DNA from: Candidatus Bathyarchaeota archaeon
GTDB lineage: Archaea > Thermoproteota > Bathyarchaeia > 40CM-2-53-6
Length of the DNA stretch: 38,173 nucleotides
Direction of reading: 5' to 3'
NCBI GenBank assembly: GCA_005888635.1
Contig: VBAW01000026.1
Coordinates: forward strand, 1-38,173
Position numbers and translations under genes: made by a program. Shown here piece by piece: positions 1 through 38,173 of this stretch. Below the pieces are notes generated by a model, which saw only the letters and a list, made by a program, of their open reading frames with translations, was not told the origin of the DNA and made no database searches. How positions within the stretch are numbered: position 1 is the stretch's first letter; each line of letters starts with the position of its first letter.

Positions 1-633
1 CTGTTCCACTTTTAGTTGTTCCTTTTCCAATTCTTTAGCTGGGATAGGTGGTAGACGTGGTTTCTCTGTACCCTCGTAGAATATCAGGCTCTTGGATTCG
101 AGTATCTGTTGTAACTTGTTGACGGCGATTCCAACTTGGATCTCTCTCTTTGCTCCGGTGCAGACAAGCTTTCCGCTCGCGAAGAGTAGGATGACGACCT
201 TGGGCTCATCCATTCGATAGATGAGACCTGGAAACTGCTCCGGCTCATACATCGTCTTCTTCAGCCCATAAGTTGCCTTCTCGAGATCGATGTAACCGCC
301 GAGACCTGCAGACGCGACGATATTCTGGATTGTAATGTCGGGCTTGCCTAGAATGACTATACCATCTCTTTTCAATTCGTCTATTACTTTCAAGACAGCT
401 TTTCGTGCCTGGCGTTCGGACTTCGCGCCGGTGCACACCATCTTGCCAGAGCTGAAGATCAGGGTCGCAGTCTTGGGCTTCTTTAGACGATAGACCAATC
501 CCGGAAATTGCTCGGGACGATATTCGACGCCCGGAAAGACTCTGACGATGGCGTTGAGGTCGATCTGTTGCTTGAGTGTCGCAGATGCGACGACGTTCTC
601 GATGTTGATGAAGGCCCTACCTTTGTCTGACAA
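1..633 (-). CDS. tbp: TATA-box-binding protein (TBP), 3' end cut by window edge
   Basis: This is the general transcription factor that binds the TATA box and recruits TFB and RNA polymerase. The two TBP repeats are plain: one begins IENVVASATL and runs through EQFPGLVYRL and FSSGKMVCTGAK; the second begins IQNIVASAGL and runs through EQFPGLIYRM and FASGKLVCTGAK. A charged tail (ending KELEKEQLKVEQ at the edge) follows; no stop is reached, so the C-terminus lies outside. There is no ATG or GTG in frame upstream. I chose the TTG at 633, which gives MSDKGRAFINIENVV, a normal archaeal TBP N-terminus. The TATA-like box near 740-757 then implies a leader of about 85-95 nt, long for this window. Family identity is certain; the start is likely. 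Confidence 0.95.
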   Translation of the reverse strand, partial: MSDKGRAFINIENVVASATLKQQIDLNAIVRVFPGVEYRPEQFPGLVYRLKKPKTATLIFSSGKMVCTGAKSERQARKAVLKVIDELKRDGIVILGKPDITIQNIVASAGLGGYIDLEKATYGLKKTMYEPEQFPGLIYRMDEPKVVILLFASGKLVCTGAKREIQVGIAVNKLQQILESKSLIFYEGTEKPRLPPIPAKELEKEQLKVEQ

Positions 634-708
634 CTGTAGAAGACCAGTCTGTAGGCGAGGGCGAAGTGTTGGGGATTCCCGAGATGATTCGTGAAAACAG
701 GACTCTCG

Positions 709-727
709 CCAGCGTTCACCGCGCTGG
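709..727. promoter_or_regulatory. Hairpin/inverted repeat at the likely tbp transcription start
   Basis: CCAGCG and CGCTGG flank a 7-nt loop, giving a perfect 6-bp stem. It sits about 20-30 nt downstream of the tbp TATA-like box, where the mRNA should begin. It could be an operator or a 5' leader structure; nothing in the sequence decides between these. Confidence 0.4.
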
Positions 728-737
728 GAGCGCTCCT

Positions 738-758
738 CTTTATATAGAGTATTTAAGC
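738..758 (-). promoter_or_regulatory. TATA-box region of tbp
   Basis: Read on the minus strand, this stretch contains CTTAAATAC followed by CTATATAAAG, both good archaeal TATA-like elements, in the gap between tbp and the upstream signal peptidase gene. Transcription would begin roughly 25 nt downstream, around 715-725, well before the TTG start at 633. Assigned from sequence and spacing only. Confidence 0.6.
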
Positions 759-768
759 TAGCCCGGTC

Positions 769-1506
769 TTAACGCGAAAAATCGGGACTCGACCGGTCAG
801 TCGCGCAGCGAACTCGGGCTAGACGAAAGACGTTCGTCGGAGCGGCAGAAGTAAGTGTTTCGTCTGGAACGTTGGACGAGGGCTTCTTTTTCCCTGGCTC
901 AGCAACCTCAAATGCAAAGAGAGCCACGATAAGCGCTACGATCACGAGAATTCCCTGGGTCTTGGGCTGGCCGGTGTTGTCATCATACATGAAGTTGCGA
1001 ATATCGAGGATTGCCGATCCCAAGTATGGAATCGGTATAGTGAACTGGTAGACGCCTACGACCCAACTCCCGGGAATGTAGCAAGAGCTTGTCCAGCAGT
1101 CCGTGCCTGGATTCGCGTCGCCCTTCGTTCGGAAACTGATCTGATTGTAGGAACTGCTCGCTGAGGAAATTATTCCGACAACCCGGTGCACTACCAGAAA
1201 GTCGAGGCTTGTTGGACTATTTCTAAAGACGATTATTGACCCGTTGTTGATCGTGGCAGGGTCTACGCCACGGATGACGATTAAGTCCCCAATAGCGAGA
1301 GTACATTCGCTCGTTTGCGGATTGGTCAATCGCTGGCACATGCTACCCGATGATACGACTAGTATTGGATATTCCGTATTGAGCGCTAGACGGATTCCGC
1401 CCCAAACGGCAATCGCCCCCAAGATCACGAGTCCTACCAGAAATAGGCCCCTGGCGGTTTCATTCTTTCTCAGATAAGAGCCGAACTTTCTGATGTAACT
1501 ACTCAA
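769..1506 (-). CDS. Signal peptidase I, archaeal Sec11-like (copy 1)
   Basis: Membrane-bound serine protease that removes signal peptides from Sec-exported proteins, acting on the outer face of the membrane. An N-terminal membrane helix (about residues 20-42) is followed by VVSSGSM with the nucleophile Ser55, VVHRV with His107 and TKGDAN with Asp130, the Ser-His-Asp set of archaeal/ER (Sec11) enzymes rather than the Ser-Lys bacterial type. A second hydrophobic helix (ILVIVALIVALFAF) lies near the C-terminus, followed by a basic tail longer than in its neighbour. The start is TTG. It is the third gene of padR - copy 2 - copy 1 and is highly similar to copy 2 over nearly its whole length, so it arose by tandem duplication. 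Confidence 0.88.
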   Translation of the reverse strand: MSSYIRKFGSYLRKNETARGLFLVGLVILGAIAVWGGIRLALNTEYPILVVSSGSMCQRLTNPQTSECTLAIGDLIVIRGVDPATINNGSIIVFRNSPTSLDFLVVHRVVGIISSASSSYNQISFRTKGDANPGTDCWTSSCYIPGSWVVGVYQFTIPIPYLGSAILDIRNFMYDDNTGQPKTQGILVIVALIVALFAFEVAEPGKKKPSSNVPDETLTSAAPTNVFRLARVRCATDRSSPDFSR

Positions 1507-1546
1507 AGTGGCGTCTCCAACCTAAGCATGTCTTGCTTGCAAGGGA
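1507..1546 (-). repeat. Spacer carrying a duplicated copy of the padR 3' end
   Basis: On the minus strand this spacer contains an in-frame LQARHA-stop followed by AGGTTGGAGACGCC. It matches the end of padR (FQAKHA-stop) and its spacer (AGGCCAGAGACACC) just upstream of the other signal peptidase gene. The tandem duplication unit therefore began inside the last codons of padR and carried that tail along. Direct observation; the duplication history is inferred. Confidence 0.75.
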
Positions 1547-2245
1547 TTATGCCATGGTGAGAGCGACTGTAGTCCTCGTCTGATCCGGAACATTGGAGGG
1601 GGGCGTCTTCTTCCCCGGCTCAGCAACCTCAAATGCAAACAGAGCCACGATAAGCGCTACGATCACGAGAATTCCCTGAGTTTTAGGCCGACCGGTCGCG
1701 TCATCGTACATGAAACCACGAATGTCAAGGATTGCAGCTCCCAAGTATGGAATCGGTATAGTGAACTGGTAGACACCTACTATCTGGCTTCCCGGCACGG
1801 ACCCACTTGGTCCGGACCATGAATCGTACCCTCCAACAGCGTAAGGGTTGGCATCCCCTCTAGTGAAGAAATCATATTGCCCATCGGGACTACTATTCGC
1901 TGGGACGATCTTTGCCACTCGGTGCACCACCAGATAGTCGGGCGTCGAAAGGAAAGGTCTGAAAATGATAATTGTTCCATTGCTTATCGTGGCAGGATCC
2001 TCTCCTCGAATGACTATGAGCGCGCCGACCGCAAGTGTGCATGCAGTCGAATGGAGTTCTGGGTGGTCGCTCTGGCACATGCTACTAGACGATACTACCA
2101 AGATCGGGTATTCGGTGCTAAGCGCTAGGCGAATTCCCCCCCAGACGGCGATAGCGCCGAGGATTACGACCCCGACTAGGAATAATCCCCGGGCTGTTTC
2201 ATTCTTTTTTAGATAAGAGCGGAATTGTCTGATGTAACTATTCAA
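1547..2245 (-). CDS. Signal peptidase I, archaeal Sec11-like (copy 2)
   Basis: Paralogue of the signal peptidase directly downstream. The same N-terminal anchor is present, with VVSSSSM holding the nucleophile Ser55, VVHRV with His108 and TRGDAN with Asp131, so the catalytic set is intact. Two differences from copy 1 stand out: the SGSM box is SSSM, and the usual GDL/GDI motif after the nucleophile is GAL (AVGALIVIRG), losing an Asp that copy 1 keeps. The substrate-facing middle segment (about residues 95-140) also differs most. This fits the two copies diverging in substrate choice. The start is TTG, 15 nt after the padR stop; PadR is thus likely co-transcribed and may regulate both. Confidence 0.87.
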   Translation of the reverse strand: MNSYIRQFRSYLKKNETARGLFLVGVVILGAIAVWGGIRLALSTEYPILVVSSSSMCQSDHPELHSTACTLAVGALIVIRGEDPATISNGTIIIFRPFLSTPDYLVVHRVAKIVPANSSPDGQYDFFTRGDANPYAVGGYDSWSGPSGSVPGSQIVGVYQFTIPIPYLGAAILDIRGFMYDDATGRPKTQGILVIVALIVALFAFEVAEPGKKTPPSNVPDQTRTTVALTMA

Positions 2246-2260
2246 ATTGGTGTCTCTGGC

Positions 2261-2620
2261 CTAAGCATGTTTCGCTTGGAAAGGACCTATCTCGGCCTCG
2301 TACTGTATCCGCTTCAAAAACTCTTCCGCAGCCCGAGCGCCCGCGGTCAGGAATTCCTCTCCCCTAGCTGTAATCTGGTAGACTTTTCTTCCTCGCCCAC
2401 CCTCAGCTTCCCAGACCGCTTGAAGGTAGCCCTTCTCCTCCATCGCGTGCAGCAGCGGGTAGAGGGTTCCAGCGCTGAGGTATACTTTGAACCGATCCCG
2501 GATTTCCAGGTTGATCTCGTATCCCCATCGGGGTTTTGCTTTGAGGAGGCGTAGTATGATGAGGTCAAGGTGGTTCTTGACTAGCCGTTCCCGCCAGGCC
2601 TTATCGAGGTCCTTGTTCAT
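2261..2620 (-). CDS. PadR-family winged-helix transcriptional regulator
   Basis: A 119-residue DNA-binding regulator. The N-terminal half is a PadR winged helix: LIILRLLKAKPRWGYEI, then LSAGTLYPLLHAMEEKGYL (recognition helix) and a GRGRKVYQIT wing, followed by TARGEEFL. The short C-terminal helix is for dimerisation. The start is ATG. It is the first gene of an operon with two signal peptidases, so it probably controls its own operon in response to an unknown signal. PadR proteins usually repress and often respond to small hydrophobic molecules or envelope stress; which applies here cannot be seen. The gene is divergent from the Lhr-type helicase. Confidence 0.9.
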   Translation of the reverse strand: MNKDLDKAWRERLVKNHLDLIILRLLKAKPRWGYEINLEIRDRFKVYLSAGTLYPLLHAMEEKGYLQAVWEAEGGRGRKVYQITARGEEFLTAGARAAEEFLKRIQYEAEIGPFQAKHA

Positions 2621-2747
2621 TGGAGCTGGTGTTCCTGTTTGTATTTGATGGTGGATGAACGCCCCTAAATGCTTTCCACTAGCCCGAGGACATTGCCGTT
2701 CTCGAATGTAATCAGGACGGTTCAGCGAAACTAAAGATCTGATTGTT

Positions 2748-2764
2748 TTCTATGTTTTTATCGA
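2748..2764 (+). promoter_or_regulatory. TATA-like element before the Lhr-type helicase
   Basis: The AT-rich stretch TCTATGTTTTTATCG ends about 28 nt before the TTG start at 2789. At that spacing transcription would start at or just before the TTG, so the mRNA is probably leaderless. Confidence 0.4.
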
Positions 2765-2788
2765 CGCAGCCCTGCCTTACTGTGCTGA

Positions 2789-5650
2789 TTGTCGTCCAAC
2801 GTCTTCGACCTACTCCCGAGACCCCTAGCGGAAGCTGTCAAAGAACGAGGATTCCTCAAACCCACTGAAGCCCAAGAAAGGGCCTTTCCACCGATTCTGG
2901 AAGGCAAGAATGTCTTACTGATTTCGCCGACGGCGAGTGGGAAGACTGAGTCTGCCATATTGCCCGTCTTTACGCGGTTCTTGAATGAGCCTGATCGCGG
3001 ACCGGGCGTCAAGATCATCTACATCACTCCACTCCGAGCGCTCAACCGGGACCTTCTGGATCGGCTGCGATGGTGGGGGCAGAAGATCGACCTCAAAGTC
3101 GGGGTCAGGCATGGTGATACGGAGATCAAGGAGAGAGCCAGCCAGTCTCGAAGTCCACCTGACCTGCTCATCACGACTCCAGAGACTCTTCAGGCGATTC
3201 TTCCAGGGCGAATACTTCGACGGCACCTGCGAGACATCCGTTTCGTGATAATCGACGAGGTACACGAACTTGCCGAAGACAAGCGTGGGAGTCAGCTTGC
3301 TATTGCATTGGAGCGGCTGCGCTGGGTCGCCCAGAGAGACTTTCAGATGGTGGGACTCTCCGCAACAATTGGATCCCCTGACGTGGTCGGAAAATTCCTA
3401 GTGGGCGAAGGTAGACCAGTCGAAATCGTTCACATCCCGGTCGCGCGGAGGATGAAACTCGAGATCGTCTCACCTGAACCAACCGGCGAGGATGTCCGAC
3501 TTGCCGGGAAGCTGTTCACCCACCCAGAGGTGGCGGCTAGGTTACGCGTCATGAAGGGCATGATCAATGATCACAAGTCAGTTCTTCTGTTCACCAATAC
3601 TCGCGCAAACGCCGAGGTCTTGGCCAGCCGATTCAAAGTCTGGGACGTCGACTTTCCAGTCTCCATCCACCACGGCAGCTTAGCAAAGCTCTCCAGGATC
3701 ACTGCTGAGCGGGCGTTGAAGGATGGTGAGATCAAGGGACTAGTCGCAACGTCTAGTCTTGAGCTGGGAATTGATGTTGGAAGGATCGACTACGTCATCC
3801 AGTACATGAGCCCCCACCAGGTCACACGGCTCATCCAGCGAGTCGGACGATCAGGCCATAGCGTGGGCAAGATGGCTGATGGCATCATCATAACGATGGA
3901 CTCTGACGATACGCTAGAAGCGATGGTGATCGCTCGGAAGGCCAAGGGCGAGGACTTGGAAGATGTAACAGTTCCAGAAAAGCCGTTCGACGCACTATGC
4001 CATCAGATCGCTGGATTATTGATCCAGAACCGCAAATGGTACTATTCCGAACTGCTGGACATTCTAAGGAAGGCATACCCGTATCGGAACTTGACGGAAG
4101 AAGACGTTGCTGCGGTAACCAACTATATGCACTCACGATTCCCACGTCTAGGCTGGGTCTCGGCGCAGGACAAAATGGTCATGCGACCCTCGAGGGTCAA
4201 GGACCTCTACCGATACTATTTCAACAAACTATCAATGATTCCGGACGAGAAACAATACCTCGTCGTTGAGCAGGAGAGCGAAACTGCGGTAGGCGTTCTT
4301 GACGAGGCTTTCGTAGCAGAGTACGGCCAGCCAGGGACCAAGTTTATCGTTCGCGGAACCCCGTGGATGATGCAGAGCATTAGAGGAGACAAGATCTTCG
4401 TCCGAGGCATATCTGACCCTACTGGGGCAATACCTAGCTGGATTGGCGAAGAGATACCTGTGCCATTCCAAGTAGCCTCAGAAGTTGGAGAGTTACGACG
4501 TATCACAGAGGAGGATTACAGGAATGGAAAGAGTCTCAAGGAGATCAGTGAGAAGCTCACCCAGAGATATCCTGCTGACGAGAGAACGATTCGCCGCGCC
4601 CTCACCGAGACGTACGATCAGTGTGAAGAGGGGCTGCCGGTCCCAAGCGATAAACTTCTCACAATCGAAGAATGGGACGATTACATAATCATAAACTCAC
4701 ATCTGGGGACCCTCGTCAACCGAACTCTAGCACGTCTCGTCGGCCACTTGCTGTCTGACGAGGCGGGGGTCAGTATTGGGATCCAGCAGGACCCCTACAG
4801 AATAGTGCTTCAGACAATGGGAGCGATAGACTCTGAGGACGTGCAGAAGATTCTGGTGAGGTTGGCGGGCAATGATGTGACTGAGCTGGCTATTGTTGCT
4901 TCTAAGAGAACCGGTCTGTTCAAGAGAAGACTTGTTCACGTGGCCCGAAGGTTCGGAGCCATTTCAAAATGGACTGACTTTAGCAGTATCACTCTACGTC
5001 AACTGGCTAAGAGCTTCGAGGGCACTGTCATCATGGACGAAGCGATCAGAGAAACCCAGGAGAAGGACATGGATGTCCCTCACACCCAGGAAGTCTTGAG
5101 AGCAATCGCAGCGAAAGAGATCGCGGTCAAGACGGTCAAAGCTAGCGGCGAAGCAACTCCCATTGCAAGAATCGGGCTGGAGAGAATCAGCAGAAAAGCA
5201 GACATCATACCGACCGAGAAGCTGAATCAGATTCTAGTCGGATCGGCCAAGGCTAGGATTCTGAACGAAGTCAAGACCCTAGTCTGCACGAACTGCTGGA
5301 AATATGTTGAGATGCGCAGGGTAAAAGAGATACCTCCCATCGTGAAGTGTCCGGAATGCGGGTCAAAATCAGTGGCCGCCCTTGGCATCGCAGATGAAGA
5401 TATGAAGAAGGTGATCCTGAAGAACGGAGCGAGACTCTCCGAAAGGGAGAAGGACCTAGTTTCCAAGGCCGAAGACACAGCCAAGCTAGTTGACCAGTAT
5501 GGCAGACTTGCAGTATACGCCCTCGCCGGACGCCGGGTCCAGCCCGAAGCAGCGGGGGACATCCTTCGAAGACACCGGAAGCCTACCAATGACTTTTTCG
5601 AAGCCATAATGGAGGCTGAGCGGGAAGCGCTGAAAGAACGCTTCTGGTAG
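2789..5650 (+). CDS. lhr: Large Lhr-type superfamily 2 helicase with C-terminal zinc motif
   Basis: ATP-dependent nucleic-acid helicase of 953 residues. Motifs: SPTASGKTES (Walker A, residues 46-55), DEVH (156-159), SAT (191-193), TSSLELGIDV (motif V, about 321-330) and QRVGRSGH (350-357). After the two RecA domains come the winged-helix and Lhr-core regions (about 400-800), then two CxxC pairs (CTNC near 832, CPEC near 853) that should bind zinc. Archaeal Lhr proteins act in DNA repair/recombination or RNA metabolism; the role of this one cannot be read from sequence. I take it as an archaeal aLhr form with a Cys motif but do not assign aLhr1 versus aLhr2. The TTG start gives MSSNVFDLLPRPLAEAV, a normal beginning. 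It stands alone between padR and the ABC operon. Confidence 0.9.
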   Translation: MSSNVFDLLPRPLAEAVKERGFLKPTEAQERAFPPILEGKNVLLISPTASGKTESAILPVFTRFLNEPDRGPGVKIIYITPLRALNRDLLDRLRWWGQKIDLKVGVRHGDTEIKERASQSRSPPDLLITTPETLQAILPGRILRRHLRDIRFVIIDEVHELAEDKRGSQLAIALERLRWVAQRDFQMVGLSATIGSPDVVGKFLVGEGRPVEIVHIPVARRMKLEIVSPEPTGEDVRLAGKLFTHPEVAARLRVMKGMINDHKSVLLFTNTRANAEVLASRFKVWDVDFPVSIHHGSLAKLSRITAERALKDGEIKGLVATSSLELGIDVGRIDYVIQYMSPHQVTRLIQRVGRSGHSVGKMADGIIITMDSDDTLEAMVIARKAKGEDLEDVTVPEKPFDALCHQIAGLLIQNRKWYYSELLDILRKAYPYRNLTEEDVAAVTNYMHSRFPRLGWVSAQDKMVMRPSRVKDLYRYYFNKLSMIPDEKQYLVVEQESETAVGVLDEAFVAEYGQPGTKFIVRGTPWMMQSIRGDKIFVRGISDPTGAIPSWIGEEIPVPFQVASEVGELRRITEEDYRNGKSLKEISEKLTQRYPADERTIRRALTETYDQCEEGLPVPSDKLLTIEEWDDYIIINSHLGTLVNRTLARLVGHLLSDEAGVSIGIQQDPYRIVLQTMGAIDSEDVQKILVRLAGNDVTELAIVASKRTGLFKRRLVHVARRFGAISKWTDFSSITLRQLAKSFEGTVIMDEAIRETQEKDMDVPHTQEVLRAIAAKEIAVKTVKASGEATPIARIGLERISRKADIIPTEKLNQILVGSAKARILNEVKTLVCTNCWKYVEMRRVKEIPPIVKCPECGSKSVAALGIADEDMKKVILKNGARLSEREKDLVSKAEDTAKLVDQYGRLAVYALAGRRVQPEAAGDILRRHRKPTNDFFEAIMEAEREALKERFW

Positions 5651-5730
5651 ATTCCCGCAGGATATCAGAGAAGCGAGCGGCTATTAGGTAGAACTCTTAT
5701 CAAAGACGCTTCTGTTTCCAAGAGTCATCT

Positions 5731-6708
5731 TTGAAGCGAGACCTGTCCATCGAGACGAAGAGTCTGAGACGACTCTTCAAAGGCATACCCGGAAAGGGAG
5801 ACGTGGTAGCCCTCGATCAGGTCGATCTGGAAGTCTATGATGATGAAATATTCGGGCTCCTGGGTCCGAACGGTGCAGGAAAAACCACACTCATCAAAAT
5901 ACTATGCACTCTCCTCTTACCTACAGAAGGACAGGCACTGATCAAAGGCCTAGACGTTGTGAAGCGGGCCTCCCAGATACGTCGGATCATAAATCTCGTT
6001 TCAGGCGGGGAAACACCGGGTTACGGAATCCTCAGTGTCAAAGAGAACCTCTGGTTCTTCTCCCAACTCTATGGCCTACCACGAGACTTCGCAAAAGACC
6101 GGATCGCGAAACTGGTTGACCAGCTGGAACTCCAAGACTACCTTAACACTCGAATGAGCAAACTCTCGACCGGATACAAACAGAGACTAAACCTAGCTCG
6201 CGGTTTCGTTAACGACCCTGCAATATTGTTTCTCGACGAGCCTACCCTGGGTCTTGACGTTCTCTCGGCAAGGCACCTGAGAACTCTAGTCAAGGACTGG
6301 ATCCGGACTGGAGGAAAGACGGTGCTTCTAACAACGCATTACATGGCAGAAGCAGACCAGTTGTGTGACCGTGTAGGAATCATCAATCGGGGCAAGATTC
6401 TCGCCTGCGATACTCCTCAACGACTCAAGACGAAGGTTACCGGAGGAGCTACTTGGAAGATCGAGATAACCCCGAATCTTTCGGAACTAGAATCCGTCAA
6501 GAGCATCCCAGGCGTCGTCGGACTCTCAACTACTGACAACATCGAGACAGGTGTAACCACCCTCAAGCTGGTTCTCGAAGAGGAATCCGTCATGTCAGAT
6601 CTTCTAAGCAAGATCCGCGAGAACGGCTCTAAAGTCCTCAACATGGGAAAATCCGAACCGACTCTAGAAGACGTGTACATCAGCCTAGTCGGGACCGGCA
6701 TGGAATAA
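5731..6708 (+). CDS. ABC-2 exporter ATP-binding protein
   Basis: Cytoplasmic ATPase driving an ABC-2 type (DrrAB/Nod-like) exporter. It shows GPNGAGKTT (Walker A, about residues 44-52), the signature LSTGYKQRL, ILFLDEPTLGLD (Walker B) and the switch histidine in LLTTHYMAE. A C-terminal regulatory domain of about 100 residues follows, as in DrrA-type proteins. The TTG start at 5731 lies about 30 nt after an AT-rich CTCTTATCAAA that could be the TATA box. Its stop overlaps the ATG of the first permease (TAATG), so the three genes 5731-8401 form one operon. The substrate is unknown; this class exports drugs, lipids, or polymers. Confidence 0.92.
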   Translation: MKRDLSIETKSLRRLFKGIPGKGDVVALDQVDLEVYDDEIFGLLGPNGAGKTTLIKILCTLLLPTEGQALIKGLDVVKRASQIRRIINLVSGGETPGYGILSVKENLWFFSQLYGLPRDFAKDRIAKLVDQLELQDYLNTRMSKLSTGYKQRLNLARGFVNDPAILFLDEPTLGLDVLSARHLRTLVKDWIRTGGKTVLLTTHYMAEADQLCDRVGIINRGKILACDTPQRLKTKVTGGATWKIEITPNLSELESVKSIPGVVGLSTTDNIETGVTTLKLVLEEESVMSDLLSKIRENGSKVLNMGKSEPTLEDVYISLVGTGME

Positions 6709-7544
6709 TGTTACCTAAAGCGACGCCTCGAGAAGAACTGCTCATCAATCTACGCGCAGCCTACGCACGAATGTGGGTCCGACTCAGAGGAAGCAACCGG
6801 GAGATCACTGGGCTAGTCGCAGAAATCGGACTACCAATACTGACTATCGGCGCTTACGTGATTCTCTACCGGGCGATCGGGCTCCCCCCGACAGCCGGGG
6901 CGGCTGTGATCATAGGAGGGGCAATGATCGCTTTCTGGACGAACGTTCTCTGGAACATGTCGTCCCAATGGTTCTGGGAACGAGAATCAGGAAACTTGGA
7001 GATGTACCTAGTTGCGCCTGTTAGCAGAATGTCTGTCCTCCTGGGAATGGCGATGGGGGGCAGTGTGAACACTTCAATCCGAGCCCTGGGCATTGTCCTC
7101 CTCGGAATATTCGTTTTCCAAGTGCCATTCCAGCTCGCAGACCCACTCTCCATAGGCCTCGTATTCGTCTTAACGCTCGTCGCTCTTTACACAATGGGGA
7201 TGCTGTTTGCCTCAATCTTCATGCTCTACGGACGAGAAGCATGGAATACTGCTAATCTGCTCCAAGAACCCGTATACTTCCTTTCAGGGGCTTATTTCCC
7301 TAGAATCTATGCTCCAGTCGTCCCATTCGCCCTCCAAGCAGCAGGTTCGCTGATACCAATGACAATCGGACTGGACGCAATTCGCAGACTGGCAATTAAC
7401 GGAGAAGGCATCGCAACCGTATGGCCACACATCCTAGCACTCATCGCTTGCACTCTGATTCTTTTCCCACTTGCCCGACGCGCACTGAACTACATGGAAT
7501 CCCTCGGGAAGAAAGAAGGGAGGCTGACATTGCGATGGCAATAG
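6708..7544 (+). CDS. ABC-2 type permease, first subunit
   Basis: Integral membrane subunit of 278 residues with about six hydrophobic helices, including PILTIGAYVILYRAIGL, TIALDA-like extracytoplasmic turns and a last helix ILALIACTLILFPLARRAL. The ABC-2 pattern FLSGAYFPR (FxSGxxFP) lies before the C-terminal helices. It overlaps the ATPase stop by one base and the next permease by 10 bases, so the pair is translationally coupled. Two different permeases with one ATPase suggest a heterodimeric channel. Confidence 0.87.
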   Translation: MLPKATPREELLINLRAAYARMWVRLRGSNREITGLVAEIGLPILTIGAYVILYRAIGLPPTAGAAVIIGGAMIAFWTNVLWNMSSQWFWERESGNLEMYLVAPVSRMSVLLGMAMGGSVNTSIRALGIVLLGIFVFQVPFQLADPLSIGLVFVLTLVALYTMGMLFASIFMLYGREAWNTANLLQEPVYFLSGAYFPRIYAPVVPFALQAAGSLIPMTIGLDAIRRLAINGEGIATVWPHILALIACTLILFPLARRALNYMESLGKKEGRLTLRWQ

Positions 7545-8401
7545 CAGACTTCGTCAAGTCGGCAGGAGAATCTTTCAGAGTAGGCTGGAAAATCGAGAGC
7601 AACTGGACAGACCCGGTTCTATTTGCCACCTACCAAGTCATTCGGCCACTAGCATCTCTGCTGATTGTAGCTTTCATCGTGATAATTGGAGCATCAGTCG
7701 GTGCATCAGCGAACTCCGCTTTCTACAGCCAATACTTAGCATGGCTGATCGTCGGCAACGCGTTCTACGCGTTCGTCCTACAGATAATGCTGGGAATGGC
7801 AATACTGGTCCATGTTGACCGCACGAGATACGAGGTATTGAAGAACATCTACATCTCACCCGGGACCCTACACCCATACGTGATTGGAAGAGGACTGGTC
7901 TCAGTCGTAAACGGAGCAGTCTCGGTAATACTGACGCTTTTGTTTAGCGTCGCAATCTTCAACGGCCTACTTCACATGAACATTCCGCTTAACCTTCTAA
8001 ACGTGAATCTTCTGATGCTTCTTCCTGCTGTGATTCTCGGAATCGTCAGCCTGCTCGCCATTGGCTACATGCTTTGCGCTGTAAACATCGTTTCGAATCG
8101 AATGGAATTCATCCTGGGCGACTCTGTCTCAGGCATCTTCTTCCTTCTCGGGGGAGTCATCTTCCCAATTGCCCTACTGCCCTCGTACGTACAGCCGATC
8201 TCGAATGTGTTGCCGATAACCTACTTGCTCAACGCTGTTCGAGAGAGCTTCGGTCTCTTGCCCACAGCGAGCTACATGTCAGATCTTGCCTACTTGGCTG
8301 TGACGACTCTTGTTACATTGATCATTGGGATTGCAGTGTTCAGGCTGGCCGAACAGAGGGCGAAGAAGCTCGGACTCTTTGACCGGAAATCAGAATACTG
8401 A
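7535..8401 (+). CDS. ABC-2 type permease, second subunit
   Basis: Second membrane subunit of the exporter, 288 residues from the ATG at 7535. I chose this ATG because it follows GGGAGG at suitable spacing and gives MAIADFVKSAGESF; the longer in-frame start at 7421 lies inside the first permease and adds an implausible polar leader. It has about six hydrophobic helices; LGGVIFPIALLP is the counterpart of the ABC-2 FxxGxxFP motif. It ends tail to tail with the kinase gene on the other strand, with only two bases between the stops. Confidence 0.87.
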   Translation: MAIADFVKSAGESFRVGWKIESNWTDPVLFATYQVIRPLASLLIVAFIVIIGASVGASANSAFYSQYLAWLIVGNAFYAFVLQIMLGMAILVHVDRTRYEVLKNIYISPGTLHPYVIGRGLVSVVNGAVSVILTLLFSVAIFNGLLHMNIPLNLLNVNLLMLLPAVILGIVSLLAIGYMLCAVNIVSNRMEFILGDSVSGIFFLLGGVIFPIALLPSYVQPISNVLPITYLLNAVRESFGLLPTASYMSDLAYLAVTTLVTLIIGIAVFRLAEQRAKKLGLFDRKSEY

Positions 8402-8403
8402 CT

Positions 8404-9177
8404 CTAGAAGTGTAACATCTTCAAAGTGGACTTGAAGGCATCATTGGTTCTCCCTGACTTGTAGAGTCTGAGATACTTGACGAGCTCATCTCGATCTACG
8501 GGTCCGAGAATTCTGATAACTTTTCTCGAAAATCTGCCCGAGAGCAGGATGTATTGAGCGAGAGATGTGAAATTGTTGACCCTACGCATCAGACTTGCAC
8601 TCTCATAATCCAAAATCCAGGGATGATCTCCTTTTGAAACGAGAACGTTCTTGTGGGCTCGACTGAGCTCTCCGTGGTCCAATCCGTAAGCGTCCAACCG
8701 AACGCATTGTTCTAGAAGAGCTTTGACCGTCGCCTTGACTCGCGCCTTCCTACCTCGACCCTTCAAGCTCGAAATCCATAGCGGGAGTCGTTGGCCTTCC
8801 AAGAACTGCATCTCAAGAACGTCCTCAGATGAGCCTAGGCATTCTGGTCCAATACCAGCTTTGTTGGCGGCCCTCATCATCGCTGCTTCGTGAATCATGC
8901 TTCTTCTTCGAGAATCGGTTCTCCGAATCTTCACCGCAACTCGTCTGTTTTCGGCAATCCCTCGAAAGACTAGACCGACGACGCCTTTGCCCAAGACCGA
9001 CAGCTTTCCCATTCTCAATGGGCCTTCAAACTCAAGACCCTCAATTCCAAGACTCTTCAGCTGTCGAATCCTAGACCCAACCGATTCATCACTGGGGTTC
9101 GGATATGCGAGAAGCTCCCTGTATGGTTTCTTCACGAGATCTTCGAGCGAAACTAGCACCGATCCGTCTTCAACCAT
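8404..9177 (-). CDS. Archaeal serine/threonine kinase-like protein (COG2112 type)
   Basis: Small protein-kinase-fold protein, 257 residues. After about 55 N-terminal residues come a glycine-rich loop LGKGVVGLVFRG (62-73), AVKIRR with Lys83, a likely helix-C Glu97, the catalytic-loop equivalent DHGELSRAHKNVLV (167-180) and ILDYESA with the metal-binding Asp190. The normal HRD/HGD aspartate is Glu170 (HGEL), as I recall for the COG2112 family of predicted kinases related to RIO and Bud32. Its first 25 bases overlap the end of the CCA-adding enzyme gene, so the two are coupled. Together with ThpR this suggests a link to tRNA ends or RNA repair, but the phosphorylated target is unknown. Confidence 0.75.
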   Translation of the reverse strand: MVEDGSVLVSLEDLVKKPYRELLAYPNPSDESVGSRIRQLKSLGIEGLEFEGPLRMGKLSVLGKGVVGLVFRGIAENRRVAVKIRRTDSRRRSMIHEAAMMRAANKAGIGPECLGSSEDVLEMQFLEGQRLPLWISSLKGRGRKARVKATVKALLEQCVRLDAYGLDHGELSRAHKNVLVSKGDHPWILDYESASLMRRVNNFTSLAQYILLSGRFSRKVIRILGPVDRDELVKYLRLYKSGRTNDAFKSTLKMLHF

Positions 9178-10580
9178 GAAGGTTTCGCCTCCAAGAATTC
9201 CCAGAGAGACTTGTCAAATCCTTTCTTAGCGAGCATTGAGAGAATCTCACGGTTTTGTAGAACTTTAACGCTCTTCCCGAAGGACTCGCCCAACTGCTTA
9301 GGGATAGACAGAGCGTAGGACTCCTCTCGTGTAGCTGCTTTGACGAGATCCCTGATCGATGAGATTCCGCGCTTCTTCTCGACCATCCATCTGTCTCCTT
9401 CAATCCAAGGTCCGCGAACTGTATCCTTACTGCTCAAGTGCTTCTCGAGGAATGACACGCTATCCTCGCTCTTCGAGACTGGGGGGCCTTTCTGACGCCT
9501 CACTGCTGAAAGCGTGGTTCGATCAGCCTCGACTAGGATGGCGCTCTCTTTCATCTCGTCGCTCCAGAGTGCCGATCTGTAAGGATTGAAGTCTTCTCGG
9601 GCCATTATTTCTAGCAGGCTCCGTTCGAGCTTCATGAGCTGCCCCCAGAGAATATCAGGGACCAAGACCGGATGATTGAAAGTAATTGCAAGAAGCTCGT
9701 GACCAGGCGTATCATCAATACGTTTTGCAAATTGTTGCCGGGTCCTTGGCTTGAACTCCGGTGGAAAGAAGTACCACAGTCCCGGGTTTCGGAGAAATTG
9801 GCGCCCTGCGGCGACGAAATTCCAGAGTTTGTCGGGTCTTACAGCCGCAGCTAGGTTTCGGTTCGGGTCCACCGGGTCAATGACGACGAGGTCGACGTTC
9901 GGATCTTTTTCCCTTGGAGAGACAATTCCTTCTGGCTTGCCTATCTCCAGCAGTGTGCCCTTGTTCCAGAATGAGGCGTGTCTGAGCGTCTCCATGAACG
10001 ATTGATAGTAAAGGACTAGAGTGTCGATGAGCATGCCGCTGAATCCTCCGATCTTGATTTCCGCACCGTATGTCCCGATGCCTTTCGCGAACTTCTTCAA
10101 TAGACGAGCTTCCCGACGGAGTTCGGGCGTAAGGTGCGTCTGCATGAAATCTGTATGATACGGGGTTCTGTCAGTCGCACTCTTCCACTCACCCTTCTTC
10201 ACATCGTAAGAGGGAACGATATTCACGCGGACTCCGTCGACACGAAACTCCAGAAAGGGATGTTCCGCGTACCGTTCTAGCACGCGATAACGCGAGAAAT
10301 ATTTGCGCATGGTGGGGAGAACCTTCTCCACCCACTCTTCCCTCTCCATCGTAGGAGGGAAACGAGCGAAAATGTCCAGATCGGCTTCGCCACTAAGCCA
10401 GGTATCTCTTGCGAAGGATCCCTGCGGGCTGACTTTGGCCTGAATCCCAGCACTTGCAAGGACATCCTCAACCTCGCGTTGAATCGTCTGCGATAGTCCA
10501 ATCATCTTCTCTTGTTCCTGATCGCTTGGAACGATCTTCTTGGCTACCTGTTGCAGGACTATCTCGGGCGATTGGGGCAA
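9153..10580 (-). CDS. cca: CCA-adding enzyme, archaeal class I
   Basis: Template-independent nucleotidyltransferase that builds or repairs the CCA 3' end of tRNA. At 475 residues it has the class I length. The catalytic head shows PQGSFARDTWLSGEADLDIF: the GS pair near 54-55 and the metal-binding acidic residues Asp68 and Asp70, with a third expected in VRVNIVPSY. The KFAKGIGTYGAEIKIGGFSG segment matches the central domain and the rest the body and tail. The start is TTG (MPQSPEIVLQQVAKKI), 16 bases after the thpR stop. It is the middle gene of thpR - cca - kinase. Confidence 0.95.
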   Translation of the reverse strand: MPQSPEIVLQQVAKKIVPSDQEQEKMIGLSQTIQREVEDVLASAGIQAKVSPQGSFARDTWLSGEADLDIFARFPPTMEREEWVEKVLPTMRKYFSRYRVLERYAEHPFLEFRVDGVRVNIVPSYDVKKGEWKSATDRTPYHTDFMQTHLTPELRREARLLKKFAKGIGTYGAEIKIGGFSGMLIDTLVLYYQSFMETLRHASFWNKGTLLEIGKPEGIVSPREKDPNVDLVVIDPVDPNRNLAAAVRPDKLWNFVAAGRQFLRNPGLWYFFPPEFKPRTRQQFAKRIDDTPGHELLAITFNHPVLVPDILWGQLMKLERSLLEIMAREDFNPYRSALWSDEMKESAILVEADRTTLSAVRRQKGPPVSKSEDSVSFLEKHLSSKDTVRGPWIEGDRWMVEKKRGISSIRDLVKAATREESYALSIPKQLGESFGKSVKVLQNREILSMLAKKGFDKSLWEFLEAKPSWLKTDRC

Positions 10581-10596
10581 GCTGGTCTGTCTCGAT

Positions 10597-11181
10597 TTAC
10601 TTGTGCGCAGGAACTTCGTAGAGAGTTGAATACTTTGGTCCTGAGGGAGAGAGAACGCTCTGTTTGAGCCTTACATTTTCCACTGAGAAGGTTCCGAAGC
10701 TCTCGTCAGCCAAGCGACCCAGGAAGGCGGCGATTTCGTCCCTCTTTCGTCCGGATTTGACCCGGGCAACTGTGATGTGAGGACTGAAAGGTCGGGTCTC
10801 ACGGCTGAAACCGAGTTGATGAAGAAGCTTCTCAGTCTGCTCATAGATGAGTTCGACTTGACTCCAACCCTCGCCTACGCCTACCCAGATGACATTCATC
10901 CGCTTGAGGTTCGGAAAGGCTCCGGCGCCGTTGATCTCGAGGAAGAATGGTGGAAAAGTCACTTGCGCAAGAGCGGACTTTACTTCTTCAACTTTCGAGG
11001 CGCTGATATTCCCGAGGAATTTCAGAGTCAGATGGATGTTCTCTCGTTCCACAGGTTTCAGATCTCCTCCGAGAGAGGAGAGCGAAGACATGATAGATTC
11101 GACCTGAGAGAGAATTTTTTCATCCTCAAGATCGATCGAGACGAAACTGCGAATCTGGCTGCTTGACAACGCCTCTGACAC
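10597..11181 (-). CDS. thpR: RNA 2',3'-cyclic phosphodiesterase (2H family, ThpR/LigT)
   Basis: A 2H phosphoesterase of 194 residues that opens 2',3'-cyclic phosphates on RNA ends to 2'-phosphates. Both catalytic HxT motifs are present: HLTLKFLG (His50, Thr52) and HITVARVK (His135, Thr137), with the usual spacing of about 85 residues. The start is GTG; CTCTTAAAACG about 20 nt upstream on the minus strand may be its TATA box. It leads the operon with the CCA-adding enzyme, an order seen in other archaea, consistent with work on tRNA or other RNA termini. Confidence 0.92.
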   Translation of the reverse strand: MSEALSSSQIRSFVSIDLEDEKILSQVESIMSSLSSLGGDLKPVERENIHLTLKFLGNISASKVEEVKSALAQVTFPPFFLEINGAGAFPNLKRMNVIWVGVGEGWSQVELIYEQTEKLLHQLGFSRETRPFSPHITVARVKSGRKRDEIAAFLGRLADESFGTFSVENVRLKQSVLSPSGPKYSTLYEVPAHK

Positions 11182-11471
11182 TTCAGAAGGCTCGTTTTAA
11201 GAGATTGAGTTAGAAGCCGTCTTAGACGCTCGTCATGAAAGCTTCAGATTGACAACAGTCAACCCGATCCCGCATCACCATCTTGGGAGCAGGATCAAAC
11301 GGACAAGAATTTGTAGGATGAAAGAAAGACTCGAAGAAAAGGACTAACGCGCAGATTGCTTTACCAAAAGAATCTCGAAGAAAATCCAATGGACTCCTGC
11401 GACGCGAAGAAGCAGGCTTTTCCATTCACAGATATACAACCCATTTGCAATTTTCAAAAAGGGATTAGCGA
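11182..11471. other. 290-base intergenic region before the Shedu-like cassette
   Basis: This holds the thpR promoter at its left end and the promoter of the Shedu-like cassette at its right end (AGATATACAACCC about 40 bases before the ATG, then AT-rich sequence). I see no RNA gene. A 67-codon open frame on the minus strand (11222-11425) has no recognisable family or good start and I do not call it. Confidence 0.5.
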
Positions 11472-11744
11472 ATGATCTCTCGCACTCAAATGGAGAAATT
11501 TGTCAATGAATACCTATCGACGATCGACAGACAGTCCACAGCCGTCCCTAGAAGCTACAAGATACTTCTGTTCCCGTCGTACCTCTCGACCCCCCACAAA
11601 ATCAGATGCACAATTTCATCATCCTTTGGTGCTGCTATTCGTTTCGATGAATTTTCTGCCAAATGGGACATAGAAGTATCATTCACTTCAAACAAAATTA
11701 CCGAAGAGGTCCTTCCAAGGCTATCCAACACCGGAGTCCCCTAA
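11472..11744 (+). CDS. Small unknown protein coupled to a Shedu-like nuclease
   Basis: I do not recognise this 90-residue protein. It is predicted soluble, with an N-terminal amphipathic helix (MEKFVNEYLSTI) and then alternating hydrophobic strands (YKILLFPSYL, IRCTISSSFGAAIRF, WDIEVSFTS), so probably a small alpha/beta domain. The first ATG is at 11472; the second in-frame ATG at 11490 is an alternative. Its TAA overlaps the ATG of the nuclease gene (TAATG), so the two are translated together and probably act together. It could be an inhibitor, sensor or structural partner of the nuclease; alternatively it is the N-terminal domain that is fused in other Shedu proteins. Base composition is visibly more A+T-rich than in the flanking genes. 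Confidence 0.7.
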   Translation: MISRTQMEKFVNEYLSTIDRQSTAVPRSYKILLFPSYLSTPHKIRCTISSSFGAAIRFDEFSAKWDIEVSFTSNKITEEVLPRLSNTGVP

Positions 11745-12637
11745 TGCAGGTTCAGGGCGCCGATACCCATATAGTCAACATAAATTTCATAACACGAGAT
11801 TTTTACGACCGCTACGAAAAGATAATCACCGCCCTCTCGAGGGCAACCAATTTCCGACTGGACGCCGACTTCAGCAGATTCATTGACTTAACGGCAGGAG
11901 ACGTGAGACTCGTCGACGTTTCGTTTGCCTACATTAGCGAGGGCAAAGACACTGTCTATAGGATCCCTTGCCTCTGGTTGTTCGCAAGCAACTCCTCGCT
12001 CGAATTCACGCGAGAGAAAGCCAGGGCCCTCGCTCTTCAACACTATAGATCAATAATGGAAAATGCCGTACAGACGGCGCCGATCCAGATGCTCTCAGGC
12101 ACATTGGAAGCCTACGAAAAACTTTTGGAAGCTGCAAACCTTGCCGAACAACACCTACAGACGTTTCTCGATAATAATCCGATTCTCATTGAACCCTCGT
12201 TTAAGGGCAAATGGACGAAAGGTGACCTGAGACGATTCCGGCTCCCTGAAGCGGATTTCTTGCTAAAAACCTCTGATAACAGATTCGTTGTTGTAGAACT
12301 CGAAAACCCGACAGATCGCTTATTGAACGCGTCGACTCTGGGCCCGAGCGCCGAACTGCGGATGGCCGAAACGCAAATTACGAACTATCTTAGCGATATT
12401 CAAAATGGCATACTAACTTACCGCAACTCTTTCGACCGAGACCTTAGTGTTGAGAATGTGTCAGGGCAAGTCATCATCGGACGAAGCTCAAGACTAAGTG
12501 CCGACCAGAAGAAAGCATTCGACAAACACGTTTCTACACTAAACTATTCTGTAATCACCTACGACGAGTTGTTACAAAGAAACAGGGCGTTTCTCGATAA
12601 CCTTGGTATCCGCTACGGAGGCTTCAGGGCGAAATAA
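11744..12637 (+). CDS. Shedu-like (SduA, DUF4263) nuclease, probable anti-phage defence
   Basis: A 297-residue protein. The C-terminal half fits the DUF4263 domain of Shedu defence proteins, a PD-(D/E)XK nuclease fold: a helix before the domain (AEQHLQTFLDNNPILIE, about 134-150), PEADFLLK with Asp171, FVVVELENPTD with Glu185 and Glu187, AELRMAETQITNYLSDI with Gln211, GQVIIGRSS (241-249) and the closing VITYDELLQR (270-279). The usual catalytic ExK lysine is not there; the motif reads ELEN. The N-terminal 130 residues are unrecognised and presumably sense or regulate. I start it at the ATG overlapping the upstream stop; a longer frame from 11663 would lie wholly inside the upstream gene. Shedu systems are usually single genes, so the coupled partner is unusual. 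Confidence 0.8.
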   Translation: MQVQGADTHIVNINFITRDFYDRYEKIITALSRATNFRLDADFSRFIDLTAGDVRLVDVSFAYISEGKDTVYRIPCLWLFASNSSLEFTREKARALALQHYRSIMENAVQTAPIQMLSGTLEAYEKLLEAANLAEQHLQTFLDNNPILIEPSFKGKWTKGDLRRFRLPEADFLLKTSDNRFVVVELENPTDRLLNASTLGPSAELRMAETQITNYLSDIQNGILTYRNSFDRDLSVENVSGQVIIGRSSRLSADQKKAFDKHVSTLNYSVITYDELLQRNRAFLDNLGIRYGGFRAK

Positions 12638-12687
12638 CCCGATCAAGAGCTATAACTGCCGCGTTTGTCAACCGTCGAGAGCCGTAA

Positions 12688-13260
12688 TTGCAATCGACGA
12701 AACCAAAGAAGACGGTACTGGTTATCGTTGGAATGCCTGGAGCTGGTAAGAGCCTCGCTTCAAGTGTGATGAAGACGCGAGGAATTCCAGTCTTCGTCTC
12801 TGGCGATATCATTCGGGCAGAGGCACGGAAGAGGAAGCTGAGGTTCACTCGGAAGAATCTCGGAGAGCTCATGCTGAAGATTCGAAAGGAAGAAGGCATG
12901 GGGGCTGTTGCAAAAAGACTGGTTCCACTGGTTGAGAAGACAAGTGGAGAATTTGTTGTGTACGAGGGTGCGAGAAGCGTTGAAGAAGTCGATCAACTTC
13001 GCCGGAAATTTCGCGTTGTCACGATAGCGATCCACGCTTCTCGCGAGGCACGATTCCGAAGGCTTCAGCGGAGGGGACGGTCAGATAGGCCGAGAGGATG
13101 GGCTGACTTTGCGGAACGTGACAATCGCGAGCTTGGGGTTGGGATTGCGAAACTTATTGCGTTGGCAGATCGGACGGTTGAGAATGAAGATACCAAGGAT
13201 GATCTCAAGAGGCGAACTAGACGAGTGCTCCAAGTAGTGCTCAAGCAGAAAAAATCCTAG
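12688..13260 (+). CDS. UPF0200 family nucleotide kinase-like protein
   Basis: P-loop protein of 190 residues related to dephospho-CoA/adenylate kinases. Walker A is GMPGAGKS (15-22). VFVSGDIIRAEARKR and LGELMLKIRKEEGMGAVAKR match the UPF0200 archaeal family, and an arginine-rich lid (RRLQRRGRSDRPRG) follows. Its substrate is not established. The start is TTG; an AT-rich GCTATAACT lies about 35 bases upstream. The stop overlaps the GTG of the UPF0201 gene. UPF0200 and UPF0201 are typical archaeal neighbours, which suggests a joint but unknown role. Confidence 0.87.
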   Translation: MQSTKPKKTVLVIVGMPGAGKSLASSVMKTRGIPVFVSGDIIRAEARKRKLRFTRKNLGELMLKIRKEEGMGAVAKRLVPLVEKTSGEFVVYEGARSVEEVDQLRRKFRVVTIAIHASREARFRRLQRRGRSDRPRGWADFAERDNRELGVGIAKLIALADRTVENEDTKDDLKRRTRRVLQVVLKQKKS

Positions 13261-13661
13261 TGGTCGCCGAAGCCGAGATCAAGCCAACTGAAAATCCCGA
13301 GAAAGTCAAGAAAGCCTTAACCAGCCTGTTCTCAGGCGACATAGTAACCGAAGGCGAAGAAAACGACTACGGCCTAGCCAGACTTCACGGGACTGGACGA
13401 GAGTCACTGGAAAGATTCAGGATGATCCTGCAGAGAGATAGAATACGTGCAGCTGCACGATCCCAACTCTTCAAGGGGAAAGAAGAAAGCAGAATAATCG
13501 TATTTCTGAACAAGCAAGTAGCTTACGTCGGGCACGTTTCCTTCTCAGCTCCAGAAGGAGAATCACCCTTGGGACCTATTCGTCTGGAAATACAGACAGC
13601 AGACCCCGTTGGGATCATCGACTGGCTGACGGGGGGACCCATGCGACGGCAAGAGACCTGA
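13260..13661 (+). CDS. UPF0201 family protein (COG1325)
   Basis: A 133-residue archaeal protein of the UPF0201 family, predicted to bind RNA and at times named a possible exosome-associated protein. The middle shows LARLHGTGRESLERFRMILQ and IRAAARSQLF, the conserved core, then RIIVFLNKQVAYVGHVSFS and PLGPIRLEI. The GTG start overlaps the UPF0200 stop by one base; its TGA overlaps the proposed CTG start of pdxH. There is no catalytic signature, so a binding role is more likely than an enzymatic one. Confidence 0.85.
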   Translation: MVAEAEIKPTENPEKVKKALTSLFSGDIVTEGEENDYGLARLHGTGRESLERFRMILQRDRIRAAARSQLFKGKEESRIIVFLNKQVAYVGHVSFSAPEGESPLGPIRLEIQTADPVGIIDWLTGGPMRRQET

Positions 13662-14275
13662 AGCCGATTCGCGCCACTAATAGTCTTGATGAGTCGAGAG
13701 TCAGCTCTGATCCATTCAAACAGTTCAACAAGTGGTTGCTCGAATCTGCAGGCAGACGTGCAATTCTGCCCGAAACCATGATGCTAGCGACAGCGACTAG
13801 ATCAGGGCGTCCGTCAGTTCGCATACTCCTTCTCAGAGAATTCGACGATTCTGGATTCGTGTTCTACACTGACTACTCTGGGAGAAAGGGCAGGGAACTA
13901 GTAGAAAATCCTCAGGCTGCACTAGTCTTCTACTGGCCTCGGGCGGGCCGACAGGTTCGAGTAGAAGGACGAGTCTCCAAGGTCTCTTCCAAAGAATCTG
14001 ACATTTACTTCAGTAGTCGTGCCCGCGACAGTCAGCTGTCGGCATGGGCGTCCCAACAGAGCCGCGTTGTACGCGATCGAAGATTTCTAGAAGAACGAGT
14101 CAAACGGTTTGGAGAGAAATATCCCGGCAGAATCCCACGCCCTCCAAACTGGGGAGGCTATCGACTTCGACCGAGCGTCTTCGAGTTCTGGAAGGAAAGG
14201 CCTGGCAGACTCCACGACCGATTGCGCTACAGACACTCGAAGGGACGATGGATCATAGAGCGACTCGCTCCATAG
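13658..14275 (+). CDS. pdxH: Pyridoxamine/pyridoxine 5'-phosphate oxidase
   Basis: FMN enzyme that oxidises pyridoxamine or pyridoxine 5'-phosphate to pyridoxal phosphate. It matches the whole PdxH family: LDESRVSSDPFKQFNKWLLESA, the FMN-binding PSVRILLLREFDDSGFVFYTDY, FYWPRAGRQVRVEG, and the C-terminal SVFEFWKERPGRLHDRLRY ending IERLAP. The usual N-terminal segment DPFKQFNKW lies upstream of the first ATG/GTG/TTG in frame (TTG at 13736). The reading frame is open to 13658, where a CTG overlaps the previous stop (CTGA) and yields 205 residues, the normal length. I therefore propose CTG as the start; a start at 13736 would cut off conserved sequence. Confidence 0.85.
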   Translation: MKPIRATNSLDESRVSSDPFKQFNKWLLESAGRRAILPETMMLATATRSGRPSVRILLLREFDDSGFVFYTDYSGRKGRELVENPQAALVFYWPRAGRQVRVEGRVSKVSSKESDIYFSSRARDSQLSAWASQQSRVVRDRRFLEERVKRFGEKYPGRIPRPPNWGGYRLRPSVFEFWKERPGRLHDRLRYRHSKGRWIIERLAP

Positions 14276-14310
14276 TCAAGTCGGTTTGCGAGTCTATGTG
14301 GGTCAGAAAT

Positions 14311-15231
14311 CTATTTGAGTGGTTTCAATGACACGATCTGGAAGTCCTTTGGCACAATAGTCTGTTTGAAAATTTTCCGAGCCTCCTTCAAAAGTACAGA
14401 ATCGTCCCTGGTCACAGCACTGATGTGAACAACTGCTAATCGTTTCGCCTTTGCCGCCTTTGCCAGCAGCGCGGCCTCGCGAGCAGTAGAATGGTAATAT
14501 TCTTGGGCCTTGGGACGTCTCTCTTCGGCAAAGCCACCATCGTGCATTAGCAGATCAGCCCCCTTCGCTAGTCTCCTCACTGATTCCGCGGGTCGCGTAT
14601 CTATCGCGTAGACGACCTTAAGCCCTGACCGCGGCGAATCGACGACATCATTCGGGCGAATTTCTTTTCCGTCTACTCTCACCGCTTTTCCGTGTTGTAG
14701 TTCTCCCCATAGTGGTCCCTCTGGGACCCCTAGGCGCTTCGCCTTTTCCGGATGGAAGCGTCCGGGACGTTCTTTCTCTTCAATAGAGTACGCGATACAG
14801 GGAATATCGTGCTTCGCGAGGGTAGTCCTAATGAGATACTCGCCCCTGTCTACCTCCTGTCCAGGACTCAGTTCCTTTGCTCTGACTTTGAAGTTGGCTG
14901 GATACCCAAGGGGTCTGTAGATCAGGTTCAGGAATTTCATCAAACCCTTCGGACCGTACAGATCCAAGGGCTTGTCCCTCGCAAGAGAGGACATCGTCTG
15001 GAGTAGCCCTGGGAGTCCGAGAATATGGTCGCCGTGAAGATGCGAGATGAGGATTATCGTAGGTCTGTTGAATCCAAGCCCTGCGTGCATCATCTGTCTC
15101 TGCGTGCCCTCACCGCAATCGAGTAGAATGAGTTCTCCATCCCTACGGAGGGCTACGCTTGGCAATCCTCTCTCTTTGGTGGGCAGGCTTCCACCAGTCC
15201 CGAGGAAAATCACATCGATTCCCCCGGACAT
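14311..15231 (-). CDS. rnz: Ribonuclease Z (tRNA 3' processing)
   Basis: Metallo-beta-lactamase-fold endonuclease that cuts the 3' trailer from pre-tRNA. At 306 residues it is the short RNase Z form. Motifs: FLGTGGSLPT at the N-terminus, LDCGEGTQRQM, SHLHGDHILGLPG (His64, His66, Asp68, His69), the flexible-arm region ERPGRFHPEKAKRLGVPEGP, AIDTRP, LMHDGGF and the HSTAREAA histidine. The ATG at 15231 overlaps the stop of the tRNA methyltransferase gene (TGATG); a TTG three bases earlier is also possible. Pairing of these two tRNA genes in one operon makes functional sense. Confidence 0.95.
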   Translation of the reverse strand: MSGGIDVIFLGTGGSLPTKERGLPSVALRRDGELILLDCGEGTQRQMMHAGLGFNRPTIILISHLHGDHILGLPGLLQTMSSLARDKPLDLYGPKGLMKFLNLIYRPLGYPANFKVRAKELSPGQEVDRGEYLIRTTLAKHDIPCIAYSIEEKERPGRFHPEKAKRLGVPEGPLWGELQHGKAVRVDGKEIRPNDVVDSPRSGLKVVYAIDTRPAESVRRLAKGADLLMHDGGFAEERRPKAQEYYHSTAREAALLAKAAKAKRLAVVHISAVTRDDSVLLKEARKIFKQTIVPKDFQIVSLKPLK

Positions 15232-16274
15232 CAATTAGCCTCCAACACTAGAATTTCACGAGTTAGGCTTCGATGCACGTAGACCTCGTGCCTGTCCACA
15301 ACTCTGAATCCTGCTGATTCAGCAATGTCAGGTGTTCTCGTACCGACCGGAGACGCAACGACAGCCTTACACCCTTTTGACAGAATGGAATGTGCGTTGG
15401 GAAGAAAGTCCTTGAGGATGTTCCGTGTCGTTGACTTTAGTGTAGACGCACCGGTACCGTATGGAGGGTCTGTTGCGATGGCCTTGACATCTCTAATCGG
15501 TAGAAAGCGAGCATCGCCTCTGACTAGCCCCAGTGGGTCCATTCCGAAATGTTTGAGGTTTCTTCTCGATCCTCTGGTCATTCGCCTGAGTGCGTCAACG
15601 CCTATGACCTGGCATCCCAAGAGACTTGCCTCGAGGAGAATGCCGCCAACCCCGCAGAAAGGGTCCAAGAAGGTCGATCCAGTGACCGCCTGGGACAGGT
15701 TGACCATGGACCGCGCGAGCTTGGGCACCATCGTACTGGGATGGAAGGAAGGTCTCATTCTTGGCCTGCGATTGGCAACGAACACATCTGGCCGCCGATG
15801 GGCAATAAGCCCTAGATGAAAGTAGGGTCCGGCGAGAAGGCCTCGGAACTGGCGCTGAGGATTCTCTAGGTCTACTTTGGCGTTGGTAACATTGCCCATG
15901 AGCCAGCCCAGGTGTCCTTCTAGCTTGACCCGTGAGATTTCCTTCGAAACCCCTCCAAAACGAAGAACCCGAACGCTGAAGCTCTCATCTGCCTGAAGGT
16001 AACGCGGTAGGTCCGATGATTTCACGGCATCATCTATTTCTGCCATCGTGGGACCTGAATGAACAATTTCTTCGCCAACCTCATCCATGAAAGCGCCCCG
16101 ATCCGCGATTGTTTTCACGGCGGCGATATCAGCGTCAATCTCGACGAGCTTGAAGAATGACTCTGCGATCTTGAACGGGATCCGATTCGCGTCGAGGATC
16201 GCGCTCATCTCTGCGAGTGGTAGTGTTGGATGTTCGCCCGACAAAATTACGAAGACTCTTGTCGGGTCAGTCAT
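15231..16274 (-). CDS. trmG10: tRNA (guanine-10-N2) methyltransferase, THUMP type
   Basis: SAM-dependent enzyme that methylates G10 of tRNA (archaeal Trm-G10/Trm11 family). The N-terminal 150 or so residues are a THUMP-type RNA-binding region; HRRPDVFVANRRPRMRPSFHPSTMVPKLARSMVNL is followed by the SAM site TFLDPFCGVGGILLEA and the catalytic DPPYGTGAS. It has 347 residues, as expected. The start is ATG, about 22 bases after a GTATATAC box that also lies upstream of the divergent rpl21e, so this mRNA is probably leaderless. Confidence 0.92.
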   Translation of the reverse strand: MTDPTRVFVILSGEHPTLPLAEMSAILDANRIPFKIAESFFKLVEIDADIAAVKTIADRGAFMDEVGEEIVHSGPTMAEIDDAVKSSDLPRYLQADESFSVRVLRFGGVSKEISRVKLEGHLGWLMGNVTNAKVDLENPQRQFRGLLAGPYFHLGLIAHRRPDVFVANRRPRMRPSFHPSTMVPKLARSMVNLSQAVTGSTFLDPFCGVGGILLEASLLGCQVIGVDALRRMTRGSRRNLKHFGMDPLGLVRGDARFLPIRDVKAIATDPPYGTGASTLKSTTRNILKDFLPNAHSILSKGCKAVVASPVGTRTPDIAESAGFRVVDRHEVYVHRSLTREILVLEAN

Positions 16275-16291
16275 GTCGAACGGCGAGAGTG

Positions 16292-16304
16292 AACAAGTAT
16301 ATAC
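16292..16304. promoter_or_regulatory. Shared TATA region between trmG10 and rpl21e
   Basis: CAAGTATATACGG is a near-symmetric TATA element in the 73-base divergent gap. It lies about 22 bases from the trmG10 ATG and about 50 bases from the rpl21e ATG, so one AT-rich core may serve both directions. A 6-bp inverted repeat, GGAACC/GGTTCC (16305-16324), follows on the rpl21e side and could fold in its leader. Confidence 0.5.
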
Positions 16305-16347
16305 GGAACCGCCCAGCGGGTTCCATTTCTAGCTAGGGAAGAGTGGG

Positions 16348-16647
16348 ATGAAGCGGTCCAAAGGAATACGGAATAGGAACAGGACCCTTCTTCGCAGAAA
16401 GCCTCGAGACAAGGGAAAGAATCCCTTGGGAAGACTTCTCATTCCATACACTCCAGGACAGATGGTCACAATCTCAATCAATCCATCGGTTCAGAAAGGA
16501 ATGCCGCACAGGAGATACCACGGGCGGGTCGGTACGATAGCGGAGAAACGTGGAAGAGCCTACGTCATTGAAGTGGCTTCAGGCAAATTCCCGCGGCTCA
16601 TAATTGCAAGACCTGAACATATCCTTCCAATGAAGGAGACAAACTAA
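16348..16647 (+). CDS. rpl21e: Ribosomal protein eL21
   Basis: Large-subunit ribosomal protein found in archaea and eukaryotes, 99 residues. The very basic N-terminus (MKRSKGIRNRNRTLLRRKPRDKG) and the SH3-like region with VTISINPSVQKGMPHRRYHGRVG and the end RPEHILP are diagnostic. ATG start with GGGAAGAGTGGG before it. Its TAA overlaps the rpoF ATG (TAATG). It heads the conserved archaeal group eL21 - rpoF - DUF655 - ksgA. Confidence 0.96.
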   Translation: MKRSKGIRNRNRTLLRRKPRDKGKNPLGRLLIPYTPGQMVTISINPSVQKGMPHRRYHGRVGTIAEKRGRAYVIEVASGKFPRLIIARPEHILPMKETN

Positions 16648-16976
16648 TGGCAAGGAAGATCGTCGAAGAGAAGGTCATCACTAACTCAGAGGCCAAGGCT
16701 GTCCTAGAGAAGGTCAAGGAGGAGGAGCTGGGCGAGTTTCAACGAAGGACCCTCGACTTTACCCGCAGATTCACCAAGCTGCCCGCGGACCGTGCCTCCA
16801 AACTGGTGGAAGAGCTATCCTCTAAGCTTCAGCTCGACCGGAATGACGCCATTCAAATCGTCAACACGCTACCCCAGAGCGTCGAGGAACTTAGAGCCGT
16901 TCTGACTGTAAAGGGTCGTTTCGTAAGCACTGAACAGCTGAACGGAATTCTCGAGATAATGAAGCGGTACACCTAA
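16647..16976 (+). CDS. rpoF: RNA polymerase subunit Rpo4 (RpoF, Rpb4 homologue)
   Basis: The 109-residue stalk subunit of archaeal RNA polymerase; it pairs with Rpo7 and helps initiation and RNA exit. It begins with KIVEEKVITNSEAKAVLEK; the HRDC-like C-terminal half contains LQLDRNDAIQIVNTLPQSVEELRAVL and ends ILEIMKRY. Placement directly after eL21 is the standard archaeal order. ATG start overlapping the eL21 stop. Confidence 0.95.
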   Translation: MARKIVEEKVITNSEAKAVLEKVKEEELGEFQRRTLDFTRRFTKLPADRASKLVEELSSKLQLDRNDAIQIVNTLPQSVEELRAVLTVKGRFVSTEQLNGILEIMKRYT

Positions 16977-17121
16977 TCGGCTACCGAAATCGAATTAAGC
17001 AAAGACCGTACCATTTTGAATGACTAGAGTTGGCTCTCCGCTCCCCTCGACGCAACTGGTATGGAATCGAGAGACTAGTTTGTAGAATCTTCTAACAAGG
17101 AGCCGGGAGAAGAGCCATTCC
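16977..17121 (+). other. 145-base gap inside the eL21-rpoF-DUF655-ksgA group
   Basis: I see no RNA gene here. It holds a 21-codon ATG frame (from 17020), CGACGCAACTGG-type sequence and, close to the next gene, AAGGAG about 20 bases before the TTG start. There is no clear TATA box. It may be a processed leader for DUF655-ksgA. Confidence 0.35.
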
Positions 17122-17706
17122 TTGGCAATACACGAAGACGAGTACATACAGAGAAGACATGTTTACGAAGAATATGCCCACGTCCTAGACTATCTCCCCT
17201 ATGGAAGATCTTCTGACAAATCACGACATCTAGTAGTCCCAACCGTCCAGATAATGGGTGAACAATTCTTCACACTGCTAGAAGCAGAACTGAAAGTCGG
17301 GGCAACAGTCGCTGTTGAGGAAAGAATCTACATCGGCAGAGATCGAAGGGAGAAAGTTGACAGGATCATCAGCAGAATAAACTACGATCAACTAACTGCC
17401 AACGCGAAGGCCGAAATCGTCCCGCTCATCGACGGGCTAGTAAAGAAACAGGAGAAACGCTTTGTCGATTTCTTCAACAATTCGCAACCCGTAACCCCTA
17501 GAATGCACTCGTTGGAGCAGCTGCCCGGGATCGGAAAGAAATCGATGTGGACCATAATTAATGCGAGGGAGAAGAAACTGTTCACCAGTTACAAGGAGAT
17601 CCAGGACCGAACAGGCCTGACAGATGTCCAGAAGATCATAACGAAGCGCATTCTCGAAGAGCTAAGCAGCGAAACGAAGTACCGTCTCTTCACAAGGACA
17701 GTATGA
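17122..17706 (+). CDS. DUF655 protein, helix-hairpin-helix RNA/DNA-binding
   Basis: A 194-residue archaeal DUF655 protein. It has the family opening YEEYAHVLDYLPYGR, a small OB-like middle (TLLEAELKVGATVAVEERIYIGRD) and a helix-hairpin-helix LEQLPGIGKKSMWTIINARE that should contact nucleic acid. Its place between rpoF and ksgA is conserved in archaea, which suggests a role in rRNA maturation or transcription, but no reaction is known. The start is TTG (MAIHEDEYIQRRHVYEEY). Confidence 0.88.
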   Translation: MAIHEDEYIQRRHVYEEYAHVLDYLPYGRSSDKSRHLVVPTVQIMGEQFFTLLEAELKVGATVAVEERIYIGRDRREKVDRIISRINYDQLTANAKAEIVPLIDGLVKKQEKRFVDFFNNSQPVTPRMHSLEQLPGIGKKSMWTIINAREKKLFTSYKEIQDRTGLTDVQKIITKRILEELSSETKYRLFTRTV

Positions 17707-17710
17707 TATT

Positions 17711-18526
17711 GTGGGATTCAACAATTCGCACCGACCTTCGAAGAGACTAGGACAGAATTTCCTCCTCGACCAAAGCATCGCATCCGAAATCGTCTCGAGC
17801 ATCCGGCCATCTGAAACGGATACAGTCCTCGAACCTGGACCCGGACACGGTACACTCACCCGGTTACTGCAGGAGAAAGCCGGAAAGGTCGTAGCGGTCG
17901 AAAAAGATCCCTTTCTTGTACGCGAACTAAGGCAGACTTTCAAAGATCATCCAAACGTCATCATAGTCGAAGGAGACGTTCTGAAGATCAGCCCGTTGCC
18001 TGATTTCAACAAGATAGTGAGCACTCCCCCGTACTATCTCTCTTCGAAGCTTGCCCTTTTCTTGTCCAAGTCAAAGTTTGACGTTGCCGGAATTGTCTTT
18101 CAGAAGGAATTTGGAGAGCGACTTCTCGCAGAACCTGGGACAAAAGAATACGGAAGGCTAACAGTATCTGTTCGCAGAAGACTGAGCATCGAGAAGATCA
18201 GAGGAATCCCCCGAACATCCTTTCATCCGAGACCGAAAGTTGACTCAATCCTGTTGAGGCTCACTCTTCAGGAGGCTGTGAGAAAACTGAACGAGCCGTT
18301 GTTCGAAGAAATAGTCAGAGGAGTCTTCACTCAACGGCGCAGAGTGCTCAAAGGAGCACTACTTCACTTTCTAACGAAGAAACTCGGACGAGAAACCGGA
18401 AGGATGATATTGAGTGAAATTACTCTACCGGATGTGAGAGTCTACCAGCTTTCGATCGCCCAACTTGAGGACCTCAGCATCCAGCTTGACCCCAGATTGA
18501 CGGGCAGAATCACTCCGGAAGAGTAG
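17711..18526 (+). CDS. ksgA: 16S rRNA dimethyladenosine transferase (KsgA/Dim1)
   Basis: SAM-dependent enzyme that dimethylates two adjacent adenosines near the 3' end of 16S rRNA, 271 residues. It shows KRLGQNFLLD, the SAM loop LEPGPGHGTLT (40-50), VEKDP and EGDVLK. The catalytic motif IV is STPPYYLSS (104-112), where the family consensus is NLPY; the Asn is replaced. RTSFHPRPKVDS and FTQRRRVLKGAL are the conserved C-terminal motifs. The start is GTG, four bases after the DUF655 stop. The substitution could mean altered activity or be a lineage trait. Confidence 0.93.
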   Translation: MGFNNSHRPSKRLGQNFLLDQSIASEIVSSIRPSETDTVLEPGPGHGTLTRLLQEKAGKVVAVEKDPFLVRELRQTFKDHPNVIIVEGDVLKISPLPDFNKIVSTPPYYLSSKLALFLSKSKFDVAGIVFQKEFGERLLAEPGTKEYGRLTVSVRRRLSIEKIRGIPRTSFHPRPKVDSILLRLTLQEAVRKLNEPLFEEIVRGVFTQRRRVLKGALLHFLTKKLGRETGRMILSEITLPDVRVYQLSIAQLEDLSIQLDPRLTGRITPEE

Positions 18527-18548
18527 CATGGCGAGCGCACCAACGGCA

Positions 18549-18558
18549 ATGATATATG
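18549..18558 (+). promoter_or_regulatory. TATA element of rpl40e
   Basis: TGATATATGA lies about 40 bases upstream of the eL40 ATG, giving a predicted leader of about 15 bases. Confidence 0.45.
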
Positions 18559-18592
18559 ACAGCGAGGGAGAACAGCTGGTAAGTCATATCCT

Positions 18593-18757
18593 ATGCCCAT
18601 AACCGACGCAATGAAGAAACAGCTGGCTCAGAAGCACAGGCTGTTCTTCAAAATATGTCGGACGTGTGGGTCCAGAAACTCTCCCAACGCCTACAGATGC
18701 AGGCGGTGCAGAGGGGACAACCTCCGCTGGAAGAAACGAGAACTCGGCGCGAAGTAG
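18593..18757 (+). CDS. rpl40e: Ribosomal protein eL40
   Basis: A 54-residue zinc-binding large-subunit ribosomal protein. It begins MPITDAMKKQLAQKHRLFFK, followed by CRTC (Cys22, Cys25) and CRRC (Cys36, Cys39), the four-cysteine zinc site, and then NLRWKKRELGAK. In eukaryotes the same protein is made as a ubiquitin fusion; here, as in other archaea, it stands alone. ATG start; it ends 10 bases from the convergent sucD stop. Confidence 0.95.
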   Translation: MPITDAMKKQLAQKHRLFFKICRTCGSRNSPNAYRCRRCRGDNLRWKKRELGAK

Positions 18758-18767
18758 ACCGGTTAGA

Positions 18768-19655
18768 CTAGTGTTGAACCAGAGCAGCCTTCTGCTGTTG
18801 TAACAGTCTCGGCAACTCTGAAGGAACTTCGGCGACAAGGACTCCTACCTCGCTGAACCTCTTCATCTTCGCATCGGCAGTGCCCTCAGTCCCAGTTATG
18901 ATTGCACCGGCGTGTCCCATTCTTTTTCCCGGAGGAGCTGCTCTTCCTGCAACATACGCCGCAACAGGCTTAGGATAATGAGTCTCGGCGATGTAATTAG
19001 CCGCATCCTCTTCAGCCGACCCTCCAATCTCGCCAATCAAGACGACAGCGTCGGTCGACTTGTCGTCCCGGAACATCTTGAGGACGTCGACGAAGTTCAG
19101 ACCAGTAATGGGGTCTCCTCCGATCCCAAGACATGTGGACTGTCCGATACCTGCATGAGTCAGATAAGACGCAATTTCATACGTCAACGTCCCGCTTCTT
19201 GAAGCAACCCCAACTCCTCCTGAAGTGAAGACATCGCCGGGCATGATACCCAACTTCGCTTCGCCGGGAGTAATGACGCCAGGCGTATTGGGTCCGACAA
19301 TTGTCGTTGCATGCTCTTTCGCGTAGGCCATCAGGACCATGCTGTCGCGAGCAGGAATCATCTCGGTAATTATTACGACAGGGTTCAAACCCGCGTCAAT
19401 TGCTTCCATCCCTGCTTCTTTGGCAAATGGAGCTGGCACAAATATGATCGACGCGTTCGCGTCAATCTTCTCCAATGCAGATGCAACGGTGTCGAATACG
19501 GGGACTCCTTGGGAGACTGTCGCGCCTTTGCCAGGAGTCACTCCTCCAACGATCTGAGTTCCATAGTCTAGCATGAGTCGAGTATGGAACGCTCCCTGGT
19601 TCCCAGTGATTCCTTGAACGATTGCCCGAGTGTGTTTCCCAACGAGGAGAGTCAT
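18768..19655 (-). CDS. sucD: Succinyl-CoA synthetase alpha subunit
   Basis: Interconverts succinyl-CoA and succinate with formation of ATP or GTP; the alpha subunit binds CoA and carries the phosphohistidine. It shows the CoA-binding GITGNQGAFHTRLMLDYGT, GVTPGKG and, near the C-terminus, KRMGHAGAIITG with the phosphorylated His248. It has 295 residues as usual. It lies three bases after sucC in the same operon and serves the citric-acid cycle or a reductive carbon pathway. Confidence 0.95.
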   Translation of the reverse strand: MTLLVGKHTRAIVQGITGNQGAFHTRLMLDYGTQIVGGVTPGKGATVSQGVPVFDTVASALEKIDANASIIFVPAPFAKEAGMEAIDAGLNPVVIITEMIPARDSMVLMAYAKEHATTIVGPNTPGVITPGEAKLGIMPGDVFTSGGVGVASRSGTLTYEIASYLTHAGIGQSTCLGIGGDPITGLNFVDVLKMFRDDKSTDAVVLIGEIGGSAEEDAANYIAETHYPKPVAAYVAGRAAPPGKRMGHAGAIITGTEGTADAKMKRFSEVGVLVAEVPSELPRLLQQQKAALVQH

Positions 19656-19658
19656 TTC

Positions 19659-20798
19659 TCACGCCACCTTCATGGCGACAACTAGCCGCGCAGCTTCATC
19701 CATCTTTTCGAGCGTAGTTATCCCGATAGAGTTCAGGATTCTCTTTCCCTCTTCGAAATTAGTGCCCTGCATCCTCACCACGAGAGGCTTCTTCAACCCA
19801 ACGACTTTCTTTACATCCACAATCCCCTTTGCGACTTCATCGCACCTCGTAATTCCTGCTAGTATGTTGATGAATATCCTGCTGACCTTCTGGTCACCCT
19901 GGATTATTTGTAACGCCGTCGCGACGTGCTCAGCGTTGGCTCCTCCGCCCACGTCGCAGAAGTTTGCAGGCTTGCCTCCGTAGTGGTTGACCATGTCGAG
20001 GGTTGCCATGACAAGACCCGCGCCGTTCCCCATTATTCCTATATCACCGTCAAGCTCGACAAACGCCAGGCCGTTTTCACGAGCCTTAGCTTCCAAAGGA
20101 GTCACCTCGCCACTAGCTTCTTTCGCCCGTTCTTGAAATTCTGGATGGCGAAAGAGACTGTTGTCGTCCACTATGACGCGAAGGTCTGCGGTGACAAATT
20201 TTCCATCATTGGTCTCGACCAGAGGATTGCTCTCGACAAGTTCAGCATCATAGATGACAGACAAACGATACAAGTTTGAGAGAAGATCAGTCAGAGAGTT
20301 CAAGCGCTGACCGGTATAACCCAGCTTCAAACCGACCTGTCTCGCATCATATCCACGCATACCGAACACGGGGTCGAGCCGATGGTGGAGAATCTTTTCC
20401 GGATTCTGCTTCGCTACATCTTCGATATCGATTCCGCCCTGGTCTGAGGCTAGAACCGTCTGACACTTGTTCGCCCGATCAAGGACAATGCTGCCGAACA
20501 GTTCTTTCTTGATGTTCAACTTCTGCTCTATCAGGACCTTCTTCACCTTCTCCCCCTTGATCGTCATGCTGAGGATCTCGCTCGCCCGGTCACGCGTCTC
20601 CTCAGGTTTGCTACCGAACTTGATACCACCTGCTTTTCCTCTGCCCGCGACCAGAACCTGGGCTTTTATGACGACTTCTCCGCCGATCCGTTTGTGAATA
20701 TCTCTAGCTTCGTCAGGTGTCGAAGCCAGCCCTCCTCTAGGAGTGTTGATTCCCAAGTTTTGAGCGAGGGACTTGGACTCGTACTCGAATAATTTCAT
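19659..20798 (-). CDS. sucC: Succinyl-CoA synthetase beta subunit
   Basis: ATP-grasp subunit of 379 residues. It begins MKLFEYESKSLAQNLGI, then VVIKAQVLVAGRGKAGGIKF (ATP-grasp), FVELDGDIGIMGNGAGLVMATLDMV and NFCDVGGGANAEHV, all typical of SucC. ATG start; a GAGTATTTGG element about 40 bases upstream (minus strand) may be the TATA box. It precedes sucD by three bases. The ATP versus GTP preference cannot be judged by eye. Confidence 0.95.
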   Translation of the reverse strand: MKLFEYESKSLAQNLGINTPRGGLASTPDEARDIHKRIGGEVVIKAQVLVAGRGKAGGIKFGSKPEETRDRASEILSMTIKGEKVKKVLIEQKLNIKKELFGSIVLDRANKCQTVLASDQGGIDIEDVAKQNPEKILHHRLDPVFGMRGYDARQVGLKLGYTGQRLNSLTDLLSNLYRLSVIYDAELVESNPLVETNDGKFVTADLRVIVDDNSLFRHPEFQERAKEASGEVTPLEAKARENGLAFVELDGDIGIMGNGAGLVMATLDMVNHYGGKPANFCDVGGGANAEHVATALQIIQGDQKVSRIFINILAGITRCDEVAKGIVDVKKVVGLKKPLVVRMQGTNFEEGKRILNSIGITTLEKMDEAARLVVAMKVA

Positions 20799-20899
20799 GA
20801 GTTTCCCGGACGATTTTCATTCCGGACAAGCAGAGTATTTGGCTATTACCCCCGACTTACCGTAACCCATTTATTATCCCGGAGGCTCCTGATGCCAAG

Positions 20900-20918
20900 C
20901 TGTCGGGTCGGCCGACAG
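20900..20918. promoter_or_regulatory. Perfect hairpin in the sucC/KH-protein intergenic region
   Basis: CTGTCGG and CCGACAG form a perfect 7-bp stem with a 5-base loop. It starts about 25 bases after the TATA-like TTTATTATC (20872-20880), so on the plus strand it would be the first element of a leader of about 117 bases ahead of the KH-protein gene. Confidence 0.4.
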
Positions 20919-21016
20919 GATCAGAATACTTTGGATAATCACAGCGTCTCGAGAAAGCGTCAGAACAAAAGGCAACTTTCTAGGCCGACGCAAGCAACTA
21001 CGGGGCTGAGGAAGCC

Positions 21017-21532
21017 TTGGTGAAAACAGTCCTTGACAACTTTTGCGTAAAGAGCGGCATTTTCTGTTCAAGATGCGAAGAGAAACTCAAGAAAGGCCAG
21101 ATCTCAGACCTCGACGTTAGAGTAATCAGAACAATCACCGAGCTAGAGAAGGAGAATCCAACCCTCCAAGAAGTCACTTTCCACAAGGCAGTGGAGGCCG
21201 GAGACGTCATGGCCCTCATGGTCGACCGGCGAGGGATGGACGCATTCCTCTCATCAGGAGCCAAACTCGCCAAGTCCCTCGGAGACCGCGTCGGAAAGAG
21301 AGTTCGAGTCCTCAACTTTGGCGGAGACGAGCGCGGATTCCTCGAAGACCTATTCACCCCATTCTCGATTCTAACCATCAATACTATCTGGCTTCCAGAT
21401 GGGAGTAGAGAGACTAAGGTCATTCTAAATGGGCGGAGACCCCGGAGAAACCCTCTGGACTTTGAGGTAGTGAAGAAGCTCGCTCGTGAACTCAAAGGTC
21501 TTACATTGCGAATAGAGTTCGAAGACTACTGA
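21017..21532 (+). CDS. Archaeal CxxC/KH-like RNA-binding protein (NusA-like annotation)
   Basis: A 171-residue protein. It starts VLDNFCVKSGIFCSRCEEKLKKGQISDLDV, with a CxxC that may bind metal, followed by a KH-like segment (ALMVDRRGMDAFLSSGAKLAKSLGDRVGKRVRVL) whose usual GxxG is RRGM. FLEDLFTPFSILTINTIWLPDG is a strongly patterned tail. From memory, similar thaumarchaeal proteins are labelled transcription elongation factor NusA; the real function is unclear. The start is TTG 21017 or GTG 21020. It ends seven bases before the reductase gene. Confidence 0.65.
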   Translation: MVKTVLDNFCVKSGIFCSRCEEKLKKGQISDLDVRVIRTITELEKENPTLQEVTFHKAVEAGDVMALMVDRRGMDAFLSSGAKLAKSLGDRVGKRVRVLNFGGDERGFLEDLFTPFSILTINTIWLPDGSRETKVILNGRRPRRNPLDFEVVKKLARELKGLTLRIEFEDY

Positions 21533-21539
21533 CAGCTCC

Positions 21540-22739
21540 TTGGAACATCCCACTCACGACAGCCAAGTAGTCGTAGTCGGAGCAGGCGTAGCCGGCTGCC
21601 AAGCCGCATACGAAGCGGCAAAGAATGATGCGAAAGTAGTCCTTCTTGAAGAGCACGCCCAAGTTGGCGTTCCTAGCCACTGCTCTGGAGTAGTCAGCCT
21701 AAACGGACTGTCACTACTCGGAGTAGAGCTGAATTCAACCTTTACGCAGCGTATGATTCAAGGAGCCGTCTTCAATCCGCCGAAGGGAGAGCCTGTTGAA
21801 GTCCGGACAAAGAGCCCGGTCGCGGTAATAGTCAACAGAATGCGGTTTGACCAGTACCTCGCCAAGAGGGCTGTAGCCGCTGGAGTATCACTTCACACCA
21901 AGACCCGGGTCTCCAAGTTCGAACACCATCCCAAAGGAGGCGTCGGGCTCCAGGTTCAGGATGGGCCTCGTTACAAAGGAGAAATCGTCATCGATGCGAG
22001 CGGTGCGGGGAGCAGACTGCCAGAACAAGCAGGACTGCGAACCCCCGACTGGACCCAACTACTCCCGGGCTTACAATACGAACTAGCCGAGACAAAGAAA
22101 CAAGGTGACATGGTAGAGCTTTTCTTCGGAAACCATCGCGCCCCGGGCTTCTTCGCATGGAGCATTCCCACGGGTGATCACAGCGCCCGAGTAGGGCTTG
22201 CGTGCCGAAAAGGCAACGTCAAGAAGCTACTGGACGACCTAGTCAAAGACTACTGGCCAAAATCGGCTGTTGAAGCGACGAAATCCGGGTCCGTCCTAGT
22301 TTCGGGACCTGTCGATAAGTGCTGGTCGGAAAACTTTCTGGTTGTAGGGGACGCTGCGGGACAGGTCAAGCAGACCACGGGCGGAGGCATTGTCATCGGA
22401 GGCTACTCGGGTATTCTCGCCGGGAAGGCTGCTGCTAGCGCTGCTAAATCGCCCCAGGACCAGCGCTGGAAGATCCTGATGCAGTACGACCAGGATTGGA
22501 GAGACAAGTTCGCGTCAGATCTGAAGAGAATGGGGATCGCCCACCGAGTCTTCGCTGGACTATCAGACGAGACACTAAACCGACTCTTTGAAGCAGTTAG
22601 AGACTATCTTCCAGAGATAGAGGAATATGCTGACATGGACTTCCAAGGCAAGATCATATCACACATGCTGCGTAAGAGAAAATTCGCTGCCCTCCTGCCT
22701 CGAGTGGCCTTCGATAGCGTCAAGTCAATATTCTCTTAA
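21540..22739 (+). CDS. Geranylgeranyl reductase family FAD protein
   Basis: FAD-dependent reductase of 399 residues that saturates the isoprenoid chains of archaeal membrane lipids (digeranylgeranylglycerophospholipid reductase family). It shows the dinucleotide-binding VVVGAGVAGCQAAYEAA, PSHCSGVVS (conserved Cys), NRMRFDQYLAKRA, VIDASGAGS, and the second FAD motif FLVVGDAAGQVKQTTGGGIVIGGYSG. The TTG start gives a short leader before the Rossmann fold. Archaea carry several paralogues, so quinone or pigment reduction is also possible. Confidence 0.88.
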   Translation: MEHPTHDSQVVVVGAGVAGCQAAYEAAKNDAKVVLLEEHAQVGVPSHCSGVVSLNGLSLLGVELNSTFTQRMIQGAVFNPPKGEPVEVRTKSPVAVIVNRMRFDQYLAKRAVAAGVSLHTKTRVSKFEHHPKGGVGLQVQDGPRYKGEIVIDASGAGSRLPEQAGLRTPDWTQLLPGLQYELAETKKQGDMVELFFGNHRAPGFFAWSIPTGDHSARVGLACRKGNVKKLLDDLVKDYWPKSAVEATKSGSVLVSGPVDKCWSENFLVVGDAAGQVKQTTGGGIVIGGYSGILAGKAAASAAKSPQDQRWKILMQYDQDWRDKFASDLKRMGIAHRVFAGLSDETLNRLFEAVRDYLPEIEEYADMDFQGKIISHMLRKRKFAALLPRVAFDSVKSIFS

Positions 22740-22807
22740 GAAGTAGACTGACTTCAACTTTCAAACTGGTTTAAGAAGCGGCCTATTAGAGAGGTCGCCG
22801 GCGAAGC

Positions 22808-23938
22808 TTGAAGATTCTCGTTGTCGGCTCCGGAAAAGTCGGCTCAGAAATCGCCAGAGACCTAGCTCGATCTTCTGAGGTTGACTCTGTAATTGTCGCC
22901 GATGCTCAGGCCAAGAATCTGAAAAACGTACGAGGACATGCAAAGATCAGGACCCGCCGCCTGGACATTTCCCAGAGAAAGCCCCTCCTTGCTGCGATGC
23001 GCAACGTCGATGTGATCTGCGGCGCGCTTCCAGGAAGGCTAGGGTTCCAACTGATGACCATCGCTGTCGAAGCGCGCCGAGACCTCGTCGACATTTCCTA
23101 CACTCCTGAAAACCCGTTCAAGCTTCACGGAAAAGCCCGCGATCAAGAGAACATCATCGTCCCCCAATGCGGAGTTGCCCCAGGATTCACTAACATGTGT
23201 GTTGGTGACGCATCTCGCAGGCTAGGGACAATGACAAAGGTCCGGGTATTTGTGGGAGGATTGCCGCAAAGGCCGACTCCACCTCTAAACTACAGAATCG
23301 TGTTCTCCCTAGAAGACGTGATCAATGAATACTCACGGCCCGCACGAATCATAGAATATGGCAAAGAGAAGCTAGTCGACGCACTTTCCGGACGCGGATT
23401 CCTCAATTTTCCTGGAGTCGGAAGACTAGAATACTTCATCACTGATGGCCTCGGATCTCTTCCGAGAAGCTTTCCAAATGTCCGTGAGATGAACGAGTAT
23501 ACTCTGCGTTATCCCGGCCATGCTGAAATAATGAAGACGCTTCGAGTCCTTGGCTTCTTTGAAGATAAGGAAGTTCAAGTCAACGGCTTGGCTATCACAC
23601 CTCGGAAACTCTCCATAGCTCTGTTGAAGAGTGCGATGTCGTTGGGTCGACCTGAGGATCTACTGGCATTAAGAGTTGAGGTTGAGGGAAAGCTTGGAAA
23701 GAAATCCCTAATCAGTTATCAAATCCTGGACTACTACGACGCTCGAAACAAAGTCTCCGCGATGGCGAGAACCACAGCTTACCCATGCACCTCGGCAGCA
23801 TTGCTTGTCGGTCAGAGGAAGTTGAGGAGTGTCGGAGTCGTCCCACCCGAGAAGATCGCAAAAGACCCTGAACACTTCGGTTTCGTCTTGTCGAGACTCC
23901 GATCCAGAGGTGTCAGGGTCGGAATGCCTTCTTCGTGA
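22808..23938 (+). CDS. Saccharopine dehydrogenase-like NAD(P) oxidoreductase
   Basis: A 376-residue Rossmann-fold protein. It opens MKILVVGSGKVGSEIARDLAR (nucleotide binding), then DISQRKPLLAAMRNVDVICGALPGRLG and VDISYTPENPF and PQCGVAPGFTNMCVGDASRRLG, all characteristic of the lysine-6-dehydrogenase/saccharopine dehydrogenase family. The substrate is not certain; in archaea these often act on lysine or carboxynorspermidine-type compounds. The start is TTG, 68 bases after the reductase gene; GGTTTAAG upstream may be a weak TATA box. Confidence 0.83.
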   Translation: MKILVVGSGKVGSEIARDLARSSEVDSVIVADAQAKNLKNVRGHAKIRTRRLDISQRKPLLAAMRNVDVICGALPGRLGFQLMTIAVEARRDLVDISYTPENPFKLHGKARDQENIIVPQCGVAPGFTNMCVGDASRRLGTMTKVRVFVGGLPQRPTPPLNYRIVFSLEDVINEYSRPARIIEYGKEKLVDALSGRGFLNFPGVGRLEYFITDGLGSLPRSFPNVREMNEYTLRYPGHAEIMKTLRVLGFFEDKEVQVNGLAITPRKLSIALLKSAMSLGRPEDLLALRVEVEGKLGKKSLISYQILDYYDARNKVSAMARTTAYPCTSAALLVGQRKLRSVGVVPPEKIAKDPEHFGFVLSRLRSRGVRVGMPSS

Positions 23939-24266
23939 TTATTCTTCCGTCGGAATATTGATGACTAGCGGCACCGAACGTTAGCAATTTATGTTTACAA
24001 CAATCCTGTCAATTTCACGCGAACGAATGCCCTGGATTGATGGAATACCCTCTATCCAGAGTTACAGGATCGTCATTGACAAATCATACCATATCAGTGA
24101 TAATCCGGCTAGCGTTCATATAGTAACAGGCAAAACCTCCCGATTTCTCGTCGTTTTCTCCTCGTTTGGACCGTTTTTCGTGTTAATCGCAAGCATCAAC
24201 GCTCGTGCATTATCTGGTTTCTGTGAAACATTCTCTTAGTAATCATCCCGAACCGTAGAGCTACCT
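23939..24266. other. 328-base intergenic region upstream of the first parA gene
   Basis: It contains the promoter of the first parA: TCTTAGTAATC about 28 bases before the TTG, so probably leaderless. Directly upstream is a short palindrome GTTTC-TGT-GAAAC (24217-24229). A CTGGAT/ATCCAG inverted repeat sits at 24032-24059. An 82-codon frame (23991-24239) has no family resemblance and skewed composition; I do not call it. Confidence 0.5.
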
Positions 24267-25034
24267 TTGATCATTAGCGTACTGAACAACAAAGGCGGAA
24301 CTGGAAAGACCACCACAGCAGTCAATATTGCGGCCGGACTCTCCATGGAGGACAAGAAAGTCCTCCTCATAGACTTGGACCCTCAAGGAAACGCCACAAC
24401 TGGCATAGGCTTTGAGAAGGCGACCCTAGCCAGTACAGTCTACAATCTCCTGTCACAGACCAAGAAAGCAGACGAGACCATCCTCTCTACGAAATTCCAG
24501 AACTTGTTCCTTCTCCCAAGCAACCTAGACCTGGCCAGCGCAGAAGTCGAACTGTCAAGTACGCCAGGACGAGAATACATCCTACGCGAAGCACTCGCCC
24601 CAATCAAAGACCAGTTCAACACGATCATAATCGACTGCCCACCAAACATCGGACTACTCACTCTCAACGCGCTAGTAACCTCAGACCTAGTCCTGATACC
24701 AGTCCAGTGCGAATTCTTCCCCATGGAAGGGCTCCCTACACTCATCAAAGTCATGGACCTCGTCAAGTCAAGACTCCGAGCCTCATTCGACTTCCGGGTC
24801 GTACTGACAATGTTCGATGGCAGAACAGCACTCTCGCGAAAAGTCCAATCCCAAGTCTGGAACAACTTCGGGCAGCGAGCTCTGAAGACCGTGATTCCAC
24901 GGTCCGTCAGAATGGCAGAGGCCCCAAGCAAGGGACTTCCGGGAATAGTCTATCGTCCAAAGAACCCTGCATCTGAACAGTACAAAGCGCTAACCAAAGA
25001 ACTATTGCAGATTCTATTGCCTGTCGAAGCTTAG
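24267..25034 (+). CDS. parA: ParA/Soj-type partition ATPase (copy 1)
   Basis: Deviant Walker-type ATPase of 255 residues. It has NNKGGTGKTTTAVNIAAGL (the deviant Walker A with the signature lysine), VLLIDLDPQGNATTG, and IIIDCPPNIGLLTLNAL (Walker B). There is no N-terminal helix-turn-helix, so it is the short Soj/chromosomal type. Such proteins bind DNA non-specifically and position chromosomes or large complexes with a ParB-like partner; no ParB/SegB gene lies in the window. The start is TTG. It faces a second ParA (25161-25946), so the pair is an inverted duplication or two separate gains. Confidence 0.92.
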   Translation: MIISVLNNKGGTGKTTTAVNIAAGLSMEDKKVLLIDLDPQGNATTGIGFEKATLASTVYNLLSQTKKADETILSTKFQNLFLLPSNLDLASAEVELSSTPGREYILREALAPIKDQFNTIIIDCPPNIGLLTLNALVTSDLVLIPVQCEFFPMEGLPTLIKVMDLVKSRLRASFDFRVVLTMFDGRTALSRKVQSQVWNNFGQRALKTVIPRSVRMAEAPSKGLPGIVYRPKNPASEQYKALTKELLQILLPVEA

Positions 25035-25059
25035 CCACTCGTGTGCCTCTTGGAGGCGT

Positions 25060-25096
25060 CCTGATCCTTTCGGGTCAGGCCGCGTTCTCTTTTTCT
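25060..25096 (+). terminator. Hairpin and T-rich terminator between the two parA genes
   Basis: CCTGATCC-TTTC-GGGTCAGG (25060-25079) forms an 8-bp stem with one G-T pair and a 4-base loop; TTCTCTTTTTCTT follows. It lies 25 bases after the first parA stop, so it should end that transcript. Archaeal termination depends mainly on the T-rich run. Confidence 0.6.
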
Positions 25097-25160
25097 TAGG
25101 AAAACATCTGAATGTCTCGGCCTATTGATGAAATGTTAGTTCCATCGTCTCGTTGCGCTT

Positions 25161-25946
25161 CTAGGAAGCGAGCTTGGTGAGGACCGTGCCTGCCAGAGAA
25201 CTCTCAAGCATGTCCTTGGCCAGTCGCTGGTACTCTAGCGAGGCCTTGTTCGTTGGACTGAATATTATTCCAGGGATTCCTTTGCTGGGAGCTTCTGCCA
25301 TCCGGATGGACCTTGGAATCACGCTCTTGACCACATGGTCCCCAAACTTCTCTCTCAATTCTCTCTGAATCTTCTTGGCGAGACCTGTTCTTCCATCGTA
25401 CATCGTCAAAAGAACTAGGAAATCGAAATCAGTCTTCGCCCGCGATTTCACCATCCTGATGAATCTGAGCAGGGTTGGAAATCCGTCCATCGAGTAGAAT
25501 TCGCACTGAACAGGCACGATCAGCAGATCGCAGGCGACAATAGCATTGACCGTCAGGATTCCAATGTTCGGTGGACAGTCAAGTATTACCACGTCGAACT
25601 TTCGTTTCGCGGTCTCAAGAGCTTCTCGTAAAACGAATTCTCGGCCTCGAACTGAAGACAGCTCAACTTCGGCTCCGGCAAGGTCCAGGTTGCTCGGCAC
25701 AACTGTAAGATTCTCCACTTTTGTTTCCAGCATCACCGCTTCGATCTTTCTGGACTGCGCGAGAACGTCGTAGATGGTGTAGAGGAGTTTCGACTTTTCG
25801 AAGCTGAAGCTGACAGTCGCGCTTCCTTGAGGATCCATATCGACTAGAAGTACTTGCCTGCCCGCGGCAGCTAGAGCGGTTCCAAGATTGACGGCGGTTG
25901 TGGTCTTGCCGGTCCCACCCTTGTTGTTGGCGATACTGATTATCAA
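25161..25946 (-). CDS. parA: ParA/Soj-type partition ATPase (copy 2)
   Basis: A 261-residue paralogue of the facing ATPase. Same motifs: NNKGGTGKTTTAVNLGTAL, VLLVDMDPQGSATVS, VVILDCPPNIGILTVNAI, plus the shared tail SVIPRSIRMAEAPSKGIPGI. The two differ enough that they are not recent copies. The start is TTG. Upstream, a perfect palindrome (25978-25998) lies between a TATA box (near 26028) and the start codon, in the position of a repressor site. It probably forms a second filament or positions a different cargo from copy 1. Confidence 0.92.
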   Translation of the reverse strand: MIISIANNKGGTGKTTTAVNLGTALAAAGRQVLLVDMDPQGSATVSFSFEKSKLLYTIYDVLAQSRKIEAVMLETKVENLTVVPSNLDLAGAEVELSSVRGREFVLREALETAKRKFDVVILDCPPNIGILTVNAIVACDLLIVPVQCEFYSMDGFPTLLRFIRMVKSRAKTDFDFLVLLTMYDGRTGLAKKIQRELREKFGDHVVKSVIPRSIRMAEAPSKGIPGIIFSPTNKASLEYQRLAKDMLESSLAGTVLTKLAS

Positions 25947-25977
25947 CGCGAAACAGTATTTGTCCCTCTTCGCCGAC

Positions 25978-25998
25978 TTTCACACTCATTGTGTGAAA
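25978..25998. promoter_or_regulatory. Perfect palindrome TTTCACAC-N5-GTGTGAAA upstream of parA copy 2
   Basis: Two perfect 8-base arms surround TCATT. It lies 32 bases upstream of the TTG start and just downstream of the predicted transcription start, so bound protein would block transcription. It may be an operator or a parS-like centromere site; the half-site TGTGAAA also occurs in the small palindrome before copy 1. Confidence 0.65.
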
Positions 25999-26024
25999 TG
26001 AGCAACAACGAGCGATGCTTTGAG

Positions 26025-26032
26025 GTATATCT
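26025..26032 (-). promoter_or_regulatory. TATA box of parA copy 2
   Basis: AGATATAC on the minus strand, about 82 bases upstream of the TTG. A start about 25 bases downstream (near 26002) puts the palindrome directly in the leader. Confidence 0.5.
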
Positions 26033-26270
26033 TGGCAGGAATGTGGAGGGCTATAGCGTATTTTTTCCACTACGCTCCTTCCTCTATATTAGTAGACGAG
26101 CAGACTATAGGGTCAGCGCTTTTGAGGATCGATGACTGAATTGATCCGTCAGATGTGGCGAGCTAGCACCTAGAAGTCAATAGAGGCTGGGGTCGGGTCT
26201 ACATGTGGACATTTGTACGCCAAATCGTGGCCGTCGATCGATCCTGAGGATTTGGGTCGAGATTCTCCTC
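26033..26270. other. Intergenic region between parA copy 2 and the DUF885 gene
   Basis: No gene seen. Long open frames here are the antisense or shifted shadow of the adjacent metallopeptidase gene. CGATCGATCCTGAGGAT gives weak symmetry near 26237-26253; nothing else is supported. Confidence 0.4.
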
Positions 26271-27938
26271 TTATTTTGCGGCGAGCTCTCGAAGTCGCTC
26301 TTCGAATATCGTTCGGGCTGGGAAGCCCATCGAACAGGCATAGGTGTTGAAGTCGACGATGTTCTTTCCGTTCCGCTTGGCCCTGTTCTGGATCTCCCGA
26401 ATGCTCTCCCCAACAATCGCATAGGTGGAAGCGTATCCGGGTCCGTTGCCCTGGTGGGCCGGGAACAGTTGATGGTACACAGTGCTCTTCGCTAGTCCGG
26501 TCCGCTTGTGTGCCCATTCGATGAAATCCCTCAGGGATTGTTTGCCAGAGTTGATGCGCGCATCGCCGATGACTCGTAGGAATCGCACTATCCTCCACAT
26601 CCAAGTGTAGAATTCGTACTCTTCAGCCCAGACTTCCAATCCCCCTCTTTTCTCGAAGAACTGGACGAGAGCCTTCTCATCGTTGCTCAGCTTCTTCCCA
26701 GCTTTCAGCTTGTCCATTACCTCTTGGAACTCGATCTCTCGCTGGAACGAGATTCCTTCAGACAGTGCTCCCGCTAATGGAGTGAACATGACCTCTGTCA
26801 GAGTTGGTTTTGCAGCATACGCGGTTGCGGTATTGGACGCATGGACACAGTGGCCGTACTCTTCATGGATCAGCCCGTTGAGCAACTCCCCGGGTACCGT
26901 GCTAGGGTCTCTTCTTGGGTCAGTTGTTATCATGAAGATCTCCTTGGGATTGTTTGTGAAGCTGTCGTAGAAGAACGCGCCCGCACTCGGAAATATCCCC
27001 GACAAGTACAGCGGTGTCTCGATCACTTTTGTCTCGTACTTCGGATTTATCCGGACGATATCCTTGTTCACAACTCGTTGAGTACGCTTGCGCAATTCTC
27101 CCAGGAAAGGAAGTATCTCGGTCTGCTTCACAGATCTCTTAACCGTTAACGCCTTGGAGACATCTTCGGCCTTGGCTGCGACGCCGTACTTCTTGGCGAG
27201 TCTCTCGGTTATGCGCTTGAATCTGGGAAATTCTCTCTCCAAGAATTTGAGCCCCTTCGCCTCCACCTGCTGGGGCGATTCCGGATAGTCCCAGAGGCGT
27301 CGCAGAGCCTGGGCGTAGATCTTTTCCCTACCCAGATCCGCGCCCTCCCGCTTGATTATCTTGTAGACCTCGTCAAACCCCTGGTTCTTGAATCCCTTGA
27401 CTCTGAATATGGACGCATACTTTCTGGTAGCTTCCGCGAGATCATCCAAGAGTTCCTTCAACTGCTTGTCGGTCGTCTCCTTCTTGATCGTCTTGATTAT
27501 CTCAAGAATGCCATCGCAACGAATTAGCGTCAATAATCGTAGCCCGGTAGGCCATCTCTTCTGTGAAGTTTCTTGGGCAGCAGCCTGCAATGCTCTGACC
27601 GCGTTCCTTGTAAGTGGTTTCAGGTGGCTTGGAACAACTCCTTCCTTGATCAAATAGCCGAAAAACGCGGACAGAACCCCGTCGGGATAAGACTGAGGCT
27701 CTTGAAGAGCGAAGCCAGCCGCTAGAGAATCCAGAACCCTCAGTTGTAAATCGTTCTCGGCTTTGAGCCGGAGCTCTTCAGTTCTCTTCGCGATCCGTTC
27801 CAGATTCCTTCTAGAAGGAATGAAAAGCTTGCCAACGTATTCGTTGACGCCTTGAAGGTATGTTGTGGCTGGGTCGGATTCCTTGGCGAACTCGAAAATC
27901 TCGGCTTCAACATCTGACGCGGGTTTAGGTACTGGCAA
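26271..27938 (-). CDS. DUF885-like zinc metallopeptidase-related protein
   Basis: A 555-residue, mainly helical protein with no signal peptide. The likely metal site is LIHEEYGHCVH: His358, Glu359 and His363, with a downstream glutamate Glu394 in ALSEGISFQRE. The C-terminus GPGYASTYAIVGESIREI...FNTYACSMGFPARTIFEERL fits the DUF885 (carboxypeptidase-like) end. The spacing is HExxxH, unlike the HExxPGHH of classical DUF885 and the HExxH of M3/M32, so the family call rests on the pattern as a whole. It begins with TTG about 20 bases from a TAAACATATAC element on the minus strand, so likely leaderless. The substrate is unknown. Confidence 0.7.
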   Translation of the reverse strand: MPVPKPASDVEAEIFEFAKESDPATTYLQGVNEYVGKLFIPSRRNLERIAKRTEELRLKAENDLQLRVLDSLAAGFALQEPQSYPDGVLSAFFGYLIKEGVVPSHLKPLTRNAVRALQAAAQETSQKRWPTGLRLLTLIRCDGILEIIKTIKKETTDKQLKELLDDLAEATRKYASIFRVKGFKNQGFDEVYKIIKREGADLGREKIYAQALRRLWDYPESPQQVEAKGLKFLEREFPRFKRITERLAKKYGVAAKAEDVSKALTVKRSVKQTEILPFLGELRKRTQRVVNKDIVRINPKYETKVIETPLYLSGIFPSAGAFFYDSFTNNPKEIFMITTDPRRDPSTVPGELLNGLIHEEYGHCVHASNTATAYAAKPTLTEVMFTPLAGALSEGISFQREIEFQEVMDKLKAGKKLSNDEKALVQFFEKRGGLEVWAEEYEFYTWMWRIVRFLRVIGDARINSGKQSLRDFIEWAHKRTGLAKSTVYHQLFPAHQGNGPGYASTYAIVGESIREIQNRAKRNGKNIVDFNTYACSMGFPARTIFEERLRELAAK

Positions 27939-28025
27939 CTATCATGCAATCCTCGTATATGTTTAGCAATCTCAACTGAGGACTCGACTACTTAATACTA
28001 GCCGAAAAAATGCTCTGATTCCCAT

Positions 28026-28034
28026 CTTAAATAC
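28026..28034 (+). promoter_or_regulatory. TATA box of the 109-residue protein gene
   Basis: CTTAAATAC lies about 30 bases upstream of the TTG at 28062, at leaderless spacing. The same 123-base gap also holds the opposite-strand promoter of the DUF885-like gene. Confidence 0.55.
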
Positions 28035-28061
28035 AGAAGAGAGCAGTCGCATTAACACACC

Positions 28062-28391
28062 TTGCCCAAGACATCCCGTTCAACAACCGCTCGAAATTCT
28101 GGGAAAAAAATGTCAAAACGGGAATCTCAGACGACTAATCAAAGAGTCTCTTCTGAGGATGCGATCAAAGCGGGCGAACAGCTCGCTATGGCGGCCCTCG
28201 CGTCCGGCCTCAAGCTCGCTGCTGCTCTCGGTACAGTAGCTGCCACAACGGCTAAGTTAGCGTTTTCTTCAGTTGCTACCGGAGCGGACGAGTTCTCGAA
28301 AATGATTCAGGAAGAGATGGGTAGACCGGTGAAGTTGACGGCGGTCAAGCGTAGATCGAGAAGTCGTAGGCCTAGAGCCAATTCCTCCTAG
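28062..28391 (+). CDS. Small basic protein with Ala-rich helical core, unknown
   Basis: I do not recognise this 109-residue protein. Its basic N-terminus (MPKTSRSTTARNSGKK) and Arg-rich C-terminus (KRRSRSRRPRANSS) flank one long alanine-rich helix of about 50 residues (DAIKAGEQLAMAALASGLKLAAALGTVAATTAKLAF). The layout recalls phasin-like or histone H1-like proteins that coat polymers or nucleic acid, but this is only an impression. A good TATA box and the TTG at 28062 support it; an ATG at 28110 is an alternative start. Its last 123 bases overlap the end of the convergent membrane protein gene. Confidence 0.6.
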   Translation: MPKTSRSTTARNSGKKMSKRESQTTNQRVSSEDAIKAGEQLAMAALASGLKLAAALGTVAATTAKLAFSSVATGADEFSKMIQEEMGRPVKLTAVKRRSRSRRPRANSS

Positions 28392-29156
28392 GATTCCGTC
28401 GAGTTTGGAGGACCTGACCGCTTGAATGAAGGCTACGACAAAAGTGGTTGCGATTACCGTGATGACCAGCCGCTCGATCGGATAAAGATAGAAAATGAAT
28501 GACCAGAAGAACGTGGCTCTTGACAGAGTAGTTACGTGAATCACTGGAAAGAGAATGGTTTCATAGAGAATCCCGCCGGTGACGTGCTGAGCCATTGTTG
28601 CTGCCAGAATGGTTACCCCCACTCCCAAAGCCAAAGCTACCCCGTTCGACGATCTGATCCACTTGGGCGCGTTGAAACCGAGCGGTGAAATCAAGATAAG
28701 CAATGCAATGATGTGAAGCCAAACAAACGGAAGTGTGAATCCCCAGATAGTTCGAATCCAGAAGGCGGAGAGCGGGAGCGCGACGAACAATGAAAGCAGA
28801 ACCGCGTAGAAAGCGGCGGCCCAGCCGACACGTCCCCTGGAAATAAGACCTGCAACGATCACTCCGACTGTCGCAGGAAGAAAGTCGAGCCCCGCGAATA
28901 CTGGTGCCGCGAATGCGTAGTCGATGACCGTGCCGAAGAATATGCAAGGTACCGCGAGCCATGGACCAAGCAATATGGCAATGACCGGGACAACGAAGTC
29001 GCCTGCTCTGAAGCTGGTCCCTGAGAGCCCAATCATTGGAAATGTCGGGAAGTATCGAAAAACTGCATAGATTGCGGTGAAGAGCGACACGAGCATCAGT
29101 TGCTGCGTTACGGGCCTTTGACGTATTTCCTGCTGCAGCATGTTTGGACCAATCAA
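28269..29156 (-). CDS. Membrane protein, ECF-transporter S-component-like
   Basis: A 295-residue integral membrane protein with about six to eight helices, including LVSLFTAIYAVFRYFP, VVPVIAILLGPWLAVPCIFFG and FYAVLLSLFVALPLSAFW. The N-terminal half, with GTSFRAGDFVVPVIAILLGP, recalls substrate-binding S components of ECF vitamin transporters, but no ECF ATPase or T subunit lies nearby. The last 60 residues are polar (RSSKLDGILGGIGSRPTTS...), and that part overlaps the opposite gene. Start TTG 29156, or ATG 29141. Function uncertain. Confidence 0.65.
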   Translation of the reverse strand: MIGPNMLQQEIRQRPVTQQLMLVSLFTAIYAVFRYFPTFPMIGLSGTSFRAGDFVVPVIAILLGPWLAVPCIFFGTVIDYAFAAPVFAGLDFLPATVGVIVAGLISRGRVGWAAAFYAVLLSLFVALPLSAFWIRTIWGFTLPFVWLHIIALLILISPLGFNAPKWIRSSNGVALALGVGVTILAATMAQHVTGGILYETILFPVIHVTTLSRATFFWSFIFYLYPIERLVITVIATTFVVAFIQAVRSSKLDGILGGIGSRPTTSRSTLDRRQLHRSTHLFLNHFRELVRSGSN

Positions 29157-29243
29157 CTCCTCGCGATTACTGGTTCTTCCATGGAACAGATTTCAACAGA
29201 GACTATCACTTTCGACTTGCGTCGTCGAATCACAGTTCCTGTC

Positions 29244-30503
29244 TTATTGCTTCGCATGCTTGTCGATGGAGTCAAGCTGAAGTCTTGCAAGTTTCTGTAG
29301 ATTCCTCAGGCTTACCCCGGTCTGGTTGGAGATTTTTCTCAGATCCTCGTATTCTAGTTTAGCGCGTACCGTCTTTCCAGCTTGGTCTTTTGATAGCTTC
29401 ACTCCAGCCGAATAGATCTTACCGTTAATCCGAAGATCTATCCTTGTAGCAGTCCTATTGCTGATGTGACGAGCAACTGGCATTTCGCGAACTCCGAGAG
29501 TTCCCGTTTCTTCAATCAGGACGCCTGCCAGTTTCTCCGCTTCACTCTTCAAGGCTATGACAGACACTATTTGCCCGGGTCGGTTCTTCTTCATGAATAC
29601 GGGTGTTATCGTCACATCACGGGCTCCCGAGGCCATGAGTCGCTCGACGGCTCTTCCAATGACCTCTCCTGAAACATCATCCAAGTTCGTCTCCAAGATT
29701 ACGACTTCATCGTGACCATGAGATGGATTCTCATCTCGCCCGACGATCAGTCTGAGGATATTCGCGATATCATTGAATTCTTTCGAGCCGGCACCGTATC
29801 CAATAGCTTCCGCCTTCAGCTGACCAAGAGTCCCATACTGTCCGACGAGGTTTACCGTCAAGGCTACTCCTGTTGGTGTGCTCAACTCATAATCGCCCGT
29901 TCCTCTCTCGAATGGAAAACGGTGGCTGCGAAGAATCTCAGCAGTAGCTGGTGCTGGGTTGGGATAGGTGCTCCCTGAGAATCGGGCCACACTGCCTCCG
30001 ACTGCTACCGGAGTGGACAACCACCTTGCGCCGGCAAGACCTAGTTCCTGGGCGAGTAGCGCAACGCCAAGAATGTCTACTAGAGTGTCAGCGGACCCCA
30101 GCTCATGAAGCTCAACATCCTCGGAGGAATGCGCGTGGACCTTGGATTCGGCTTTGAGGAGCGTGTCTATCGTCGAGAGGACAAGTCCCCTTCCCCACTC
30201 AAGCAAACCGAGCCTTTCCATGCATTTCGTGGCAGCCTTTCTAACGAGTCCTCCTTTCCGTTGCACAACTTCTTCCTCCGACGTGACGCTGACTAAACGT
30301 GCACCGACACTCCCTCTCTCAACTCTTCGCACTCGGACTTCGACCTTCTTGGTCCCAGGCAGGTTGGATACGATTGTCCTTCCAACTCTTTCGAGACTAC
30401 TGGTCTTGCCACCTAGATCGACAAGAGCGCCAAGATATTTGTCGCCAGACACGCCCGCTGGGATGGCGTCTATCGTGACGACGCGATTATCCTGATATTT
30501 CAC
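29244..30503 (-). CDS. larC: LarC-type nickel-pincer cofactor protein
   Basis: LarC (DUF111) inserts nickel into the pyridinium thiocarboxylate cofactor of lactate racemase and related enzymes. It shows VTIDAIPAGVSGDKYLGALVDLGG, HAHSSEDVELHELGSADTLVDILG, STPVAVGGSVARFSGSTYPNPAPATAEIL, ELSTPTGVALTV and ETNLDDVSGEVIG, all family signatures, and is a single uninterrupted gene (some bacteria need a frameshift here). I prefer the GTG at 30503, since the only TATA-like box is about 40 bases before it; an upstream GTG at 30536 would fall before the predicted transcription start. No larA, larB or larE is in the window, so its client enzyme is unseen. Confidence 0.9.
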   Translation of the reverse strand: MKYQDNRVVTIDAIPAGVSGDKYLGALVDLGGKTSSLERVGRTIVSNLPGTKKVEVRVRRVERGSVGARLVSVTSEEEVVQRKGGLVRKAATKCMERLGLLEWGRGLVLSTIDTLLKAESKVHAHSSEDVELHELGSADTLVDILGVALLAQELGLAGARWLSTPVAVGGSVARFSGSTYPNPAPATAEILRSHRFPFERGTGDYELSTPTGVALTVNLVGQYGTLGQLKAEAIGYGAGSKEFNDIANILRLIVGRDENPSHGHDEVVILETNLDDVSGEVIGRAVERLMASGARDVTITPVFMKKNRPGQIVSVIALKSEAEKLAGVLIEETGTLGVREMPVARHISNRTATRIDLRINGKIYSAGVKLSKDQAGKTVRAKLEYEDLRKISNQTGVSLRNLQKLARLQLDSIDKHAKQ

Positions 30504-30536
30504 TGCATCTGGTCCCAGCGACGCCTCAGAGCACAC

Positions 30537-30548
30537 AAGTATTAATCA
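30537..30548. promoter_or_regulatory. Bidirectional TATA-like element, larC / small Cys protein
   Basis: AAGTATTAATCA is nearly symmetric and is the only AT-rich core in the gap. It is spaced about 30 bases before the ATG at 30576 on the plus strand and about 40 bases before the GTG at 30503 on the minus strand. Confidence 0.45.
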
Positions 30549-30575
30549 AACTATTCCGACATCGAACGAAGAACC

Positions 30576-30845
30576 ATGGAATCCTCTGGAGAGAACTCCT
30601 GCGTCTACGGCCTGGGCGAATGCCCTGTTATGGTCATCATGGGCGACAAGATGAAGCAGATGGAACAGCGCGGCAAAGTCCTCCCCCAAGACCCAGGAGC
30701 CGCCGCGGTCAGCCAGATGATCCAGCCACTTCTACAGATGAACGCCAACATCTACGCAATGCTCCCAAGCTTCTGCCCAAACTGTCCCAAGCGGATCGTC
30801 GCGATCGAAAAAGAGCTAAACCTTTTGAGAAAACCCGCCAAATAA
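30576..30845 (+). CDS. Small four-cysteine protein, unknown
   Basis: I do not recognise this 89-residue protein. It has four cysteines as two pairs (Cys9 and Cys16 near the N-terminus; CPNC at 67-70), which suggests a metal or disulfide site joining the two ends. The middle is a predicted helix rich in Met and Gln (MGDKMKQMEQ, SQMIQPLLQMNANIYAMLPSF), and the end is a coiled helix (RIVAIEKELNLLRK). ATG start about 30 bases after the AT-rich element; convergent with the AbrB-PhoU gene, separated from it by a strong hairpin. It is probably a real conserved small protein. Confidence 0.65.
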   Translation: MESSGENSCVYGLGECPVMVIMGDKMKQMEQRGKVLPQDPGAAAVSQMIQPLLQMNANIYAMLPSFCPNCPKRIVAIEKELNLLRKPAK

Positions 30846-30971
30846 TGGCGACACCTGCTCGTTATCCTTGGGGCTCCTGCTCGTTCTCGGCTAGTGACGG
30901 AACCGCATTCCAACCCTGAATTAGCCCCTGAATCAGTGAACAAGCCCGATTTGAAAGGATATCATATCGTA

Positions 30972-31003
30972 CCCCCCTCGGGGGGCGGGGTCTTTATTTT
31001 TCT
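30972..31003 (+). terminator. GC hairpin with T-rich run after the small Cys protein gene
   Basis: CCCCC-CTCG-GGGGG (30973-30985 region) forms a tight tetraloop hairpin, followed by CGGGGTCTTTATTTTTCTC. It lies between two convergent genes and should end the plus-strand transcript. Confidence 0.6.
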
Positions 31004-31022
31004 CAGAAACTCAGTGGAAGGG

Positions 31023-32084
31023 CTATTGGGCTTTTTCCCACTGGGAAAAGCTGCTAGGCTTCTCGAGATTCCTGTTAATCCCAACCTCTGCAATCGACTC
31101 GGCGTCACGCGCCATCTGACCAACATCCCAAATGATCGCCCGCAGACCCACTGCAAGGTTGACCTCTTTCACGCTACGCATTACATCGGCCGTCAGAGAC
31201 CGCTCCAGAGCGTCACAAGCCGCTACGCGTTCTATACATTCGTTTGATTTCTTTAGATCACCCTTCATCAGCGCGTTGAACGAGTCCTCTATCAATGATC
31301 GAACCTTATCACTCAGCTCTAGTAGACCCCTCGATATCTTGACGTCAACACTTTTCCCGTTCCCTTTGAGCTTCTGGGACTCCAGCGCAACATGGCTTGC
31401 CGAGTCGGCCATCCGCTCGAGACTCTTGGCAATCACCCTGTTCCCCACAACATGCATGGGTCCCTCTATACCCACCTCTTTCGCCACTCGCCTGTCAAGG
31501 ACGGCTAGCAGGAGCTGGCGTATGATCATCCAGTAGATTCTGTCCGCCTCCTCCTCCATGTGCAAAACCTCGTCAGCCAGTGCTACTCTTCCTTCGACAA
31601 CAGACTTGACTGCTTGTTCCAGCATGGAACTCAGGATGATCTGGAGTCTACGCATCAATCCGTAGATTGGAAACTTGGTCGGATCAACGAAACTCTGCAA
31701 CGTTACAGACTTCAGGTTCTGCTCGACAATCCCTAGACCTGTCAATCTTCTGCTTACCCCCCTAACCTCTTCGAGGTGGCGAGACGACAATTCCTTTTTC
31801 GAAACTATCTGGATCGTATCATGACCCGTGAGATAATTCGCGGTAATGATACGGGTCAGAAGATTCGGACTGTCACAAAGGTCCGCGTCAATTATGTACC
31901 TGAAGCTTTCCCGCTCTTTCGTCAAGCCGGGATAAACAGTGATTCCGCCATCGGACTCGCGTCTGAAACTTACAATATCCCCCTGCTTCAATCCCACCTC
32001 TTCTACCCAGTCTTTCGGGAGCGAAACGATCAGAGTTGAGTAGCCGACCTTCTGGACCTTCCGAGCCTCCATCATGAGAGACAT
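31023..32084 (-). CDS. AbrB-PhoU fusion regulator
   Basis: A 353-residue archaeal fusion. The N-terminal 50 residues are an AbrB/SpoVT-like DNA-binding swapped-hairpin: VQKVGYSTLIVSLPKDWVEEVGLKQGDIVSF. The rest (about 130-340) has two PhoU-type three-helix repeats with acidic metal-binding patterns (EVLHMEEEADRIYWMI and KSLERMADSASHVALES). PhoU proteins regulate phosphate uptake; the AbrB fusion points to a transcription regulator responding to phosphate or metals. No pst genes are in the window. ATG start; a GGTATATATCG box lies about 40 bases upstream. Confidence 0.87.
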   Translation of the reverse strand: MSLMMEARKVQKVGYSTLIVSLPKDWVEEVGLKQGDIVSFRRESDGGITVYPGLTKERESFRYIIDADLCDSPNLLTRIITANYLTGHDTIQIVSKKELSSRHLEEVRGVSRRLTGLGIVEQNLKSVTLQSFVDPTKFPIYGLMRRLQIILSSMLEQAVKSVVEGRVALADEVLHMEEEADRIYWMIIRQLLLAVLDRRVAKEVGIEGPMHVVGNRVIAKSLERMADSASHVALESQKLKGNGKSVDVKISRGLLELSDKVRSLIEDSFNALMKGDLKKSNECIERVAACDALERSLTADVMRSVKEVNLAVGLRAIIWDVGQMARDAESIAEVGINRNLEKPSSFSQWEKAQ

Positions 32085-32119
32085 CGTACTCTACCTCTAT
32101 ACCATCTGTTTGGATAATG

Positions 32120-32131
32120 GACGATATATAC
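32120..32131 (-). promoter_or_regulatory. TATA box of the AbrB-PhoU gene
   Basis: The minus strand reads GGTATATATCG, about 42 bases from the ATG at 32084. GAGGT closer to the ATG could be a ribosome-binding site. Confidence 0.55.
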
Positions 32132-32204
32132 CTGAGCTTCTGGGTAAATTGTATCTATACTTCCCGCCGATACGGGAGAAACGCCTCGATCTGTGCCGGA
32201 ATCT

Positions 32205-32537
32205 CTACATGTACTTTCTTAGGGCGTCTTCAATCCGGGCCTTCGGGACCGCACCGACAATCTGATCTACCCGCTTACCATTCTTGAAAATCAACAAAGT
32301 GGGGATCGCCATTATGTCGAATCTACCAGAGGTAGCAGGATTCTCATCCGTGTTCAATTTCCCGAAAGCTACCTTGCCTTTGTAATCCTTAGCGAGCCCA
32401 TCGATGACCGGGGAGACCAGACGACAGGGCCCGCACCACGGGGCCCAGCAGTCCACAAGTATCAAAGGGTATTTGGAAACGAACGAGTCGAAGCTAGAGT
32501 CGTCTACTTTTACGGGCGAGTCAGGCGAATCAGTCAT
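32205..32537 (-). CDS. trx: Thioredoxin
   Basis: A 110-residue single-domain thioredoxin that reduces protein disulfides. It shows PLILVDCWAPWCGPCRLVSPVIDGLAKDY with the WCGPC redox site, then FGKLNTDENPATSGRFDIMAIPTLLIFKNGK with the conserved cis-Pro. ATG start. It is the last gene of cdc48 - winged-helix - zinc protein - thioredoxin on the minus strand, although the gap to the previous stop (78 bases) leaves room for its own promoter. Confidence 0.95.
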   Translation of the reverse strand: MTDSPDSPVKVDDSSFDSFVSKYPLILVDCWAPWCGPCRLVSPVIDGLAKDYKGKVAFGKLNTDENPATSGRFDIMAIPTLLIFKNGKRVDQIVGAVPKARIEDALRKYM

Positions 32538-32615
32538 AACGATCTAAGAACGACCAGTTTGCCCGTCCGATATATGCCTGACAGTGAGAGGATGTGTCGA
32601 GCTAGTGATTCTATC

Positions 32616-32807
32616 CTAGTCGGAAGATCCTCCAAGTACACTTGAGTCTTCAACCCCACCCTTTCCAGAGCCGTGGCAGTGAGGACAGTAAACACTCTCC
32701 GGTTTTCCTGGGAATATTTCTTTGGTCCAGCGGCCTGTCCCCACACAGTAAGCGCATTTCGGATCCGTGGCGACGGTGGTAGTCTTTGCGGCTGAAGCAG
32801 CTGACAA
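32616..32807 (-). CDS. Small DnaJ-like CxxCxGxG zinc-finger protein
   Basis: A 63-residue protein with two CxxCxGxG repeats, CAYCVGTG and CPHCHGSG, the half-set of the DnaJ cysteine-rich domain (DnaJ has four). A single zinc ion fits. There is no J-domain. It lies 3 bases after the winged-helix gene and starts with TTG. With thioredoxin and CDC48 around it, a redox or protein-quality-control role is plausible; the function is inferred. Confidence 0.7.
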   Translation of the reverse strand: MSAASAAKTTTVATDPKCAYCVGTGRWTKEIFPGKPESVYCPHCHGSGKGGVEDSSVLGGSSD

Positions 32808-32810
32808 TGT

Positions 32811-33086
32811 CTAATCGATAACGGGTTTGCCCGTAAGCTCTACCTGTCTCTTTCCTCTCATGAGTCGGGAGACCCAGAGAACGCCCGCCAGCTCTAGCTT
32901 CATCAGCCCAGTGTTGAGTTCTCTGAAGCTTACTTCTCCAAAGTTCGACTTGAGCTCCTTTTGCAGTTCCAAGTCTGTCATAGGCCCCTTCTTCTCCAGA
33001 ATCTCGACTATTGATAGGGACATGGGTCTGGGACTCCAAACTTTGCTCAATGCCAGAGTCACCAGGAAGGTTTGGCCTCGGAGCAT
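32811..33086 (-). CDS. Small winged-helix protein downstream of cdc48
   Basis: A 91-residue winged-helix protein. The conserved part is MSLSIVEILEKKGPMTDLELQKEL, FRELNTGLMKLELAGVLWVSRL, KRQVELTG, a typical archaeal wHTH of about 70 residues starting at the ATG 33023. The longer start, ATG 33086, directly abuts the cdc48 stop and adds a non-conserved 21-residue leader. I give the longer form but think 33023 may be the true start. It probably binds DNA; the target is unknown. Confidence 0.75.
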   Translation of the reverse strand: MLRGQTFLVTLALSKVWSPRPMSLSIVEILEKKGPMTDLELQKELKSNFGEVSFRELNTGLMKLELAGVLWVSRLMRGKRQVELTGKPVID

Positions 33087-35264
33087 CTAGGTTATCGGGA
33101 CCGGTGCCCGTTCTTTCTTGAACCTTTTCGTGAAGCCTTGATACCAGTTCTCCATATCAGGCGTGACCGACGGTCTGACGCGTTCTAGAGCATCCCTGAA
33201 GTCTTCAATGGTGACGCTCTTTGTATCGATATCTCGACGGAGCGATATGAGTCCTGCTTCCCGCGAGACCGCTTCAAGGTCTGCACCTGAATAACCTGCC
33301 GCTTGGTGGGCTATCTGCTCCAAGTCAACATCTCTAGCCAAGGGCATGTTTCTCGTGTGAATCTTGAGAATGTTTAGTCTAGTCGCGTGATCCGGTGCGG
33401 GAACGTAGATGAGACGGTCGAATCTTCCAGGCCGTAGGATTGCCTGATCAATTATATCGGGACGGTTTGTAGCGCCGATGATTACGACGTTGACGAGTGA
33501 CTCGATCCCATCCATCTCCGTCAACAGTTGACTTATCACCCGTTCTGAGACTCCGCTGTCCCCAAAGCCCATTCCTCTCCTCGGCACCACTGAGTCAAGC
33601 TCGTCGAAGAAGACTATGGAGGGAGCTGCTGTACGGCCCTTTCTGAAGACTTCGCGTATCGCTTTTTCCGATTCGCCTACCCACTTGCTGAAGAGCTCGG
33701 GTCCTTTAATCGAGATGAAGTTCGCCTCGCTCTCAGTCGCTACCGCCTTCGCGAGCATGGTTTTGCCGCATCCTGGTGGTCCAAAGAGTAGAATACCTTT
33801 TGGTGGTCTTATTCCGACCCTCTTGAAGACTTCGGGTTTCTTGATCGGCCATTCGACTGCTTCCTGGAGTTCTTGTTTGACTTCGGTTAGTCCTCCCACG
33901 TCTGCCCAGTTAACCGAGGGCACTTCGATGTAGACCTCTCTCATCGCGGTTGGTGTAATTTCTCTGTATGCGTTCATGAAGTCCTCTACGTTGACTTCCA
34001 TCTTCTCCAAGATACCTGTGGGTATCCTCTCCTCTTCCAGATTGATCTCGGGGAGATACCGTCGGAGCGCTTTCATTGCGCCCTCTCGGCAAAGGGACGA
34101 TATGTCTGCGCCAGTGTAACCGTGGCAGACGTCCGAGAGACGGTGTAGGTCGACGTCAGACGCTAGCGGCATTGTTCTTGTGTGAATCTGGAGGATCTCG
34201 TACCTTCCCATCTTGTCCGGGACGCCTATCTCTATTTCGCGGTCGAAGCGTCCAGGTCGTCTTAGCGCAGGATCTATTGCGTTTGGCCTATTGGTAGCGC
34301 CAATGACGATTATGTTCCCCCGTGCGCCCATTCCATCCATCAAGGATAGGAGTTGCGCGACAACTCGTCTCTCCACTTCCCCGGTGACCTCTTCCCGTTT
34401 CGGTGCTATCGCATCCATCTCGTCAATGAAGATGATGCTCGGAGCAGTCTCCTGGGCTTTCTGGAAGATCTCGCGGAGTCTAGCCTCGGATTCACCATAG
34501 AACTTTGACATGATCTCGGGTCCGGAGATGACGTAGAAGTTTGCATCTGACTCGTTGGCGACGGCCTTGGCTAGCAAGGTCTTTCCGCATCCCGGCGGAC
34601 CATAGAGGAAGACTCCCTTAGGAGGCTCAATGCCTAACCGCTGGAAGAGTTCGGGATGGCGTAGTGGAAGTTCGACCATCTCCCGAATCCTCTGGATCTC
34701 GCTGTGCAGACCCCCGATATCCTCGTAGGTGACGATGGGTATGCCCTTCTTCTCGGGCGTAGGCTCGCTCATCACCTGAACGACAGTCGATTCTGTGATC
34801 TTGACCGGTCCGTGAGGCCGGGTCCTCGTTGCAATTAGAGGAACTGCGCTGCCGAAAATGCTGAGAAGGGTCATGTCCCCTTCGACGAAGGGCATGTCCA
34901 TGAATCGACGCTTTACGAATCCTACGAACTCCTCGTCCACGCTCAGTCGGACATCAGTTGGCGCGAAGACTATCGTCTGCGAATCTTTGACTTCGGCCTT
35001 TTTGATCGTGATATACTCGTTTAGGGCGACCCCGGCGTTTCTTCGGAGAAGCCCGTCCATCCTCACTATCTCCTGCCCTTGATCCTCTGCGTAGGCTGGC
35101 CAGGCGATCGCTACAGTAGTCCGTTTTCCATGTACGTCGATGAAGTCGCCGGCGGTTATGGCGAGCTTCTGCATTGTCTCGTTATCGATCCGGACCTTCC
35201 CGTGGCCCACGTCCCGCTGTTTGGCATCGGCGACTCTCAATTGCACCTCTTTTGGCACAGTCAT
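33087..35264 (-). CDS. cdc48: CDC48/VAT AAA+ ATPase
   Basis: A 725-residue hexameric unfoldase that extracts and unfolds proteins, often for the proteasome. The N-terminal double-psi barrel and four-stranded domain (residues 1-180) are followed by two AAA modules, each with [15 protein letters not shown] or [15 protein letters not shown] (Walker A), [14 protein letters not shown] / [15 protein letters not shown] (Walker B) and the GATNRPxxID sensor. ATG start; CAATAATAC about 23 bases upstream on the minus strand fits a leaderless mRNA. It leads a tight operon with three small genes. Confidence 0.97.
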
Positions 35265-35360
35265 TTTATCAGCTCTTTGACGGTATTATTGGTGAGAGGG
35301 TTGAGGAGAAGCTGGATGGCCATAGTCGGTAAATTGGTCCTAACCTTCGATTTCATTTGG

Positions 35361-35804
35361 TTATTGCCCCTCAAAAGACTTATCGTCATCATTAATGGAA
35401 TTCGTCTCTTTCAGTAGCCTCCGGGTGGCTAGGGACAACAAAAGAAAGCTCCCGAGACCGAGCGGCGAAAGGCTGTAGCCCCTACTACCTTTGACGACTA
35501 GCTCTCGTCTAGAAGACTTGCTGACCAGGTCGGAGATGTACTTTGGATTGACGGCGACCTTGAGGAGATCGGTAAATGAAGCTGAATTGTTACAATCCTT
35601 GACCATATGGCTCAGCATCTGGACGCGCCTTTTGTTAGAGAAAAAGTCGCATATTGCGCACAAACTCTCAATGTCAGCCTCTGATTCTCCTAACTCCTTC
35701 ATTACAAGCTCCTTGACTCTCGGCTTCCATTCGCTCTCAGAGAGCGGAAGATCAAGTAGGACTCTGTCCTCGTTCTGGAGCGTAAATCTGAGACCCATTG
35801 TCAC
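35361..35804 (-). CDS. ArsR-like winged-helix regulator
   Basis: A 147-residue protein. The middle is a winged helix: ICDFFSNKRRVQMLSHMVKD, SFTDLLKVAVNPKYISDLVSKSSRRELVVKG, GYSLSPLGLGSFLLL. The N-terminal 45 residues are unrecognised. CTTAAATAGG about 25 bases upstream fits a leaderless GTG at 35804; an ATG at 35798 is also possible. A single transcription unit between cdc48 and EF-1 beta; target unknown. Confidence 0.8.
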   Translation of the reverse strand: MTMGLRFTLQNEDRVLLDLPLSESEWKPRVKELVMKELGESEADIESLCAICDFFSNKRRVQMLSHMVKDCNNSASFTDLLKVAVNPKYISDLVSKSSRRELVVKGSRGYSLSPLGLGSFLLLSLATRRLLKETNSINDDDKSFEGQ

Positions 35805-35869
35805 CTAACGAAAGGAATTTTTTCCTATTTAAGATTCCCGTTACTTAATTACCAGAAGATAAGTACGCA

Positions 35870-36142
35870 CTACGCGATTCGACGAGAGACCATTACTTGA
35901 ACCTCGCTGACTCCGTCAGTCTGCTTGAGCAGGTCCTCAACCTCGTCCATCCGTCCTTGAACCTCCTCAGGCACGAGAACGTGGGCGATCAATGCAACAA
36001 GGCCGAAGGCGACGGGTTCTTCTTCGTATTTGTAGATTGACGCTTTTCCCTCCAATGTCTTTCGCACCTTATCCTTTAGGACGTTCATGTCGGTCGTCGT
36101 GTCAGAGGGAAAGATCTTGATGGAGACTAGTACTTTGGTCAA
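35870..36142 (-). CDS. ef1b: Elongation factor 1 beta (aEF-1B)
   Basis: A 90-residue guanine-nucleotide exchange factor for aEF-1A in translation. TKVLVSIKIFPSDTTTDMNVLKDKVRKTL, then YKYEEEPVAFGLVALIAHVLVPEE and GVSEVQVMVSRRIA match the family. The longer open frame from 36298 runs through the zinc ribbon gene and is not real; the TTG at 36142, 11 bases after that gene's stop, gives the normal length. It is co-transcribed with the upstream zinc ribbon gene, a pair seen in other archaea. Confidence 0.92.
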   Translation of the reverse strand: MTKVLVSIKIFPSDTTTDMNVLKDKVRKTLEGKASIYKYEEEPVAFGLVALIAHVLVPEEVQGRMDEVEDLLKQTDGVSEVQVMVSRRIA

Positions 36143-36153
36143 CTGGATCTTCT

Positions 36154-36342
36154 CTATGGTCCGGTGAAGCCGCACTTTGGACATTTGTAGGGTCGGCCGA
36201 AGCCTCGGCATTTTTCGCATCGCCAGATAATTACTTCGCCGCATTGCGGGCATGGGAAGTGGACCGCTCCTTCGCGTGGTAGTATCATGCGTCCGCACCA
36301 GTTGCAGGAGGGCATGCGCACTGTACGGACTTCGGTCGTCAT
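36154..36342 (-). CDS. Zinc-ribbon protein (HVO_2753-like) upstream of EF-1 beta
   Basis: A 62-residue protein with eight cysteines in four CxxC pairs: CNWC, CPQC, CEKC, CPKC, so two zinc sites. It belongs to the archaeal small zinc-finger class often placed before EF-1 beta. No reaction is known. ATG at 36342. Confidence 0.87.
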
Positions 36343-36350
36343 TTTTATCG

Positions 36351-36362
36351 CGTCGCGCGACG
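36351..36362. promoter_or_regulatory. Perfect 12-bp palindrome CGTCGCGCGACG
   Basis: It lies 8 bases before the zinc-ribbon ATG and 5 bases after the DNA ligase stop. On the minus strand GATAAAA follows. It could be an operator or a compact hairpin ending the Ku-ligase transcript. Confidence 0.45.
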
Positions 36363-36367
36363 ATGGC

Positions 36368-37348
36368 TTAACGGGATAATATGTCTTCGTCCAAACGGGA
36401 TTCTTCTGGCTTCTTGTCCGTCCGTAATCTGTTGAACCTCGGAAACCTTAGTTTCTTGTCTGTTGTGATATTGGCGTAGATTATTTCGCAGACGATGCTG
36501 GGCTTCACCCAAGTTATTGGAGAAGGGGCCTCCACTGGACCCGTGATGACAGGTTTCTTGACAACAAGCTTGTCCAGCATTGGCTTTATCTCGAGCAGGC
36601 TCTTATCGTCGAACCCTCCACCTACATTTCCTACGTGCACTAAATTTCCTGTGTCATCATACATTGCCATGACTAGTGAGCCGAAGGTGGCCTTTCTCAT
36701 CCCCTCGCCTTGGGTGTAGCCGACCACGATTGCGTCTAGCGTCTGTGAGCCTTTGCTCTTTGTCCAGAAGCTGCTTCGTACTCCTATGAGGTAGGGCGAG
36801 TGTTTCTCTTTGCCGATTACTCCCTCGAAGCCAAGCTTGAGTGCTTCTGAATAGTATTGGAGGCCGTTTCTTTCGATATGATCTCCGTAGAGGAGATGTG
36901 GGCCTTCTTCGATCAGATCGTGGAGAGTGTTCTTTCTGATCTCCAATTGATTCTTTATGATGTCCTTCCCGTTTAGGTGGAGAAGGTCGAAGGCAACGTA
37001 TGTGACGGGGTTCGCGCGGCGAGCAGTTTCGACTCTCTTGGGATCTTCTATGCCAAAGCGGTTCTGTAGCTTGCCAAAGTCGGGAGTGCCTTTCTTGCTG
37101 AGAACGACAACTTCTCCATCTATGATTGCCTTTTTCGCTCTGACTCGTTTCGTGACGGTTTGGATTTCTGGATATGAGGCTGTAACGTCGCGGAGGTTTC
37201 GGTTTTGAAGCTCAAGTTTTCCATTCTGCAGAAACATTAGGGCTCTGAGCCCGTCCCACTTTAGCTCGAAAAAATGGTTGTCCGAGTCGAACGGGTCACT
37301 GGTCTTCGCCATCATTGGTCTGATGGGACGCTCGCGGAAGAGCGTCAT
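36368..37348 (-). CDS. ligD: ATP-dependent DNA ligase (LigD ligase-domain type)
   Basis: A 326-residue ligase of the bacterial-style end-joining type. It has [14 protein letters not shown] with the adenylated Lys30, [32 protein letters not shown] and [12 protein letters not shown] (nucleotidyltransferase motifs), plus an OB domain with GNVGGGF and [18 protein letters not shown] at the end. It is the ligase module alone; the polymerase and phosphoesterase modules of LigD are absent from this gene. Its ATG overlaps the Ku stop (ATGA), so the two are made together. Such pairs occur patchily in archaea and probably come from bacteria. Confidence 0.92.
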
Positions 37349-38127
37349 CGTCTTTCTTGTGCTTTGATACTAGCTTTGAGAGCTTCCATCAGGTTCTTTG
37401 TCGGCTTGATCTCGGGGACTCGCAGCTCGACGACTTCTTCTTTGCCCTTCATCTTCGCTTCGACAAGTTTCATCAAGGCTTCCTGGTACCTGTCGCGGTA
37501 TTCTTTGAAGTTGAAGGGTTTCTTCATTATCTTGATGAGTTGGCCGGCGAGTTCAAGTTCCTCCTTCTCAACCTCGGGTGGTTTCTTGAGTTCGGGAAAG
37601 TCTCGCGGGGTCCGAACTTCGTCTGCGTAGTGTAGTGTGGTCATGAGGATGGCTCCTTCATAGGATCTCAGAGCAATCAGATGTTCTTTCTCGTGCATGA
37701 CGACGCGGCCTACGGCGACTTTGTTGTTCTGTTCCAGTGCCTCTCGCATGAGATAGTAGGGCTTCTCACCGTGCTCGTCGGGGATCAAGTAGTAGCTGTT
37801 GTCAAAGTATACCGCGTCGAGCTTGTCCGCGTCTACAAACTGGAAGACCTCGACGAGCCGGCCTGACTGAAGTTCTAGGGCTTCGAGTTCCTTGGGTGTG
37901 ACGATTATGTATCTTCCTTTCTGGACCTCATAGCCGCGGACGACCTCGTCCCAGGGTATCTCACGGTTCTCCTTCGGGCAGACGCGTCTGAAAGAGAGTG
38001 GGGTCTTGTCCTTGGGGCACATTAGGCGGAGGCCGGTTTTGTGTTCTGAGATCGCGCCGTACGTCTTGACTGGGATGCTGACTAGGCCGAAGCTAATCGC
38101 GCCTTTCCATATTGGTCTGGGAGGCAA
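37345..38127 (-). CDS. ku: Ku protein, non-homologous end joining
   Basis: A 260-residue prokaryotic Ku homodimer subunit that binds DNA double-strand ends and recruits LigD. Conserved: PIWKGAISFGLVSIPVKTYGA at the N-terminus, CPKDKTPLSFRRVCP, PWDEVVRGYEV, YLIPDEHGEKPYYLMREAL, VVMHEKEHLIALR, LHYADEVR. A Lys/Glu-rich tail ends the protein. The start is TTG 38127, matching the family beginning; the frame stays open to the window edge with no ATG. It is followed by the ligase with a 4-base overlap. Confidence 0.93.
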   Translation of the reverse strand: MPPRPIWKGAISFGLVSIPVKTYGAISEHKTGLRLMCPKDKTPLSFRRVCPKENREIPWDEVVRGYEVQKGRYIIVTPKELEALELQSGRLVEVFQFVDADKLDAVYFDNSYYLIPDEHGEKPYYLMREALEQNNKVAVGRVVMHEKEHLIALRSYEGAILMTTLHYADEVRTPRDFPELKKPPEVEKEELELAGQLIKIMKKPFNFKEYRDRYQEALMKLVEAKMKGKEEVVELRVPEIKPTKNLMEALKASIKAQERR

Positions 38128-38173
38128 CTTGTCATCTTCTGAGATGTCGCGGGAAGAAGATGGCTTTTCTAGT

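What the first reader, a model, noticed from the sequence alone, without database searches (positions are those of the whole stretch)
11472..12637. Two-gene Shedu-like defence cassette with an unknown coupled partner
A Shedu (DUF4263) nuclease-like protein is directly preceded by a 90-residue unknown protein whose stop overlaps the nuclease start (TAATG). Known Shedu systems act as single genes. The cassette sits alone between housekeeping operons and looks richer in A+T than its flanks, as expected for an acquired defence module. The small protein could be an inhibitor, a sensor or a split-off domain.
Basis: partly seen in the sequence, partly recalled or inferred. Interest (0 to 1): 0.85.

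Follow-up and report, generated by a model that had tools for sequence, protein, structure and literature searches.

The report
Archaeal Shedu nuclease with small gene
An archaeon carries a gained gene of the known Shedu virus-defence nuclease family, read together with a tiny unknown protein that may control it; the nuclease lacks one usual catalytic residue, and the role of the tiny protein is unproven.

Summary
The 297-aa protein belongs to the Shedu family (Pfam SduA_C 3e-17; PADLOC SduA 6e-19) but has Glu where solved Shedu enzymes have the catalytic Lys (E-x-E), as do 11 of 26 loci compared. The pair sits in a ~1.44-kb A+T-richer insert in the divergent promoter between ThpR and a kinase gene. 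In 15 of 18 scored genomes of the family that site is empty; two others hold unrelated inserts. The gene was gained, and the site is used repeatedly. No relative of the 90-aa protein was found in the collections searched, so co-occurrence could not be tested. Its codon use is nearer to coding than to off-frame sequence. The TAATG overlap is uninformative: random one-base shifts give an ATG overlap in 6.4% of cases, real neighbour pairs in 2 of 26. A split single gene stays a serious rival. Best reading: a two-gene variant of a known kind, the small protein being a separately made regulatory subunit. Both structure predictions failed.

The parts
11472..11744 (+). 90-aa ORF of unknown family, TAA stop 11742-11744
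   Evidence: No family match over a cut-off; codon score 0.040 per codon, between off-frame (-0.286, sd 0.143) and real segments (0.197, sd 0.089)
11733..11736 (+). GGAG, possible ribosome-binding site for the nuclease gene
   Evidence: Read from the sequence; function inferred
11744..12637 (+). 297-aa Shedu-family (SduA_C/DUF4263) protein
   Evidence: Pfam PF14082 3e-17 over residues 134-277; PADLOC PDLC00389 6e-19 over 29-287
12254..12304 (+). Active-site motif: D171, E185 and E187 (Glu in place of the Lys of solved Shedu enzymes)
   Evidence: Alignment A3 and profile alignment to PDB 8ti8 and 8ps4
11194..11203 (.). Left copy (GTTTTAAGAG) of the divergent promoter element, next to ThpR
   Evidence: Comparison with empty sites
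12641..12656 (.). Right copy (CGATCAAGAGCTATAAC region) of the element, next to the kinase gene
11204..12644 (.). Inserted segment absent from 15 of 18 genomes scored
   Evidence: 46.6% GC against 51.7%

Best explanation
A laterally gained two-gene Shedu variant. The 297-aa protein is the DNA-cutting effector (family membership shown; cutting inferred, and less sure because Glu replaces the usual Lys). The 90-aa protein is made from the same message just before it, in step with it (inferred), and acts as a detached regulatory lobe that keeps the nuclease silent until invading DNA, probably DNA ends, is met (inferred from the role of the N-terminal parts of studied Shedu proteins). The sizes fit: 90 + 297 = 387 aa, against 383 for the single-gene family PDLC00389, whose first 127 positions the nuclease does not match. 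Membership of the nuclease in the family alone I put at 0.95; the confidence below is for the whole statement.
For: Family match; gained insert; codon use of the small ORF closer to coding than to off-frame sequence, and the signal keeps to its frame up to its stop; GGAG before the second ATG; length and order match PDLC00389; N-terminal parts of Shedu proteins are diverse and regulatory (PMC12904381 and PMC12137116, passages); small coupled or abutting upstream ORFs also before two other E-x-E Shedu genes, L040 and L082.
Against: No relative of the small protein, so no conserved adjacency. No significant similarity of it to the N-termini of L010 (169 of 500 shuffles as good) or L080 (60 of 500); profile comparison weak and not colinear (2 of 60 shuffles as good). 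The overlap itself is no better than a random frameshift would give. Same-class Shedu genes L043, L045 and L046 have no coupled small gene. The small ORF scores at the 3rd percentile of real segments. Missing Lys. Structure predictions failed.
Confidence: 0.38

Rival explanations
1. One ordinary single-gene Shedu protein of about 388 aa, split in two by a one-base change near the junction, either an assembly error or a real inactivating mutation.
For: Studied Shedu systems are single genes with an N-terminal regulatory part. Summed length matches PDLC00389. A random one-base shift gives such an ATG overlap in 6.4% of cases, as often as real neighbour pairs do (2 of 26). Frame breaks occur in related drafts: the Shedu gene of L040 and the kinase gene of G010 (1 of 18).
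Against: GGAG just before the second ATG. The compared neighbours in this window (kinase, ThpR, CCA enzyme and others against L067) are intact. The nuclease is complete by itself as short Shedu proteins go (L027 254 aa, L074 226, L081 237, L082 206). No sequence similarity of the small ORF to Shedu N-termini found.
Confidence: 0.28
2. Toxin-antitoxin-like pair: the nuclease harms the cell unless bound by the 90-aa protein, and infection upsets the balance.
For: Small gene first and coupled, as in many such pairs (recalled). A review says that heterologous Shedu expression is toxic (PMC12904381, passage). A small protein silences another defence effector, Sofic, though encoded downstream (PMC12249575, abstract).
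Against: No similarity to any antitoxin family over a cut-off.
Confidence: 0.14
3. The 90-aa ORF is not a functional protein or has no link to the nuclease, which acts alone as a short Shedu protein.
For: No relatives; codon score low (3.2% of real segments as low, 1.5% of off-frame segments as high); short Shedu proteins without a coupled small gene exist (L027, L028).
Against: 90 codons open, and the signal switches to the nuclease frame at its stop.
Confidence: 0.15
4. Programmed -1 frameshifting: ribosomes sometimes slip just before the stop and make a fused protein, so that both forms exist.
For: A run of four C directly before the TAA, with the second frame open across it.
Against: Four-base runs are common; no relative in which to test conservation; no downstream structure tested.
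Confidence: 0.03

Closest known systems
Shedu SduA, PADLOC family PDLC00389 (383 positions; L010 of Planococcus matches it over 1-381)
   Same: E-x-E motif in L010, best-scoring PADLOC model for the window protein, similar nuclease domain.
   Different: One continuous protein; its first 127 positions are not matched by the window protein, nor detectably by the 90-aa ORF.
Solved Shedu proteins PDB 8ti8/8ti9/8tia (SduA) and 8ps4/8ps5 (Shedu effector)
   Same: C-terminal nuclease domain, D and E of the motif.
   Different: Lys in the motif; single chains with a fused N-terminal part.
VcSduA (Shedu with an N-terminal GHKL ATPase domain; PMC12137116, passages)
   Same: DUF4263 nuclease with an added control domain.
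   Different: Control domain fused; its K557 is needed for defence, and the window protein has Glu at the motif's Lys position (that the two positions correspond is my inference).
Sofic and its small antidote AS1 (PMC12249575, abstract)
   Same: A small neighbour gene found later beside a defence protein taken for a single-gene system.
   Different: FIC-domain effector, antidote encoded downstream; no shared family.

Membership tests
Shedu (SduA_C / DUF4263) | SduA_C domain over the curated cut-off | tested here: met
   63.7 bits against 27, positions 3-159 of 159
Shedu (SduA_C / DUF4263) | Asp and Glu of the nuclease motif | tested here: met
   D171 and E185
Canonical PD-(D/E)XK catalytic motif | Lys as third motif residue | tested here: not met
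   E187. Not a bar to the Shedu family: 11 of 26 loci compared, among them members of PADLOC SduA models, have E-x-E. I therefore do not call it a canonical PD-(D/E)XK enzyme.
Shedu (as described in reviews) | Single gene with its own N-terminal regulatory part | tested here: inconclusive
   Short N-terminal part (~130 aa) of its own plus a separate 90-aa ORF; two genes or one split gene undecided
Shedu (as described in reviews) | Tetramer, DNA-end cleavage, anti-phage activity | not testable with these tools
   Needs the bench
PADLOC PDLC00389 | Match over the full 383 positions | tested here: not met
   Only positions 128-376, alone or with the 90-aa protein joined in front
Type II toxin-antitoxin pair | Small gene directly before the effector gene, overlapping | tested here: met
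   TAATG overlap
Type II toxin-antitoxin pair | Recognisable antitoxin family | tested here: not met
   No match over a cut-off in Pfam, NCBIfam, PADLOC or PHROGs
Type II toxin-antitoxin pair | Effector toxic alone, relieved by the partner | not testable with these tools
   Needs the bench

The most novel reading that the evidence does not exclude
E-x-E Shedu nucleases form a branch in which control domains are often supplied as separate, exchangeable small proteins encoded directly upstream (window, L040, L082): a two-component Shedu class in archaea and bacteria.
Probability: 0.15. Interest if true: 0.65.

Novelty: new variant of a known kind. Interest (0 to 1): 0.4.

Why it matters
If the small protein controls the nuclease, Shedu would have a separable sensor, which would make it easy to test what licenses these nucleases and why they spare their host. 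The E-x-E branch asks how, or whether, such enzymes cut without the usual lysine. The insertion site shows genes, a defence gene among them, entering this archaeal lineage one at a time at a single promoter.

Tried and rejected
Close relatives of the nuclease: scans of genome contigs and viral contigs with the protein confirmed none by tblastn; an alignment-led viral scan none; phages none; plasmids 5 records at 25.8-34.2% identity at E<=1e-3 and 16 at E<=10. In 398 phylum genomes only this genome and a 26-residue piece in G013. A first viral pattern scan was wrong by one base in its gap and its four hits were ignored; the corrected pattern gave 0 viral stretches and 7 genome stretches, of which 2 (L036, L040) encode Shedu. 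PHROG 5069 for the small protein (E 0.006) rejected as noise: the model rings in 15 of 31 related genomes at E<=1 and in 8 of 14 control genomes. Two weak matches of the small protein in the phylum (L004, one internal stop; L005) lie across or opposite larger ORFs. Similarity to N-termini of L010 and L080 not found. A viral scan and a phage search with L010 found nothing; PDLC00389 in 233 genomes of another phylum gave 2 matches, neither covering the model's N-terminus. Structure predictions unusable (mean pLDDT 44.4 and 37.0), so no fold search was run. Small coupled upstream ORFs: 3 of 10 E-x-E loci and 0 of 14 E-x-K loci with upstream DNA (L010 and L044 are cut there), read by eye; by hand about p 0.06 with the index case and 0.14 without, so no association is claimed. 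No tRNA in the window and no Rfam match in 10900-12900. Literature: Gu et al. 2025 could not be read, and neither it nor Loeff et al. 2025 was seen beyond reference entries and what reviews say. Searches showed me no title or abstract start on a two-gene Shedu; their full texts were not read beyond the passages cited.

It also took the overlap as two-to-one evidence for two genes; compared like with like it is neutral. Odds were lowered accordingly (two-gene subunit 0.42 to 0.38; novel case 0.17 to 0.15), and the split gene moved 0.27 to 0.28.

Full report
What is there. The window (contig C53 of a 2.18-Mb draft genome in 159 contigs) holds a 90-aa ORF at 11472-11744 and a 297-aa ORF at 11744-12637 joined by TAATG. 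The host is an archaeon by gene content: the archaeal CCA-adding enzyme scores 396 bits against a cut-off of 281. The 297-aa protein matches Pfam SduA_C over profile positions 3-159 of 159 at 3e-17 and 20 PADLOC SduA models at E up to 0.034, best PDLC00389 at 6e-19. A profile of eight sequences including it finds three distinct PDB sequences, all called Shedu (8ti8; 8ti9/8tia; 8ps4/8ps5); the protein alone finds none.

Active site. D171 and E185 are kept, but the third motif residue is E187 where the solved enzymes have lysine. Of 26 loci compared (window; 9 of the plasmid records hit; L036, L040; the rest from genome searches), 11 have E-x-E and 15 E-x-K (L076 and L077 read by eye). L036 and L040 were fetched by a pattern that demands it. 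Among the window and the 12 other loci returned by the Pfam model, 5 of 13 have it. In VcSduA the K557A change abolished defence (PMC12137116, passage). Whether E-x-E members cut DNA, as some restriction enzymes with Glu there do (recalled), is open.

The small ORF. It has no family match over a cut-off, no convincing PDB relative (best E 0.85), two weak matches besides itself in 398 phylum genomes that lie across or opposite larger ORFs, none in phages and two chance pieces in plasmids at E 3-4. Its codon score is 0.040 per codon; real 90-codon segments of window genes average 0.197 (sd 0.089), off-frame ones -0.286 (sd 0.143); 3.2% of real segments score as low, 1.5% of off-frame ones as high. 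I take it as probably coding.

Two genes or one broken gene. PDLC00389 is 383 positions long, the two proteins sum to 387 aa, and the nuclease matches only positions 128-376, also with the small protein joined in front. So the small gene stands where that family has its first part. But comparison with L010 (full-length PDLC00389 match) and with L080 (similar to L010 along its length) gave nothing significant (169 of 500 and 60 of 500 shuffles as good), and a profile comparison was weak and not colinear. The overlap is neutral: random one-base shifts give an ATG overlap of 1 or 4 bases in 740 of 11,593 cases (6.4%) and any start codon in 1,829 (15.8%); of 26 other same-strand neighbour pairs in the window 2 (ATG) and 4 (any start) have it. 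The GGAG before the second ATG and the intact compared neighbours speak for two genes; the single-gene habit of the family speaks against.

Origin. The kinase gene was found in 18 of 21 genomes of the family, this one included. In 15 of the 18 the ThpR and kinase starts lie 54-101 bases apart around one AAGAG(C/A)TATAA element. Here the element is present twice, shortened on the left, around 1,441 bp of 46.6% GC. G004 holds a beta-propeller gene (PQQ_2 99.6 bits, cut-off 27.6) and G016 a 97-aa ORF with zinc-ribbon matches below cut-off, each again between two copies of the element. AAGAGCTATAAC occurs once in this genome. PF14082 is found in 2 of 398 phylum genomes and 5 of 256 class genomes, this genome counted in both. 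The gene was gained.

Other Shedu neighbours. L040 (93-aa ORF, 4-base overlap; its Shedu frame is broken) and L082 (84-aa ORF, abutting) have small upstream ORFs; L036 follows a Hen1 RNA-repair gene and L081 a long ORF (open over at least 461 codons), both with 4-base overlap. Neither small ORF has a Pfam match at E<=0.01 (given there with one residue less or more at the start). Same-class L043, L045 and L046 have no coupled small gene; L044 is cut at the contig end. Coupling to another gene is thus not unique, but the case for a two-component class is thin.

Mechanism and verdict. Reviews describe Shedu as a nuclease held inactive and released by binding of DNA ends, with diverse N-terminal parts thought to set specificity (PMC12904381 and PMC12137116, passages). 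I commit to a separate regulatory subunit for the 90-aa protein at 0.38, against a split single gene (0.28), no connection (0.15), an antidote (0.14) and frameshifting (0.03). Shown: family, arrangement, insertion, E-x-E. Inferred: expression, binding, control, cutting, defence. Both structure predictions were too poor to use.

Noticed in passing
window 11194-11203 and 12641-12656; L067; L068: The ThpR-kinase promoter is an insertion hotspot: this genome, G004 (beta-propeller gene) and G016 (97-aa ORF) hold three unrelated inserts, each between two copies of the TTAAGAGCTAT-like element, and all three right ends read CGAT just before it. No recombinase was sought.
   Followed up: partly
L036 2009-4545 (minus strand): In a Phycisphaerae draft an E-x-E Shedu gene overlaps by four bases the end of a Hen1 RNA-repair methyltransferase gene (Hen1_L 389.6 bits).
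   Followed up: partly
L082 1036-1911: An 84-aa ORF, which looks RelE/ParE-like by eye but has no Pfam match, directly abuts a short 206-aa E-x-E (EFE) Shedu-like gene.
   Followed up: partly
L040 1878-2712: In a Poribacteria draft a 93-aa ORF overlaps by four bases a short E-x-E Shedu gene that is itself broken into two frames.
   Followed up: partly
L045 661-1992: Same-class E-x-E Shedu protein whose N-terminal part looks like an FHA domain by eye, followed by a protein-kinase-like gene.
   Followed up: no
window 5731-6708: PADLOC mad3 match (1.8e-24, partial); I read it by eye as an ABC-transporter ATPase beside an ABC-2 membrane protein (7421-8401), not a defence gene.
   Followed up: no
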